Source of the DNA: Paenibacillus sp. GP183
Lineage (GTDB): Bacteria > Bacillota > Bacilli > Paenibacillales > NBRC-103111
Reading direction: 5' to 3'
Length of the DNA stretch: 64,000 nucleotides
Assembly: GCF_900104695.1 (NCBI RefSeq)
Contig: NZ_FNSW01000001.1
Location: 3,838,001 to 3,902,000, forward strand
A program made the position numbers and the translations under genes. Positions 1 to 64,000 of the stretch are shown here, one piece after another; position 1 is the stretch's first letter; every line of letters begins with the position of its first letter. The notes beneath the pieces are model-generated. The model saw only the letters and a list, made by a program, of their open reading frames with translations, was not told the origin of the DNA and did not search any database.

Positions 1-1
1 G

Positions 2-1012
2 CAAGAAGGACAGGAAGCTCCGGTAAAAAGTGTAATTCGCGATCACGACATTTTGTTTTATTTGACCAAGGAGCAAGGAGAGGTACGCATTCTTCAGGCT
101 GCCGACGCGATGATTACAGCCTCTGAGCGTCAATTGGTAGAACTGATGGTTGAGTCTAAGCTTCAGGATGAACGTAAGCATTGGATGTCCTACATATCCG
201 ATGATGAACGCAAGGCGAATCAATTGCGCGAATGGCTGCTGCAGCAAATGGAGCATAGCCGTACCAGTGTAGAGCTGCCGGATATGTTTGTTTCACAGTC
301 ATCGTTATACTCGACGAAAATTCCTCTGCTGCTCTACGGCGATTATTCGCAGAATCTGCAAGTATCCTATACTGACCTCAAAAAGCTGCTGGAATCCTTC
401 TTTGAAGCGGAAATTATCCTTATCCCTTTGATGGAAAAAGAGTGGCTCATTCTCGGATCCGAGGCTCTGCTTGCCAGCGGGGATGATGACCGTGAGGATC
501 ATCATGAAGAAAGCATGGAGCAAGGTCTCGACGCGATCGGATCGGGACTTCATGAAATGCTGGCGAACGAATGGGTAGGCGACTGCCATCTAGCCATTCA
601 CTATCCAATAAAGCCGGCCAAGTCCTTGCTTTCCACGATTCTTCAGCTGCGGGAGACCATCATGCTTGGCCGAACCTTTCATGTCGGCAGATTCATCCAT
701 CTTCCGTGGCAGCTTCACTTGGAAAAACTGCTTCACAGGGTAGAGGAAGATGAGAAGAATGAATTTCTCGATCGGGTGCTTCGCGGCGGCGATTATGTAC
801 TCGATTCTGAAACCATGATGACGCTTGATCATTTTTTTGCTCTGGATTGCAATGTCAGCGAGACTGCCAAGAAGCTTTATATTCATAGAAATACGCTTTT
901 ATATCGATTGGACAAATTCAAAAATGAAACCGGCTTCGATGTTCGCTCCTTTAATCATGCCGTTCTGGTAAGGCTGGCATTGCTATTGTACAAAGTAACG
1001 AAAAGAAAGTGA
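2..1012 (+). CDS. PucR/CdaR-type transcriptional regulator, 5' end outside window
   Basis: The reading frame is open from base 2, so the gene starts upstream of the window. The last ~55 residues form the C-terminal helix-turn-helix typical of PucR/CdaR-family regulators (visible motifs AKKLYIHRNTLLYRLDKF and VRLALLLYKV). The preceding ~250 residues have no enzymatic motif that I recognise and probably form the sensing part. The next gene is a sugar-ABC ATPase 89 bp downstream with its own ribosome site, so control of that gene is possible but not shown. The effector cannot be told from the sequence. Confidence 0.8.
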   Translation, partial: QEGQEAPVKSVIRDHDILFYLTKEQGEVRILQAADAMITASERQLVELMVESKLQDERKHWMSYISDDERKANQLREWLLQQMEHSRTSVELPDMFVSQSSLYSTKIPLLLYGDYSQNLQVSYTDLKKLLESFFEAEIILIPLMEKEWLILGSEALLASGDDDREDHHEESMEQGLDAIGSGLHEMLANEWVGDCHLAIHYPIKPAKSLLSTILQLRETIMLGRTFHVGRFIHLPWQLHLEKLLHRVEEDEKNEFLDRVLRGGDYVLDSETMMTLDHFFALDCNVSETAKKLYIHRNTLLYRLDKFKNETGFDVRSFNHAVLVRLALLLYKVTKRK

Positions 1013-1101
1013 TATTTTTGTGAAGATTGTGCATAGTCAGCATCGTGCCCATAGGTTAAGATGAATAGAGAGTCAGAAATCAATGTAGGGGGAATAATCC
1101 A

Positions 1102-2226
1102 ATGGCAGGCGTACGTTTAAACCATATCGTGAAGAAATATGCAGGTAACGATGAAGCAACGGTAAAGGATTTCCATCTGGATGTAGCCGATAAGGAATTT
1201 CTTGTATTGGTAGGTGCTTCCGGTTGCGGCAAGTCCACCACACTTCGCATGATTGCCGGTTTGGAAGAGATTTCTGAAGGAGAGCTTTACATTGGAGATC
1301 GCCTTGTCAATGACGTAGCTCCCAAAGATCGCGATATCGCGATGGTATTCCAATCCTATGCCCTTTACCCGCACATGAACGTTTATCAAAACATGGCATT
1401 CGGATTAAAACTTCGTAAATTCAAAAAAGCAGACATCGACGCTCGCGTCCGTGACGCTGCCAAAATTCTAGATATTGAACATCTGCTGGATCGTAAGCCA
1501 AAAGCTCTCTCCGGTGGTCAGCGTCAGCGTGTTGCCTTGGGACGCGCGATCGTTCGTGAGCCGCAAGTATTCTTAATGGATGAGCCGCTCTCCAACCTGG
1601 ATGCTAAACTTCGCGTAGCCATGCGCGCGGAGATCAGCAAGCTTCATAAGCGTCTTGAAACAACCATCATTTACGTAACACATGACCAAATTGAAGCTAT
1701 GACCATGGGCAGCCGTATCGTAGTTATGGATAAAGGTATCATTCAACAAGCCGATACACCTGAAGAAATCTACAACAACCCTGTTAATATGTTCGTAGCC
1801 GGATTCATCGGTTCTCCTTCAATGAACTTCATCAACGGTACATTTACGCAAGAAGGTTCCGCTGTTACCTTTAAGGCACCGGGCGTTAATGTCCAATTGC
1901 CTGACGGTAAAGCGCAAATGCTTCGTGAACAAAACTATCTGGGCAAAGAAGTTATTCTCGGCATTCGTCCGGAAGACATTCATGATGAGCCGGTATTCCT
2001 GGAAGCATCCCCTAACACACAGGTGAATGCGAATATTGAAATCACGGAAAACCTCGGCCATGAGATGTACCTGTACATCAATGGAGTAGGCCCTAACACC
2101 ATTATGGCTCGTGTTGATGCTCGTTCCGGATTCAAAGAAGGAACGAATGTAAAGCTTGCATTTGATATGAATAAAGTTCACTTCTTCGATAAAGAAACTT
2201 CACTTTCCATTTTTGCAAAGCTATAA
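1102..2226 (+). CDS. ugpC: Sugar ABC transporter ATP-binding protein (MsmX/UgpC/MalK type)
   Basis: This 374-residue ATPase energises import of carbohydrates or glycerol phosphate through CUT1-type ABC transporters. It shows Walker A ([10 protein letters not shown], near residue 38), the ABC signature [15 protein letters not shown], Walker B with [15 protein letters not shown], and the H-loop [15 protein letters not shown]. The last ~130 residues form the TOBE/regulatory domain usual for MalK-like proteins. It stands alone with no permease or binding protein nearby, as for the multi-purpose MsmX ATPase of Bacillus, which serves several importers. The start has the ribosome site AGGGGG. A strong terminator follows. 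The exact symbol (ugpC, msmX or malK) is uncertain. Confidence 0.9.
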
Positions 2227-2240
2227 GTCGTACCTTCCCA

Positions 2241-2267
2241 AAACCAGCCGTTTTCGGCTGGTTTTTA
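2241..2267 (+). terminator. Rho-independent terminator after the ABC ATPase gene
   Basis: The stem AACCAGCC/GGCTGGTT with a short TTTTC-containing loop is followed by a T-run, 15 bp after the stop codon. Confidence 0.9.
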
Positions 2268-2346
2268 TTTCGTTGCCGGTTAAGCTTGATTTCAGAATAG
2301 GATTCCATTACGATGAGACTACTGGGAAAGTAAAGGGGATAACGGG

Positions 2347-3288
2347 ATGGCAAAAAAAGTTAAGGTTTCCGATCTGGCCGATAAATTCCATATGGAAGTC
2401 CTCACTGGGGAAGCTGGACTGAGCCGCCCGATTACGGTTGCTGATTTATACCGTCCAGGCCTGGAAATGGCCGGCTATTTCAATTACCATCCGCGTGAAC
2501 GGGTACAAATGCTGGGAAAAACGGAGATCACCTTCCTCGAAATGTTGACCAGCGGGGTGCGGCGAAATCGGGCAGAGCAGCTCTGCGCGCCTGAGGAAAC
2601 CCCTTGCATCGTAGTGACAAGAGGGCTGGAGGTACCGACCGAGCTGATAGACGAAGCGACCAAGAGGGATCTTCCGATTCTGAGAAGCCAAGTGTCGACG
2701 ACCATCTTCGCCAGCCGGCTGACTGGCTTTCTGGAGAACCGGTTAGCCCCAAGTACGACGATCCATGGAGTTTTGGTAGACGTATATGGTATCGGAATGC
2801 TCATCACGGGAAGCAGCGGGATCGGTAAAAGTGAAACTGCGCTGGAGCTGGTAAAACGAGGACACCGCCTGATTGCCGATGATGCTGTAGAAATCCGCCA
2901 GACTGCGGATCATGTTTTGTCAGGGAATGCGCCCGAATTGATTCGGCATTTGCTGGAAATTCGCGGAGTGGGGATCATCAATGTGATGACGCTTTTTGGT
3001 GCAGGAGCAATTCGCAATGTGAAGAAAATTTCCGTTGTCGTGAAGCTGGAAAACTGGCAGCAAGACAAGCAGTATGACCGGCTAGGATTGGATGAAGAAA
3101 TGACGCGAATCATCGATACGGATATCCCTCTGGTCACCATTCCGGTTCGACCCGGGCGAAATCTGGCCGTCATCGTCGAGGTGGCCGCAATGAATTACCG
3201 TTTAAAAGGAATGGGCTATAATGCTGCGCTGCAGTTCACCAATAAATTGACAGAACAATTGTCCGAGGATTATGAGGATTCCGACTGA
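2347..3288 (+). CDS. hprK: HPr kinase/phosphorylase
   Basis: This 313-residue bifunctional enzyme phosphorylates HPr (and Crh) on Ser46 with ATP or pyrophosphate and removes the phosphate again; it is the sensor of CcpA-dependent carbon catabolite repression. The Walker A loop GSSGIGKSE lies near residue 158, followed by the family signature [19 protein letters not shown]. The length is normal. It starts a cluster with lgt and ppaX, the usual Bacillales arrangement, and PpaX hydrolyses the pyrophosphate that HprK releases during HPr-Ser-P phosphorolysis. An HPr protein that carries Ser46 is encoded at 21,080. Confidence 0.97.
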
Positions 3289-3340
3289 GCCATCGATCCT
3301 GCTTGCAGCTTGTATATCTTGAGGGAGGTAAGATTGAAAA

Positions 3341-4318
3341 ATGCTTGATCCGATAGCATTAGCGATAGGCCCGATTAAGATTCATTGGTACGGGATTATT
3401 CTGGGAACAGCGGCGCTGGTTGGGCTGCTGCTTTGCATAAGAGAAGGCAGACGATACCGGATCTCTCCGGATTTTTTCATGGATATGCTATTGATTGGCG
3501 TGCCTTCGGCGATTGTGGGCGCGCGCATTTATTATGTTATTTTCCAATGGAATGATTACAAGAACAATCTTGCTGAAATTTTCATGATTTGGCACGGCGG
3601 CATTGCCATTTATGGTGCTTTACTAGGTGCGATCATCGGGGCATATTTTTACTTTCGGGCAAAAGGCTACAGCTTTTGGAGAATCGCGGATATCACTGCG
3701 CCCGGTTTGATTGTTGGCCAAGCGATTGGCCGCTGGGGCAACTTTATGAATCAAGAGGCCCATGGGGGTCCGGTGCAGGAAAGTTTCCTTCGCAATACGC
3801 TGCATCTTCCTGATTTTATTGTGAATCAAATGAATATTCAGGGTGTTTTTTACCATCCTACCTTTCTATATGAATCCCTTTGGAATGTGCTGGGGCTTCT
3901 GGTACTGCTGTATTTGCGCCGGAGACCTTTCCTGCGGGCAGGGGAGCTGTTCTTAAGCTATTTCATCTGGTATTCCATCGGCCGCTTCTTTGTAGAAGGC
4001 CTTCGTACGGATAGCCTGGATTTTACAGGTCCGGCATGGCTCGCTTCATTTATCGATATGCTATGGTCTCCGATGAGACTGGTGTTTGAGCCGGGAGTAA
4101 TGACGTATGGCGGGAATATTCGGGTGTCGCAGCTTGTCGCGATTCTCATCTTCTTGGCAGCGATCTGCCTGATTATTTACAGACGGAGAAAAGGATATGC
4201 AAAAGAGCATTATTCGGATCCAATCGTTTCCTCCAAAGCTTCAGAAGAGCCTAAACGGACAGCAGAAAATGAACTCAGCACCCAAGGAGTCGACTATGAT
4301 CAAAACCGTATTGTTTGA
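3341..4318 (+). CDS. lgt: Prolipoprotein diacylglyceryl transferase
   Basis: Lgt is an integral membrane enzyme that transfers diacylglycerol from phosphatidylglycerol to the lipobox cysteine of prelipoproteins. The 325-residue protein has about seven hydrophobic segments and the Lgt signature GRWGNFMNQEAHG. A charged cytoplasmic tail of ~45 residues follows the last membrane segment. The start has the ribosome site GGGAGG. Its 3' end overlaps the ppaX start by 23 bp, so the two are probably translated from one message. Confidence 0.97.
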   Translation: MLDPIALAIGPIKIHWYGIILGTAALVGLLLCIREGRRYRISPDFFMDMLLIGVPSAIVGARIYYVIFQWNDYKNNLAEIFMIWHGGIAIYGALLGAIIGAYFYFRAKGYSFWRIADITAPGLIVGQAIGRWGNFMNQEAHGGPVQESFLRNTLHLPDFIVNQMNIQGVFYHPTFLYESLWNVLGLLVLLYLRRRPFLRAGELFLSYFIWYSIGRFFVEGLRTDSLDFTGPAWLASFIDMLWSPMRLVFEPGVMTYGGNIRVSQLVAILIFLAAICLIIYRRRKGYAKEHYSDPIVSSKASEEPKRTAENELSTQGVDYDQNRIV

Positions 4319-4949
4319 CCTGGATGGAACTATTGTTGATACGAACGAGCTTATCGTTCAATCCTTTCTGCATAGCCTGGAAGGACAGACGCCTTCAATC
4401 TTAACGAGAGAGCAGATTATTCCCCATATGGGACTGCCACTGATCGAGCAAATGGTGTATTTTTCGGGTAGAGAAGAAGTTATGGATTTAGTCGAGAAAT
4501 ACCGTTCCTTTAATCTGAGTAAGCATGATGAGCTCGTTACAGAATTTCCGCATGTGCGTACTGTACTCGCTGAGCTTCACGCCAATGGGATCAAGATCGG
4601 AATAGTGACGAGCAAAGTTCGCAAAACGACCCATATGGGCTTGAAGCTGGCCGGATTGGACACATTTATCAGCAGTATTGTAACGTTAGAGGATGTGGCC
4701 AAAGCGAAACCGGATCCGGAGGGGATTTTCCGTGCGCTCCGAGAACTGAATGGAAAGCCAGAAGAAACGATCATGGTGGGCGACAGCCATTACGATATTG
4801 AAGCGGCCCAGAACGCGGGTGTTGGCGCCGTTGGTGTATCCTGGTCGTGGAAGGGTAGACCTTATCTGGAGCAATATCATCCCGATTATGTGATTGATGA
4901 TATGCGGGAACTGCTGCCCATCGTTGGATTGACGGTGGATGCCATTTGA
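4296..4949 (+). CDS. ppaX: Pyrophosphatase PpaX (HAD family)
   Basis: PpaX hydrolyses the inorganic pyrophosphate released by the phosphorylase activity of HprK. The 217-residue protein opens with the HAD motif FDLDGTIVDT, has the motif II serine/threonine region VTSK and ends with the acidic motif VGDSHYDIEAA. The ATG at 4296 is preceded by AAGGAG; an earlier in-frame ATG lies inside lgt and has no ribosome site. The position between lgt and an acyltransferase gene matches the conserved hprK-lgt-ppaX neighbourhood. Confidence 0.93.
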   Translation: MIKTVLFDLDGTIVDTNELIVQSFLHSLEGQTPSILTREQIIPHMGLPLIEQMVYFSGREEVMDLVEKYRSFNLSKHDELVTEFPHVRTVLAELHANGIKIGIVTSKVRKTTHMGLKLAGLDTFISSIVTLEDVAKAKPDPEGIFRALRELNGKPEETIMVGDSHYDIEAAQNAGVGAVGVSWSWKGRPYLEQYHPDYVIDDMRELLPIVGLTVDAI

Positions 4950-5446
4950 GAAAAACGGATAAATTCCCGGTAGAGGGACCGAATGCGTTATGGCAAATTT
5001 ACCAAACCGTCAGCAAATGGAAAGCCGTTCGAAATTTTTTGTTCATTCAAATCACGCGCTATTCCCCCTCGCTAAAGCTCAAAAATTGGATCTACCGCCA
5101 TGTGCTGGGCATGAAGGTTGGCGAGAATACCGCGTTTGCACTGATGGTCATGGTCGATGTTTTTTTTCCGGAATATATTAACATTGGCCATAATACGATC
5201 ATTGGATATAACACTACAATTCTCGCCCATGAATACCTGATCAAAGAGTATCGGCTGGGCGAAGTGCGAATCGGTTCCCACGTTATGGTAGGAGCCAACA
5301 GCACTATTCTCCCTGGAGTCACCATCGGTGATTATGCCATTATCGGAGCCGGCACCGTTGTTCATAAGGATGTAGCTCCTCACAGCTTCGTCGCAGGGAA
5401 TCCTCTGCAGGTGATCCGCGAAGGAAGAATGGATAAAACCGACTGA
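4946..5446 (+). CDS. Hexapeptide-repeat acyltransferase
   Basis: This 166-residue protein has left-handed beta-helix hexapeptide repeats (for example VRIGSHVMVGANSTILPG and IGDYAIIGAGTVV) as in xenobiotic/maltose acetyltransferases (LbH, CatB/MaaT-like). The acyl acceptor cannot be deduced. The TTG start overlaps the ppaX stop by 4 bp, so the gene is translationally coupled to ppaX. Acetyltransferases of this kind (YvoF in Bacillus) often follow ppaX. Confidence 0.85.
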   Translation: MRKTDKFPVEGPNALWQIYQTVSKWKAVRNFLFIQITRYSPSLKLKNWIYRHVLGMKVGENTAFALMVMVDVFFPEYINIGHNTIIGYNTTILAHEYLIKEYRLGEVRIGSHVMVGANSTILPGVTIGDYAIIGAGTVVHKDVAPHSFVAGNPLQVIREGRMDKTD

Positions 5447-5453
5447 AGTTCAC

Positions 5454-5487
5454 GGCCTGCTTGATAACAAAAGCGGGTCTTTTTTTG
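5454..5487 (+). terminator. Terminator of the hprK-lgt-ppaX cluster
   Basis: The stem CCTGCTT/AAGCGGG (with one G-T pair) is followed by eight T. Confidence 0.7.
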
Positions 5488-5499
5488 CTTATATTCCAA

Positions 5500-5528
5500 T
5501 TGACGCTCCAAAGCTAACATGATAGAAT
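5500..5528 (+). promoter_or_regulatory. SigA-type promoter of the histidine operon
   Basis: A -35 box TTGACG and a -10 box TAGAAT are separated by exactly 17 bp, 69 bp before the hisZ start. No T-box or other leader fits in the remaining space. Confidence 0.8.
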
Positions 5529-5596
5529 AACCGTACATTCTTTATTTTGGTAGTATGGTAGTATGGTATCGCACTAAAGCGTTTGGGGTGGATTCG

Positions 5597-6799
5597 GTGT
5601 CAAAGCCTAAATTTTTTGAAAAGCCAACCGGTTTGAAGGATTACCTGCCGGAAGCCGTAGCGAAGCTGCGCAACATAGAGTTTAATGTATTGGATTGCAT
5701 GGAGCGCTGGGGTTACAGCCAAATCATCACTCCGGCCCTTGAGTTTTATGACACGGTCGGGGCGGCCAGCTCGACGGAGGATAGAAAGCTTTTCAAGCTT
5801 TTGGACCGAAAAGGAAAGACGCTCGTGCTGCGCTCAGAGATGACTGCGCCAATTGCGCGCGTGGTAAGCTCTTTGCTCAAGGATTACAAATTTCCGCTGC
5901 GTTTGTCCTACCATTCGAATGTATTTCGCGCCATTGAAGAGGAAGCCGGTCGTGATTCGGAGTTTTTTCAAACGGGTGTGGAGCTCGTGGGAGATGCGTC
6001 GTCCGAGGCGGATGCCGAGGTTGTCGCGTTAGCTATAGCCTCTTTGCAGGCTGCTGGTGTGCAGACCTTTAAAATTGCCCTGGGACATGTGGGTTTTCTG
6101 AATGGACTGTTTCATGAAACACTGACGAATAGAGAGGATGCCCAGAAGAGCCTGAAGGCTTGCCTCTTGAATCGGGATTATGTCGGGTATCGGGAAATGC
6201 TCCAATCTTTGCAGCTGGAAGCCGGCGTGGAGAAAGAGCTGCAGGGTGTTTTGCGTTTTCGAGGCGGGCTGGAAATTTGTGAACAGGCTCGTGCTGTTAC
6301 CGGGGATCCAACGGCTCAAGATGCGATCCGTCATCTGCAGGAAGTTTGGAATGTGCTCAAAGCCTACGGCGTGAGTGAGCATGTGGTGATCGATTTAACT
6401 ATGATCGGGGATTTCTCCTATTATACGGGGATGACATTTGAAGGGTATGCCTCGGATTTGGGATTCCCGGTTTGCGGCGGCGGCCGATATGATAATCTGC
6501 TTGCCCAATTCGGCAGGCCGGCTCCGGCTACAGGCTTTGCACTTAAGACGAATCGAATTCTGGAGGTCATCGGCAAAGAAGCGATAGAACCGCCTTACCG
6601 GGTTCTGATCGCTTATGATGAGGCTCATCGGGAAGAGGCCCTTCAGTGCGCCAAAGAAATTCGTACTCGCGAAGGTGTTGCCGTCGTCACCAGACTCGTG
6701 AGCTCGGAAGCGTCGTTGGAGAGTGAAATAGAGCTGCTTGAAGATGAACATTACCTTGTCCAGGGGGTTATTTACGGCGATGTCATCACGATGGTGTAA
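5597..6799 (+). CDS. hisZ: ATP phosphoribosyltransferase regulatory subunit HisZ
   Basis: HisZ is a catalytically inactive histidyl-tRNA synthetase paralogue that partners the short form of HisG and gives it histidine feedback control. The 400-residue protein shows class II synthetase-like blocks ([50 protein letters not shown]) but lacks the anticodon-binding domain of HisRS. I chose the GTG at 5597 because GGGGTGG lies at the right distance and family members begin here; an ATG 42 bp upstream has no ribosome site. It is the first gene of the his operon. Confidence 0.93.
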
Positions 6800-6813
6800 A
6801 GGAGGTCGGGTAC

Positions 6814-7458
6814 GTGGACGACATATTAAAAGTAGCTATGCCGAAAGGACGAATCTATAAACAGGCTTCGATGCTTTTTCATAAAGCAGGCCTGCCGATT
6901 CCAGAGGATTTGGAGGATTCCCGCAGGCTGATTATTCCGGTTCCAGAAGCACGGATGGAATTCATTCTCGCCAAACCGGTGGATGTGCCGACTTATGTGG
7001 AATACGGTGTTGCGGATATAGGCGTTGTAGGTAAAGATGTACTCATGGAAGAAAACCGCAATGTCTATGAGCTTCTGGATCTGGGTATTGCCCGCTGCCG
7101 GATGTCCGTCATCGGGCTGCCGGATTGGAAGCCAGTCTTAAATCCGAGGGTTGCTACCAAGTATCCGCATGTGGCCTCGCAATATTTTCGCGAGCAGGGA
7201 CAGCAAGTGGAGGTTATCAAGTTGAATGGCTCCATTGAGCTTGCACCGTTGATCGGGCTTGCCGATCGCATCGTCGATATGGTGGAGACAGGGAAAACGC
7301 TGCAGGAGAACGGGTTGGTCGAGCAGGAAGAAATTTTCCAGATCACGAGCCGTTTGATTGCCAACCGGGTTAGCTATCGAATGAAAAATGCAGCCATTCA
7401 GCAATTATGCGATCTGCTGCAAGCGGTGCTTCCTGAAGTCAAACTCAAGCAGGTGTAA
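6814..7458 (+). CDS. hisG: ATP phosphoribosyltransferase catalytic subunit, short form
   Basis: HisG condenses ATP and PRPP, the first step of histidine synthesis. At 214 residues it is the short form, lacking the C-terminal regulatory domain, so it needs HisZ, encoded just upstream. Visible features are the N-terminal [12 protein letters not shown] and the PRPP-binding region [16 protein letters not shown]. It uses a GTG start after AAAGGAGG. Confidence 0.95.
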
Positions 7459-7529
7459 CAAGGCACAAGCCTAGATGAATGTGAAGGGGACGGGACAGGC
7501 GGTCCCCGCCAAAGGAAGGAAGATGGCCG

Positions 7530-8810
7530 ATGCGGATTGTACCAGCCGCTGAATTTCACTTAAAGCGCGAGGTCGAGTACGGCTCGCCCGAGCAAAACGA
7601 CAGCGTGCGCCACATCATCGATGCGGTGCGGCTCGAGGGCGATGCCTCACTGCGACGCTTCGCGCAGCAGTTCGACCGCGTGACCGTCGGTGAGCTTCGC
7701 GTCACCGACGACGAAATCCAGGCGGCGTACGCCCAGGTGGACGCCGCGTTCGTGGCGGCGCTGCGCCAGGCCGCCGCCAACATCCGTTCGTTTCATGCGA
7801 AGCAGAAACGAACGTCGTGGATGGACCTGCAGGCCGACGGCAGCCTGCTGGGCCAAATCGTCCGACCGCTGCAGCGGGTCGGATTGTACGTGCCCGGAGG
7901 GAAGGCGGCGTACCCTTCCTCCGTGCTCATGAACGCCATCCCCGCGCAGGTGGCGGGGGTGCCGGAGATCGTCATGGTGACGCCTCCGGCCACCGCGGGG
8001 GAAGCAGGCATCGACCCGCACATTCTGGTAGCGGCTGCAGAAGCCGGCGTGCGGGAGATCTATCGCGTCGGCGGCGCGCAAGCCGTGGCTGCGCTCGCCT
8101 ACGGCACCGAATCGATCCCGCCGGTCGATAAGATCGTCGGGCCGGGCAACATCTACGTCGCGCTGGCGAAGCGCTACGTCTTCGGCGTCGTCGACATCGA
8201 CAGCATCGCCGGCCCGAGCGAGATCGCCGTCATCGCCGACGATACGGCCGACCCGGCCTATGTCGCGGCCGACCTGCTCTCGCAGGCGGAGCATGACGAG
8301 ATGGCCTCCGCCATCTTGATCACGCCGTCCGAGCAGCTGGCGCTGCAGGTTCAGGAGGAGGTGGAGCGCCAGCTGGCGCTGCTGCCCCGCAAGGAGATCG
8401 CCGCGAAATCCATTCAGGATAACGGCGCGATTCTGCTGGTGGAGGACATCAGCGAGGCCATTGGCATCGTAAACCGGCTGGCTCCCGAGCATTTGGAGCT
8501 GCTCGTTGCGGAGCCGTTCACCTACCTGCCGCGCATCGAGAACGCGGGAGCGATTTTCCTCGGGCCGTACAGCTCCGAGCCGGTCGGCGATTATTTCGCC
8601 GGACCGAATCATGTGCTTCCGACCAATGGCACGGCCCGATTCTCGTCGCCGCTGAATGTAGATGATTTTATCAAAAAATCAAGTGTTATTCATTATAGCA
8701 AGGAAGCCCTGTTGGCAAACGGAGAACAGATCATGACGTTAGCCAGACACGAAGGTCTCGAGGCTCACGCAAGAGCGATTCAAGTACGTTTAGAGAAGGA
8801 AGGGAACTAA
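7530..8810 (+). CDS. hisD: Histidinol dehydrogenase
   Basis: HisD is a zinc enzyme that oxidises histidinol to histidine in two NAD-dependent steps, the end of the pathway. The 426-residue protein contains the family signature ([16 protein letters not shown], then [11 protein letters not shown]) and the C-terminal [14 protein letters not shown]. From about 7515 to 8650 the DNA is much richer in G and C than the genes on both sides, and then returns abruptly to the operon's normal composition inside the gene. That suggests replacement of most of the gene by recombination. The protein frame is intact throughout. Confidence 0.96.
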
Positions 8811-8812
8811 TC

Positions 8813-9418
8813 ATGGCCGATCAGCAGCAAAGCACACGAGTGGCAAGCGTCTCCCGTACGACGAATGAGACAGATATCCAGCTAACTTTTCAAGTGGATG
8901 GGATGGGAATTTCCAAAATTGAGACGGATGTCCCTTTTCTGAATCATATGCTCGATCTTTTTACCAAGCACGGACAATTCGATCTGAATGTAACGGCGCG
9001 CGGTGACATTGATATTGATGATCACCACACTGTTGAGGACATCGGGATTTGTTTGGGCCAAACCTTGCGTGAAGCGCTCGGCGACAAAAAAGGCATCAAG
9101 CGCTACGCAAGCGTATTCGTGCCCATGGATGAAGCTCTGGCTCAGGTTGTGATTGATATTAGCAATCGGCCTCATTTTGAATATCGCGCAGCTTATCCCT
9201 CGGCAACAGTGGGCAGCTTCTCAACGGAGCTGGTGCATGAATTTCTATGGAAGTTTGCCCTGGAAGCACGCATTACGCTGCATGTGATTGTGCATTACGG
9301 ACAAAATACGCACCATATGATCGAAGCGGTATTTAAGGCGCTTGCCCGAGCACTGGATGAAGCTGTGACGATTGATCCGCGTGTACAGGGGGTACCCTCC
9401 ACGAAGGGAGTGCTTTAA
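8813..9418 (+). CDS. hisB: Imidazoleglycerol-phosphate dehydratase
   Basis: HisB dehydrates imidazole glycerol phosphate to imidazole acetol phosphate. The 201-residue protein is the monofunctional form (no phosphatase domain), matching the separate PHP phosphatase at 12,289. The metal-binding repeats are visible as DIDIDDHHTVEDIGICLG and HVIVHYGQNTHHMIEA. It lies 2 bp after hisD. Confidence 0.96.
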   Translation: MADQQQSTRVASVSRTTNETDIQLTFQVDGMGISKIETDVPFLNHMLDLFTKHGQFDLNVTARGDIDIDDHHTVEDIGICLGQTLREALGDKKGIKRYASVFVPMDEALAQVVIDISNRPHFEYRAAYPSATVGSFSTELVHEFLWKFALEARITLHVIVHYGQNTHHMIEAVFKALARALDEAVTIDPRVQGVPSTKGVL

Positions 9419-9419
9419 G

Positions 9420-10037
9420 ATGATTGCGATTTTTGACTACGGCATGGGGAATTTGCATAGTGTCAGTAAAGCTGTAGAGCGGCTGGGCTACGAATCCGCA
9501 GTGACTTCGGACCCCGAGCAAATCCTTGCAGCGGATGGAGCTATCCTCCCGGGGGTTGGAGCGTTCGGCGATGCCATGCAGCATTTGCATGAATCGAATC
9601 TGCGTGATGTGGTGCTGCGTTACGCGACGTCAGGCAAGCCCCTGCTGGGCATTTGCCTAGGGATGCAGCTTTTGTTCTCTCGCAGTGAAGAGCATGGCAG
9701 CCATGAGGGCTTGAATCTTCTTCCGGGCGAGGTTGTGCGCTTCCAAGGCGATTACAAGATCCCGCATATGGGCTGGAATCGACTCGAATTCCTTCAGCCT
9801 AGTCCCTTGCTTGGCGGGTTGGATGAAGGCTATGTGTATTTTGTGCATTCCTATCGCGTTAAGCCGGAGAATCAGTCGGATCTGCTTGCCGTGACGGACT
9901 ATTACCAGCCGGTTACGGCTGTCGTTGGGCGCGATAATGTGTACGGAATGCAGTTCCATCCGGAAAAAAGCGGTGAGCTCGGCATGAAGCTGTTGGGCAA
10001 TTTCCTTGGCCTGTGCAAGGCCGAGATTCATAAATAG
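9420..10037 (+). CDS. hisH: Imidazole glycerol phosphate synthase, glutaminase subunit
   Basis: HisH hydrolyses glutamine and passes ammonia to HisF. The 205-residue class I amidotransferase has its nucleophile cysteine in GICLGMQLLF and the His-Glu pair in MQFHPEKSG. The start at 9420 begins MIAIFDYGMGN, as in the family, 1 bp after the hisB stop. The ribosome site (AGGGAG) lies inside hisB. Confidence 0.95.
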   Translation: MIAIFDYGMGNLHSVSKAVERLGYESAVTSDPEQILAADGAILPGVGAFGDAMQHLHESNLRDVVLRYATSGKPLLGICLGMQLLFSRSEEHGSHEGLNLLPGEVVRFQGDYKIPHMGWNRLEFLQPSPLLGGLDEGYVYFVHSYRVKPENQSDLLAVTDYYQPVTAVVGRDNVYGMQFHPEKSGELGMKLLGNFLGLCKAEIHK

Positions 10038-10060
10038 AATAGCTTAGAGGAGCGTACTGC

Positions 10061-10789
10061 ATGTCTTCTTTTATCATTTATCCGGCCATTGATATCCGGG
10101 ATGGCAAATGTGTAAGGCTCGTTCAAGGAGATTACAACCAGGAAACCGTATATAACACGAATCCGCTCGAGGTAGCCTTGGAATGGGAAGCCTCAGGGGG
10201 CGAGTGGATTCATTTGGTGGACCTGGACGGGGCCAAAGCCGGCCATCCGGTTAACGATGTACTGATCGGTAAAATCGCAAGTTCGGTTAAAGTGCCCGTT
10301 CAAGTCGGAGGTGGACTGCGTACAGAGCAGGATGTCGATCGCTTGTTATCGCTCGGCGTATCCCGTGTGATTCTGGGCACAGCGGCTATTGAAAACCGTG
10401 AATTTGTATATAAACTGCTTGCTAAGCATGGGGAGAAGGTCGCCATCGGGATCGATGCCCGAGATGGACTTGTAGCGACACGCGGCTGGCTTGAAACCTC
10501 GCAGGTAAAGGCGGAGGATTTGGCCGTCCAGCTTGCCGAACATGGAGCGAAGACTTTTATTTTCACAGACATTTCCCGTGATGGGATGATGGGCGGACCT
10601 AACGTGGAAGCCATCACTCAGCTCGCGAAGGTATCCGGGCAGACGGTCATCGCGTCCGGCGGCGTGAGCAAAATGGAAGATCTGACTCGCCTTGCTAGGC
10701 AAGCGGCTAACGGAGTGGGCGGCGCTATTGTTGGAAAAGCATTGTATACAGGCAGCATCAAGCTTGAAGAAGCGCTGAAGCTCATTTGA
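10061..10789 (+). CDS. hisA: ProFAR isomerase HisA
   Basis: HisA isomerises the aminoaldose ProFAR to the aminoketose PRFAR. The 242-residue TIM barrel has the catalytic aspartates in [17 protein letters not shown] and [14 protein letters not shown], and the phosphate-binding IVGKALYTG. Its order after hisH and before hisF is standard. Confidence 0.96.
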
Positions 10790-10815
10790 GTGTTCACGAA
10801 AGGGAGTGACAACAC

Positions 10816-11574
10816 ATGCTAGCGAAAAGAATCATTCCCTGCCTTGATGTCAAAGACGGGCGGGTGGTCAAGGGTGTAAATTTTGTGAACCTTCGCGATG
10901 CCGGAGATCCCGTAGAGCTGGCTGCACTATACGATCAGGAAGGTGCGGATGAGCTCGTGTTTCTGGACATTTCGGCTTCCTTTGAAGGTAGGGCAACCAT
11001 GGTCGAGGTGGTGCGCAAGACAGCGGGCGAGATCACAATCCCGTTTACGGTTGGCGGCGGCATTGCCAGTGTGGATGACATGAAAAGGCTGCTGCGCGCA
11101 GGTGCTGACAAGATCGGCATTAACACGGCTGCCGTTACGAATCCGCAGCTTGTCTCCGATGGAGCCAGGCGCTTTGGCTCGCAGTGTATTGTAGTGGCCG
11201 TAGACGCCAAGTATAATGAGCAGTGGGGCGAATGGGAAGTTTTTACCCATGGCGGCCGTAACGCAACAGGCATTAAAGCGCTGGCCTGGACGAAGCGTAT
11301 GGAGGAATTGGGGGCTGGAGAGATCCTGCTGACCAGTATGGATGCTGATGGAACCAAGGATGGCTTCGATCTGAAACTGACCAAGGCCGTTTCGGAAAAC
11401 ATCCGTATCCCTGTCATTGCTTCCGGCGGAGCGGGGCGAATCGATCATTTCTATGATGTATTCACGGAAGGCCAGGCAGACGCCGGACTTGCGGCAACGA
11501 TATTTCATTATAAAGAGTTAACTATTCATGAGGTTAAAGATGATCTCAGAGCTAAAGGAGTGGAGATTCGTTGA
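10816..11574 (+). CDS. hisF: Imidazole glycerol phosphate synthase, cyclase subunit
   Basis: HisF uses ammonia from HisH to cyclise PRFAR to imidazole glycerol phosphate plus AICAR. The 252-residue TIM barrel opens with [18 protein letters not shown] and has the second catalytic aspartate in [13 protein letters not shown]. Its end overlaps the hisIE start by 4 bp. Confidence 0.97.
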
Positions 11575-12254
11575 ACTCAATTACGTTTGATGCGCACGGT
11601 CTCGTTCCCGCGATTGTGCAGGATGCTGTCAGCAAAGAGGTGCTGATGCTGGCTTATATGAATCAGGAGTCGCTGGACCGCACTATCCAAACCGGACAAA
11701 CCTGGTTCTGGAGCCGCTCGCGCCAGGAGCTTTGGAACAAAGGAGCAACTTCGGGACACACGCAGCAGGTCAAATCGCTTCGCTATGATTGTGACGCCGA
11801 TACATTGCTTGTCCTTGTTGAACAGCAAGGGCCGGCTTGCCACACAGGAGCTTACAGCTGTTTTACCGAGGAGCTTCCGCTTGAACAAACAGAAGTAAAG
11901 ACATCTTCAGCTCCCATGAAGACATCCGACCGTTTCGCCATCCTGTCTTCCCTGGAATCGATCATCGCTTCGCGTGATGCCGAGCGTCCTGAAGGTGCTT
12001 ATACCACCTACCTTTTCGAAAAAGGAGCGGACAAGATTCTTAAAAAAATTGGTGAGGAAACCTCCGAGGTGATCATCGCTGCCAAAAACAAGGATCAGAA
12101 CGAGCTCCGCTATGAAGTCAGCGACCTTATTTTTCATTTAATGGTGTTAATGCGCGATTCCAAGCTCCCTCTTGATGATGTTATGATGGAGTTGGAACGC
12201 AGGCATCTTAAAAAGTCCTCTTTTTCAGACACGAAAACAATCGACCGCATTTAG
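11571..12254 (+). CDS. hisIE: Bifunctional phosphoribosyl-AMP cyclohydrolase / phosphoribosyl-ATP pyrophosphatase
   Basis: This 227-residue fusion performs steps two and three of the pathway. The N-terminal HisI half has [19 protein letters not shown] and the zinc ligands DCDADTLL and GPACHTG. The C-terminal HisE half has the pyrophosphohydrolase motif [16 protein letters not shown]. It starts with TTG after AAAGGAGTGG, in a 4-bp overlap with hisF. Confidence 0.95.
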
Positions 12255-12288
12255 GACGATTAAATAAGAGTTCAGGGGTGAGCTTACG

Positions 12289-13095
12289 ATGTTGATTGAT
12301 TATCATACGCATCATGTACGCTGTGGTCACGCCATCGGCGAACTGGAAGATTACGTTAAACGCGGCATAGAGATCGGCCTCGCACAATTGGGGCTTTCTG
12401 ATCATATGCCGCTTTTGCATGTGGATCCGGCCACTTATTTTCCCGGTATGGCGATGCCTATGGAAGAGCTTCCCCGTTATGCGGAGGAGTGCTTGAAGCT
12501 GAAAGAGAAGTACAAGGGCCAAATTGATATTCGTGTAGGGCTTGAAGGCGATTATATCGAAGGCTATGAAACGGAGATTAAACGTATTATTGATGTGTAT
12601 CCTTGGGATTATGTGATCGGCTCCGTGCATTTTCTGGGGGAGTGGGACATCTCGGATTACCGGCAGCTGGAAGGTTGGGAGGGTCGCGAAATCTACGAGG
12701 TTTATGCTCAGTATTATGATGCAGTGTCGAAAGCTGCGCGTACAGGATTTTACGATTTTATGGGTCATCTGGATGTCATCAAACGCTATGGCTACAAGCC
12801 CGAGCAAGATCCGTGGGAGCTTGAAGTGGCTGCGCTTGAAGCGGTAAGAGAGCAGGGACTGGCCATTGAGATCAATGCTTCCGGTCTGAGAATGCCATGT
12901 GATGAAATGTTTCCGAGCCGCCGGATGCTGGAATATTGCTTTAAACGGGGGATTCCCGTCACCATCGGTTCCGATGCTCATCAGCCCGAGCGGCTGGGCC
13001 AATATTTGGATCAAGCTGTCAGTCTGTTGAAAGAGATCGGCTTTAACGAATTAGCCACATTTTCCGCCAGAAAACGCCAGCTTATTCCTTTTTAA
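12289..13095 (+). CDS. hisJ: Histidinol-phosphatase, PHP family
   Basis: HisJ dephosphorylates histidinol phosphate, filling the step missing from monofunctional HisB. The 268-residue protein has the PHP metal-binding motifs DYHTHHVRCGHA at its N-terminus and GSDAHQPERLG near its C-terminus. It follows hisIE by 34 bp on the same strand, so it probably belongs to the operon. PHP enzymes act on various phosphate esters, but the location makes this role likely. Confidence 0.88.
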   Translation: MLIDYHTHHVRCGHAIGELEDYVKRGIEIGLAQLGLSDHMPLLHVDPATYFPGMAMPMEELPRYAEECLKLKEKYKGQIDIRVGLEGDYIEGYETEIKRIIDVYPWDYVIGSVHFLGEWDISDYRQLEGWEGREIYEVYAQYYDAVSKAARTGFYDFMGHLDVIKRYGYKPEQDPWELEVAALEAVREQGLAIEINASGLRMPCDEMFPSRRMLEYCFKRGIPVTIGSDAHQPERLGQYLDQAVSLLKEIGFNELATFSARKRQLIPF

Positions 13096-13112
13096 ATTGA
13101 TCTTCTTTCATG

Positions 13113-13118
13113 TATAAT
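13113..13118 (+). promoter_or_regulatory. Probable -10 box upstream of prs
   Basis: A consensus TATAAT lies 71 bp before the prs start. The -35 region is poor, so prs may have its own weak or activated promoter besides read-through from the his operon. Confidence 0.4.
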
Positions 13119-13188
13119 GGTAGAGGATAAGCATCACGTTTGAAATTCATAAGAATCTTTTCCCTAAATGAAAATTTTGGAGGTAACC

Positions 13189-14139
13189 ATGTACAGCGAC
13201 AATTTAAAAATCTTTTCCGGATCTTCGAATCCGAAGCTTGCGGAGCGCATATGCACGGAGCTGGGTATGCCGCTGGGACAGATTAAATTGTCCAGATTCA
13301 AGAGCGGAGAGATCTACTGCTTATACGAAGAAAGCGTTCGTAACTGCGATGTGTTCCTGGTCCAGACTTTGTCTCACCCCATCAATGAGCATCTCATGGA
13401 GCTCCTGGTGATGATGGACGCGGCCAAACGGGCTTCTGCCAGAACGATCAACCTTGTCCTGCCGTACTATGGTTATTCTCGCCAAGAGCGCAAAGCCGCT
13501 CCGCGGGAACCTATTTCCGCCAAGCTCATAGCAGATTTATACAGTGCAGCTGGTGCTACACGTGTAGTGACCATTGACCTGCACGCTCCGGCCATTCAAG
13601 GCTTTTTCAATATTCCTGTAGATCATTTGACGGCTCTTGATGTGATTACCGATTTCATCCGCAAGAAGAATCTGGTTGACCCGATCGTTGTATCTCCGGA
13701 TGTGGGACGTGCCACAACGGCTGAGAAAATGGCGAATATTCTCGATGCTCCTTTTGCCATGATGATCAAAAAACGCCCGAATCATAATGAATCGGTCATT
13801 ACGCATGTCATCGGCGAGGTAGCGGGATGTACCCCGATCATCATAGAAGATTTGATAGATACCGGAACGACCATTGTGAATGTAGTCGAAGGCCTGAAGG
13901 AAAGAGGCGCCAACGACGTGTATATATGCGCGACTCATCCTGTTTTCTCGGGTCCCGCGCTGCAGCGTCTGGATCATCCCAATATCAAGGAGGTCATCAT
14001 TACCGACTCCATTGCTATTCCTGATGACCATTCCGAGAAATTCCGCGTACTTTCGATTGCTCCGCTGCTTTCCAATTCCATTCGGATTATCGTGGAAGGC
14101 GGCTCCATATCATCCTTATTCAAATACGGCGGTGTGTAG
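13189..14139 (+). CDS. prs: Ribose-phosphate pyrophosphokinase (PRPP synthetase) paralogue
   Basis: This enzyme makes PRPP from ribose-5-phosphate and ATP; PRPP is the substrate of HisG. The 316-residue protein retains the ATP-binding region (PYYGYSRQERKAAPREP), the metal site TIDLHAPAIQGFFNIPVDHL and the PRPP loop DLIDTGTT. I chose the ATG at 13,189 because TTTTGGAGG lies directly upstream. Low-GC Firmicutes keep the housekeeping prs beside gcaD/spoVG, so this is probably a second copy tied to histidine supply; that is inference. Confidence 0.88.
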   Translation: MYSDNLKIFSGSSNPKLAERICTELGMPLGQIKLSRFKSGEIYCLYEESVRNCDVFLVQTLSHPINEHLMELLVMMDAAKRASARTINLVLPYYGYSRQERKAAPREPISAKLIADLYSAAGATRVVTIDLHAPAIQGFFNIPVDHLTALDVITDFIRKKNLVDPIVVSPDVGRATTAEKMANILDAPFAMMIKKRPNHNESVITHVIGEVAGCTPIIIEDLIDTGTTIVNVVEGLKERGANDVYICATHPVFSGPALQRLDHPNIKEVIITDSIAIPDDHSEKFRVLSIAPLLSNSIRIIVEGGSISSLFKYGGV

Positions 14140-14192
14140 ATCAACCTTGAACTTATATGGAAAGCTTTTTTTTGCTTATCCTCTTTGTATGG

Positions 14193-14198
14193 TATAAT
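14193..14198 (+). promoter_or_regulatory. -10 box of the TPR gene
   Basis: TATAAT stands 38 bp before the start codon, with a weak -35 (TTTTGC) 17 bp upstream. The T-rich stretch before it (14,166-14,173) may also end prs transcription. Confidence 0.45.
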
Positions 14199-14236
14199 TT
14201 GAAGTAAATTCAAGAATACCGGAGGTGCCTGACACT

Positions 14237-15991
14237 ATGGAAAAGAAAAAGCGGGTGTCCAAAACGCTCAAGCCTAATGTGATTTCAATCAACATGGATG
14301 CCGCCTTCTTTTTCGAGAGAGCGGTCCAGTCCCTGGATCGGTTTCATTATGAAAAGGCACTCAAGTACTTTAAGAGGGCTGTAGATTATGAACCGGACAA
14401 TCCGGTGAACCATTGCAATTTGGCCGGGGTTCTCTCGGAAATGAACAATTATGAGGAATCTAACCGAATCCTGCAGAAAATTTTGGACACGATTGATCCA
14501 ACGATGACAGAATGTCATTTTTATATGGCTAATAATTACGCCAATATGGAAAGCTTTGAACAGGCGGAAGTTTCCATCGTGCGATATTTGGAGACGGACC
14601 CCGTCGGACAATTCCTTGAGGAATCGGAAGAGATGATGGAGCTGCTCAGCTACGAGCTGGAGCGTCCGACCCCGCTGACCTCGATCAAAAGCAGGGAAGG
14701 ATTGTTCGAACACGACAAAGCGCGAGCTCTGCTGGAAGAAGGCAAGTTCGCAGAGGCGGTTCGTCAGCTCGAGAAGCTGATCAAGAAGCATCCCGATTTC
14801 CTGGCGGCGCGTAATAATCTGGCTTTGGCCTATTATTATATGGGCCAATTTGAGAAGTCGATGGAGACGATCGACCAGGTGCTGGAGATCGATCCCGGCA
14901 ATTTGCATGCGCTGTGCAATCAGGCTATTTTCCATCAGCACTTCGGCAACCAAGAAGAGCTGGCTGAGCTGCTGGCACTTCTGCGCAAGACTTCACCTTT
15001 CCAGCATGACCATGTATTCAAGCTGGCCACAACGATGGGTATTCTGGGTGAGCATGAGAAGGCTTACCACTTGTTTAAACGCCTTTTGAAAACAGGCGAG
15101 GATGGATTTGATCCATGCCTGTTCCATTACATGGCTGTTGCGGCATGCAACATAGGCAGATTTGTTGAAGCTGAACGCCATTGGCGTCAAGTGGAGAAGC
15201 TGGATCCGGGTACGGAGATATCCAAGTTTTATTTGGATCAGCTTCGCCTGTTGAAGGATCGGGATAAGCCGAGTACGCTCAGCTATCACTATCATCTGCC
15301 CTTTGAAGAGCAATTCCGTGTACTTGAAAAATCGACGCATGGGATTCCGGAGCAGCTGAAGAAGGATCCTTTGGTCCGTTCTTCGTTCTTCTGGGCGTTT
15401 CGCCATGGCGACATGGATACGAAGCTGCAGGTGATTCGCGCCTTCGGCTTGATCGCGGATAATGAAGTGAAGGATGCGCTTAAGGATTTTATCCTCGAGC
15501 CGCAGGAAGACGATTATTTGAAAAAGGTCGCTATCTTCGTACTTAGAAGCATAGGCGTGAAGGATAGCTTGTCCGCTCATCTGGACGGCAAAGTCATTTC
15601 CGTTCAAGACTCTCCGTTTACGCCGAGTCTGCCTGTCTGGGAAACCAAATGGCAGCTGGTTCTGGAGACGGCGCTGCGCGGCATGCAAAAGCGCTATGAT
15701 ATCATTCAGCAGCATGATTTGGAAATATTATGGGTCGAATATTTGACGCGGGTCTACCCGGGAATTCCGAAAATAACCAAGCCGGAGGGCTGGGCGGCCG
15801 CGCTGGAATATTTAATTGCCAAGATGCACCGCCGCGCCATCTCCTATATGGAGGTATCCTCCAGATATGGAGTGACGGTCTCAACCGTGAGCAAGAATGT
15901 GAAGCTTATCGATGAGGCCTGCGGATTGAAAGAGAAGATGGAAGCCATCTTCCCCAAGTTTTTGAGCATGGAAGAGACCGAGCAGGAATAG
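14237..15991 (+). CDS. Tetratricopeptide-repeat protein of unknown function
   Basis: This 584-residue cytoplasmic protein has tandem TPR units in its first ~330 residues (for example FERAVQSLDRFHYEKALKYF and AARNNLALAYYYMGQFEKSM), then a helical region and a C-terminal segment resembling a helix-turn-helix (MEVSSRYGVTVSTVSKNVKL). The ATG at 14,237 has CGGAGG 11 bp upstream; an upstream GTG lies within that ribosome site and is rejected. Its place between prs and trxB is common in Paenibacillaceae. A regulatory or scaffold role is plausible but not shown. Confidence 0.85.
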   Translation: MEKKKRVSKTLKPNVISINMDAAFFFERAVQSLDRFHYEKALKYFKRAVDYEPDNPVNHCNLAGVLSEMNNYEESNRILQKILDTIDPTMTECHFYMANNYANMESFEQAEVSIVRYLETDPVGQFLEESEEMMELLSYELERPTPLTSIKSREGLFEHDKARALLEEGKFAEAVRQLEKLIKKHPDFLAARNNLALAYYYMGQFEKSMETIDQVLEIDPGNLHALCNQAIFHQHFGNQEELAELLALLRKTSPFQHDHVFKLATTMGILGEHEKAYHLFKRLLKTGEDGFDPCLFHYMAVAACNIGRFVEAERHWRQVEKLDPGTEISKFYLDQLRLLKDRDKPSTLSYHYHLPFEEQFRVLEKSTHGIPEQLKKDPLVRSSFFWAFRHGDMDTKLQVIRAFGLIADNEVKDALKDFILEPQEDDYLKKVAIFVLRSIGVKDSLSAHLDGKVISVQDSPFTPSLPVWETKWQLVLETALRGMQKRYDIIQQHDLEILWVEYLTRVYPGIPKITKPEGWAAALEYLIAKMHRRAISYMEVSSRYGVTVSTVSKNVKLIDEACGLKEKMEAIFPKFLSMEETEQE

Positions 15992-16023
15992 CTCGGATAT
16001 AAGTCTCGGGGAGGGAAACATAC

Positions 16024-16971
16024 ATGTACAAAGCAGTAGTTGTAGGAACAGGGCCGTCAGGACTAACGGCAGCCATTTATTTGGCCCGGGCTAATTTGAG
16101 CCCGCTGGTCATTGAAGGACCGGAACCGGGTGGTCAATTAACAACCACGACAGAGGTTGAGAATTTCCCCGGATTCCCTGAGGGGATCATGGGTCCGGAG
16201 CTAATGGAAAATATGCGCAAGCAGGCTGAGCGTTTCGGCGCAGAGTTCAAGACCGGTTGGGTGAATTCAGTGGAGCTGACGAACCGTCCGTTTAAGCTTA
16301 AGGTTGAAGGACTTGGCGAGATCGAGACTGAAACCCTGATCATCTCCACAGGCGCTTCAGCCCGATTGCTCGGCATTGAGCATGAAAAAGAAAACATCGG
16401 GCGCGGTGTCAGCACATGCGCCACTTGTGACGGATTCTTTTTCCGCGGCAAGAAGATCATTGTCGTCGGCGGCGGAGATTCAGCGATGGAGGAAGCCAAC
16501 TTCCTTACACGTTTTGCCACAGAAGTCGTGCTGGTGCACAGACGTCAAGATCTCCGTGCGTCCAAGATCATGCAGGATCGCGCACGCGGTAACGATAAGA
16601 TCAAATGGGCGCTTAACAAGACCCCGCTTGCCGTTATTCATGGTGAGCACGGCGTAACCGGATTAAAAGTGGTCGACAATGAAACGTCAACCGAAGAAAT
16701 CATAGAAACCTCAGGCATCTTCGTGGCCATCGGACACACACCCAACACCGGCTTCCTGGGCGGACAAATTACAACGGATTCACAGGGATACATCATCGTT
16801 AAGCCCGGAACAACCGAAACCAATATTCCCGGCGTTTTCGCATGCGGAGACGTCCAGGATCAAAAATATCGCCAAGCCATTACTGCTGCTGGCAGCGGCT
16901 GCGCAGCCGCACTGGACTGCGAGAAATTTCTCGAGGGCCATGCGGTTCACGATTGGAGCCAAGCACTGTAA
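16024..16971 (+). CDS. trxB: Thioredoxin-disulfide reductase
   Basis: TrxB is an NADPH- and FAD-dependent enzyme that reduces thioredoxin. The 315-residue protein has the N-terminal FAD loop VGTGPSGLTAAIYLARA, the redox-active CATC in STCATCDGFFF, the NADPH loop VVGGGDSAMEEA and the C-terminal FAD motif GVFACGDVQDQKYRQA. It has a GGAGG ribosome site and its own terminator. Confidence 0.97.
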   Translation: MYKAVVVGTGPSGLTAAIYLARANLSPLVIEGPEPGGQLTTTTEVENFPGFPEGIMGPELMENMRKQAERFGAEFKTGWVNSVELTNRPFKLKVEGLGEIETETLIISTGASARLLGIEHEKENIGRGVSTCATCDGFFFRGKKIIVVGGGDSAMEEANFLTRFATEVVLVHRRQDLRASKIMQDRARGNDKIKWALNKTPLAVIHGEHGVTGLKVVDNETSTEEIIETSGIFVAIGHTPNTGFLGGQITTDSQGYIIVKPGTTETNIPGVFACGDVQDQKYRQAITAAGSGCAAALDCEKFLEGHAVHDWSQAL

Positions 16972-16990
16972 CGCACGGATGGAATCATAC

Positions 16991-17031
16991 AGAAAAAGCG
17001 TGGAGAAGCTGATATTTCCGCGCTTTTTCTT
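16991..17031 (+). terminator. Terminator after trxB
   Basis: The inverted repeat AGAAAAAGCG/CGCTTTTTCT has additional pairs towards the loop. The T-run is part of the stem, so it may act in both directions. Confidence 0.8.
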
Positions 17032-17129
17032 ATGGAGCGACCTTGACCAGTTTCATAGGTTGCCTTATAGTTGGAACTGGAGCTATTAGCCCAATTAGTA
17101 CGATTTTATTCGTTGAGGTGACGATGTTC

Positions 17130-18083
17130 ATGGCCAATCAGATTTATATAGGTGTGGATTTAGGCGGTACGAATATTAAGGTGGGCATTTGTGATGAGCA
17201 TGGAACTCTGCTGCACACCTATGAGGGACCGACAGGGGCCGATGAAGGGGCCGAAGCGGTACTAGGTAGAATCGCTCAATATGTGCGCAAAATTGTCGAG
17301 GACTCGAAATTCGAATGGGACCAGGTAGCCGGGATCGGCGCAGGTTTGGCCGGATTTATGGATATCCCGGAAGGCTTTGTGAAGCTGTCCCCTAATTTGG
17401 GCTGGCATAACGTTCCGGCAAAGAAAATATTGGAAGAGAAATTAGGCAAGACGGTCACCATAGATAACGATGCCAATGTGGCAGCTCTGGGTGAGGCATG
17501 GAGCGGTGCGGGCAAAGGGATCCCTAATTTGGTTTGTTACACACTGGGAACAGGTGTCGGCGGCGGAATTATTATCAATGGACATATTTATCAAGGATCA
17601 GGCGGCATGGCGGGTGAGCTTGGGCATATGTCCATCGTCCCCGATATCGAAGCGATCAATTGCGGCTGCGGTCAAATCGGATGCCTGGAGACGGTATCGT
17701 CCGCAACGGGAATTGTGCGCATGGCCAATGATGCTGTTGAGCGCGGAGAGCACACTTCCCTGGCCTTGCTGGAAAAAATTGCAGCCAAGGATGTTTTCGA
17801 TGCGGCCAAATCAGGCGACGAGGTCGCTCTTCGCATTGTGCACCGGGCAGCTCTCTACTTGGGCAAATCGATGGCGGCGGTATCCGTCGTACTCAATCCC
17901 GGACGATACATCATAGGCGGAGGAGTTTCCAAAGCCGGGGAAGTTTTATTTGCACCGCTGCGTGAAGCTTATATGAAATATACACCTGAGCAAGCGCGAG
18001 AAGGGGTAGACATTGTTCCCGCGACTCTCGGCAATGATGCTGGAATCGTCGGCGCGGCCGGATTAAATTTGCGCCACCGATAA
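17130..18083 (+). CDS. glcK: Glucokinase, ROK family
   Basis: GlcK phosphorylates glucose with ATP in the cytoplasm. The 317-residue protein has the N-terminal phosphate loop [13 protein letters not shown], the catalytic aspartate in [12 protein letters not shown] and the ROK zinc motif [10 protein letters not shown]. The ATG at 17,130 is best placed relative to GAGGTG; an ATG two codons earlier is too close to it. It precedes rapZ with 26 bp between them, as in many Bacillales. Confidence 0.92.
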
Positions 18084-18109
18084 GCTTCCAACTGGAAAGG
18101 AAGGTGTCA

Positions 18110-19000
18110 ATGATGGAAGATACCCATGCCTTAGCAAAGCTGGTCATCATCACCGGCATGTCAGGGGCGGGCAAGACAATTGCCGTTCAGAGCCTCGAGG
18201 ACCTCGGTTTTTTTTGCGTCGATAATCTTCCGCCCGTTCTGATCCCGAAATTTGCCGAATTGATTGAGCAATCCAAGGGGAAGATCGGCAAGGTTGCGCT
18301 TGTGATCGACTTGCGCGGACGCGAGTTTTTCACGGCTCTTCAGGAGTCGCTTCGCTATATCCAGGATAATTTCACGATCTCCTATGAAATTTTATTTCTG
18401 GATTCTACAGACGCAACGCTGGTCCAACGTTACAAAGAAAGCCGCCGCCGACACCCGCTTGCTCCCGACAGCTCACCACTGGAGGGTATAGGTCTTGAAC
18501 GCAAGCTTTTGGAGGAGCTCAAGGGTCTGGCCACTCAAGTCATAGATACTAGTGTGCTCAAGCCTGCTCAACTCAAGGAAAAAATTATTGCCCGATTCAC
18601 CAATTTAGAGACAAACCGCATATCTATAAATGTAGTATCATTTGGATTTAAGTACGGGATCCCGATTGACGCTGATTTGATCTTTGATGTTCGCTTTTTG
18701 CCGAACCCCCACTATGTGGAACAGCTGCGGCCGCTAACCGGGCAAGATGCCGATGTGTACGAGTATGTCATGAAATGGTCGGAGACACAGGAGTTTTTGA
18801 GCAAGCTGCTCGATATGCTGCATTTCTTGATGCCGCAGTATAAGAAGGAAGGCAAAAGCCAAGTCGTCCTCGGCATCGGATGCACGGGCGGCAAGCACAG
18901 GTCAGTGGCTATCGCTGAATATCTGGGCAAGGTTATAGATAACAGTGAGACGGAGATCGTCAGAGTGAGTCATCGAGATGCGGATCGGGACCGCCTATAA
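18110..19000 (+). CDS. rapZ: RNase adapter protein RapZ (YvcJ)
   Basis: RapZ-family proteins are P-loop nucleotide-binding proteins. In E. coli RapZ guides RNase E to the small RNA GlmZ; in Bacillus the homologue YvcJ has NTPase activity and affects competence. This ~297-residue protein has Walker A GMSGAGKT, the motif [10 protein letters not shown] and the C-terminal [16 protein letters not shown] with the conserved HRSV. AAAGGAAGG precedes two adjacent ATGs at 18,110 and 18,113, and either could be used. It heads the rapZ-yvcK-whiA cluster. Confidence 0.93.
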
Positions 19001-19015
19001 GAAGGTGAAATGGAA

Positions 19016-19999
19016 ATGAAACGTGACGATCCCTCCAAAGCTCCTCGAATTGTGGTTATCGGCGGCGGAACCGGTCTTTCCGTCATGCTTAGGGGACTTA
19101 AGGAGAAGCCGGTAGACATTACCGCGATTGTTACGGTGGCGGATGACGGCGGAAGCTCCGGTATTCTCAGGAATGAAATGCAGATGCCGCCTCCCGGGGA
19201 TATTCGAAATGTGCTGACAGCACTTGCTGATGTAGAACCTCTGCTGTCCAAAATCCTGGAATACCGATTTCAATCGGGTACGGGACTAGCGGGACATAGT
19301 CTGGGTAATCTAATTTTGGCAGCGATCAGTGACATTACCGGCGATTTCGTAACGGGAGTCAAGGAGATGAATCGGGTATTTGCCGTACGCGGCAGAGTGC
19401 TTCCGGCATCCAATCAAGCCATCCATTTAAAAGCGGAAATGCTGGATGGTTCCATAGTCGAAGGCGAATCCAATATTCCCAAAGCACAGGGAGTTATCAA
19501 GAGAGTATACATTGAACCGCCCGATGTTTCTCCTCTGGAAGAGGCGCTCCAAGCCATTCGAGAGGCTGACGGCATTGTTTGCGGACCTGGAAGCTTATAT
19601 ACAAGCCTGCTTCCGAATTTATTGGTTCCGCATGTGGTCGATGAAATAGCGGCTTCACAAGCGGTTAAAATGTACATTTGCAACGTGATGACCCAACCGG
19701 GTGAAACGGACGAATATTCGGTCAGCGACCATTTGAAAGCCATCCATGACCACGTAGGACATCCTTTATTCGATTATGTGATTGTGAATAATGGTGAAAT
19801 TCCGCCTGAGGTACAAGCTCGATATGCCGAGCAAGGCGCCAAAGCCGTACATCTGGATTTGGATGAGGTGGCGAGGCAAGGCTATCGGATCATAGCCGAC
19901 CGATTGGTGCTGTTCAAGACCTATCTCCGGCATGATGCGGAAAAACTGAGTGATCATATTTATCAGCTAGTAGAAAGCTGGATGATGAGGAAGAGGTGA
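19016..19999 (+). CDS. yvcK: Gluconeogenesis factor YvcK/CofD-like protein
   Basis: YvcK binds UDP-sugars, is needed for growth and normal cell shape on gluconeogenic carbon sources in Bacillus, and is related to CofD. The 327-residue protein opens with [19 protein letters not shown] and contains the family block [16 protein letters not shown] and the phosphate-binding [12 protein letters not shown]. The second ATG (19,016) fits the GAAGGTG site better than the first (19,010). It overlaps the annotated region before whiA by 4 bp if the upstream GTG of whiA is counted. Confidence 0.93.
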
Positions 20000-20004
20000 G
20001 TCCT

Positions 20005-20940
20005 TTGTCCTTTGCGGCACAAACCAAGAAAGAATTGACGCTTATCGAAGCTGAGCCCTGCTGTGAGAAGGCGGAGCTGTCTGCCTTAATCCGGATGAAT
20101 GGATCCGTTCAGCTCTCGAGCCAGCGAGTCATTCTGGATATATCCACCGAGAACGCCGCCATTGCAAGGAGAATCTACACCCTCCTCAAAAAGACGTTTC
20201 AACTGCATGCCGAGCTGCTCGTGCGCAAGAAAATGCGCTTAAAGAAAAACAATGTGTACATTGTGCGTGTTCCGAGTCAAGTGCAGGAGCTGCTTTCCGA
20301 GCTGCGGATTGTTTCAGAAGGATTTATGTTTACTCCCGGAATTGATAAAGAAATCATCCGCAACAATTGCTGTAAACGAGCCTATTTGCGAGGTGCCTTC
20401 CTGGCCGGCGGTTCTGTGAACAATCCGGAGGGATCCTCCTATCATTTGGAGATCGCTTCGATTTATGAGGAGCACTGCCGATCCTTATGCCGGTTGGCTA
20501 ATCGGTTTGATTTGAACGCACGCTGCATTGAACGTAAAAAGGGTTTTGTGCTCTACCTCAAGGAAGGCGAGAAGATCATTGAATTTCTCAGCATCATTGG
20601 AGCGCATCAAGCTCTTTTGCGATTCGAGGACGTTCGGATCATGAAGGATATGCGCAATTCCGTCAACCGGATCGTCAACTGTGAAACCGCGAACCTCAAC
20701 AAAACCATCGGCGCTGCCGTTCGCCAAATCGAGAATATCCGCCTTTTGCAGAAAAATATCGGGCTTGAGAATCTTCCGGAAAAACTGAGGGAAGTGGCCA
20801 AAATTCGTCTGCAGCACCCGGATATGAACCTTAAGGAGGTTGGCGATATGCTGAAAGGGAATGTGAGCAAATCCGGAGTCAACCATCGTTTGCGTAAAAT
20901 CGACGAAATGGCCGAAAAGCTGAGAAATTCATCGGTTTAG
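20005..20940 (+). CDS. whiA: Sporulation/cell-division regulator WhiA
   Basis: WhiA is a DNA-binding protein with an N-terminal degenerate LAGLIDADG-homing-endonuclease fold and a C-terminal HTH. It controls sporulation genes in actinobacteria and is linked to cell division and chromosome segregation in Bacillus. This ~311-residue copy has [17 protein letters not shown]-like residues around 125 ([20 protein letters not shown]) and the [15 protein letters not shown]. The TTG at 20,005 yields the family-typical MSFA start and follows AGAGGTGAG. Confidence 0.93.
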
Positions 20941-21004
20941 TCCGTGAATCAGGTCGTTTATGAAGTTTTTCTGATTTGTTCTAGTGTACATGTGGGAATA
21001 ATGT

Positions 21005-21010
21005 TATAAT
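21005..21010 (+). promoter_or_regulatory. -10 box of the HPr gene
   Basis: A consensus TATAAT sits 70 bp before the start, and a weak -35 (TAGTGT) 17 bp upstream. The HPr gene therefore seems separately transcribed from whiA. Confidence 0.5.
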
Positions 21011-21079
21011 GTCTAATAAACATCAGTTGCAGCGTACATCATGTAGTTTATATGAGTTAAAGTAGGGGGAATTAGTAAC

Positions 21080-21349
21080 ATGTCCAGACGGCCAGTCGTA
21101 GTGAAATTAAAAACCGGCCTTCACGCCAGACCTGCGGCATTGTTCGTACAAGAGGCGAATAAATTTTCATCAGAGATCTTCGTGGAAAAGGATGAAAAGA
21201 AGGTAAACGCGAAAAGCATAATGGGCATCATGAGCCTTGCGATCAGCACAGGCACTGAGGTATCCATTAGTGCAGAAGGCTCAGACGCGGAGCAGGCTGT
21301 AAACGCTTTAGTCACATTGGTGAGCAAAGAGGAATTAGAAAACCAATAA
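21080..21349 (+). CDS. HPr-family phosphocarrier protein at the crh position
   Basis: HPr passes phosphate from Enzyme I to PTS Enzymes II through His15, and when phosphorylated on Ser46 by HprK it acts as CcpA co-repressor. This 89-residue protein has both residues: His15 in TGLHARPAA and Ser46 in AKSIMGIMSL. In Bacillus subtilis the gene after whiA is crh, whose product has glutamine at position 15 and cannot work in the PTS. This copy has kept histidine, so it could serve as HPr itself or as a dual HPr/Crh. Whether a separate ptsH exists cannot be seen here. Confidence 0.93.
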   Translation: MSRRPVVVKLKTGLHARPAALFVQEANKFSSEIFVEKDEKKVNAKSIMGIMSLAISTGTEVSISAEGSDAEQAVNALVTLVSKEELENQ

Positions 21350-21356
21350 GTCGTTG

Positions 21357-21381
21357 AAAGCTTCCTGGGCTGGAAGCTTTT
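21357..21381 (+). terminator. Terminator after the HPr gene
   Basis: A perfect stem AAAGCTTCC/GGAAGCTTT encloses a 7-nt loop, but only a short T-run follows. Confidence 0.75.
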
Positions 21382-21552
21382 CACTTTAAACAAGCTTTTC
21401 AAATATGGCAAATTTGTTACAACCATACGCTGCAAGAAACCTTTTCCTCATCCAAGCTGTCTATATAGGCAGTAAGATCAGGGGAAAGGGGTATTTGCCG
21501 TCCCAATCACATGTTAAATCAATCCAAACCGCGTATAAACAAAGGAGCCCAT

Positions 21553-23316
21553 ATGAAGCTACATAAGAAACAAGCCGCAATACTTTTGGCCATAGTTGTT
21601 TGGATATCGAGCTTTTTAGCCGTACATCCAGTGGATGCCGCCATTTCCACCAGCTCAAGCACCATTCTGATGGATGTAGATAAAACGGATGCTTTCATCA
21701 ATGGGCAGAAGATTGAATTGGAAGTGCCAAGCTCCATCCTCGCCGACAGCAAGATGTACGTACCCGCCAAATTTCTCGGAGATGCCATGGATTTTACAGT
21801 GAAATGGGACGATGCAACCCGCACCATTCGAATGACGCCTCCGGGATACGAGATCCTGATGGATCCGGATCATCGCAAGGTTACGATCAATGGGGTGGAT
21901 ACTCCCTTTGAGACTGTGGCTGCGATCGTAAGAGGGAAGCTGCTGGTCAAATTAACATGGGTAACGGATTATATGGGGGCAAGCTATACCTTTGATGATG
22001 CGCTTAGACGGGTAACCATTGGGTACACTCCTCATCCGGCAAGTATTTATATCGAAAAAGACGGTAATTCGCGACCCGTTGCCAAGTTTACAACCGCCAA
22101 GCTTTCTTACCGCATTGGAGAGCCTGTGAGCTACGTGGATCTCAGCTATGATCCGGATGCGGAAGGTCTCAGCTATTCGTGGGTCGGCCGACAGGAAGCT
22201 TTTTTTACACCGGGCGAGTATCAGGTAAGTCTGCAGGTAACGGATCAGCACAGACATACCAGCGAGCGGTTTACCTATCAGGTCATAGTGAGAAATGAGC
22301 CCTACTTGACCGAGGCGGAATATCCCTTTTACATGAAGCCCATCGGAGGATTTATTCAAACGAGCTTGGGAGTTCCATGGTCGAGGTTTGATGAACTGCC
22401 AGCTTTGGCGAAGACGGTGACCCAAAATTCAGACCGCAAGCTGTTGGTCAGCAGCAGTCCTCAAGATATAACGGATAAAGGCATTCTCTATCAGGATCAA
22501 GTGAATGGCAAAGCCAGATTGTATGCCAACCATACGAATGGAACCGGTCGGAAAATGACATTTGCCATCCTGGCCACGAACAAGACGGATAAGCCCGTGA
22601 CCATCCAGTCCACACATAAAGGAACTGTGGTATCTTCAGTATACGAGAATATTGTGGGTGATCAAACGGCCTCAGATTTATTAATCAATAAGGATTATGA
22701 TGAAAAGATCGTTGTCCCTCCCAATAAGTCCTTGGTTTACTCGCAGGTTCCCAATCTGTATCCCGGTGAAGTGACCAATAACTTCTATGACATCACGACG
22801 GACGGAGAGCTGACAGTGACATTTGTCGCGGATAACGAGCTGACTCAATCCACTTTAACCAGCCTGTTCGTTCTTCCTAAAACAGATCAAGCCAGAGGAA
22901 CTTTTCCGGTTACGGAGCAAAGTTGGAATATCCAAGCCTCATCATTAGATAAGGTGCATATAATAACCATCGGTGACAATAAGATTGATCCTTTTATAAA
23001 AAGTACAGATGCCACGATGAAGCAGGAAGCGGTAAATACCGGTAATTTCGGTGTTGTTTATAAAATCCATGCGGACAAGCCGCGTAAAATGGCCGTAATG
23101 GTATTGGCGCGCGGGGGTATCTTTAAGGGCTCCTTCAAAGTCAACGGTGAAATCGTTAGTGCTCCGTCAACAGGAGTTATGACAGCTCTGGACGGTATGA
23201 GAGTCCTTGCACGCACAACAGGCAAAGAGGATTCGCTTGATATTGAATTCACTCCTCCTGTCGGCTCCGTGCTGCCGATTGATTTAGTCTTTTACCCATT
23301 GGATGAAAGAAAATAA
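21553..23316 (+). CDS. Secreted protein with copper amine oxidase N-terminal domain
   Basis: This 587-residue protein begins with a signal peptide (positive residues, then ILLAIVVWISSFLAVHPVDA, probable cleavage after VDA). Residues ~40-165 form a copper-amine-oxidase N-terminal (stalk) domain (MYVPAKFLGDAMDFTVKWDD and ITINGVDTPF-like), found on many Paenibacillus surface proteins without oxidase activity. A PKD-like region follows (LSYRIGEPVSYVDLSYDP). The rest is beta-rich and unassigned. The ATG at 21,553 follows AAAGGAGCC. It is probably exported and cell-wall associated; the ligand is unknown. Confidence 0.85.
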   Translation: MKLHKKQAAILLAIVVWISSFLAVHPVDAAISTSSSTILMDVDKTDAFINGQKIELEVPSSILADSKMYVPAKFLGDAMDFTVKWDDATRTIRMTPPGYEILMDPDHRKVTINGVDTPFETVAAIVRGKLLVKLTWVTDYMGASYTFDDALRRVTIGYTPHPASIYIEKDGNSRPVAKFTTAKLSYRIGEPVSYVDLSYDPDAEGLSYSWVGRQEAFFTPGEYQVSLQVTDQHRHTSERFTYQVIVRNEPYLTEAEYPFYMKPIGGFIQTSLGVPWSRFDELPALAKTVTQNSDRKLLVSSSPQDITDKGILYQDQVNGKARLYANHTNGTGRKMTFAILATNKTDKPVTIQSTHKGTVVSSVYENIVGDQTASDLLINKDYDEKIVVPPNKSLVYSQVPNLYPGEVTNNFYDITTDGELTVTFVADNELTQSTLTSLFVLPKTDQARGTFPVTEQSWNIQASSLDKVHIITIGDNKIDPFIKSTDATMKQEAVNTGNFGVVYKIHADKPRKMAVMVLARGGIFKGSFKVNGEIVSAPSTGVMTALDGMRVLARTTGKEDSLDIEFTPPVGSVLPIDLVFYPLDERK

Positions 23317-23356
23317 AAAAACCGGCTGGCGCCTCATGCGCACAGCTGGTTTTTTG
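23317..23356. terminator. Bidirectional terminator between the secreted-protein gene and clpP
   Basis: AAAAAACCGGCTG pairs with CAGCTGGTTTTTT around a GC-rich loop. It has A-runs and T-runs on both sides and lies between convergent genes, so it can serve both. Confidence 0.85.
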
Positions 23357-23363
23357 TTTGAAA

Positions 23364-23945
23364 TTATACGCGTTCGATGACTTTATCAATCAGGCCGTAA
23401 GCAGCTGCTTCAGCGGCGCTCATGAAGTAATCGCGGTCGGTGTCCTTCTCGATGCGCTCCAGCGGCTGTCCGCTGCGCTCCGCGAGAATTTTATTCAAGC
23501 TGTCGCGCAGCTTCAGAATACGTTTGGCGCGAATCTCAATGTCGGAGGCTTGGCCTTCGGCACCGCCGAGAGGCTGATGAATCATCACTTCGCTATTGGG
23601 TAAGGCATAGCGTTTGCCGATAGCGCCGGCTGTAAGCAGGAATGCGCCCATGGAAGCCGCCATACCTACACAAATCGTGGATACATCCGGTTTGATGAAC
23701 TGCATGGTATCATAGATGGCCATGCCCGCAGTAATCGATCCGCCGGGACTGTTGATATAAAGGCTGATATCCTTCTCAGGATCTTGGGCGGCCAGGAAAA
23801 GCAGCTGGGCAATAATGGAGTTGGCCACAACATCGTTGACGCCGGTACCCAGGAAGACGATGCGATCCTTCAACAAACGGGAGTATATATCATAACCTCT
23901 CTCACCGCGTGCGTCTTGCTCTACGACCATAGGAATAAAACTCAT
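23364..23945 (-). CDS. clpP: ATP-dependent Clp protease proteolytic subunit
   Basis: ClpP is the serine-protease core of ClpCP/ClpXP. The 193-residue protein has the catalytic serine in [11 protein letters not shown], histidine in [12 protein letters not shown] and aspartate in DTDRDYFM. The start at 23,945 (minus strand) gives the family N-terminus [10 protein letters not shown] after AGGAGG; longer frames have no ribosome site. A SigA promoter and a CtsR operator lie upstream, matching class III heat-shock control. Confidence 0.96.
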
Positions 23946-24011
23946 ACGAAAATGCCTCCTTCTAGTGCTTCTTTTATTTGTAAGTATAACTTGTATCAAG
24001 GTTCTACAAAC

Positions 24012-24040
24012 ATAATACCGAAAAATCCTTCAAAGGTCAA
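24012..24040 (-). promoter_or_regulatory. SigA promoter of clpP
   Basis: On the minus strand, TTGACC and TATTAT are separated by 17 bp. The -35 box coincides with one heptad of the CtsR operator. Confidence 0.8.
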
Positions 24041-24051
24041 TAAAGGTCAAA
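24035..24051. promoter_or_regulatory. CtsR operator
   Basis: GGTCAAT-AAA-GGTCAAA matches the heptanucleotide direct repeat recognised by the heat-shock repressor CtsR (RGTCAAA, 3-bp spacer). It overlaps the clpP -35 box, so binding would block transcription. Confidence 0.85.
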
Positions 24052-24076
24052 CTGTAATGAAAAAAAAGGGGTTTAA

Positions 24077-24148
24077 CGCGCCCGCAAGGAATCGAACCTT
24101 GATCTCAGGCTCCGGAGGCCTACGTCATATCCATTGGACCACGGGCGC
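24077..24148 (-). tRNA. tRNA-Arg(CCG)
   Basis: The minus strand folds as a 72-nt tRNA. The acceptor stem is GCGCCCG/CGGGCGC, the anticodon loop CTCCGGA carries CCG (reads CGG, arginine), and the T-arm contains GGTTCGATTCC. CCA is not encoded. Confidence 0.93.
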
Positions 24149-24252
24149 ATGCATGTTTAATATTATGAAGCAAGGGTAATTATACGGTAGGCGCAAGAAA
24201 AAATCAAGCCGTGAGGGATTATAAATACTTGATGAGATTTCTCGCCAAATGG

Positions 24253-24281
24253 TTGAATCATTTTGGGAAATTGGGTATAAT
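24253..24281 (+). promoter_or_regulatory. SigA promoter of the cggR-gap operon
   Basis: TTGAAT and TATAAT are separated by 17 bp, 100 bp before cggR. Confidence 0.85.
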
Positions 24282-24302
24282 ATAAGAGCTTACAGATTTA
24301 CT

Positions 24303-24350
24303 TTGTCCTAGTGGGACTTAAAATGCATACCTGGGACATAAATCGTCCAT
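24303..24350 (+). promoter_or_regulatory. Probable CggR operator
   Basis: Just after the promoter there are two GGGAC motifs and two GTCC motifs (TGTCC, GGGAC, GGGACAT, CGTCC). This matches the known CggR operator, which combines GGGAC and TGTCC half-sites downstream of the promoter and acts as a roadblock relieved by fructose-1,6-bisphosphate. Confidence 0.65.
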
Positions 24351-24380
24351 CTTTGAAATCAGAGGAGCTGCCGATTTGCC

Positions 24381-25409
24381 ATGAGAGAAATCCTCGAGAT
24401 TCAGAAACAACTCCTGCCTGATTTGCTTGAGGTTATGAAAAAAAGGCATTCCGTCCTCCGCCATATTCAAGTGACGGGTATTGTCGGCCGAAGGACGCTA
24501 GCAAGCTCACTCCATATGACCGAGCGGGTGCTGCGTGCAGAGGTTGATTATTTAAAGGACCAGGGATTGCTGGATATCGATGCCAGCGGCATGAAGATTA
24601 CTGAATCTGGCCGGCGGTTATTGGAGGATATGGAGCCTCTGATCAAGGAAATTTTGGGCATTTCCGCATTAGAGGAACGGATCCGCACTGCTTTTCAAAT
24701 AAAGCAGGTCGTCATTGTTCCCGGAGATTCGGATGTTTCAGATTTAACTAAAAAAGAGCTAGGTCGTGCGGGAGCTGCAGTTTTGCGTAAATATGTCGCT
24801 AACAATGACGTGATCGCAGTTACCGGGGGTTCAACCATGGCACAGGTGGCCAACCACCTGACAGCCTCTGCTCCAATGAAGAGCAGCTGGTTCGTACCGG
24901 CACGCGGGGGTCTGGGTGAAAGTGTCGAGTTGCAGGCGAATACGATTGCTTCGACCATGGCCAACAAGACCGGCGGTAAATACCGGCTGCTGCATGTCCC
25001 TGACCACCTGGGCGAGGAAGCCTATCAGTCTCTGATTCAGGATAGTCAGATCAAAGAGATCATCGAGGTCGTGCGACAAAGCCGCATCGTCGTTCACGGT
25101 ATCGGAGATGCTATGGTCATGGCTCGCAGGCGCAAGGTCGATGATGCAACCAAGCAGAGCCTTCAGACGGAGGGCGCTCTGGCGGAAGCGTTCGGGTATT
25201 ATTTTGATAGGCAGGGCCAGGTCGTACACAAAATGCCGACCGTAGGCATCAGGCTGGAGGATCTTCTCCATATTGAAGTCATTATCGGTGTGGCGGGCGG
25301 CCAAAGCAAAGGCGAAGCGATTGCATCCGTGCTTTTACACGGGCAAGAGGATGTGCTGGTCACTGACGAAGCTGCTGCACTAGAGATATTGAAGTATGCG
25401 CCATCATGA
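24381..25409 (+). CDS. cggR: Central glycolytic genes regulator CggR
   Basis: CggR is a SorC/DeoR-family repressor of the lower glycolytic genes, released by fructose-1,6-bisphosphate. This 342-residue protein has an N-terminal winged-helix (VTGIVGRRTLASSLHMTERV) and the sugar-phosphate-binding domain with VTGGSTMAQVANHL and VHGIGDAMVMARRR. It is the first gene of the gap operon and therefore controls itself and the five enzymes downstream. Confidence 0.94.
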   Translation: MREILEIQKQLLPDLLEVMKKRHSVLRHIQVTGIVGRRTLASSLHMTERVLRAEVDYLKDQGLLDIDASGMKITESGRRLLEDMEPLIKEILGISALEERIRTAFQIKQVVIVPGDSDVSDLTKKELGRAGAAVLRKYVANNDVIAVTGGSTMAQVANHLTASAPMKSSWFVPARGGLGESVELQANTIASTMANKTGGKYRLLHVPDHLGEEAYQSLIQDSQIKEIIEVVRQSRIVVHGIGDAMVMARRRKVDDATKQSLQTEGALAEAFGYYFDRQGQVVHKMPTVGIRLEDLLHIEVIIGVAGGQSKGEAIASVLLHGQEDVLVTDEAAALEILKYAPS

Positions 25410-25468
25410 TGTGCATTTTTGCATGTCTTGAAATATAAAAGAAACTATATTCTAGGAGGAATTTCACT

Positions 25469-26473
25469 ATGGTAAAAGTAGGTATTAATGGTTTCGGACG
25501 TATTGGTCGCAACGTGTTCCGCGCAGCGCTTAACAACCCTGATGTACAAATTGTGGCTGTGAATGATTTGACCGATGTTGCAACACTGGCACATTTGCTG
25601 AAATACGATACCACTCACGGCATAATCGATGCAACTGTTGAAGTCGGAGATGGCGCAATCATTGTAAACGGACGCTCGATCAAAATTTTTGCAGAACGCG
25701 ACCCTGGCAACCTGCCTTGGAAGGACTATGGTGTTGAGATCGTAGTGGAATCCACTGGAATTTTCACAGCCAAGGAAAAAGCATCCCTTCACTTGAAAGG
25801 CGGAGCCAAGAAGGTTATTATTTCCGCTCCGGCGACAGATGAGGATATCACGATCGTGCTTGGCGTTAACGATGACAAATACGATGCTTCCAAGCATACC
25901 ATTATCTCCAATGCTTCTTGTACAACGAACTGTCTGGCTCCTATGGCCAAAGTGGTCAATGATAAATTCGGAATCGTCAAAGGAATGATGACGACCGTTC
26001 ACTCCTATACCAATGACCAATCCGTTCTGGATCTTCCGCATAAAGACCTTCGTCGTGCGCGTGCTGCGGCTGAGAATATCATTCCATCCTCCACGGGCGC
26101 TGCAAAAGCGATCGGACTTGTCCTGCCTGAGCTAAAAGGCAAATTGAACGGTATGTCTATGCGCGTGCCTACACCTAACGTATCCGTGACTGACCTAGTC
26201 GTAGAGCTCAGCAGGAATGTAACGGTTGATGAAGTAAACGCAGCCTTGAAAGAAGCGGCTGACGGTTCGCTGAAAGGCATCTTGAACTACTCCAATGAGC
26301 CGCTGGTATCCAGTGACTACAACGGCAACCCGGCTTCCTCCACTATTGATGCATTATCCACTATGGTTGTTGGTGACAATATGCTGAAGGTGGTTTCCTG
26401 GTACGATAACGAGTGGGGCTACTCCAACCGTGTCGTTGACCTTGCTGCCTTTATCGCTAAAAAGGGCCTATAA
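25469..26473 (+). CDS. gap: Glyceraldehyde-3-phosphate dehydrogenase
   Basis: This NAD-dependent glycolytic enzyme makes 1,3-bisphosphoglycerate. The 334-residue protein has the Rossmann start [17 protein letters not shown], the active-site cysteine in [12 protein letters not shown] and the catalytic histidine in TVHSYTNDQ. Its position after cggR marks it as the glycolytic (gapA-type) enzyme rather than the gluconeogenic gapB. It has a strong AGGAGG site. Confidence 0.97.
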
Positions 26474-26491
26474 TTTCACACGTACACTTAT

Positions 26492-26520
26492 AAAGGGGAG
26501 AAGCGATTCTCCTCTTTCGG
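26492..26520 (+). terminator. Hairpin between gap and pgk
   Basis: AAAGGGGAGA pairs with TCTCCTCTTT. There is little T-run, so it may be a partial terminator or a 3' stabiliser of the abundant gap transcript rather than a full stop. Confidence 0.6.
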
Positions 26521-26641
26521 TGTGAATGAAGGATGGAAAACCGAAAAAGTAAAGAAAATTCCACCAGCGAGCAGAAAAGCCGTGTTTTGCTGCTTATTGC
26601 ACGCCGAAGGGCTCTACAGGCAAAGCTTGATTGCTCAAAAG

Positions 26642-26680
26642 AGCCTCACTTGCGCATAAAAGCCTCATTTGCGCAAAAAA
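26642..26680 (+). repeat. Short tandem repeat in the gap-pgk spacer
   Basis: Two near-identical 19-nt units (GCCTCACTTGCGCATAAAA and GCCTCATTTGCGCAAAAAA) lie in the 245-bp spacer, 39 bp before pgk. The spacer is otherwise free of features and is open in frame with pgk, but no ribosome site supports a longer Pgk. Confidence 0.6.
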
Positions 26681-26718
26681 GCTCCACAAAGAAATCATCC
26701 CCAAGGAGGATGCCGTCC

Positions 26719-27900
26719 ATGAATAAGAAAAGCGTTCGCGATGCGGATGTTGCAGGGAAAAGAGTGTTTGTTCGCGTTGACTTTAATGTGCCCTTGGAAA
26801 ATGGGCAAATTACGGATGATACACGAATCAGAGAGACGCTGCCCACCATCAAGTATTTGGTGGACAAAGGCGCTAAGGTCATTTTGGCCAGTCACCTGGG
26901 CAGGCCAAAAGGTCAGGTAGCGGAGGACCTGCGGCTCACTCCGGTTGCCGCCAAGCTGTCCGAGCTGCTCGGCAAGCCGGTAGCTAAGGCGGATGAAGCT
27001 ATTGGCGAAGCGGTCAAAGCCAAGGTGGCAGCGCTGCAAAAAGGCGATGTGCTGCTTTTGGAAAATGTGCGTTTTTACGAAGGTGAAGAGAAGAATGATC
27101 CCGAGCTGGCGAAGGCTTTTGCCGAGCTTGCCGATCTATATGTGAACGACGCTTTCGGAGCGGCGCACCGTGCGCATGCTTCTACGGAAGGCATTGCTCA
27201 TTACCTTCCTGCAGTTTCCGGCCTTTTGATGGAGAAGGAGCTGGAGGTTCTGGGCAAGGCACTGAACAATCCGGAGCGTCCTTTTACCGCGATTGTCGGC
27301 GGAGCGAAGGTGAAAGATAAGATCGACGTCATCAGCAACCTGCTGAATCTGGCGGATACGGTGATTATCGGCGGCGGGCTTTCCTATACATTTATCAAAG
27401 CTCTGGGCCATGAGATCGGTAAATCGCTTGTAGATAACGAGAAGTTGGATCTAGCGCTCAGTTTCATTAACAAGGCTAAGGAAAAAGGCGTGAATTTCCT
27501 GATCCCGGTGGATATTGTGGTGGCGGACAAATTTGGTGCTGATGCCCAAACCAAAATTGTAGGTATCGATGCTATTCCTGCAGATTGGGAAGGTATCGAC
27601 ATCGGTCCCAAAACACGAGAAATCTATGCTGATGCTATTGCCAAATCCAAGCTGATCGTTTGGAACGGGCCTATGGGCGTGTTCGAAATCGAGCCGTTCT
27701 CGCATGGAACCCTTGCGGTGGCTGAAGCATGTGCCAAAGCATCCGGATATACGGTCATTGGCGGCGGTGATTCTGCTGCGGCAGCTGAAAAGTTTCATTT
27801 GGCGGATAAAATGGATCATATCTCTACAGGCGGCGGTGCTTCTTTGGAGTTTATTGAAGGTAAAGCTTTACCTGGCGTTGTAGCCTTGAACGATAAATAA
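26719..27900 (+). CDS. pgk: Phosphoglycerate kinase
   Basis: Pgk transfers phosphate from 1,3-bisphosphoglycerate to ADP. The 393-residue protein has [15 protein letters not shown] near its N-terminus, the substrate region [10 protein letters not shown] and the nucleotide motif [12 protein letters not shown]. The ATG at 26,719 follows AAGGAGG and gives the family-length protein; a 62-residue N-terminal extension is possible on paper but lacks a ribosome site and homologous features. Confidence 0.97.
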
Positions 27901-27915
27901 GGAGTGGACCAAACG

Positions 27916-28668
27916 ATGAGAAAACCGATTATTGCGGGCAACTGGAAAATGTTCAAAACCGTCACGGAAGCCGTGAGCTTCGTGAATGAGGTCAAGGGCA
28001 AAGGAGAAGTCCAAGGCGTAGACAGCGTTATTTGCGCTCCGTTTACAAACCTGCCCGCACTCGTTGAGGCTGTAAAAGGAACTTCTCTGCATGTGGGTGC
28101 ACAGAATCTGCATTTTGAGGACAATGGAGCCTACACAGGCGAGATCAGCGGAATTATGCTGAAAGAGCTGGGCGTTGAGTATGTGATTATCGGCCACTCC
28201 GAGCGCAGAGCTTATTTTGCCGAGACTGATGAGACGGTGAATAAAAAGGTGGCAGCCGCATTCAAAAACGGATTAACGCCAATTGTATGCGTGGGCGAGA
28301 AGCTGGAAGAAAGAGAAGCAGGCCAAACTAAAGACGTTTGCAAGGTGCAAACGGAAGCGGCCTTCCAGGGAATCAGCGCCGAGCAAGCGGCGAAAGTGGT
28401 TATCGCTTACGAGCCTATCTGGGCGATCGGCACAGGGAAATCATCGACAGCAGCGGATGCGCAGGATGTTATCGGCTACATCCGCGAGCTGGTCAAAGGC
28501 CTATATGGCGCCAAAGTTGCGGATGCAGTACGCATTCAATACGGCGGCAGCGTGAAACCGGGTAACATTGCGGAATACATGGCGCAGCCGGATATCGACG
28601 GGGCGCTTGTAGGAGGAGCGAGCCTGGAACCAGCTTCCTACATCCAGCTCGTGGAAGGGGCGAAGTAG
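27916..28668 (+). CDS. tpiA: Triosephosphate isomerase
   Basis: This 250-residue TIM barrel interconverts dihydroxyacetone phosphate and glyceraldehyde-3-phosphate. Visible residues are Lys in AGNWKMFKT, the catalytic His in [11 protein letters not shown] and Glu in [11 protein letters not shown]. The ATG at 27,916 follows AAGGAGTGG; the upstream GTG lies in that site. Confidence 0.97.
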
Positions 28669-28669
28669 C

Positions 28670-31538
<2,869 letters not shown>

Positions 31539-31566
31539 AGCCTAAACCATGAGAGGGGTTGAGGGT

Positions 31567-32274
31567 ATGAGCAACTGGTTGAAAACTATTTTATTTCTGA
31601 TAGGATCCGCTATGCTGACGCACCTTCTCCCTACATCTTTTTTTCGCAATCTGGATACGATGATTCACGAGTTCGGACATGCGATCATGACGCTGGCTTT
31701 CTCGGGCCAAGTCATGTACATTGAGCTTTATGCCAATCACAGCGGTGTCACCTATTCCACGATAGCGAACTCTTGGGCCGTTATTCCTGTCTCCCTGGCC
31801 GGTTATATGTCGGCATCGTTGTTTGCTTGGTATCTGTTCTCGGCCTATGCCAAAGGCAGGCAAAAGCTTGGACTTCAAATCATCACACTGCTGGCTGTTC
31901 TGTCACTTGTGCTGTTTGTTCGCAATCAATTCGGCATCACCTGGCTGATCGGTTTTATTTTGCTGAACTTATTCATGATGATCGTCGGCAAAATAGCATG
32001 GATTCGCAATTTCTACTATTTACTGCTTGCCTTTCTATGCCTGGAGGAGTCGGTGTTCGGTCCATTATCACTCGTCCTTTACGCACTCAGCGATCCGAAT
32101 AAAGCAGGCGACGCAACAAATTTAAGTCAATTCACGGGTATTCCTTCCCTTCTGTGGGCTGTCCTGTTTACCTTGTTCGCCCTTTGGTGTGCCAAGCGAG
32201 CTGTTCAAGCCTTTCTTGGTAGAAATAAGCGGGCACGCCCTGTACGATCAGCATCGCCTTATTATCAGGAGTGA
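31567..32274 (+). CDS. M50-family-like membrane metallopeptidase
   Basis: This 235-residue protein has about six hydrophobic segments and a zinc-binding HEFGH (TMIHEFGHAIM) in its first quarter, as in the peptidase M50B group (site-2-protease-related). The second family motif is not clear, so activity is unproven. It lies 28 bp after eno and may be co-transcribed. The start at 31,567 follows a G-rich site (GAGGG). Confidence 0.75.
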   Translation: MSNWLKTILFLIGSAMLTHLLPTSFFRNLDTMIHEFGHAIMTLAFSGQVMYIELYANHSGVTYSTIANSWAVIPVSLAGYMSASLFAWYLFSAYAKGRQKLGLQIITLLAVLSLVLFVRNQFGITWLIGFILLNLFMMIVGKIAWIRNFYYLLLAFLCLEESVFGPLSLVLYALSDPNKAGDATNLSQFTGIPSLLWAVLFTLFALWCAKRAVQAFLGRNKRARPVRSASPYYQE

Positions 32275-32288
32275 GATTATGCTCATTC

Positions 32289-32317
32289 TTGTATTCTTGC
32301 TGGTTGTATGATAGAAT
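32289..32317 (+). promoter_or_regulatory. SigA promoter of secG
   Basis: TTGTAT and TAGAAT are separated by 17 bp, 48 bp before secG. Confidence 0.7.
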
Positions 32318-32365
32318 ACTCATGCTGATTCATTCGGCAAAGTTCATGCAATTGGGGTGCACAAT

Positions 32366-32602
32366 ATGGTAATAGCAATGAAGATTTTATTAATCATAGC
32401 ATCAGTCGGATTGATCGCGATCGTCTTGCTTCAAAAAGGAAAAAGCGCTGGGTTATCCGGAGCGATTTCCGGCGGCGCAGAGCATCTGTTTGGTAAACAA
32501 AAGGCTCGCGGCCTGGAGCTTTTCTTAAACCGCCTGACCATGGGATTAGCTGCGGCTTTTTTCATCCTTTCGATTGTTGCAGCTTACGTAGTTAAACTTT
32601 AA
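32366..32602 (+). CDS. secG: Preprotein translocase subunit SecG
   Basis: SecG is a small membrane partner of SecYE. The 78-residue protein has two transmembrane helices flanking the motif [18 protein letters not shown]. It heads the conserved secG-rnr-smpB-ssrA group. The ATG at 32,366 is favoured over the GTG three codons earlier because GGGGTG serves as its ribosome site. Confidence 0.93.
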
Positions 32603-32617
32603 TGTATAAAACCAGGA

Positions 32618-32649
32618 CAGCAGGGGAATTCTACTCCTGCTGTTTTTTC
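32618..32649 (+). terminator. Terminator between secG and rnr
   Basis: CAGCAGGGG pairs with CTCCTGCTG (with one bulge), followed by TTTTTT. Expression of rnr then depends on read-through or another promoter. Confidence 0.8.
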
Positions 32650-32687
32650 TTTTCATAGCAAAAACGAAACAACAAGAAGGTGGAACT

Positions 32688-35582
32688 ATGGTGAACAAGA
32701 TAGAGATTGTCGATTTTATGCGGGATACCGCTTATAAGCCCATGACTTACCAAGAGCTGGAGCAGCATTTTGGAATTAGCACAGCGGCGGACTTTAAGGA
32801 GCTTTTGAAAATCCTCAACGAGCTGGAGCATGAAGGGCTTATTCTAAGAACGCGCAACGACCGTTATGGCATCCCCGAGCGGATGAATCTTCTTCGTGGT
32901 AAGCTGCAGGCGCATGCCAAGGGGTTCGGTTTTCTGATTCCGGACGACCGGGAGCATCCCGATGTGTATATAAACGCACACGATATGAATACCGCCATGA
33001 ACGGCGATATTATTTTGGTGCGGGTAACCTCCAAAAGCCAGGCCGGAGGCAAGCTCGAAGGCGAAGTGGAGCGGGTGGTCACTCGAGCCAATACGCAGCT
33101 GGTGGGTACTTTTCAGAATCAGGAGAGCTATGGCTTTGTTGTTGCTGATGATAAGCGTGTGGGCCGTGATATTTTTATTCCCAAGGAAGGCTTTATGGGG
33201 GCGACGACCGGTCAGAAGGTTGTTGTCAAAATCGTCAGTTATCCGGAGGGACGAGCGGCAGCAGAGGGAGAGATCATCGAGATTTTGGGTCATAAAGACG
33301 ATCCGGGTGTCGATATTTTGGCGATTATTCGTAAGTTCCAGCTCCCCGAGGCGTTTCCTGAAGAAGTGATATTGGAAGCTGATGCTGCACCGGATTCGAT
33401 TAGCGAAGATGAACTCAAAGGCCGGCGCGATTTGCGGGACAAACGGATCGTAACGATAGACGGCGAGGATGCCAAGGACCTGGACGATGCAGTCAATGTG
33501 GAAAGGCTGCCTAACGGCAACTATTTGCTGGGCGTACATATTGCAGACGTTGGTTATTATGTGAAAGAGGGCTCAGCTCTCGATACAGAGGCCTATCAAA
33601 GAGGCAATTCTGTGTATCTTGTGGATCGTGTAGTCCCTATGCTGCCGCATCGGCTATCCAATGGGATCTGCTCGCTGAATCCGAAAGTGGACCGGCTGAC
33701 CATGTCCTGTGAAATGGAGCTGGATGAGCAGGCGAATGTGGTTCGCCATGATATTTTTACAAGTGTGATCCGCACTAGTGAGCGTATGACCTATACGAAT
33801 GTTCGCAAGCTGCTGACCGATGAGGAAGTTGAGCCTGAGCTGCTGGAAAAGTATGATTATTTGCTCGAGGATTTCCGTGCGATGGAAGAGCTGGCGGGGA
33901 AGCTTCGCGGTAAGCGGATGCGCCGCGGCGCGATAGATTTTGATTTTGAAGAATCGAAAATTATCGTGAACGAAGAAGGCAAGCCGATAGATATCGTAAA
34001 AAGAACCCGTTCCATCGCCGAGATGATGATCGAGGAGTTCATGCTTGCGGCGAATGAAACGGTTGCGGAGCATTTTCATTATCTGAAGGTTCCGTTCTTG
34101 TATCGGATTCATGAGGATCCGGACTCCGAGAAGCTGATTCATTTTATGGAGTTTATCACGAATTTCGGATACGTGGTTCGCGGCAAAGGCAATACCGTGC
34201 ATCCGCGGGCTTTGCAAACGCTTTTGGAAGAGATCAAAGGGAAGCCGGAAGAGACGGTCATCAGCAAAGTAATGCTGCGTTCGATGAAACAGGCGAGATA
34301 CGATGCGCAGAGCCTGGGGCACTTTGGCTTGGCGGCTGAGTATTACTCGCACTTTACCTCTCCAATCCGTCGATATCCCGATTTGGTCATCCACAGGGTT
34401 ATCCGGGAAGTGCTGGAGAACGGTGGAATGTCCGACAAGCGGCTGGATTACCTGGCTTCTCGTATGCCTGACATTGCTCAGCAATCATCCGAGCGCGAGC
34501 GTGTCGCTGTGGAAGCGGAGCGGGAGACCGACGCACTGAAGAAAGCGGAGTTCATGCTGGATAAAATCGGCGAGGAATTCGAGGGTATCATCTCGAGCGT
34601 TACCAGCTTCGGTATATTTGTGGAGCTTGATAATACCGTGGAAGGGCTGATCCGGCTCAGCGATTTGACGGATGATTATTATCATTATCATGAGATGCAG
34701 CATGCTCTTATTGGAGAGCGCACATCCAAGGTGTTCCGCATCGGCGATGAAGCCAAGGTTCGGGTGGCCCGTGTGAGTGTGGCGGAGCGGACCATCGATT
34801 TTGAGATGGTGAATATGAAGTCGCGCGGTAACAAGTTCAGCATGGTCGGCGGGGATCGCGGAGCAACAGGCGGCGGCCGCGGTGGATCTGGCGGTGGCAG
34901 ACGCGGTGGAACCGGTGGGTCTCGCGGGCGGAGCGGCGGCGCCGCTGGCCGAGCCGGAGGAAGCCGGGACAAAAACGGCGGCACCGGCGGGTTTCTGGCC
35001 AAGGGCGGCAAGAGCCGCGGCGGTAAAGGCAAAGCTGGCAGCGCAGGAGGCGGCAAAGCACGCACCAAGGGCGGCGGCGAAAGCATCGGCGCCATGACCG
35101 GTGCGGGAAGCGGCCGGAACGGCAGCAGGCAAGGCGTGTTAGCTGGCGCAGGCGTAGACAAGGATGGCAAGGCCGGGTTGGTTGATTCGGCCGCCAGCAA
35201 AGGTGTCAAGCTCAGCGCAGGCGGCGGCAGAGGTGGAGAAGGCAAGAGTGGCGGCAGTAGAGGCAGTGCGGGCGACACCGGAAGCGGCAGAGCCGGTGAA
35301 GGGAAGCGCGGCCGAGGCGGTAAAGCGGGTGAGACGGGAAGCGGCAGAGCCGGTGAGGGCAAGCGCGGAGGGCGTCTCGGTGCGCAGGCCAAGAGCGGTG
35401 AAGCCTTGACGGGCGTCAAGGCGGCGAAGCAAAGGATCGAGGCCAAGAACCGCGAGCTGCGTGCAGGCGCCAAGCCCGCGGGAACGAGCAATTGGGCGAG
35501 CGACGTGAACGTGCTCGCCAAGAGCGGACGCCGCCGGGAACCGGAAGGCGACGGCGATGGTGCGAAAAAGCGGCGGACGTAA
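32688..35582 (+). CDS. rnr: Ribonuclease R with long Gly/Arg/Lys-rich C-terminal tail
   Basis: RNase R is a processive 3'-5' exoribonuclease that degrades structured RNA, including non-stop mRNAs released by tmRNA. Domains in order: N-terminal helix-turn-helix (~1-65), two cold-shock domains (~75-220), the RNB catalytic domain with [14 protein letters not shown] and HYCH-like [15 protein letters not shown], and an S1 domain ending near residue 710. A tail of about 250 residues follows, made almost only of G, S, R, K and A, with repeats such as [12 protein letters not shown]. The usual family length is ~710-820, so the protein (964 residues) is unusually long. Confidence 0.95.
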
Positions 35583-35594
35583 TCGCCGCTTTTT
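35565..35594 (+). terminator. Terminator after rnr
   Basis: AAAAAGCGGCG pairs with CGCCGCTTTTT. It overlaps the last codons of rnr. Confidence 0.8.
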
Positions 35595-35715
35595 GTCTGG
35601 GCTGCGCGCTTTGCTGCGCAGCCATGTTTGGGCCGCCTCGGTGGGCGGCGGGTTCTTGATTTATCGAGGCGAAGTTGATACAATAGGCTTCACTTAGGCG
35701 AAAGGAGAGATGGAC

Positions 35716-36198
35716 GTGGCGACCAAAAAAGCCGAAAACAAAGTGCTCGCGCAGAACAAAAAAGCTTCGCATGATTATTTCATCGAAGATACCTACGAGT
35801 GCGGACTGGTGCTGACCGGCACGGAAATCAAATCCTTGCGAATGGGCAAAGCGAATTTGTCAGACAGCTTTTCGACGATTCGTAATGGGGAAGCCTTCGT
35901 GCACAACATGCACATCAGTGCTTTTGAACAAGGCAATAGAAACAACCCGGATGATCCCACCAGGGCACGGAAGCTGCTGCTGAAGAAGATGGAGATTCGC
36001 AAACTGCTGGGTCTGGCCAAGCAGGAGGGCTACACCCTGGTTCCGCTTAAAGTGTATATTCGTAATGGTTTTGCGAAACTATTAATCGGCGTTGGCAGAG
36101 GGAAGAAGCAGTTCGATAAGCGCGAAACCGCAGCGAAGAAGGATGCCGAACGCGATATCCAGCGCGCGCTTCGTGAGAAGCAGAAGGTAGCTCGTTAA
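35716..36198 (+). CDS. smpB: SsrA-binding protein SmpB
   Basis: SmpB binds the tRNA-like part of tmRNA and delivers it to stalled ribosomes. The 160-residue protein has [34 protein letters not shown] and the basic C-terminal tail ([17 protein letters not shown]). GTG 35,716 is 7-9 nt from AAAGGAG; an ATG two codons earlier is too close. It lies between rnr and ssrA, all three serving ribosome rescue. Confidence 0.95.
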
Positions 36199-36304
36199 TG
36201 TTTGACCTATTTTACACTTAATAGACTTAACCAATATGACCATACACATTTAGTTAGCTTAACTAGGTGGAATGGTTGTTTTATTTTCGTGGAATACTTT
36301 AGAT

Positions 36305-36778
36305 TCAGAGCAGTTTTTCTATGTCTTTAGCAATTCGGCTTGGAGCTGTCACCGGTGCAAAACGACGCACTGCATTTCCCTGACGATCGACCAAAAATTT
36401 CGTAAAGTTCCATTTGACATCCCTGGATAAAAGGCCGCCGGTTCGCATGGTTAAGTATTGAAAAAGGGGATGTGCATCCGGGCCCTTTACATTGATTTTG
36501 GCGAACATGGGAAAAGTAACTCCGTAATTGGTTTCACAGAATTGATTGATCTCTTCGTTCGTTCCGGGTTCCTGCTCCCCGAATTCATTCGTCGGAAAGC
36601 CCAGCACAGCAAAACCTTTGTCCTTGTATCGGTCGTAAAGCTGTTGGAGCTCTTTATATTGTTTCGTAAACATGCACTTGCTGGCCGTGTTTACGATTAG
36701 CAGAACTTTTCCGTCGTATGTGGATAGGGGAAGCTCCTGCTCTTGAATTGTTGTACCCGAGAATGTATATACGCTCAT
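36305..36778 (-). CDS. Glutathione peroxidase-family peroxidase
   Basis: This 157-residue thioredoxin-fold peroxidase has the peroxidatic cysteine in NTASKCMFTKQY, the glutamine in FPTNEFGEQEPG and the tryptophan motif VKWNFTKFLVD. In Firmicutes such enzymes (BsaA/Gpo) use cysteine, not selenocysteine, and probably thioredoxin as reductant. The start at 36,778 follows AGGTGG on the minus strand. It is transcribed opposite to its neighbours. Confidence 0.92.
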   Translation of the reverse strand: MSVYTFSGTTIQEQELPLSTYDGKVLLIVNTASKCMFTKQYKELQQLYDRYKDKGFAVLGFPTNEFGEQEPGTNEEINQFCETNYGVTFPMFAKINVKGPDAHPLFQYLTMRTGGLLSRDVKWNFTKFLVDRQGNAVRRFAPVTAPSRIAKDIEKLL

Positions 36779-36886
36779 TATGGATTCCACCTTTGATATT
36801 TTTGTCTATTTTTCCCATTATAACTCACAATCATTACTATCGGTTAATTATGGAGGAATAGCTATATTACTGGTGCTGGCTTTACT

Positions 36887-36909
36887 TTGATTTTGGGGCG
36901 CTATATAAT
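36887..36909 (+). promoter_or_regulatory. Probable promoter of tmRNA copy 1
   Basis: A consensus -10 TATAAT stands about 50 nt before the mature tmRNA 5' end, with a fair -35 (TTTACT-like) 17 bp upstream. A short processed leader would be expected. Confidence 0.5.
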
Positions 36910-36958
36910 ATTAAGGTACCTAGTAACGACTATGTCGTAACGGGTCATCTTTTATCTT

Positions 36959-37320
36959 GGGGGCGTTTTTGGATTCGACGGGGATAGTTCGAGCGCGGGT
37001 TGCGGGTAGTGGGGACGCGTCCACTATAACAACGCTAAAGCCTATTAAACGGCAAAACACAAAACAACTACGCTTTAGCAGCTTAATAACCTGTTAGCGT
37101 GCTCCTCCCTAGCATCGCCCATGTGACTAGGATAGGGGCTCAACTATAGTGGGATACGACGTTCGGTCTCCGCCTGGGGTCGACGTAAGAAGACAATCAG
37201 GCTGACCCAACGCATAGCCGGTTACGGGGCGCTGCTCGGGTGACATCAAAACTGTGACTACACCCGTAGATGCCTGTGTGGCGATGTTTTCGGACAGGGG
37301 TTCGACTCCCCTCGCCTCCA
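36959..37320 (+). ncRNA. ssrA: tmRNA (SsrA), copy 1
   Basis: tmRNA rescues stalled ribosomes and adds a degradation tag. The 362-nt gene has the acceptor stem GGGGGCG/CGCCTCC, the tRNA-like GGATTCGAC block, the T-arm CAGGGGTTCGACTCCCCT and an encoded CCA. The tag frame at 37,051-37,086 reads GKTQNNYALAA followed by TAA. It lies in the usual place after smpB and has its own terminator, so it is probably the resident copy. Confidence 0.95.
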
Positions 37321-37325
37321 TCTTG

Positions 37326-37351
37326 AAACCCGCTCCTGGAGCGGGTTTTTC
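37326..37351 (+). terminator. Terminator after tmRNA copy 1
   Basis: AACCCGCTC pairs with GAGCGGGTT, followed by a T-run, 6 nt after the CCA end. Confidence 0.9.
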
Positions 37352-37387
37352 TGTGAAATCAACCATAATTTTGCCGCCTTGGCAAGG

Positions 37388-37425
37388 ATATGCTTGATTT
37401 AGTGTATGGCAGCAATATGCTTGAT
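37388..37425 (+). repeat. Direct repeat upstream of tmRNA copy 2
   Basis: The 13-mer ATATGCTTGATTT occurs twice, starting near 37,388 and 37,413, directly before the second tmRNA gene. It may be part of its promoter region or a junction scar; no clear SigA promoter is seen. Confidence 0.5.
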
Positions 37426-37445
37426 TTTTTAAATTGTTTTTACAC

Positions 37446-37807
37446 GGGGGCGTTATTGGATTCGACAGGAGTAGTACGAACATGAATAGCGGGTAGTGGG
37501 GACGCGTCCACTATAACAACGCTAAAGCCTATTAAACGGCAAACAACAACCAACTTACGCTTTAGCAGCTTAATAACCTGTTAGCGTGCTCCTGCCTAGC
37601 ATCGCCCATGTGACTAGGATAGGGGCTCAACTATAGTGGGATACGACGTTCGGTCTCCGCCTGGGGTCGATGTAAGAAGATAATCAGGCTGACCCAACGC
37701 ATAGCCGGTTACGGGGCGCTGCTCGGGTGACATCAAAACTGTGACTACACCCGTAGAAGTTTATGTGGCGTTGCTTTTGGACAGGGGTTCAAATCCCCTC
37801 GCCTCCA
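37446..37807 (+). ncRNA. ssrA: tmRNA (SsrA), copy 2
   Basis: A second full-length (362-nt) tmRNA gene follows the first by 125 bp. It has an intact acceptor stem, GGATTCGAC block, T-arm GGGGTTCAAATCCCC and CCA. The tag at 37,538-37,573 reads GKQQPTYALAA. The central pseudoknot region is nearly identical to copy 1, but the tRNA-proximal helix differs by paired changes (T-A for C-G and A-T for G-C twice) that keep it folded, arguing against decay. No clear terminator follows. It borders the accessory region and may have arrived with it. Confidence 0.93.
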
Positions 37808-37902
37808 TAAAGTTCTAACTCATAAGCATATTCTTGCCAAAAACTTGGCTTGGATATGTGTTTTTTTATTAATATATTGTACAAATTTGGAGATGAATTC
37901 AT

Positions 37903-38253
37903 TTGGAGAAACACTCTTTGCCTAACTTAATTGGAGTTCGAATAAAGTATATAAGAAAACTGCATAAGCTAAATCAAATTAATTTCTCTGAAAGTATTGG
38001 TATCTCGCAGGGAAACTTAAGCGAAATTGAATCAGGGAAAATATTGCCTTCGCTTGAGACGGTTATCAAGTTAGGGCAACAGTACAATTTGGATTTGAAT
38101 TGGCTAATAAACAATACTGCTAAAAACGTATCTACACAGCTCCTTGAAGATGAAGACAAATTAATTTATTTATATAGGCAATTACAGAGTACAGCAAAAG
38201 AAGAGGTAATTGATTTTCTTGAATTAAAGGGAAAACGATATACAAAAAGTTAA
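37903..38253 (+). CDS. Xre-family transcriptional regulator
   Basis: This 116-residue protein has an N-terminal Cro/C1-type helix-turn-helix (NQINFSESIGISQGNLSEIESGKILPS written across residues ~22-48) and a short C-terminal helical part. The only workable start is TTG 37,903, with a GGAG site upstream. It is the first gene of the AT-rich accessory region and lies 73 bp before a gene of unknown function that it may control. Such regulators often accompany mobile islands. Confidence 0.85.
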   Translation: MEKHSLPNLIGVRIKYIRKLHKLNQINFSESIGISQGNLSEIESGKILPSLETVIKLGQQYNLDLNWLINNTAKNVSTQLLEDEDKLIYLYRQLQSTAKEEVIDFLELKGKRYTKS

Positions 38254-38326
38254 AAATAAAGAAACTAATTAGCTGTATACTCGTAATATAGAATATTATT
38301 TAATAATTTTGAAAAGTGGTGTTTTA

Positions 38327-39967
38327 ATGGAGCAAGAGAGATTAAATTCACTCATGGCAACGCTACAAGAACAATTTGAAAGCGGAAAACTCCATATAAA
38401 CAGCAAAGAAACCTTAGAATCAATGTTAAAAGTTCGCTATAAACCAGATGGTGTTAATGTAGAACCAACTTCAGTGGATAGTAACGTTAGGGCTTTAGCA
38501 CTTGGAGTTTTATTGACCAAACAAAATGAACACTATCTTTCCATACCTCTTAAGGAATCCCAAGAAGAATATTTTAAAGTACTTGATCTTTTCTTCGAAG
38601 TACCTTTTAAAGAAATGCAGAAAAAAGGTGGAAACCCTCATCTAATTGCTATTAGTATGTCGCAGAAACCTTCTATGGTAAAAGCTTTTATTGAGGATTT
38701 TGTGCATTTGGAACAAGGGCTAAGAGAATTTTGGGATTATTACGCTCCAGTTGTTAATGCACATATTAGACATTTAAAAGGGATAAAGTCTGTTTACGGC
38801 GGTGACATCTTTCCTTCGTATACTCAGAATATTGCACATAATGTTGGCCTTTATGTAGATACAATCATCCTTCCTGATCCATTATTAAGGACAAGCACAT
38901 TCTTTAATAAAATGCCACCCGAAAAGGCTTTATATTACTTTGCCAAACACGCTCTTAACGCTTTACAATATAAAGAATTAGCTTTGGCTGATGTAGAAAA
39001 CCCAATTATTATCATATCACCTGATGAAATGTATTTAGATGATACTATTGCAAAACTAATTGATAGAAGCTCTCAGGAAAATGTCGTCTCGCACTTAAAC
39101 AAGGTGTTTGGCACATCGTTTAAAACAGAAGAAGAATTCGATCAATATTTAGAGACCATACTAACCTCAAATGAATTAATTCAAACAATTAAAAACCCCA
39201 AAAGAGTATTATTTGATACAGATTGGGAGGATACTCCTGAAAGTCAAATTTCACAGTGGCAAACTGATAGCAATCATGATTTTGGTGATTATTTCCGTGA
39301 TATACCTATAGGAGGTCAATTCAAATTTAGTATTTTAGGTCGGATGATGCAAACGAACGATATTGTTATTCGGTCTACAAAGTTCGGCGGATCACCCTTA
39401 ATTGATGCGCCTACGTCATGGCAATATCTCTTGTGGAAGTATGAATATGATTTAGAAAGAGCAAAAGAGAACGATCAAGATATAAAGATAATGTTAGTAA
39501 GTAATTCATTAACTAAGATTAACTTTAATATGATTGGTAAATTGACGGATCAAGCTATCATTAATTTGAGAAGAGAAAATGCATTGCATGATTTGAGAGA
39601 TTTAATAGCAAAAGGCATCAAAGATATAGGTGAGGCAACTGACGAAACATTCAAAGAGGTAACAGATGAGGTCTTCAAGACATTAAGTAACGCTTTTGAC
39701 AGTCATCAAAAACAAATCGAAGATCTTTCGTTAATGAAGAAGAAGTTTTTTGGTTGGGATCTTACTTCAATGTTAGTATCAGGCGGACTTTCGATTGCTG
39801 CGGCATCAACGGGCAATCCGTTATTATCTACACTCGCAGCAAGTTCAACTGCTTTGTTTGGTGCACCGTCAGCTAAGGAAGTAATAACTAAAGCGTCACA
39901 GATTCGAGATGGTCATCAAAAAATCTTTAAATCTCCCGTGGGAATATTGATTAAAAATTCAAAGTAG
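38327..39967 (+). CDS. 546-residue protein of unknown function with C-terminal hydrophobic segment
   Basis: I do not recognise this protein. The first ~400 residues look soluble and mixed alpha/beta. A helical, charged stretch with coiled-coil character follows (around FKEVTDEVFKTLSNAFDSHQ). Near residue 495-530 comes a small-residue-rich hydrophobic segment (MLVSGGLSIAAASTGNPLL and LAASSTALFGAP) that could insert in or contact a membrane. It follows the Xre regulator and ends at a hairpin. Defence or toxin-like roles are possible for an islanded Xre-plus-effector pair, but nothing in the sequence proves them. Confidence 0.7.
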   Translation: MEQERLNSLMATLQEQFESGKLHINSKETLESMLKVRYKPDGVNVEPTSVDSNVRALALGVLLTKQNEHYLSIPLKESQEEYFKVLDLFFEVPFKEMQKKGGNPHLIAISMSQKPSMVKAFIEDFVHLEQGLREFWDYYAPVVNAHIRHLKGIKSVYGGDIFPSYTQNIAHNVGLYVDTIILPDPLLRTSTFFNKMPPEKALYYFAKHALNALQYKELALADVENPIIIISPDEMYLDDTIAKLIDRSSQENVVSHLNKVFGTSFKTEEEFDQYLETILTSNELIQTIKNPKRVLFDTDWEDTPESQISQWQTDSNHDFGDYFRDIPIGGQFKFSILGRMMQTNDIVIRSTKFGGSPLIDAPTSWQYLLWKYEYDLERAKENDQDIKIMLVSNSLTKINFNMIGKLTDQAIINLRRENALHDLRDLIAKGIKDIGEATDETFKEVTDEVFKTLSNAFDSHQKQIEDLSLMKKKFFGWDLTSMLVSGGLSIAAASTGNPLLSTLAASSTALFGAPSAKEVITKASQIRDGHQKIFKSPVGILIKNSK

Positions 39968-39971
39968 ACTT

Positions 39972-39988
39972 AGGAAACAACGTTTCCT
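39972..39988 (+). terminator. Hairpin after the 546-residue gene
   Basis: A perfect AGGAAAC/GTTTCCT stem with a 3-nt loop lies 5 bp after the stop. The T-run is weak (CTCTTG), so it is a possible terminator. Confidence 0.5.
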
Positions 39989-40130
39989 CTTGCTGAGTTG
40001 TGATACAATTGCAAGCAATAATTCCTGTTATGGATGATTGTGACATTTTAACGCTAAAGCTATTTTAATTCTTGTACAGAAATAATGTTTTACAAGTGTT
40101 AGTCATAAATTGGGGAGGATTGGCATTATT

Positions 40131-40226
40131 ATGGACGGAATAAACTGGGACATACTTAATGGCACTGAATTAAGGGGAATTGCGATTGATTTAGTTCAAG
40201 AAAAGTTTCGGCAAACTGGGTTTTAG
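40131..40226 (+). pseudogene. Short gene remnant (31 codons)
   Basis: An ATG with a good GGGGAGG site opens a 31-residue frame (starts MDGINWDILNGTELRG) and stops at TAG. The next ~200 bp continue to look like decayed coding sequence in shifting frames with no long ORF. The parent family is not recognised. Confidence 0.45.
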
Positions 40227-40439
40227 TTTACCTACATCTTATGAACAAGGGGTAAACTTTAGTGATCTCATTTGTGTTGTACAGCGAGTTTATTCGATTG
40301 ACGATCTTTGTTATCGGACCATCTGGCGGATGAAGTTTTACACCTTGGAGTTGAATCAATACGACACCTCCGTTAGGTTGGTTTTCTCTATCTTAGCACA
40401 TACCACATTCTCGTTTTAGGGTTAGTTATTACAGTTCGA

Positions 40440-40733
40440 ATGATTCTGAACCAGCAACGTGATGAGCGGCTGCTCAGATCAGGTATATATGACATCGATA
40501 AGATGGACGGCCGGCAGTTTGAATTGTACCTCGGCCTGCTGTTTAAGGCGCTTGGATACAAGACCGAAGTGACCCTTTCGGCCGGTGATTACGGCGCCGA
40601 TCTCGTAATTGAGAAGAACGGCGTGCGAACGGTTGTCCAGGCAAAGTGCTTCGTGTAGAATGTCGGCATAGATGCTGTACAGCAAGTCCATGCGCCGAAA
40701 GCGTACTCCATTTTCAAGCCCCAAATTCAATGA
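40440..40733 (+). pseudogene. Mrr-like restriction endonuclease remnant with an in-frame stop
   Basis: The frame encodes an N-terminal part of an Mrr-type PD-(D/E)xK nuclease: MDGRQFELYLGLLFKALGY, then GADLVIEKNG and the catalytic VVQAKC. A TAG at 40,656-40,658 interrupts it; the same frame then continues with NVGIDAVQQVHAPKAYS, which is the expected next block, and ends at 40,733. Hydrophobic residues just upstream of 40,440 in frame (ILVLGLVITV) suggest a lost membrane anchor. The gene is dead or C-terminally truncated. Confidence 0.75.
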
Positions 40734-40966
40734 AATCACGATAAACCTCGTCGCTTTTATACCACCCATGTTCTTGTCGTACAATGTGTTCTTTTATGCA
40801 TTTTTCCCAGTACAAAAGAATCAGCTCAAAGTTAAGTTGGTTTTGCGGAAAACAAAAAACACAGGATAAGGTGCTTATGTATTTTCACTATATATTGCCG
40901 TTTGGCATAACGAGTGCAGCAACAGTCAACTCGGGTGACTGACCCGTGCCATTTAAGTTCGCTGCA

Positions 40967-41042
40967 CTAACGGATAACGATAGCGTAAACGGCTGCCGAT
41001 CTAATGATCAGCAGCCGTTTGCTCAACTAACGGGCAGAAGTG
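40967..41042 (+). repeat. Cassette repeat A (two half-sites and hairpin)
   Basis: The left half-site is CTAACGGATAACGATAG at 40,967. A perfect AAACGGCTGC/GCAGCCGTTT hairpin follows. The right half-site starts CTAACGGGCAGAAG at 41,027. This is the first clear copy of the array. Confidence 0.85.
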
Positions 41043-41133
41043 TTAAATGTTTATCAGTAATTTTATGGTAATATTGGTATATGCCGTAACGAGGAGTGTC
41101 AAGGTAATAACTTTTGAGAAAAGAGGGTGCTTT

Positions 41134-41403
41134 ATGTTAGGAAAGATTCACCCACATTATTATTTGGGGGCACTAATTGGTGTGGTTATAGGGTATGTAA
41201 TATCTAAAATTTATCAAATATGGGCTATTGTTTATCGTGAGAGTCATTTTGACCTCCATATGCAAAATTCTTGGAATGCTAAAAACCCACCACTTTGGAT
41301 TACAGCTACAGAAAATCCAGAGGTGTTTTCTTTTTGGGTCGTTTTTATTTTTATCATAGTCGGTGTAATTTTTGTGAGGATATTAAAAACAAAGAAAAAC
41401 TAA
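41134..41403 (+). CDS. Small membrane protein of unknown function
   Basis: This 89-residue protein has two predicted transmembrane segments (YYLGALIGVVIGYVISKIY and the C-terminal FWVVFIFIIVGVIFVRIL) joined by a polar loop. The ATG at 41,134 follows GAGGG. It is the only gene between repeats A and B. Function unknown. Confidence 0.7.
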   Translation: MLGKIHPHYYLGALIGVVIGYVISKIYQIWAIVYRESHFDLHMQNSWNAKNPPLWITATENPEVFSFWVVFIFIIVGVIFVRILKTKKN

Positions 41404-41449
41404 ATGATGTGTTCCTTTAGAGGCTTATTTTGTACAAAGGACCGCTCCA

Positions 41450-41495
41450 CTAACGGAAACGATAGTGGAGGAGCTGCATGTCGGCAGCTCCTTTT
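41450..41495 (+). repeat. Cassette repeat B (left half-site and hairpin)
   Basis: CTAACGGAAACGATAG is followed by an AGGAGCTGC/GCAGCTCCT hairpin and TTTTT, so this copy can also act as a terminator. No right half-site is evident. Confidence 0.8.
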
Positions 41496-41674
41496 TCGTT
41501 TTCTGAAGTAACCATCCATGACCTTTCGGTCACAAATTTGAATGAAAAACCCAATCGTGATTAAGCCCATTCTTTTTTCATATCAACGGGCCGGAATCTT
41601 TAATGAGGCGAGTTTGAAATAAACAAGTGTGATAGTATAAAACTATCTTTTTATGTAGGAGAGAGAGGTACCAC

Positions 41675-42640
41675 ATGAAAAATAGAATAGAAACATTCAC
41701 AGGCTCAAAGCATTTCCGGTTGAATCATATTGCTGGGGGTGTATTTGCAGCGATTTCGGTCCCTGGTACCGGTTCTTTGGGGAATGCTGCAATCATTGAT
41801 CTAGGTGATACAACGCTTGTCGTGGATACATTCACGACAATACAGGCTGCAGAGGATTTGCAGGCAGCCGCAGAGCACCTCACAGGAAACCCGGTTTCTT
41901 ATGTAATCAACACGCATTGGCACAGTGATCATACGTGCGGGAATCAAGTGTTTACCCCCACTGCTCAAGTTATTTCTACATCTACTACACGTGAAATCAT
42001 GGCTACATTTGTCAAAAACAGGTTAGCCCAGCATTTGTCAAATCCGGAACTGATTTATCAGGCTATCGACGAACTCGAAGAGAAAATACAACAAGAGACG
42101 GATGAAAAGTTAAAAAAGGAAATGGAATGGGAAACTGCATGTGACCATGAGTACATGAAGATGCTGCCTAATCTGGTATACACACTGCCGACGATAACTT
42201 TTGATCATCAGATGACCATTCATGGTAGTAATCGGACCGTGCAATTCATTACGTTTGGCGGCGGTCACACGCAAAGTGATGCATTCGTGTATATTCCGGA
42301 AGACAAAATTGCCGTTATGGGGGACCTGGTGCTTTCCAAGCATCACCCGGTTATGACTTATGCAAATCCTCAGGAATGGCTAAACATTTTGGAGCAGGTC
42401 GAACTACTAGGTGTAAAAACTATAGTACCGGGGCATGGCGAAGTGTGCTCACTGAAAGAACTTCATGAGGTAAAAGGTTACATAACCGATATAATGGCTA
42501 TGGTGACGAAAACCGTTCAAAGTAAGAAAAGCATCGATGATATCTTAGTACCGAAAGCTTATCAAGACTGGTACTTTAGTACATATTTTAAGACAAATTT
42601 GAAAATAGTTTATGATTTGATCACTAAATCAGAGGATTAA
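41675..42640 (+). CDS. Metallo-beta-lactamase-fold hydrolase
   Basis: This 321-residue cytoplasmic protein has the fold's zinc ligands: THWHSDHTCG (HxHxDH), the third histidine in GGGHTQSDAFVY, the bridging aspartate in VMGDLVLSKHH and the last histidine in VPGHGEV. Similar proteins include lactonases, glyoxalase II-like and quinoprotein-related hydrolases. The substrate cannot be told. It is the sole gene of its cassette, between repeats B and C. Confidence 0.85.
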   Translation: MKNRIETFTGSKHFRLNHIAGGVFAAISVPGTGSLGNAAIIDLGDTTLVVDTFTTIQAAEDLQAAAEHLTGNPVSYVINTHWHSDHTCGNQVFTPTAQVISTSTTREIMATFVKNRLAQHLSNPELIYQAIDELEEKIQQETDEKLKKEMEWETACDHEYMKMLPNLVYTLPTITFDHQMTIHGSNRTVQFITFGGGHTQSDAFVYIPEDKIAVMGDLVLSKHHPVMTYANPQEWLNILEQVELLGVKTIVPGHGEVCSLKELHEVKGYITDIMAMVTKTVQSKKSIDDILVPKAYQDWYFSTYFKTNLKIVYDLITKSED

Positions 42641-42722
42641 CGAAGACAATAGCTCAATAAACATCAGGAGAAGGCTGCCGACAGCAATGAATCGGTAGCC
42701 TTCTTCACTACGAACAGGCTGG
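42637..42722 (+). repeat. Cassette repeat C
   Basis: The left half-site TTAACGAAGACAATAG overlaps the end of the preceding gene. A long AGAAGGCTGCCGA/TCGGTAGCCTTCT hairpin and a degenerate right half (CTACGAACAGG) follow. The stretch after the left half (CTCAATAAACATCAGGAG) is shared with repeat J. Confidence 0.8.
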
Positions 42723-42845
42723 TCTGGAACAAAGACATCCATACCTGTTTACAGTCCATTAAAATGTGTGATAATGTTTTATCTTACTAATCGATTTATT
42801 GCGTAAAGCGTCTAAGTGCGAAAACTATTGGGGGGAGTGCATTTT

Positions 42846-43127
42846 ATGACAAAACTAGATGAACTGAGGAATAACATTGACGAAATTGACCAAAAAATAA
42901 TTGCTTTATTAGCTCAAAGGTTTAAATATACGGAAGAAGTCGGAATATATAAAGCGAAGTATCATCTAAATGCCCAAGATGCTAACCGTGAATCTCAACA
43001 GTTTCAGAGGATCTTTCAGCTTTCGGATCAGAATGGTTTAAATCCTGAATACTCATCTGAAATATATAGACGTATTATTGATATTGTAATTTCTCGGCAT
43101 CAAGAGTTAGTGACAATGGAAGGATGA
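42846..43127 (+). CDS. Chorismate mutase-type (AroQ fold) protein
   Basis: Chorismate mutase converts chorismate to prephenate. This 93-residue all-helical protein has the AroQ pattern LDELRNNIDEIDQKIIALLAQ RF, KAKYHLNAQDANRE with the conserved Arg/Lys, and YRRIIDIVISRHQ at its end. It is a stand-alone domain, not fused to a dehydratase or DAHP synthase. The ATG at 42,846 follows GGGGGGAG. It is the single gene of its cassette. Confidence 0.82.
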   Translation: MTKLDELRNNIDEIDQKIIALLAQRFKYTEEVGIYKAKYHLNAQDANRESQQFQRIFQLSDQNGLNPEYSSEIYRRIIDIVISRHQELVTMEG

Positions 43128-43133
43128 TTAAGC

Positions 43134-43200
43134 TAACGGATACGATAGTTATACATAAGGGTTCCGTATATTAGTCATGTATAATATGTGGAACCCTTTA
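43134..43200 (+). repeat. Cassette repeat D (left half-site and hairpin)
   Basis: CTAACGGATACGATAG lies 7 bp after the chorismate mutase stop, followed by an AAGGGTTCC/GGAACCCTT stem with a long loop. No right half-site is seen before the MerR gene. Confidence 0.8.
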
Positions 43201-43274
43201 TTTCATCTAAATTTTATAAATTTAGGTCTTGATAAATTGAGAAAATAAAGTATTAGACTAGACCGCAAGGCACA

Positions 43275-43670
43275 TTAAGTAAAAATACGATACGGACTTG
43301 TTGAATTCCCTGCATCTATCAACGCCATCTTGTTTGCCAACATTCGGGCGAGATGCGTTTGAACTTGCTCCAATTCGTCTTTTTTCCTTTCGATCTCCTG
43401 CATCTTTTGACGAAGAAGCTCAACGACCTTTGACAGGGGAAGCTCATTGGCTTCGTCTGCCTGGATCACTTCTTTCAGTTCTGCTATCGAAAACCCTATG
43501 GTCTGAATCTTTTTGATCATCCGAAGATGATCAACTGCTTCCTCGCAATAATCGCGATAGTTATTTTCTCCGCGTCGAACATGACGTTCATCCAGTAGCC
43601 CCTCCTTCTCATAAAATCGAATGGTAGGAGCCGTTAAACCTATCCTTTGAGCCAACGTATTAATTTTCAT
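43275..43670 (-). CDS. MerR-family transcriptional regulator
   Basis: This 131-residue regulator has the MerR helix-turn-helix at its N-terminus (INTLAQRIGLTAPTIRFYEK), a wing and a coiled-coil dimerisation helix (around LRQKMQEIERKKDELEQVQ). It is divergent from the quinone oxidoreductase gene, and a 19-bp-spacer promoter lies between them, so it probably activates that gene. The inducer is unknown; no metal-binding cysteine cluster is seen. Confidence 0.88.
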   Translation of the reverse strand: MKINTLAQRIGLTAPTIRFYEKEGLLDERHVRRGENNYRDYCEEAVDHLRMIKKIQTIGFSIAELKEVIQADEANELPLSKVVELLRQKMQEIERKKDELEQVQTHLARMLANKMALIDAGNSTSPYRIFT

Positions 43671-43693
43671 GGGAGTCTCCTCAAAAAAAGGTA

Positions 43694-43724
43694 TTGACCT
43701 TCAAGTATACTTTATAGTTTATAC
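43694..43724 (+). promoter_or_regulatory. MerR-type promoter of the oxidoreductase gene
   Basis: TTGACC and TTATAC are separated by 19 bp, the over-long spacer typical of MerR-activated promoters. The spacer contains the partly symmetrical CAAGTATACTTTATAG. Confidence 0.7.
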
Positions 43725-43776
43725 TCTAAACATCGAGCAACATTATGTCAAAATGTTCGAAAGAAGGAGATGCTTG

Positions 43777-44709
43777 ATGAGTACGATTCGTGCAATTGTT
43801 GTTGATCCTACAGTAGAAGGTCGTCTCAAGATTGACGATGTGGAATCGCCCCGCCCTGCTTTATCTGAAGCACTGGTCCGTATTTCTGCCATCTCGCTCA
43901 ATCTTGGCGAGGTACGTACTACAACCAGAGCAAGTGCAGGGTGGCGACCAGGGTGGGATCTATCGGGAGTAGTAGAACAATCGGCCGCCGATGGATCGGG
44001 ACCGCCGATCGGAACCAGAGTCTTTGGAATGGTCACTTCCGGATCATGGGCGGAACTTGTGGCAGTTCCAACAAACTTCTTGGCGGAGATTCCTGAAAAT
44101 GTTACTTTTGCTCAGGCTGCGACGCTGCCTGTCGCCGGTCTCACAGCTTTAAATGCATTGGAGAAAGGCGGCTTTCTGCTCAATCGCAAAGTGTTGGTTA
44201 CCGGAGCGTCGGGCGGTGTAGGCCATTTTGCCTGCCAACTCGCTCAGCAAGCAGGCGCTGCAGTTACCGCCCTTGTACGTCGTGAAGAACGTGCAGCGAA
44301 TCTTCGAGAGATGAGGATAAACAAAGTAGTCATTGGAGAAGACGTTGCTGCAGCTCAATCATCGGGGCCTTACGATTTTATCGTTGATACGTTGGGCGGA
44401 AAATCTCTGGTCACCGTTTCGACCTTTCTCGAATTGGATGGCCGTTGTGTTAATGTTGGAGCAGCAACAGAACCGGAAATGACACTGCAAGCCCGGCTGG
44501 AGTCAATTCCGGATGGCGTACTTGTCAATGATGGAATTGGAAACCGGCTAGGTGTGTCGAAAGATCTCGGCCGATTGGTTGAAATGGTTGCCGAAGGACG
44601 ATTGCATCCGCAAGTCGATCGGGAGGCATCTTGGACTGAAATCGCCGAGGTTGCCCAGAGCCTTTTGAACCGTCGTATTGCCGGTAAAGCGGTGCTATCT
44701 GTCTCCTGA
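43777..44709 (+). CDS. Zinc-free quinone oxidoreductase-type MDR protein
   Basis: This 310-residue NADPH-dependent medium-chain reductase has an N-terminal GroES-like domain and the Rossmann loop VLVTGASGGVGHFACQLA near residue 140. It lacks the structural zinc cysteines of alcohol dehydrogenases, like quinone reductases and zeta-crystallin. ATG 43,777 follows GAAGGAGA. With the divergent MerR gene it forms one self-contained regulated unit between repeats D and E, probably for detoxification of reactive carbonyls or quinones. Confidence 0.88.
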   Translation: MSTIRAIVVDPTVEGRLKIDDVESPRPALSEALVRISAISLNLGEVRTTTRASAGWRPGWDLSGVVEQSAADGSGPPIGTRVFGMVTSGSWAELVAVPTNFLAEIPENVTFAQAATLPVAGLTALNALEKGGFLLNRKVLVTGASGGVGHFACQLAQQAGAAVTALVRREERAANLREMRINKVVIGEDVAAAQSSGPYDFIVDTLGGKSLVTVSTFLELDGRCVNVGAATEPEMTLQARLESIPDGVLVNDGIGNRLGVSKDLGRLVEMVAEGRLHPQVDREASWTEIAEVAQSLLNRRIAGKAVLSVS

Positions 44710-44835
44710 TGTTACATCTCAAATGGTTATGTTAGTGAAGTATAAGGGTCATAAGTTATACTTTTCACTCTAATGGTCACAATGCACAATTCGTGCCAAG
44801 AAGGGGACAGAAGTCATTCCCGATACTGCGTTGTG

Positions 44836-44901
44836 ATAACGGATACGATAGCTCAATAAAGCACAAGAAGAGCAGGCTGCCGTCTAATGGCAGCCTGCTT
44901 A
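44836..44901 (+). repeat. Cassette repeat E (left half-site and hairpin)
   Basis: ATAACGGATACGATAG is followed by CTCAATAAA and an AGCAGGCTGCC/GGCAGCCTGCT hairpin. The right half is degenerate. Confidence 0.8.
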
Positions 44902-44935
44902 CTTATTGGGTAGGAGAGTAAAAATAAGACAATTG

Positions 44936-45262
44936 TTATCTTTTAAAATTAATAAATCTAGAACCTTTATAAGTAATCTTTCCGTGATCACCATCAACGA
45001 TCAGTCCAAATTGGTTTCCAGTAACACGGAGTTCTATCCTACGATTTTCTTCTAATTCAAATGTAATGTAATACCAAGTGCTTGTACCGAACATTCTGCT
45101 TGAAACGTTGGTACGTTTGGATATAACTTTTCCTTGTGTTTCAATCAAATTAGCAGATTCGTTTCTAAACCACCTAACAATTCTAGGTAATACTATGAAT
45201 AAAAACATGCAAAATATTATAATAATGATGGGAATTAAAGTTATGAAAATTGGATACTTCAT
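44936..45262 (-). CDS. DUF2500-family membrane protein
   Basis: This 108-residue protein has one N-terminal transmembrane helix (PIFITLIPIIIIIFCMFLFI) and a beta-rich outer domain ending ELRVTGNQFGLIVDGDHG, then ITYKGSRFINFKR, the conserved pattern of DUF2500. The function of the family is unknown. The start at 45,262 follows TGAGGA on the minus strand. It is the only minus-strand single-gene cassette. Confidence 0.75.
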   Translation of the reverse strand: MKYPIFITLIPIIIIIFCMFLFIVLPRIVRWFRNESANLIETQGKVISKRTNVSSRMFGTSTWYYITFELEENRRIELRVTGNQFGLIVDGDHGKITYKGSRFINFKR

Positions 45263-45396
45263 CTTATTATTCCTCATTTCTAATTTTTGTTACTCCAAGT
45301 ACATAAGACAATACGTACTGATATAACAATAGTTTCCATTATTCTTTTTAGATCGTGGACACTGGTACAAAAGACGACTTGCAATTATTTTTTCAG

Positions 45397-45412
45397 CTAA
45401 CGGGCAGCATAG
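45397..45412 (+). repeat. Cassette repeat F (right half-site only)
   Basis: CTAACGGGCAGCATAG matches the right half-site. No left partner or hairpin is visible upstream. Confidence 0.7.
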
Positions 45413-45507
45413 CTCAGTATTAATATTAATATCTTGATGAAACACTAATTTATCCAAAACGTAGTTAGTAGTAAATAATAAACTGAGGATGTCTCCTAAG
45501 AAAGCAG

Positions 45508-46050
45508 GTGAATATTTTGGTGGCTTTTGCAATATTTTTAGCGCTTTTAGGATTGTTCAATCTTTTTGCTCCTCGGGCAGCATGGTATGGCAGTATTGGC
45601 TGGAAGTTACGCGATGCTGAACCTTCAGATGCATACTTGATTATACTTCGTATTGGAGGGGGGATAGTATGCATAGTTGCCATTATTATTTTTCTTACTG
45701 CGGGGACAGGGGATAGGGAAACTTCCACTGAAAAGATGATTCGTGATAACCTGGCAAATAACCAAATTGAATCTGTAACTTTGCAGATGAAACCTGTTAC
45801 ATCGATTGATGCTGATGAATTGAAAAATTGGATACTTAAATCGAATTGGAAAAAGCCTGCTATTGATTACCGTAAACAAAGCAGTTTCAGTTCTGCTGCA
45901 GAACTCGACATACATTTAAATAATGGAAGGGAAATCGAAGTGTTTAAAATGGGAAATGATCAAATTGGTATTGGTGAGAAAGTTTTTTATCCTGAATATG
46001 TATTCTCCAGTCCTTTGCTAGAAAATTGGTTCTCTACTCATGGATATTGA
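45508..46050 (+). CDS. Membrane protein of unknown function (DUF6199-like N-terminus)
   Basis: The 180-residue protein (GTG start, AAGCAGG upstream) has two N-terminal transmembrane segments with the intervening motif APRAAWYGSIGWKLRDAEPS, as in DUF6199 proteins, and a soluble C-terminal domain of ~110 residues. The role is unknown. It lies between repeats F and G. Confidence 0.65.
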   Translation: MNILVAFAIFLALLGLFNLFAPRAAWYGSIGWKLRDAEPSDAYLIILRIGGGIVCIVAIIIFLTAGTGDRETSTEKMIRDNLANNQIESVTLQMKPVTSIDADELKNWILKSNWKKPAIDYRKQSSFSSAAELDIHLNNGREIEVFKMGNDQIGIGEKVFYPEYVFSSPLLENWFSTHGY

Positions 46051-46055
46051 TAGTT

Positions 46056-46075
46056 CCACTACGGGTACATAGTGG
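46056..46075 (+). repeat. Cassette repeat G (degenerate half-site)
   Basis: CCACTACGGGTACATAGTGG contains a shortened half-site and is itself a small inverted repeat (CCACT/AGTGG). It lies 6 bp after the preceding gene. Confidence 0.5.
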
Positions 46076-46142
46076 AGGAGCAAATTAGCTGTGGGCATTC
46101 GGTCCATCTAAAATAAAAATAGACGTTACGGAGGTGGAAATA

Positions 46143-46362
46143 ATGAGCAAGCAAAAGCTAAGAGTTGCCTGGATTATCCCAAATATCTTCATATACGTTC
46201 TATTCATCTTTTTTAGTGGCTTTGTAATAATTAACCAAATGGACTGAGAGAAATAAATCGGCTTAGTATTTGGATTTTTGTCCTGATTTTGTTGCTTTTC
46301 ATTGCATTGTTTGGCACTCATCGTATTTGGGTTTGGATTAAACAAGGTAAGTTATATCCTTA
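46143..46362 (+). pseudogene. Small two-helix membrane protein gene broken by a frameshift
   Basis: An ATG after GGAGG opens a 34-residue frame (VAWIIPNIFIYVLFIFFSGF) that stops at TGA 46,245. In another frame the sequence continues GLREINRLSIWIFVLILLLF, then FGTHRIWVWIKQGK to a stop at 46,362. Joined by a 1-nt shift near 46,240, the two give one plausible ~73-residue two-helix protein. Function unknown. Confidence 0.65.
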
Positions 46363-46363
46363 G

Positions 46364-46424
46364 CTGACGGAAACGATAGCTCAAAGGACATCCGTACAAA
46401 AACAATAGCTTTTGTGAAGATGTG
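46364..46424 (+). repeat. Cassette repeat H, left part
   Basis: CTGACGGAAACGATAG lies directly after the broken gene. CTCAA and a hairpin follow (ACATC...GATGT, with ACAAAA/TTTTGT inside). Confidence 0.7.
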
Positions 46425-46532
46425 CAGGTGCAGCAGTATTTTGTAATCAAAATGAAACAAGTTGTTTACACTGCGATAATGAACCACGCCTATAATAAAA
46501 CTCGACCCCTTTAAAATATATAAAATTAAGAT

Positions 46533-46596
46533 CCACAGTCTGTTGCTGTGGATCTCTTTCTGTCTGCAGCCTTATCACTACTAACTGGCAGGATAG
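46533..46596 (+). repeat. Cassette repeat H, right part with a second hairpin
   Basis: An AGATCCACAG/CTGTGGATCT hairpin is followed by the right half-site CTAACTGGCAGGATAG (46,581). The 110 bp between the two parts of repeat H hold no gene; this may be the fusion of two repeats after loss of a cassette gene. Confidence 0.6.
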
Positions 46597-46681
46597 TTGA
46601 GTAATCTATTTACCAGATGTGATATAATTCAGTTAACTTTTTTAGCGGAGTTTTTAGATAGATAATTAGGAGGGCTAAAAT

Positions 46682-47215
46682 ATGTATGAAAAGTCAAGCA
46701 TTGATTATTTGATCGATCAAGAACGAGATAGTGATTCTTCTTTAGTCGTATTAATGTGTGGAATAGCTGGTTCGGGAAAAACAACCTTCTCTCAAAATTT
46801 AGAAAAGGATGGATTCGTACGTCTTTCTATTGATGAAGAAGTATGGTCTACGAATGGTCGCTATGCAATTGATTATCCAGCTGAAAAATACAGGGAGTAT
46901 TTGGATGAAGCGCATATAAGATTACGTAATAAGTTAGTAAAGTTAATACAAGATAATAAACAGGTTGTGGTTGACTCTAGTTTTTGGCAACGGTCAGAAA
47001 GAGATGAATTTAAACAGCTTATTGAAAACTCTGGAGGTAAATGGAGACTTATTTATCTGAAAGTACACCCTGATGAATTGCGAAAGCGCCTTAAGATACG
47101 AAGCCAACGTTTTGATGCAAATGCAGCTTTTACTATAACTGAAGAAATTTTATCAACCTTTCTTAATGGATTTGAAGAACCAAGAAATGAGGGGGAAATT
47201 GTTATAGAAAATTAG
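46682..47215 (+). CDS. P-loop kinase (AAA_33 / gluconate- or polynucleotide-kinase-like)
   Basis: This 177-residue soluble protein has Walker A GIAGSGKTTFSQNL, a Walker-B-like VVDSSFW, and the lid arginines LRKRLKIRSQRFD, as in small-molecule or nucleic-acid kinases of the zeta-toxin/PNK-like P-loop family. The substrate cannot be deduced; some relatives phosphorylate antibiotics. It is preceded by AGGAGG. It is the single gene of its cassette. Confidence 0.8.
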   Translation: MYEKSSIDYLIDQERDSDSSLVVLMCGIAGSGKTTFSQNLEKDGFVRLSIDEEVWSTNGRYAIDYPAEKYREYLDEAHIRLRNKLVKLIQDNKQVVVDSSFWQRSERDEFKQLIENSGGKWRLIYLKVHPDELRKRLKIRSQRFDANAAFTITEEILSTFLNGFEEPRNEGEIVIEN

Positions 47216-47222
47216 ATAAAAA

Positions 47223-47241
47223 GGTCCATATAGCTCAATAA
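47223..47241 (+). repeat. Degenerate left half-site after the kinase gene
   Basis: GGTCCATATAGCTCAATAA keeps the TAGCTCAATAA part of the left half-site (as in repeats C, E and J) but has lost CTAACGG. Confidence 0.4.
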
Positions 47242-47268
47242 AGGACTTCAGTAATTAGGGGGGATAAA

Positions 47269-47433
47269 ATGTTTGGTATTCTAATTTCTGTATTTGGTTT
47301 TATAATTGGTTCACTTATTTTGTTCTGGATCATCCGTAGTGCAATTAATGATTCCAATCTTAACACTCATTTACAAGAGTTAAAGAACGAACTTGTAGAA
47401 TTAAAACAAGAATTGAAATCATTAAAAAAATAA
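47269..47433 (+). CDS. Small membrane protein with coiled-coil tail (54 residues)
   Basis: ATG follows GGGGGG. One transmembrane helix (ILISVFGFIIGSLILFWII) is followed by a charged heptad-like helix (LQELKNELVELKQELKSLKK), probably a coiled coil. Function unknown. It lies between the degenerate half-site and repeat I. Confidence 0.7.
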   Translation: MFGILISVFGFIIGSLILFWIIRSAINDSNLNTHLQELKNELVELKQELKSLKK

Positions 47434-47502
47434 TGAGGTTATGGACGTGCTTATACTGGATCAGTGCGCCGATTTTTCTTTATCTAAACGATAATTAAGC
47501 TT

Positions 47503-47578
47503 CTAACGGAAAACGATAGTTGAAACACCGAAAGGGGTGCCGAAGGGCACCCCTTCGCTGCACTAACGGGCAGTTTAG
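47503..47578 (+). repeat. Cassette repeat I (complete, near-canonical)
   Basis: The left half is CTAACGGAAAACGATAG, the hairpin is perfect CGAAAGGGGTGCC/GGCACCCCTTCG, and the right half is CTAACGGGCAGTTTAG. The whole unit is 76 bp and is the clearest copy. Confidence 0.9.
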
Positions 47579-47713
47579 CGTAGAAAGATAAAAAAATACA
47601 TTTACAAAATGGAACATGTGTTCTATGATTAAACTAAAATTTTCCATAGATACAAACACAATTTGTAGAAATGAATTAAAAAAGCTAAATTACTAAGAAT
47701 GGAGTTGTTAACA

Positions 47714-48064
47714 ATGAATCGAGTAGTAATGTTTGAACTAAGTAGTCAAAATCCGGAATTGCAAGCAAAGTTTTTCTCAACCGTATTTGGATGGGAAGTA
47801 TCAGAACCGCAGTGGGGTTACAGTTCTGCTAAAACAGGTACCGATGAAAAACCAGGAATAAACGGTGGGATAGCTCAAGGTCCAGCTGAATTTCAGCAAG
47901 GTACTCGCATACAAATCCAAGTAAATTCAATTGATGAATCAGTTGAAAAAGCAATTGAAAACGGGGCAAAGGTTGTACAAGCGAAAATGGATCTGGGGGA
48001 TTTCTACCTTGCATATATTGTTGATCCAACAGGATTGCATTTAGGACTCATTCAATATAAATAA
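47714..48064 (+). CDS. VOC-superfamily (glyoxalase/bleomycin-resistance fold) protein
   Basis: This 116-residue protein has the two beta-alpha-beta-beta modules of the VOC fold: VVMFELSSQNPELQAKFFST at the N-terminus and the late strand FYLAYIVDPTGLHLGLIQ with the metal-ligand position. Family members include glyoxalases, dioxygenases and drug-binding proteins; the substrate is unknown. The ATG at 47,714 follows GGAG. It is the sole gene between repeats I and J. Confidence 0.85.
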   Translation: MNRVVMFELSSQNPELQAKFFSTVFGWEVSEPQWGYSSAKTGTDEKPGINGGIAQGPAEFQQGTRIQIQVNSIDESVEKAIENGAKVVQAKMDLGDFYLAYIVDPTGLHLGLIQYK

Positions 48065-48135
48065 CAATGAAATTTGGAACATGAACTAAATCAGTTGGTG
48101 ATTCTTCTTCTTTGATCCGACATAAGAAATGTTAA

Positions 48136-48228
48136 CTAACGGATGATAACTATAGCTCAATAAACATCAGGAGAAGGCTGCCGATTGAAATGGATAGGTA
48201 GCCTTCTGTGCTATAACGGGCAGTTATG
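48136..48228 (+). repeat. Cassette repeat J (complete)
   Basis: The left half is CTAACGGATGATAACTATAG (with a 4-nt insertion), followed by CTCAATAAACATCAGGAG and an AGAAGGCT...AGCCTTCT hairpin. The right half is ATAACGGGCAGTTATG. It closely resembles repeat C. Confidence 0.85.
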
Positions 48229-48346
48229 CGTATAAGAATGGCGAGGGAATTTCAATAATCAGGACACCATTTTCCGAATTATGGTAGTATGAATTGAGAT
48301 GATACTCTCTTTTCAATTAAAACCAAGTGTTTCGGGAGGAATTTTC

Positions 48347-48754
48347 ATGACGAAATATTTTGAAGGTTTAGCTCAGATTAATTTTTACGTTAGGGATATC
48401 GAGAAATCAATTAAATGGTATCAAGATGTTCTCGGAATGAGATTGCTCCAGAGATGCGGTGCCCATACTGTTGTTTTAGATTTTGGGCAAGGTAATGACA
48501 ATTATGACATGGGAAAGAACGCAACAACCCCTGTTCTATGCTTAATTTATAAAGATGGCATGCAGCCCATTAAATTGGAGTCCTGTCATCCTGTATTCCA
48601 ATTAGCATTGGAATACAAAGATAAACTTTATGATGAACTGAAGAACAAGGGCGTTAAAGTAGAAGAAAACCCTAAAAACAAATCGCACTTTGTCTTCTAC
48701 GATATAGATGAAAACATGATAGAAGTTTACTTTCCGGGAATTTACGATCAATAA
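48347..48754 (+). CDS. VOC-superfamily protein
   Basis: This 135-residue protein has a typical VOC N-terminus (AQINFYVRDIEKSIKWYQDV, then LGMRLLQRCG) and C-terminus (FVFYDIDENMIEVYFPG). It is unrelated in detail to the VOC protein of the previous cassette. It may act in glyoxal detoxification or drug binding; the substrate is unknown. ATG 48,347 follows GGGAGGAA. Confidence 0.85.
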   Translation: MTKYFEGLAQINFYVRDIEKSIKWYQDVLGMRLLQRCGAHTVVLDFGQGNDNYDMGKNATTPVLCLIYKDGMQPIKLESCHPVFQLALEYKDKLYDELKNKGVKVEENPKNKSHFVFYDIDENMIEVYFPGIYDQ

Positions 48755-48797
48755 AATAATCATTACCCGTCGGATAAATTAGTGATTAAACATTAAA

Positions 48798-48814
48798 CTA
48801 ACGAAGTACGATAG
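48798..48814 (+). repeat. Cassette repeat K (left half-site only)
   Basis: CTAACGAAGTACGATAG matches the left half. No hairpin or right half follows; the ileS promoter begins 45 bp later. Confidence 0.65.
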
Positions 48815-48858
48815 CACAACGTTCAGCCTCATTTTCACTGTATGGTTTTCAATCAAAG

Positions 48859-48887
48859 TTGACATTTTATTGACAATGGTGTAAAAA
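48859..48887 (+). promoter_or_regulatory. Promoter of the T-box/ileS transcript
   Basis: TTGACA and TAAAAA are separated by 17 bp. Confidence 0.7.
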
Positions 48888-48917
48888 AGAATTAACTGAA
48901 TGTCTTAATAAATTCAT

Positions 48918-49182
48918 TGACGAGAAAGAGTACGCTAATCCCTTGTTCCCCAGAGAGTTGGGCATGTGCTGAAAGCCAACGTTCAAGACTTAGCAGAAAA
49001 TCCTCTCCGAGAAGGAAAGCTGAAGCAATTAAGTAAGCTGACCCGGGATCCAGCCGTTATAAAGGATGCGTATGATGGTACGTAATAAGAGGTGTCGTAA
49101 GATCATGTCTTTCATGATCATTACGGAACTAGGGTGGTATCGCGAGATGAAATCTCGTCCCTTATGGGGCGGGATTTTTTTG
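48918..49182 (+). promoter_or_regulatory. T-box leader of the isoleucyl-tRNA synthetase gene
   Basis: T-box leaders sense uncharged tRNA and allow read-through of a terminator. Visible parts are an AGTA motif, AGAGAG, the probable specifier ATC (isoleucine) at 49,000-49,002, the T-box element GGGTGGTATCGCG with its TGGT bulge (fits tRNA ending ACCA), and the terminator stem ending in TTTTTTT at 49,181. The specifier agrees with the gene downstream. Confidence 0.88.
49152..49181 (+). terminator. T-box-controlled terminator
   Basis: TCTCGTCCC pairs with GGGGCGGGA (using G-T pairs), followed by seven T. The T-box element would form the competing antiterminator. Confidence 0.85.
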
Positions 49183-49241
49183 TGTTTTACAATGTTAGCC
49201 GATAAATTAAATTCACTTTGTTTTAAGAAAGGTTGGTATGT

Positions 49242-52200
49242 ATGAGAAAAGTTGATGTGAAAGAGAAAGCGAGAACCCGTGAGCTTCGTGTTCTGGAGCA
49301 GTGGATACAAAATGATACATTCCGCAAATCGATTGAAAACCGCGTGGGCAAACCGAACTTTGTCTTTTACGAGGGGCCTCCGACTGCAAATGGAGAGCCT
49401 CATATCGGGCACGTACTTGGACGCGTCATTAAAGACTTCATCGGTCGTTACAAAACTATGTCAGGATACCGTGTCATCCGTAAAGCCGGTTGGGATACGC
49501 ATGGCCTTCCTGTCGAACTAGGCGTGGAGAAAAAGCTAGGTATTTCCGGCAAACAGGAAATCGAAAAATATGGAGTTGCCGAATTCGTAGAAAAGTGCAA
49601 AAGCAGTGTTTTCGAATATGAGAAGCAGTGGCGTGAACTGACCGAAGCGATCGCATACTGGACTGACATGGAAAACCCTTATGTTACGCTTACAAACGAT
49701 TATATCGAGAGTGTATGGCACATTTTATCTGCAATTCATAAAAAAGGTTATCTGTATAAAGGCCACCGGGTAAGCCCTTACTGTCCTGATTGTCAAACAA
49801 CACTCAGTTCTCACGAAGTTGCCCAAGGCTATGAAGATGTAAAAGATTTGAGTGCCACTGTGAAATTCAGAAGTAAAAACGGAAATGAATATTTCCTTGC
49901 TTGGACGACAACACCTTGGACACTGCCTGCAAACGTTGCTTTAGCAGTAAATAAAGATTTGGATTATGTCAAAGTAAATCAGAATGGCAAGGTATACATC
50001 GTCGCAAGAAATCTTGTTGAAAAGATCATGAAAGGGGAATACGAGATCTTATCAACGCATAAGGGTTCTGAATTTGTAGGCACTCCATATGAGGCTCCTT
50101 TTGGCTATATTAATGTGAATAAAGGGCATATCGTCGTAGACGCGGATTATGTCAGCGACACCAGCGGTACCGGTATCGTCCATATCGCTCCAGCTCATGG
50201 AGAAGATGATTATCGCACGGTCAGACAGCACGAAATGGATTTCGTAAATGTCGTGAATATGGCCGGCCGTTACACCGATCAGATCGCAGATTTTGCAGGA
50301 CGCTTTGTCAAAGATTGCGACATCGATATTGTGAAAAACTTGTCCGAGCGTAACTTGTTGTTCTCCAAAGAACGTTACGAACATAGCTATCCATTTTGCT
50401 GGCGCTGCAAATCACCGCTGCTCTATTATGCGACCGAAAGTTGGTTCATCAAAACGACAGCAGTCAAAGAGCAGCTAATCGAGAACAACAGCAGGATCTC
50501 CTGGTACCCTTCTCATATCCGCGAAGGTCGGTTCGGCAAGTTTCTAGAAGAACTCGTCGATTGGAATATCAGCCGGAATCGCTTTTGGGGTACTCCACTT
50601 AATGTATGGGTATGCCAAGATTGCGCATCGGAATATGCACCGGGCAGCCATAAGGATCTCCGGGAAAAATCGGTTCATCCGATAGACGAAAGCCTTGAGT
50701 TGCATAAGCCCTACGTAGATAAAGTGAAGCTTCGCTGTTCTTGCGGCGGTTCCATGGAAAGAACGTCGGAAGTGATTGACGTCTGGTTCGATAGTGGCTC
50801 GATGCCGTTTGCCCAGTACCATCAGCCGTTCGAAAATGAAGAGCTATTCCATGAGCAGTACCCTGCTGACATGATCTGCGAAGGGATTGATCAAACGAGA
50901 GGCTGGTTCTTCAGTTTGCTGGCTGTCTCCACGCTATATAATGGCAAATCCCCTTACAAAGCTGTCATATCAACCGGGCACGTACTCGATGAGAATGGAC
51001 AAAAAATGTCCAAGAGTAAAGGTAACGGTATCGACCCTTGGGAAATCATAAATGAATTTGGAACGGATGCATTTCGGTGGGCCTTGTTGTCTGACAGCGC
51101 ACCTTGGAACAGCAAACGGTTCTCAAAGCAAATCGTAGCCGAAGCTAAATCAAAAGTAATCGATACGATCAATAACACGCATGCTTTTTATGCGTTGTAT
51201 GCGACGATTGATCAATATAAACCGGAAGAGCATTCAAAGCAGATTTCTGTGAACTTATTGGATCGCTGGATTTTGTCGAGATTGAGCAGCACCTTGCAAA
51301 ATGTAGAGAAGGGGCTGGAGATCAACGATTTCCTGAACCCAGCAAAGCAAATTGAAACATTCGTCGATGAACTGAGCAACTGGTACATCCGACGTTCTCG
51401 CGATCGTTTTTGGGGCAGCGAATTGACCGCGGATAAAATATCGGCATATCAAACGCTGCGTGAAGTTCTGCTGACACTCGCACGAATGATTGCACCGTAT
51501 GCACCGCTAATAGCTGATGATCTATACGATAATTTAAGAGGAAAAGGAAGTGTACATCTGGCGGACTATCCGAAGATGAACGATACGGCACTCGATGAAA
51601 CGCTTGAGAACGATATGGAAGCCGTTAGGCAAATCGTCGAATTGGCTCGCAATATTCGTAATGAAACGGGAATCAAGACCCGCCTGCCGCTGTCCGAGGT
51701 GCTCATTTCGCTCGACCGCGAATTTAACCTTGGACAATTCGAAGACATCATCAAAGATGAGATCAACGTCAAAGAAATCCGAGTAGTACGAAGTGATATC
51801 GGCTTCTTACGCTTCAACTTAAAACTAAACTTAAAGGTAGCAGGAAAAAAGTACGGCAAATTCGTGGGACCGGTGCAAACCCATTTGAAGCAATTGTCCG
51901 CTTCAGAAACGAAAATAGTGATCGATAACGGTTTCCTGGATGTTACGATCGAAGGTGAATCACTGCATATCCTGCTCGATGAATTGCTTGTGGAAATACA
52001 AGCGAATGTAGGCTTCGCTTCTGCATCGGGTTACCAAATGACAATCGCCTTAAACACAACAATTACCGAAGAATTGGAACAGGAAGGTGTTGTTAGGGAG
52101 GTAATACGTGCAATTCAGGATTATCGTAAAAAGCTAGGGTTGCCGATCGAAAAACGTGTCAATCTTGTTCTAGATGTTGATACTCAGTTGAAAACAGCTC

Positions 52201-52322
52201 TAAAGCGTTTTGATCATCTTTTGCAGGAAAACGTATTATTGTCCCGAGTCAGATACGCGAAAGAACTAGGCATGGAATCAGTTTCGTTTGGGGATAACAA
52301 TTTCAGTATGCTCATTGAGTAA
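49242..52322 (+). CDS. ileS: Isoleucyl-tRNA synthetase, eukaryote-like type (IleS2, possible mupirocin resistance)
   Basis: This 1026-residue class I synthetase charges tRNA-Ile. It has HIGH as GEPHIGHVLG near residue 55, KMSKS as GQKMSKSKGN near residue 588, an editing domain between them, and the zinc-free long C-terminal part of the eukaryote-like IleRS2 group. In bacteria this type tolerates mupirocin, as known for MupA and for IleS2 of producers and soil bacilli. It is the only gene of its unit, with its own promoter and T-box. The chromosomal housekeeping ileS is expected elsewhere, so this may be an extra copy. The resistance role is inferred from the family. Confidence 0.9.
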   Translation: MRKVDVKEKARTRELRVLEQWIQNDTFRKSIENRVGKPNFVFYEGPPTANGEPHIGHVLGRVIKDFIGRYKTMSGYRVIRKAGWDTHGLPVELGVEKKLGISGKQEIEKYGVAEFVEKCKSSVFEYEKQWRELTEAIAYWTDMENPYVTLTNDYIESVWHILSAIHKKGYLYKGHRVSPYCPDCQTTLSSHEVAQGYEDVKDLSATVKFRSKNGNEYFLAWTTTPWTLPANVALAVNKDLDYVKVNQNGKVYIVARNLVEKIMKGEYEILSTHKGSEFVGTPYEAPFGYINVNKGHIVVDADYVSDTSGTGIVHIAPAHGEDDYRTVRQHEMDFVNVVNMAGRYTDQIADFAGRFVKDCDIDIVKNLSERNLLFSKERYEHSYPFCWRCKSPLLYYATESWFIKTTAVKEQLIENNSRISWYPSHIREGRFGKFLEELVDWNISRNRFWGTPLNVWVCQDCASEYAPGSHKDLREKSVHPIDESLELHKPYVDKVKLRCSCGGSMERTSEVIDVWFDSGSMPFAQYHQPFENEELFHEQYPADMICEGIDQTRGWFFSLLAVSTLYNGKSPYKAVISTGHVLDENGQKMSKSKGNGIDPWEIINEFGTDAFRWALLSDSAPWNSKRFSKQIVAEAKSKVIDTINNTHAFYALYATIDQYKPEEHSKQISVNLLDRWILSRLSSTLQNVEKGLEINDFLNPAKQIETFVDELSNWYIRRSRDRFWGSELTADKISAYQTLREVLLTLARMIAPYAPLIADDLYDNLRGKGSVHLADYPKMNDTALDETLENDMEAVRQIVELARNIRNETGIKTRLPLSEVLISLDREFNLGQFEDIIKDEINVKEIRVVRSDIGFLRFNLKLNLKVAGKKYGKFVGPVQTHLKQLSASETKIVIDNGFLDVTIEGESLHILLDELLVEIQANVGFASASGYQMTIALNTTITEELEQEGVVREVIRAIQDYRKKLGLPIEKRVNLVLDVDTQLKTALKRFDHLLQENVLLSRVRYAKELGMESVSFGDNNFSMLIE

Positions 52323-52373
52323 CAATCACTGAACAAACTAATGAGAATTCCTATGAATTTAAACTCTTTAATC

Positions 52374-52427
52374 CAATATCAGAATAGTCTACCATCGAAT
52401 AACTTGGTAGCCTATTCTGATATTGGG
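52374..52427 (+). repeat. Long inverted repeat after ileS
   Basis: CCAATATCAGAATAG and CTATTCTGATATTGG form a 15-bp perfect outer stem, with an inner CTACCA/TGGTAG stem. No T-run follows. It may be a stabilising 3' hairpin, or an unusually AT-rich version of the hairpin part of a cassette repeat. Confidence 0.75.
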
Positions 52428-52516
52428 ATGCGATACAATAAAAATTAGCCGCATTCTTAATCAAGCGGATTTACTTACATCGGAAAATAAAGTATTAAAC
52501 TGGGTGGGGCGTTAAG

Positions 52517-52532
52517 CTAACGGGCAGAATAG
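52517..52532 (+). repeat. Cassette repeat L (right half-site)
   Basis: CTAACGGGCAGAATAG is an exact consensus right half. With the inverted repeat at 52,374 as hairpin and the AACTAATGAG at 52,338 as an eroded left half, this may be a full but enlarged copy. Confidence 0.75.
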
Positions 52533-52617
52533 CGTAATTCAATTTGTGGAAAATATGGACAAATTTTGTTTGGGAGTGATACATTTAATATCAACAACTC
52601 GTTAGGTGTGATATTGA

Positions 52618-53106
52618 TTGGGAACCATCATAAGAAGAATGATTGTTGACGATATTCCTATGTTACAACAGGTTGCAAAAACCACGTGGAACAAAACATA
52701 TGAAGGAATTATCCCATCACATATTCAAGAAGCATTCCTTCAAAGGAATTATTCGGAAACAGCGATGAAAAATAGAATGGATAGGTCAGTTGTATTTGTT
52801 GCAGACATTGCTGGGAAAATTAAGGGATTTGCGAATTTCTTTCGGTCTAAGGAACATGTCGAAGAAGCAGAACTTGGAGCAATCTATATCCTGCCAGAAA
52901 AACAATCACAAGGAATTGGTAGTCAATTATTAAATGCAGGAATTGAAGAATTGAGCGGAATTAAAAGCTTATTCGTTGTAGTGGAAAGAGAAAATACTAT
53001 TGGCAAAAGGTTTTATGCTTCCAAAGGTTTTGTCACACTTAACGAGTTTGAAGAACAATTAGATGGGCATACACTAAAATCGTTGAAAATGGTACTGAAG
53101 GTTTAA
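52618..53106 (+). CDS. GNAT-family N-acetyltransferase
   Basis: This 162-residue protein has the GNAT acetyl-CoA site QSQGIGSQLLNAG (Q/R-x-x-G-x-G/A) and the preceding strand AELGAIYILPEK. The TTG start gives an N-terminus (TIIRRMIVDDIPMLQQV) typical of the family and follows AGGTG. The acceptor is unknown. It is the only gene between repeats L and M. Confidence 0.85.
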   Translation: MGTIIRRMIVDDIPMLQQVAKTTWNKTYEGIIPSHIQEAFLQRNYSETAMKNRMDRSVVFVADIAGKIKGFANFFRSKEHVEEAELGAIYILPEKQSQGIGSQLLNAGIEELSGIKSLFVVVERENTIGKRFYASKGFVTLNEFEEQLDGHTLKSLKMVLKV

Positions 53107-53185
53107 CTAATTGAGACAAGAGCTAAATAACCAGACCACGAGGTTGCCGAAAGATTGAGCCTCCCTCAGCTATCGAGCAGATTTC
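53107..53185 (+). repeat. Cassette repeat M (diverged)
   Basis: The left half CTAATTGAGACAAGAG begins inside the stop codon region of the GNAT gene and is followed by CTAAATA. The right half is CTATCGAGCAGATTTC. The hairpin is weak. The left half matches repeat N, forming a sub-family. Confidence 0.6.
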
Positions 53186-53259
53186 AACAACAGAGAAGGT
53201 ATAAATGAACGCATGATGAATATACCATATTATCCCTATTGACGGAAGGGGTCAGACCC

Positions 53260-53709
53260 ATGTTTAGAGTTGATGTCGCTTAAGCACTTCTTACAAATGA
53301 GGAGCATGACAAGGTTTTAATTGTTAGGAATATTCACTCCTCAAGTTGGTCTTTACCTGGCGGTGCTGTAGAGAGCGACGAATCATGGTCTTCAGCCGCG
53401 ATCAGAGAGGCAAGAGAAGAAACAGGAATTGAAGTTGAATTACTGGGTATAAGTGCTGTGAATGAGTGCTTTTTTGAAGAAAAAGGTGAACATGTAGTAT
53501 TCGTAACCTTTAAGGCAAAAGCAAAAAATACGGACATAAGGATTACACGACCACATGAAATAGCCGAAGTAAAATGGGTTGGTTTCGAAGAGGCTGATCA
53601 AAAAATGCCTTATTATAAATACGGTAAAAGAAAACTAATCGAATCAGATGTAATCCCTTACGATTTTCAAGGGAAACAAACCATTAAATCCTACAATTCT
53701 TTAAGCTAA
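53260..53709 (+). pseudogene. Nudix hydrolase gene with an early in-frame stop
   Basis: The frame begins MFRVDVA, meets TAA at 53,281-53,283 (where family members usually have tyrosine or a similar residue), and then runs on without interruption to 53,709. It contains a complete Nudix box: GGAVESDESW, AAIREAREETGIEVE. One base change explains the stop. A shorter product could start downstream, but it would lack the first strands, so the gene is probably inactive. Intact relatives remove nucleoside diphosphate derivatives. Confidence 0.8.
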
Positions 53710-53777
53710 TTGAGACGTTAGTTAAATACCGAAAGGGCTGTCACGCCAGGCTTCGCTCAGCTAAACGGGTAGTATAG
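53706..53777 (+). repeat. Cassette repeat N (complete, diverged left half)
   Basis: The left half CTAATTGAGACGTTAG overlaps the Nudix stop and is followed by TTAAATACCGAAAGGG. The right half is CTAAACGGGTAGTATAG, followed by CGTAG. The hairpin is moderate (CGAAAG.../...CTTCG). Confidence 0.75.
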
Positions 53778-53836
53778 CGTAGTAAAGAGTATTCTAATGA
53801 ATATGAGAGTATCTTGTATTACGGGGGCTTTATATC

Positions 53837-54412
53837 ATGTTAGATAAAATTGAAGCACACCGATTGATGTATCGATTTATTAAGAATCAAATTCCGATAT
53901 CTGAATTTGAACAGTGGTTGTATAGTCACGACGAGTTGGAAGACCTTCTTGGAAAGAAAGAATATTTTGACTTTGTTTCTAGAGACTATAAAAATAAATA
54001 TGCTTTTCAAGATACAGAAAAGCAAATTAGAAATCTAAATCTGATCTCCCTTGGTTTGTTTGAACAAGAAAGAATACTGGGTTTGCTAAATAGATTGGAA
54101 CAAAATGATAACGAGTCTTTGGGAATAATGGAAAGATTGTACGACGATTACTGTGATGGTTTTACTTTTCTGAGGTACATTGCGTTGTATTTTATTACGA
54201 CGAGCGAAGAGTATTTAGAAACACTTAAAAACGACCATATAGCTCTTCAACAGTATTTGGCCCCTATAAAAGTCGAGGCGAAAAGGTTATTAGCCTTCTT
54301 TGAAAAAGACGAACTTTCGATTGTAGGTGAGAATGACTACTTCGACAAGAGACATGAAGCAGAACGGATTGAAATGCACAGTATAAATGAAATGTTAGCC
54401 AAGAAAAAATAA
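53837..54412 (+). CDS. Acidic helical protein of unknown function
   Basis: This 191-residue soluble protein is predicted mostly helical, with YRFIKNQIPISEFEQWLYSH near the N-terminus and many acidic residues. Small acidic proteins of this look include toxin-immunity proteins, but I cannot assign a family. It has its own GGGGGC-type upstream site and is the only gene between repeats N and O. Confidence 0.7.
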   Translation: MLDKIEAHRLMYRFIKNQIPISEFEQWLYSHDELEDLLGKKEYFDFVSRDYKNKYAFQDTEKQIRNLNLISLGLFEQERILGLLNRLEQNDNESLGIMERLYDDYCDGFTFLRYIALYFITTSEEYLETLKNDHIALQQYLAPIKVEAKRLLAFFEKDELSIVGENDYFDKRHEAERIEMHSINEMLAKKK

Positions 54413-54428
54413 CTCTAAAAACATTGAA

Positions 54429-54516
54429 CTAACGGATACGATAGTTGAATGATCCTAGGAGCAGATTGCCGCTGCGGTAGCTGCTCTTTTAATCGTTGAA
54501 GTTACGGGCAGGATAC
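54429..54516 (+). repeat. Cassette repeat O (complete)
   Basis: The left half is the exact consensus CTAACGGATACGATAG, then TTGAATGATC, a GAGCAG...CTGCTC hairpin with inner CCG/CGG, and the right half TTACGGGCAGGATAC. Confidence 0.85.
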
Positions 54517-54593
54517 CCTAATTACAACGCAGAATCACTTTATATCGGGAAACCCAAAGTTATCTAAAATGAAGTTGAGTATAAGGAGGTATT

Positions 54594-55400
54594 ATGAACT
54601 CGAAGAATGATAATAAAAAATTGCGCGAGTCATTTGAACAAGCTGCAAATATTTATCAGCAGGCGCGTCCGGATTACCCAGAAGAATTGTTCGATGATTT
54701 AATCCATGCGACAAATTTGAATCCAGGTGATCGTTTGTTGGAAGTGGGTTGTGCTACAGGAAAGGCTACTCTCCCGTTAGCCAAGCGCGGATTTAAAATC
54801 ACGTGTGTAGAACTTGGCGCTGAGCTCGCTGCAGTTGCCCGTCAAAACCTTGTCGGAATGGACGTTGAAATAATCAACGGGAGCTTCGAAGTCTGGCAAC
54901 CGGAGGCGGAGAATGGGTTTGATCTGGTATTCGCTGCAACCGCTTGGAAATGGGTTGATCCCGAAGTTCGGTACAATAAGGCATGGCAGGTCCTTCGTCC
55001 CGGCGGACACCTCGCATTTTGGAACGCAGATCACGTATTTCCAGACGGTGGAGACCCATTCTTCCGTGAAATTCAAAATGTTTACTATGACATCGGCGAA
55101 GGTAAATCGGTGGACAACAACGATTGGCCGCGACCTGGGGAACTTCACGAGCAAAGAGATGAGATTGAGAAAAGCGGCCTGTTCGAGGTTGTTCACATAC
55201 GACATTTTGATTGGGAGCGCATTTATCATGTTGACGAGTACATCAAACTCCTCGAAACCTTTTCCGGGCACATACTTATGGAGGAATGGAAACGCGACAA
55301 ACTCTTCAACGAAATCCGAGTTCGCCTTAATAGTCGTCCAGAAAAGTCGGTTTCCCGCCATTGGGGCGCTGTTCTACATGTCGCCCGTCGAAAAGATTGA
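54594..55400 (+). CDS. Class I SAM-dependent methyltransferase
   Basis: This 268-residue protein has the SAM-binding motif I LLEVGCATGKATLPLAKRG, the acidic end of strand 2 (CVELGAE) and the post-motif LVFAATAWKWVDPE, as in the methyltransferase 11/25 group. The acceptor is unknown. ATG 54,594 follows AAGGAGG. It is the single gene between repeats O and P. Confidence 0.87.
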   Translation: MNSKNDNKKLRESFEQAANIYQQARPDYPEELFDDLIHATNLNPGDRLLEVGCATGKATLPLAKRGFKITCVELGAELAAVARQNLVGMDVEIINGSFEVWQPEAENGFDLVFAATAWKWVDPEVRYNKAWQVLRPGGHLAFWNADHVFPDGGDPFFREIQNVYYDIGEGKSVDNNDWPRPGELHEQRDEIEKSGLFEVVHIRHFDWERIYHVDEYIKLLETFSGHILMEEWKRDKLFNEIRVRLNSRPEKSVSRHWGAVLHVARRKD

Positions 55401-55430
55401 CAATGGATATAATGGCATTTCATCGTTAAG

Positions 55431-55447
55431 CTAACGGGAAACGATAG
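55431..55447 (+). repeat. Cassette repeat P (left half-site, interrupted by a transposon-like insertion)
   Basis: CTAACGGGAAACGATAG lies 30 bp after the methyltransferase gene. After 20 more bases the sequence turns into the mini-transposon end. No hairpin or right half is found on the far side. Confidence 0.8.
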
Positions 55448-55467
55448 TGGTATAGAGGCTAAATACA

Positions 55468-55731
55468 TGGTTGTCATAAGTACTTCAAAACTTTTTTGTA
55501 TTTTAGCCTTTTTGTACCAAACAACCACTTCAGAACTTTATTTGTATTTTATATTTCTCAAATAAACCAGCCAACCCATGAGTTTGCTGGTTTCTTGCAC
55601 TTCAAGACTTTATTGTCCCCCAACATCATTTTGTTGAAGGACAATAAAGTTTTGAAGTAGACAATAATGTCTTGAAGTGAACAATAAAGTCTTGAAATAG
55701 ACAATAAAGTTTTGAAGTATGAAAATTTAAA
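55468..55731 (+). mobile_element. Mini (non-autonomous) Tn7-like element
   Basis: The left end has three spaced sites of the type ACTTCAAAACTTTATTTGTA (55,482, 55,527 and 55,599). The right end has four sites in inverse orientation (consensus GACAATAAAGTTTTGAAGT) at 55,640, 55,660, 55,680 and 55,700, exactly 20 bp apart. This matches Tn7 architecture: three spaced TnsB sites at one end and four packed ones at the other. The left half, including an internal AACCAGC/GCTGGTT hairpin, is clearly similar to 59,023-59,171, the end of the tns-bearing element. It has no gene. The right boundary is approximate and no target duplication was found. Confidence 0.75.
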
Positions 55732-55755
55732 AATGGAGCTGGCGATAGATAATAA

Positions 55756-55887
55756 AAAGCCGACCTAGCTTTTAGAGCCGGCAAAGGTGATGTGAAAGTT
55801 ATTCGGGCGATTGTCGGAGAACGGACTTGGGGAGCAATCGGCCAGCCAATTTTCAGGCATTTCGGTGCGGATATTGAGAACGGTTAA
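55756..55887 (+). pseudogene. C-terminal fragment of an unidentified coding sequence
   Basis: A frame open from 55,756 without a start codon encodes 43 residues (including KGDVKVIRAIVGERTWGAI and IFRHFGADIENG) and ends at TAA, followed at once by a terminator. It looks like the 3' end of a gene cut by the neighbouring insertion. The family is not recognised. Confidence 0.45.
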
Positions 55888-55917
55888 AAGTCCATCCTTT
55901 TGTGGGATGGACTTTTT
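55886..55917. terminator. Terminator between the gene fragment and the ABC operon
   Basis: AAAGTCCATCC pairs with GGATGGACTTT around a short loop, followed by TT. It may serve the convergent ABC operon as well. Confidence 0.8.
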
Positions 55918-55941
55918 ATGTGCGATCAGGCGGTTATTTGA

Positions 55942-56454
55942 TTAGATTTCCATGCCCTGACGTCCGGAAACTTGCCGGAATTTCACATAGCTGCCAAATC
56001 TCCAAATGCAAAGGTAGACAAACACCAATACCATCGTTAAAACTGTAAATTCACTGTAATCCATGCTCTTGAAATACAGCGACAAACCGATCCGGATGAT
56101 CACAATCGCGATGATGACGTATTTAAAATTTTTATTCGGTTTTGAATAAACCAGACCGTCCTCCCGCTTTTCATACGACGTCTGCATGAGAATAATGACA
56201 CCTAATGATATCCCCAGCAGCACAGCGATCACGATTTCCCAATAAGCCGGGAGGTGAAAAGTTCTGCCAGGTATGTGCATGAGCTGGTATAAACCTACAT
56301 ACATGAGCACGAACACCAGCAGAACGGGAGCTAAAATCCATAAGCCGTTTCCTTTAATCGGACTTCCTCTGCGTTTTAATCTGATCCATATGACCAAACC
56401 GATAATAATGAGAGCGAATACGTAGGGTACCCAGGCTAACATTGCAATTTCCAC
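55942..56454 (-). CDS. Membrane protein of unknown function in the GntR-ABC operon
   Basis: This 170-residue protein has about five hydrophobic segments (such as YVFALIIIGLVIWIRL and VLLVFVLMYVGLYQLM). It is the last gene of the four-gene minus-strand operon. No domain is recognised. It is probably a membrane component or accessory of the transporter encoded upstream. Confidence 0.7.
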   Translation of the reverse strand: MEIAMLAWVPYVFALIIIGLVIWIRLKRRGSPIKGNGLWILAPVLLVFVLMYVGLYQLMHIPGRTFHLPAYWEIVIAVLLGISLGVIILMQTSYEKREDGLVYSKPNKNFKYVIIAIVIIRIGLSLYFKSMDYSEFTVLTMVLVFVYLCIWRFGSYVKFRQVSGRQGMEI

Positions 56455-56474
56455 CTTTCTTCAATTCATAAGTC

Positions 56475-57257
56475 TTATAAAGTCAATTTGAGTTCAAGTA
56501 CGTAGGCGGTAAATCGAATAATAAAATAAGCCGCGATCCAACTTGCCCCCATTCCGGCCGGCACTTCCCATGGGATAGGGTGCCAGGCTGCCTCGGTTAA
56601 ACTGCGAGCAGTCGGGCTATCTGGAAAAAACTTGCCGAGCCCTCCGAAAGCATAGCTGATTCCTCCGACAAAACCCGCCCAAAGAATCGGGCTTAGGGGT
56701 CTTAATGAGCTGAATTGTGTGCCGGCAATTAGCAAACTGACCGCAAGTAAAAACGGACTGAAGCCGATCATCAGCAAAAGCCACTGTAGTCCAGTCAAAA
56801 TAAACGATTCCACTTCCGCCAACGTATACAAGCTTAGCGATATCGATATCGCTAAGGCATATATCGAGAGCAAAGCGAAAACACTGAGCACGGCCACCAG
56901 CATTCGCAGCCACGCGGCGATCCACTTGGCGCTAACGAGCCAAAGCCGCGAATACGGCAACGTGAGCCACCAGCCGTAGGTCTCGTTTTCCCATTCCCTC
57001 TTTAGAATAGCGACCCCGAATGCGATCAATACGTAGGGAACGCCGATCCATACGGACCATAGTCGCTTCAATGGCAGTTCATAATGAACGGAATAATAAG
57101 TAGTGATTCCGGCACCGACAATCACGATCAGCGCGAGGTAAAGGAATACCCAACCTTTGGAGAGATGCAGCCGGCTGCGCCCTTTCCAGCTTCCTTTCAG
57201 CTTGAATTCATGATGCACCATTTTCCAAAACATGCCGGATGGATTCACCGTTCCCAC
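56475..57257 (-). CDS. ABC-2-like permease protein
   Basis: This 260-residue protein has six hydrophobic segments in the arrangement of ABC-2-type export permeases, with an N-terminal cytoplasmic stretch. It overlaps the ATPase gene by 13 bp and so pairs with it. The substrate is unknown. Comparable YtrA-regulated transporters in Bacillus respond to cell-wall antibiotics. Confidence 0.78.
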   Translation of the reverse strand: MGTVNPSGMFWKMVHHEFKLKGSWKGRSRLHLSKGWVFLYLALIVIVGAGITTYYSVHYELPLKRLWSVWIGVPYVLIAFGVAILKREWENETYGWWLTLPYSRLWLVSAKWIAAWLRMLVAVLSVFALLSIYALAISISLSLYTLAEVESFILTGLQWLLLMIGFSPFLLAVSLLIAGTQFSSLRPLSPILWAGFVGGISYAFGGLGKFFPDSPTARSLTEAAWHPIPWEVPAGMGASWIAAYFIIRFTAYVLELKLTL

Positions 57258-57958
57258 TCCTTTTTGTACAGTGTCCGGAACACATCGTGCAAGGATCCGT
57301 GCCGGGCCCGCAATTCATCCGTTTCGCCCGACCAAATGGCTCTCCCTTGATTCATCATCACGGTGTAGTCGAACAATCCCTCGACCTCCTGAATATCGTG
57401 GGTGCTGATCAATACGGACTGCTCACTGTGCTCCAGATAATCGAACAAACCGGCAACGATAGCTTCTCTGGAAAGCACGTCGATCCCGGCAAACGGTTCG
57501 TCCAAGATGATCAGCGGCACATGCCGTGCCAAACAGAGGACGAGCATAACCCGGGCCTCCTGTCCGCGGCTCATGCCGGCGATTTTCATGTTGAGTTCGA
57601 TATCCATAAAGGCAACTAGCCACCGCGCGATCTCTATATCGAAGCGCGGAAGGAACGATTGTCCCCAATCGAATGCTTGCTGCGCCGTATAATTCGGATA
57701 CCATCGCGCTCTGTCCGGCAAATAGGCGATTCCTTGGTTCGTTTGCCAACCGACCGGTTGACCGAGCACTTCCAGCCTCCCTTCATCCGGTCTGATCAAA
57801 CCGGTGATCGCGCGAAACAGGCTGGACTTGCCGCATCCATTGGGACCGAGTATCCCGACGATCCGGCCGGCTGGAATGGTAAGATTAAGGTCGTCGAGCG
57901 CGGTTTTCTTGTCATATCGCTTCGTCACTTTTTCGGCAACGACAATGGGTGAAGTCAC
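57245..57958 (-). CDS. ABC transporter ATP-binding protein (YtrB-like)
   Basis: This 237-residue ATPase has Walker A GPNGCGKSSL, the signature MSRGQEARVML (variant of LSGGQ, as in YtrB-like proteins), Walker B IILDEPFAGID and the H-loop ISTHDIQEV. It overlaps the regulator gene by 4 bp and the permease gene by 13 bp, so the proteins are co-translated. Confidence 0.9.
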   Translation of the reverse strand: MTSPIVVAEKVTKRYDKKTALDDLNLTIPAGRIVGILGPNGCGKSSLFRAITGLIRPDEGRLEVLGQPVGWQTNQGIAYLPDRARWYPNYTAQQAFDWGQSFLPRFDIEIARWLVAFMDIELNMKIAGMSRGQEARVMLVLCLARHVPLIILDEPFAGIDVLSREAIVAGLFDYLEHSEQSVLISTHDIQEVEGLFDYTVMMNQGRAIWSGETDELRARHGSLHDVFRTLYKKEWER

Positions 57959-58362
57959 GGCTCCATCCCTCCTCTATCCAATTGTTTCTTTTTCATGACA
58001 TAGTGTTCAATATCCGTCCAGGCAACCCCCAGGCTTTCCATTTGCGCCATAAAAGCGTCAATATATTTGGTTGCAAGATCAGTACGAAACGACCTTACGC
58101 GCTCCGCCGATGAAGTGACATAAGTTCCTTGTCCGCGGCGTTTTTCTGTTAACCCGTCCCTCTCCAATTCCTGATAAGCCCGCATGACGGTATTCGGATT
58201 AATGCGCAATTCCTGCGCCAATTCCCGAACAGAAGGCATCCTGTCTCCCAACCCGATCTCTCCTTTCGCGATAGCGCTTCGCACCTGATCAAGTATTTGT
58301 TCGTATATCGGTTGACTGAAGTCGATCCGGAATCGCAGCCAGGCATTCGAAGATTGTTCCAT
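57955..58362 (-). CDS. GntR-family regulator, YtrA subfamily
   Basis: This 135-residue repressor has the GntR winged helix (PIYEQILDQVRSAIAKGEI and MPSVRELAQELRINPNTVMR) and only a short C-terminal helix, the YtrA type. It starts at 58,362 after CAGGAGG. An 18-bp perfect inverted repeat lies just upstream over the promoter, so the operon is probably autorepressed and induced by a membrane-active or cell-wall compound. Confidence 0.9.
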   Translation of the reverse strand: MEQSSNAWLRFRIDFSQPIYEQILDQVRSAIAKGEIGLGDRMPSVRELAQELRINPNTVMRAYQELERDGLTEKRRGQGTYVTSSAERVRSFRTDLATKYIDAFMAQMESLGVAWTDIEHYVMKKKQLDRGGMEP

Positions 58363-58385
58363 GGGCGTTCCTCCTGTCGTCCACA

Positions 58386-58428
58386 CTTGCATTAAGTGTA
58401 TTATATCACTTAATACACTTAATGCAAG
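58386..58428. promoter_or_regulatory. GntR (YtrA-type) operator
   Basis: CTTGCATTAAGTGTATTA and its exact reverse complement are separated by 7 bp, 24 bp upstream of the gntR start. The AT-rich core can also hold the -10 box of the operon. Confidence 0.85.
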
Positions 58429-58558
58429 CCCATAATAGAAATCCAGGGTATTACGATCGTATCTGATACTACTCACATCATCTGCAAAATGTTGGTCCAG
58501 TTTTAGTCGATACACGGATTCTCCAACCTGGTGGCATTGTTGAATAGCTGATTTTTGC

Positions 58559-58590
58559 TTGACCCTAACACTAAGGTCAGGGTTTATAAT
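58559..58590 (+). promoter_or_regulatory. Orphan MerR-type promoter
   Basis: TTGACC and TATAAT are 20 bp apart, with the symmetrical ACCCT...AGGGT in the spacer, as in MerR-activated promoters. No merR gene lies next to it; the first gene downstream is the 74-residue hypothetical at 58,698. It may be left from a lost gene pair. Confidence 0.55.
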
Positions 58591-58697
58591 GAGAATATCT
58601 CGAGCAGAAAGAGAAGATGCAGTAGAAGATTGGGAAGTTAGCGAAGTGAGGGTTATATTAATTTGTATAATCTACAAGAAAGGAAAAAAGATGCGTT

Positions 58698-58922
58698 ATG
58701 GATATTACGCCACAAGAAGAAAACATGATTAAGGCTCTCCGTGAGGCTGCATTACCACCTTTATTTGTGCTCATACGAATTAGAAATGATATTTCAAATG
58801 ATACTGAAAATGTCGAAGAGAGCCGAAGAGATGACGTCGTAAAAACATTAGAAAAATACATCGGCCCACTATGGGAAGACTATCATGAGGGGAAGAATTC
58901 ACAAGCCAAAGAAAGACCTTAA
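58698..58922 (+). CDS. Small acidic protein of unknown function (74 residues)
   Basis: The ATG follows AAAGGA. The protein is predicted helical, highly charged and soluble (starts MDITPQEENMIKALREAALP). No family is recognised. It lies between an orphan promoter and repeat Q. Confidence 0.55.
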   Translation: MDITPQEENMIKALREAALPPLFVLIRIRNDISNDTENVEESRRDDVVKTLEKYIGPLWEDYHEGKNSQAKERP

Positions 58923-58985
58923 CGAATTAATCTTAACTATGCAGTGGCTACAAACCAGCACCACTTTGATTGATATCATTACGAG

Positions 58986-59000
58986 GGACGGATACGATAG
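58986..59000 (+). repeat. Cassette repeat Q (left half-site at the Tn7-like end)
   Basis: GGACGGATACGATAG, followed by TTGAATGAG as in repeat O, lies 22 bp before the start of the Tn7-like end. No right half follows on this side. Confidence 0.75.
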
Positions 59001-59036
59001 TTGAATGAGACCTAAAGATACATGTTTGCAAGAAGT

Positions 59037-59171
59037 ACTTCAAAACTTATTTGTAGTTCAGCCTTTTTTTCCAAACAACCACTTCAAAACTTTATTTGTA
59101 TTTTATTTTCATGAAAGAAACCAGCAAAACCTTGCGTTTGCTGGTTTCTTGCACTTCAAGACTTTATTGTC
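59037..59171 (+). repeat. Three spaced transposase-binding-type sites at the Tn7-like end
   Basis: ACTTCAAAACTTATTTGTA (59,037), ACTTCAAAACTTTATTTGTA (59,081) and ACTTCAAGACTTTATTGTC (59,153) are direct repeats in the terminal 150 bp, with a GAAACCAGC/GCTGGTTTC hairpin between the second and third. They are presumably TnsB sites. Confidence 0.8.
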
Positions 59172-59367
59172 TCCCAACATTTAATGCTAAAGTTAATGCT
59201 AATAATAGCGATTATCGAAGACTATGTTTATAAAGAGAGAAACACTTTAGTTACAATAGGAAAAGAAGGAGGGATTTCCTTCCATATTGCCGAATTATTG
59301 CACTAGGAAGTGACCATGTGATCTCTATCATTATGTTTATTTTTAATGGATACACCAAATTTAAATG

Positions 59368-59405
59368 ATGACCTAGCCTTAAACTTTGGCTAGGTCATTT
59401 TTTTA
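59368..59405 (+). terminator. Terminator inside the transposon end
   Basis: ATGACCTAGCC pairs with GGCTAGGTCAT, followed by seven T. It would insulate the tns operon from outside transcription. The stretch 59,172-59,367 holds nothing else that I recognise. Confidence 0.85.
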
Positions 59406-59520
59406 TTGTAGACTTATTACATTTTGGTATATAAGGTAATAATTCATCATTAATATTTATTTTAAAATAAAATATAATGAAAAATATATGAATAGCAAAT
59501 ATTATTTTGGGGGGATAATT

Positions 59521-59856
59521 ATGATTAATGGCTACGAATTAGCCACGGCTTGGGTTTCAGAAGTTGGTATTTGTTTGGAAGATCGTACTTATTCGGGAAA
59601 GACTGCAATTCGAGAACAATGGTTTCAGAAAGCTAAGATTCATGGACCTTGGGCTATTACAGTAAATCACCTCCCCTGTGACTCATCACGTATATATCTA
59701 AACAATTATAATTTCGAGGTGTGTAAAGTTATTGAATTCACATTATTAGATCAAGTTGATTTAGAGCAATACTATAGCCTTATTGAGATCTATAAAGAAA
59801 GCAAGCGTAAGTTCGATCGCCTAAAACGGGGATATAACTATGGATCCTTACGCTAA
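59521..59856 (+). CDS. Small protein of unknown function heading the tns operon
   Basis: This 111-residue protein starts at ATG 59,521 after GGGGGG. It is soluble, with a basic C-terminus (ESKRKFDRLKRGYNYG). It overlaps the tniQ-like gene by 17 bp, so the two are made together. I recognise no family. By position it may be an accessory or regulatory factor of transposition. Confidence 0.65.
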   Translation: MINGYELATAWVSEVGICLEDRTYSGKTAIREQWFQKAKIHGPWAITVNHLPCDSSRIYLNNYNFEVCKVIEFTLLDQVDLEQYYSLIEIYKESKRKFDRLKRGYNYGSLR

Positions 59857-61168
59857 GTTAGAGATAGGACAGGAAGAAATTATTTTACCGGCGATAAGTA
59901 CCTTATATTGCCTGCAACCAATGGGTTTAAATACAATGGCTGCTGAATCCCTAACAAGTTATATCGCTCGACAATCTCAGGCGCATTGCATCAAAACTGG
60001 AAATCTGTTCTCAAGGCTCTTATTCCCGTATTTAGATAAGGAATATATGAACCAGGGCGGAAGTGGCTTTTACACTTCAGCCCACTTAATAAATGGATTA
60101 ACAAAAATTGCAACTGAATTTGTAGACATGCTACGCGAATTAACCCTAAGCAACATTTTAGATCAACTTACTTTGTTACGGTATAAAAATGTGATTCCTA
60201 CTCGGGGATTGTTAAGAAGAAATAAGGCATGGTGCCCCTTGTGTTTTCAAGAGATGAGAGAACAAAAACTTACTGTTTATGAACCACTAATGTGGATGCT
60301 CCAAGCTTTGAGTGTATGTATGAAGCATGACATTAGTCTTCAAGAAATATGTCCACACTGTTCAAATACAAATTTAGTTCTAGAAGGCAGAAGTGCTCCC
60401 GGTTACTGTTCAAACTGCTCCTCTTGGCTTGGTAGTCGAGAAGAAGAAAGGATTCAGACTAAGGCTAATGAATGGGAACTTTGTAAGGGGAGATTAATTA
60501 AAGATCTGCTTTCGTCTGAGATATCAGATTTTAAAAGAGATGATGTCAAATGGACTTTAATGAAGTTAGCCCAGCTTTACACGAATGACAATATATCTGG
60601 GTTTGCCAAGTTTATAGGTGTTCCTAAAACATCATTCTGGGGATGGTATACAGGAAAAAACCTTCCGACCCTCGAGGATGTAATGAGGATATGCAACAAA
60701 TGCGACATCTCACTTGGTTCTTTTTATTCTGGGAATAGGTTAGGTAGTAATAGTCAATATGTGATATCTGCAAAAAGAATCAAAAAAGAAAACTTCATAC
60801 TCACACAAAAGTCGGTAGCTGAAGTGGGCAGGATATTTAAACAATTGGTGTTGGATCGAAAAAATATGCGAATAAACGTTACAAGTATGGCTAAAGAAGT
60901 GCAAGTCAATAAAAAGACATTGTATAAGTATTTTGGACCAATTTGTAAACAGCAGACGCGTATGAACAGGTATTACAAAGTCGGACAAAAGAATTTACGG
61001 ATTATTAAATTAAGTGGTGAAATATCAAAAGCATTTTCTTCGTTATTTAGTTCGGGTTTATTGCCTACTGTTCGTAGAATCGAGATAGAGTTACAGCGGC
61101 CAGCTATCTTACGAGAGAAAAAGATGAGTCGGCATTATAAATTGTGTAGGGAAGTATTCAATATATAG
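59840..61168 (+). CDS. tniQ: TniQ/TnsD-like target-site protein with added helix-turn-helix region
   Basis: TniQ-family proteins such as TnsD bind a target site and recruit TnsC. This 442-residue protein has a TniQ N-terminus (around YCLQPMGLNTMAAESLTSYI), then zinc-finger pairs C132/C135 (WCPLC), C171/C174 (CPHC) and C190/C193 (CSNC) with H163 nearby. Residues ~250-300 resemble a Cro-type HTH (FAKFIGVPKTSFWGWYTGKN), and a second HTH-like block (VQVNKKTLYKYFG) lies near 355. The double DNA-binding tail suggests a specific chromosomal target. Confidence 0.85.
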   Translation: MDPYAKLEIGQEEIILPAISTLYCLQPMGLNTMAAESLTSYIARQSQAHCIKTGNLFSRLLFPYLDKEYMNQGGSGFYTSAHLINGLTKIATEFVDMLRELTLSNILDQLTLLRYKNVIPTRGLLRRNKAWCPLCFQEMREQKLTVYEPLMWMLQALSVCMKHDISLQEICPHCSNTNLVLEGRSAPGYCSNCSSWLGSREEERIQTKANEWELCKGRLIKDLLSSEISDFKRDDVKWTLMKLAQLYTNDNISGFAKFIGVPKTSFWGWYTGKNLPTLEDVMRICNKCDISLGSFYSGNRLGSNSQYVISAKRIKKENFILTQKSVAEVGRIFKQLVLDRKNMRINVTSMAKEVQVNKKTLYKYFGPICKQQTRMNRYYKVGQKNLRIIKLSGEISKAFSSLFSSGLLPTVRRIEIELQRPAILREKKMSRHYKLCREVFNI

Positions 61169-61260
61169 GTGATAATTGAAAAATTATATCTAGATGTAGT
61201 AGGATTTTTTGAATTAGTGGAGAATTATGATAATTAAACCAATAACAGGCGGTGATGGAA

Positions 61261-61671
61261 ATGTTGAATGATGATGATTTCAGGAAAATATGTGAGTTAC
61301 ATCATCTCTCTAAAGAGGCTATTGAAGTTATTCAGCAAATTAGAACTTCTCCACCGGCAAGAAGAGTATCAAGCACCAGAGGAAGTCTGTCTGGCTTTTA
61401 CAGCAGCAAAAAAATGGGAGTTACTATTCAATATGAAAGCCATACTTTGGAGCTCCCCATCACTTACCTTTTAGAACATGATCCAAAAGTTTATGAGTTC
61501 TATGATCAGCCGCCAACTTTTCCAATTCGGTATTTGGTGAATGGGAAGCGACGCGGCCATCTATACACAGCCGATCAGTTCGTAATCTCGGAGGATTTCG
61601 TCGGTTGGCAGGAATGTAAAACTGAAGAGAAGTTTGAAAAATTATCGAAAGAACACCCCGAACGATATTGA
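61261..61671 (+). CDS. tnsA: TnsA endonuclease domain, ending early
   Basis: TnsA cuts the 5' strand at transposon ends. This ~136-residue product has the restriction-enzyme-like core: a Glu in TYLLEHDPKVYEF, the Asp in YTADQFVIS and the Lys in GWQECKTEE (matching the E-D-QxK pattern of TnsA). It stops where TnsA would go on to its C-terminal TnsC-binding domain. That domain is encoded at once in the next frame, fused to TnsB. The stop and the next start share TTGA. Start 61,261 best fits AGGCGG; 61,255 is an alternative. Confidence 0.82.
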   Translation: MLNDDDFRKICELHHLSKEAIEVIQQIRTSPPARRVSSTRGSLSGFYSSKKMGVTIQYESHTLELPITYLLEHDPKVYEFYDQPPTFPIRYLVNGKRRGHLYTADQFVISEDFVGWQECKTEEKFEKLSKEHPERY

Positions 61672-63983
61672 CAGAACAAGGCACTTGGGACATGCCACCA
61701 GTAAGGGAATACGCAGAGCAGCTCGGTTTATCTTTTCGAATTCGTACTGATAAGGAAATTGATTGGGTGTTTCAAAGCAATCTTCAATTTCTTGAGGATT
61801 ACCTGCTAGAGGAAAATGTAGAAGTTCCACAGGACATGAGACAAAAGATAATGGATATCGTAAACGAGAAGCAGGGAATATCACTTAAAGAATTAATTAA
61901 TCGATTTGGTGGACAATCTGACTCAGTATATAAATTAATTGTGTTGGATGATATTTATATTGACTTGTGTCAAGAAAGATTAACTGAGTGGGAATATGTT
62001 CGAGTATATACCAATGAGATTATAGCCAACGTACATGCCAAGCTACGCTATTGTCATAAAACAGAAGGGAAGTTTACTGGGGCGGTCGATATAAAAGCAG
62101 GTAACAAAGTCCAATGGGATGGTCGGGCTTGGACTATCCTAAATCACGGGGAAACTACCACAATACTTCTCGGTGAAAGCAATGAACAACTTCCACTCAC
62201 TAATGAGGTGTTTATTGATTTAATAAAATCTGGTGACATTCAAAACTTGAGGGCTGATTTCAAAGAAGAAGACGAATTGTTGAGTGAAATTTTATCGACT
62301 GCTGGTCCAATGGACTTGGAGAAGGCAATAAGAAGATTCAATATTGTATTTCCCTTAATCAACTGCGAAATGTCCGTCGAAGATTCCGGTATTCCATCCC
62401 GTACATTACGTGGTTGGATAAGTGATTATAAGAAAGGGGAAGAGGTCCACGGTAATGGGTTCATTGGTCTACTACCTGATTCCAAAAGTCAAGGAAATAG
62501 AACACCTCGGTTGTCGGAAGAAACTAAAGCTCTAATTGATGTATACATTGAAGAAGAATATGAAACTAGTACGAACAAAAAGATGAAAACGGTGTGGAGG
62601 GCTCTTAAAGAGAAGTGTGCTGAGAAGAAGATTCACTGTCCAAGCTATCAAACATTTTGTGAACATGTAAAATTAAGACCTCTATACGAACAGACTAAAA
62701 AGCGGGAAGGATTTAAAGCCGCGAATAATCATAAGCCTTTTTATTTTGAGTTAGAACAGACTACTCCTCGTCATGGAGAACGCCCTTTTCAAATTGGACA
62801 TATTGATCATACAGAACTTGATCTTGACTTAAGATGTCCTAAGACAGGTAAGTCATTGGGAAAGGCATGGATCACATTTCTTGTAGATGCATTCACAAGG
62901 CGAATTCTGGCCTTTTACTTATCATTCAACCCTCCAAGTTATCGTTCTTGCATGATGGTTATTAGAGAATGTGTAAAAAGACATGGCCGACTGCCAAGAA
63001 ATCTCGTTGTTGACGGTGGTAAGGAATTTGCCAGTGTTTACTTTGACACTTTGTTAGCATTATACAAAATTAATAAAAAGGAACGTAAAGGACAACCACG
63101 GTTTGGTTCAGTTATTGAAAGACTTTTTGGCGTTACAAATGAAATGTTGATTCATAATCTATTAGGTAACACTCAAGTGATGAAAAATGTTAGACAAGTC
63201 ACTCCGGATGTAAATCCAAAGGGAAAATCAGTTTGGACATTATCTGAATTAACACAATTAATGGCCTTGTGGACATACGAGGTCTACGATACGAAAGATC
63301 ACATTGCTTTGGGTGAAAGTCCGAGGGATGCCCATTTACATGGAATGGCTCAATCGGGACAACGTGAATTTACGATGATTCCGTACAACGAAGATTTCAA
63401 GATGCTAACTTTGCCAACAACAAGAAATAAAACTGCTAAGGTTTATGTGGGTCGAGGAATCAAGCTAAACTACATTTATTACTACTCGCCTGCTCTAAGA
63501 CAAGCAGATGTGGAGAATACTCAGGTTCCAGTACGTTATGACCCATTTAATGTAGGCATCGCATACGCATTTGTAAAGGGCAGATGGACTCAGTTAAGGT
63601 CAGAGCAGTACATGACATTTATTAATCGAACTGAAAAAGAAATTCAAATTATTACTGAAGAACTTAAGAAAAGAACAAGCAATACGGTGAAAGCCGGTGA
63701 TAGTATAACTGCTTCTAAGATTGCGGCTTTCCTTAACTCGTCCGAAGGAAAACAAATTACATTAATGCAGCATCTTAAAGATCTTGAATCACGACAAGCG
63801 CAGATGGTTCTAGACGGGAAACCAGCAACAGAACCAGTGAACAGCCAAGTTTCAAAAGAGCAAAACATAGAGACTCATTCTATGGTCGAAAACCATGCAA
63901 ATAAAGGAACTACCATAAGGCAACCCTCGAAGCCGAAGTTGCGTGAAAATCCAACATACATTGCATACGGGGAGTTGTCATAA
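61668..63983 (+). CDS. tnsB: TnsB DDE transposase with TnsA C-terminal domain at its N-terminus
   Basis: TnsB binds the ends and does the 3'-end cutting and joining. Residues ~1-115 (PPVREYAEQLGLSFRIRTDK, then FLEDYLLEENVEV) look like the C-terminal half of TnsA. The rest is TnsB: N-terminal DNA-binding regions, then the RNase-H-like core with D380 (GHIDHTE), D449 (LVVDGGKEFAS) and E484 (IERLFG), spaced as in DDE enzymes, and a beta-barrel. It starts at TTG in a 4-bp overlap with tnsA and has no clear ribosome site of its own, so translation depends on coupling or a -1 frameshift. Confidence 0.85.
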   Translation: MTEQGTWDMPPVREYAEQLGLSFRIRTDKEIDWVFQSNLQFLEDYLLEENVEVPQDMRQKIMDIVNEKQGISLKELINRFGGQSDSVYKLIVLDDIYIDLCQERLTEWEYVRVYTNEIIANVHAKLRYCHKTEGKFTGAVDIKAGNKVQWDGRAWTILNHGETTTILLGESNEQLPLTNEVFIDLIKSGDIQNLRADFKEEDELLSEILSTAGPMDLEKAIRRFNIVFPLINCEMSVEDSGIPSRTLRGWISDYKKGEEVHGNGFIGLLPDSKSQGNRTPRLSEETKALIDVYIEEEYETSTNKKMKTVWRALKEKCAEKKIHCPSYQTFCEHVKLRPLYEQTKKREGFKAANNHKPFYFELEQTTPRHGERPFQIGHIDHTELDLDLRCPKTGKSLGKAWITFLVDAFTRRILAFYLSFNPPSYRSCMMVIRECVKRHGRLPRNLVVDGGKEFASVYFDTLLALYKINKKERKGQPRFGSVIERLFGVTNEMLIHNLLGNTQVMKNVRQVTPDVNPKGKSVWTLSELTQLMALWTYEVYDTKDHIALGESPRDAHLHGMAQSGQREFTMIPYNEDFKMLTLPTTRNKTAKVYVGRGIKLNYIYYYSPALRQADVENTQVPVRYDPFNVGIAYAFVKGRWTQLRSEQYMTFINRTEKEIQIITEELKKRTSNTVKAGDSITASKIAAFLNSSEGKQITLMQHLKDLESRQAQMVLDGKPATEPVNSQVSKEQNIETHSMVENHANKGTTIRQPSKPKLRENPTYIAYGELS

Positions 63984-64000
63984 TGACTAAAAAAATTGCA
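63983..64000 (+). CDS. tnsC: Probable TnsC AAA+ regulator, first six codons only
   Basis: ATG 63,983 overlaps the tnsB stop by 1 bp (TAATG) and the window ends after MTKKIA. Gene order in Tn7-like operons makes TnsC the expected product; the sequence itself is too short to prove it. Confidence 0.55.

Follow-up and report, generated by a model that had tools for sequence, protein, structure and literature searches.

Tn7 is directed by TnsD to its insertion site at glmS, and IS1111-type elements settle in attC sites. Group IIC introns settle there as well (PMC7923331). Tn7 and Tn7-like elements with TnsD/TniQ target selection (PMC10293859, PMC8649781) share with the locus described here the genes tnsA (here tnsA-like), tnsB, tnsC and tniQ, and ends of unequal build, of which one has spaced sites and the other a tight array. 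The passages of PMC10293859 that were examined by term contain none of</find><why>b, g, w; TnsA test unclear, access talk</why></edit>
<edit><find>Exact CTAACGGNNACGATAG occurs 37 times in the genome and is present in 64 of the 104 family genomes,</find><replace>The genome has 37 exact copies of CTAACGGNNACGATAG, which is present in 64 of the 104 family genomes, integron, cassette, Paenibacillus, Firmicutes and terminator, while attC occurs in those of PMC8649781 as cargo and as method. In a literature search that covered subscription journals sparsely, we found no report of Tn7-like ends in cassette repeats, and work retrieved for Tn7-like elements together with Paenibacillus was unrelated by title.

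Here we analysed 64,000 nucleotides of Paenibacillus sp. GP183 (the window; positions 3,838,001–3,902,000 of a 5.83-Mb genome), where Tn7-like ends stand in two repeats of a cassette array. Elements of this kind recur at a set position beside one half-site of the repeat, they are associated with the other half-site, and gene neighbours change at the core. The locus thereby links two mobility systems that are usually studied separately, Tn7-like transposons and cassette arrays.

Results

The cassette repeat

From about 41 kb onward, the window holds an array of genes with a repeat as separator. The repeat consists of half-site A (CTAACGG-N2,3-ACGATAG), a terminator-like hairpin and half-site B (CTAACGGGCAGNATAGCG). 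One plain copy served for comparison:

54429–54517, plus strand: plain cassette repeat with A half-site, hairpin and B-like half-site (from the sequence and the listing of plain repeats)

Exact CTAACGGNNACGATAG occurs 37 times in the genome and is present in 64 of the 104 family genomes, while the reversed pattern, used as control, was found 0 times in the own genome and at most twice in any other. With two mismatches allowed, the half-site gave 129 matches in the own genome versus 78 for the control. In both half-sites, inverted arms (TTRARCTAACG and CGWTAGYTYAA) flank a short spacer, and the right arm of A is the inverted repeat of the left arm of B; in this, A and B look like recombinase core sites. 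Predicted folds of four plain repeats, on both strands, comprised the terminator hairpin and local stems and lacked one long attC-like stem joining the half-sites. Matching the two arms of A to each other gave no signal, neither beside elements (P=0.41, 31 sites) nor in plain sites (P=0.15, 89 sites).

Several features of the region stand on their own. Two tandem tmRNA genes (36959–37807), about 92% alike over 300 bp and with different tag peptides, lie at the start of the cassette region. In the stretch 48798–52534, an isoleucyl-tRNA synthetase gene is found between A and B, in the place that the hairpin has in plain repeats, and B is preceded there by a right-end-type site of the second Tn7-like family described below. 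All exact A half-sites between 0.65 and 2.91 Mb are on the minus strand and all those between 3.88 and 5.20 Mb on the plus strand, with a single plus-strand copy at 0.46 Mb, as if their orientation followed replication. At three loci (L256, L258, L262) A and hairpin are missing and gene ends are joined straight to B; this hints at a hairpin module that may be lost or gained as a unit.

Two repeats with Tn7-like ends

The first of the two repeats, P, has the following parts:

55431–55454, plus strand: half-site A of P (CTAACGG-GAA-ACGATAG; CTAACGG at 55431–55437, ACGATAG at 55441–55447) with the tail TGGTATA (from the sequence)
55455–55467, plus strand: linker, ending in ATACA and not seen after plain A sites (flank comparison)
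55468–55626, plus strand: left end of a mini element, with three spaced TnsB-type sites and a hairpin
55640–55719, plus strand: right array of four inverted TnsB-type sites, 20 bp apart

The second, Q, leads into a large Tn7-like element:

58985–59006, plus strand: half-site A of Q (GGGACGG-AT-ACGATAG; GGGACGG at 58985–58991, ACGATAG at 58994–59000) with the tail TTGAAT (from the sequence)
59007–59022, plus strand: linker GAGACCTAAAGATACA, in a form common to loci L045 and L046
59023–59179, plus strand: left end of the large Tn7-like element (match to the end model)
59521–59856, plus strand: small open reading frame before tniQ (in the frame list it starts further upstream, at the ATG of 59488)
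59840–61168, plus strand: tniQ, first of two (Pfam TniQ, E 4.6e-17)
61252–61671, plus strand: tnsA-like gene (NCBIfam TnsA-like, E 5.6e-5, below its cut-off)
61668–63983, plus strand: tnsB, DDE transposase (Pfam rve, E 1.7e-7, just under cut-off; Mu-transpos_C)
L043:1983–3131, outside the window: tnsC (TniB/AAA match)
L043:3536–4876, outside the window: second tniQ (TniQ match)

The earlier note had placed the transposon ends 20 and 22 bp after ACGATAG, each directly preceded by ATACA, and our coordinates agree: the left end begins with TGGTTG at 55468 in P and with TGTTTG at 59023 in Q. It had also considered that P and Q could be a segmental duplication that includes the flanks. This we reject, since the DNA before the two half-sites is unrelated and P holds a mini element some 250 bp long, with TnsB-type sites at both ends, while Q leads into tns genes. 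No ATACA was seen to the right of the array of P, and the mini element had no match in the same-genus genome G001. The left arm of the Q half-site is of the subtype GAGGGACGG; among the 55 A sites listed, 3 (L040 and twice in L044) have this subtype with no transposon end beside it.

With a TnsB-type DDE transposase, a TnsC-type ATPase and TniQ, the Q element is Tn7-like by its genes, which are ordered small open reading frame, tniQ, tnsA-like gene, tnsB, tnsC, second tniQ. The small frame had no match in Pfam or NCBIfam; by eye, comparable frames precede tniQ in genome G031 and in P. tianmuensis. The tnsA-like product is 75% identical to the TnsA part of a TnsA-TnsB fusion in P. tianmuensis, whose own Pfam match is likewise just under the cut-off. 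While the left end is present, no right array was detected within 38 kb downstream. A B-like site lies 11.7 kb after the left end, beside a short open reading frame that looks like part of an IS91-type transposase gene.

Left ends of the family and half-site A

We then asked where related left ends lie, using a sequence model that starts at TG and is hence blind to the flank. At E 0.01 it matched in at least 48 of the 104 family genomes, mostly within one genus and often in several clustered copies. The sample comprised five ends of the own genome and, among the matches listed, 64 from other genomes that matched from near the first model position (40 fetched, 24 the best match of a genome), partial ends and ends at contig edges being left out. 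Of these 69 ends, 68 were distinct and were scored; fixed distance and orientation to A were scored for left ends only.

With both arms scored and up to 4 of 16 mismatches allowed, half-site A was found at a fixed distance from 31 of the 68 distinct left ends, against 1.2% of 1,291 windows further upstream, so that chance can be rejected as the cause of the spacing. Without the five ends of the own genome, the count was 27 of 63. The strict motif ACG[AT]T[AT]G gave 37 matches in up to 400 bp upstream of the 69 ends, 30 of them 13–32 bp from the element end. Half-site A thus neighbours nearly half of the left ends of the family, and the arrangement in P and Q generalises, also to a second end family described below. 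Three further left ends of the family in the own genome are preceded by A, of which only the right arm is recognisable in L047.

The remaining 37 of 68 left ends are not at half-site A. The left end of L119 lies inside a gene that we take to be cupin-like, and that of L154 follows a stop codon. Among the matches listed, no joined empty site was seen for any of 16 copies classed as non-A, one of which (L128) scores as A-type at up to 4 of 16 mismatches. Model R1, applied to 24 loci of related tnsB elements, gave three matches (best E 0.0067) too weak to place the ends of these elements. In the array stretches L186–L205, no tns genes were detected at E 1e-4.

Linker, arms and terminus

If the element had brought half-site A along, both should share a lineage. 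Three of 37 A-type copies were dropped as being in the same gene, leaving 34 in different gene contexts (L148 and L128, kept apart here, may be one gene). Across these, the distance between element ends tracked the distance between the 12-bp linkers (r=0.45; 0 of 5,000 permutations as high) and was unrelated to the right arm and tail of A (r=-0.01, P=0.55), to its left arm (-0.10) and to the gene (-0.03). The independence of the arms from element lineage speaks for A as target DNA. The linker behaves differently: neither ATACA nor the 10–16 bp before it were seen in plain repeats, and they are therefore not plain target DNA. For the same reason, and because the right side of the P array showed no ATACA, TG as left terminus with ATACA as a duplication is not supported.

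Nor is the linker supported as an obligatory part of the element. When L119 was compared with 10 uninterrupted relatives, homology reached up to 6 bp before TG in 7 cases and up to 17 bp before it in 3. The linker is thus not needed there, and shared linkers and right flanks would then mark inherited modules. L123 and L154 do not fix the terminus. By eye, no 5-bp target-site duplication was found in the printed flanks, where the exact termini are uncertain. Modules that move while the arms are reshuffled afterwards could possibly reconcile the results for linker and arms.

Right ends and half-site B

A hairpin of the form GCGTTCACTC..GGGTGAACGC follows the right array in many copies, among them non-A copies such as L117, L125 and L126. 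Within the stretch read, exact ACGGGCAG follows downstream of 10 of 31 A-type ends versus 2 of 37 others (L124, L151); in eight A-type mini elements it lies about 90–135 bp past the last array site. The sequence before B, searched in 30 genomes, was found at 31 places in 15 genomes (reversed control, 0). Array sites are present upstream of B in 13 of 30 loci, 8 of which have no left end within 1,450 bp, and this implies that longer elements end at B too.

The 15 array-to-B junctions fall into flank classes of six, three, two and two members, with two single junctions. Within the two largest classes the DNA after B differs among members. L120 was grouped with the largest class by the hairpin of the element alone, and L118 and L150, which form a pair, also resemble each other past B. 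In 14 of the 15 junctions, inspected by eye, no leftover plain hairpin was recognised. The exception is L045 (listed as L116), where a GGAGC..GCTCC terminator between array and B may be a leftover of the target. P contains the first half of such a hairpin, and plain repeats of its own genome have similar ones.

The number of array sites differs between copies in the manner of tandem repeats, with a family maximum of up to 11 sites at 20-bp steps in L177. At 5.134 Mb (L045:6640–6760), a mini element is followed, ahead of B, by a hairpin and then by a right-end-type site that belongs to the second family; two end types thus meet in one repeat.

The same gene ends with and without an element

As queries against the 104 genomes we took the 150 bp that precede each of 21 A-type insertions with a clear half-site; two candidates per genome were scored and 30 returned loci examined. 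In 11 of 19 comparisons with loci of other genomes, judged by eye, A came after the gene end, partly degenerate and with hairpin and B present or absent; in 3 the gene end met B directly, and in 5 there was neither. None of the 19 carried an element in the 230 bp inspected. The same gene end thus has A, B or neither elsewhere, which means that neighbours change at the core. One gene end carries the left-end family in some genomes (L149, L150) and the second family in another (L367); elsewhere it is followed by plain A (L250) or by A, hairpin and B (L257).

A second end family

Some A sites are followed by ends of a second Tn7-like family with sites AGTCTAAGACTTTATTTT. A search of 30 genomes yielded 15 places, namely 14 left ends and one right array. 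By eye, an A site, in some cases degenerate, precedes 12 of the 14 left ends (three of the 12 being one locus in three genomes), and L369 and L373 lack it. These ends start 9–10 bp after A, or 20 bp in one locus. In several loci a right-end site of this family lies about 15 bp before B, in a sample biased by the fact that most such loci were fetched by the B pattern; one is in the window:

52485–52534, plus strand: right-end-type site of the second family beside B, behind ileS

Elements with a related TniQ in another family (G199 and G133; loci L384 and L385) show, some 900 bp ahead of tniQ, a hairpin ACAGCGGCAGCCTAGG..CTGTCGCTGT that comes close to the left end of the second family.

Relatives of the first TniQ

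The first TniQ of Q shares 57% identity with its counterpart in the G031 element (TnsB 47%), 51% with that in P. tianmuensis (TnsB 66%), 40–44% with those in G199, G133 and G289, and 24–33% with those in other relatives found through tnsB. At up to one mismatch, ACGG-N2,3-ACGATAG was absent from 35 kb around the G031 element and from the 34.6-kb P. tianmuensis contig. Near the presumed left end in P. tianmuensis, GAGTGACGGATACCATGA matches the Q site in 14 of 18 positions, by eye only. No A at up to 4 mismatches was found upstream of the G199 and G133 elements, and the four scattered matches upstream of the G289 element are at about chance level. If anything, these sequences speak against a siting of the TniQ relatives at A.

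Discussion

The reading that fits best, and that we hold with about as much doubt as belief, is that element-bearing modules are exchanged at the recombinase-like core. Genes and inter-gene modules would be exchanged at A and B by a recombinase that we likewise infer. Tn7-like elements, full or non-autonomous, would take the place of the hairpin, with the left end at A and, in many copies, the right end at B. A few modules of A, linker, element, flank and B, passed from gene to gene, would then be the main source of the fixed spacing in P and Q. How many original insertions there were, and by what route an element first came into the repeat, possibly via TniQ, we can only infer.

For such an exchange speak the excess of exact ACGGGCAG downstream of A-type ends, the shared flank classes with differing DNA after B in the two largest, and the 19 gene ends with A, B or neither and no element. 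The gene end that carries either family, plain A or A-hairpin-B points the same way, as does the joint variation of linker and element end, though L119 does without such a linker. However, a module should carry the right arm and tail of A along with the element, and these are independent of its lineage. The plain-type hairpin between array and B in L045, and partly in P, the assignment of L120 through the element's hairpin and the folding of plain repeats without one long attC-like stem also count against module exchange.

Of the two live explanations, the less likely in our view, possible but one that we lean against, is that TniQ would recognise A and direct insertion at a fixed distance to its right, repeatedly, as TnsD does at glmS. 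This was the proposal of the earlier note, and part of it stands: the elements lie in 34 gene contexts, the half-site occurs elsewhere without them, and its arms do not follow their lineage. The tight spacing of the strict motif, the 31 ends at A, the similar start of the second family after A, the better conservation of TniQ than of TnsB in G031 and the hairpin of L045, which could be leftover target, would all suit a homing TniQ. Yet our survey of related left ends placed more than half (37 of 68) away from the half-site, which partly matches an outcome that the earlier note had named as refuting, and linkers and right flanks are common to several loci, so that the spacing may be inherited; in addition, no duplication was seen by eye, and the elements with the closest TniQ have no clear A. 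The wider version, that two Tn7-like families home independently to an integron-like cassette recombination core in Firmicutes, with a TniQ-type selector reading a multi-copy repeat and cargo elements becoming cassettes, we regard as doubtful.

It is unlikely that a larger mobile unit has the half-site arms as its actual termini and creates A and B when it inserts. The interval from A to B is often filled by an element, and the right arm of A and the left arm of B are mutually inverted, as such a unit would have it; but ends without half-sites exist, as in the gene of L119, plain repeats carry the same arms without an element, and the right arm is unlinked to element lineage. Wide insertion with survival of harmless copies between gene and terminator, for which ends inside or behind other genes (L119, L154, L169) could be cited, is very improbable, as the spacing to A is too tight for mere tolerance.

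Whether the transposon found a safe target in many copies, or cassettes ferry transposons and their miniature relatives between genes, either reading would help to account for the clusters of non-autonomous Tn7-like elements in these genomes.

Compared with Tn7 and Tn7-like elements (PMC10293859, PMC8649781), the neighbour here is a multi-copy repeat between cassettes and not a single conserved gene, and Q has a separate TnsA-like protein and two tniQ genes, with no duplication seen. With integron cassette arrays the locus shares small genes, a repeat with inverted arms between them and exchanged neighbours; unlike in attC, the half-sites are direct repeats and the predicted folds are not one long stem. 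Like group IIC introns and IS1111-type elements, a mobile element lies here inside the recombination repeat of a cassette array; in contrast to these, it has Tn7-like ends, belongs to one of two families and often fills the interval between the half-sites.
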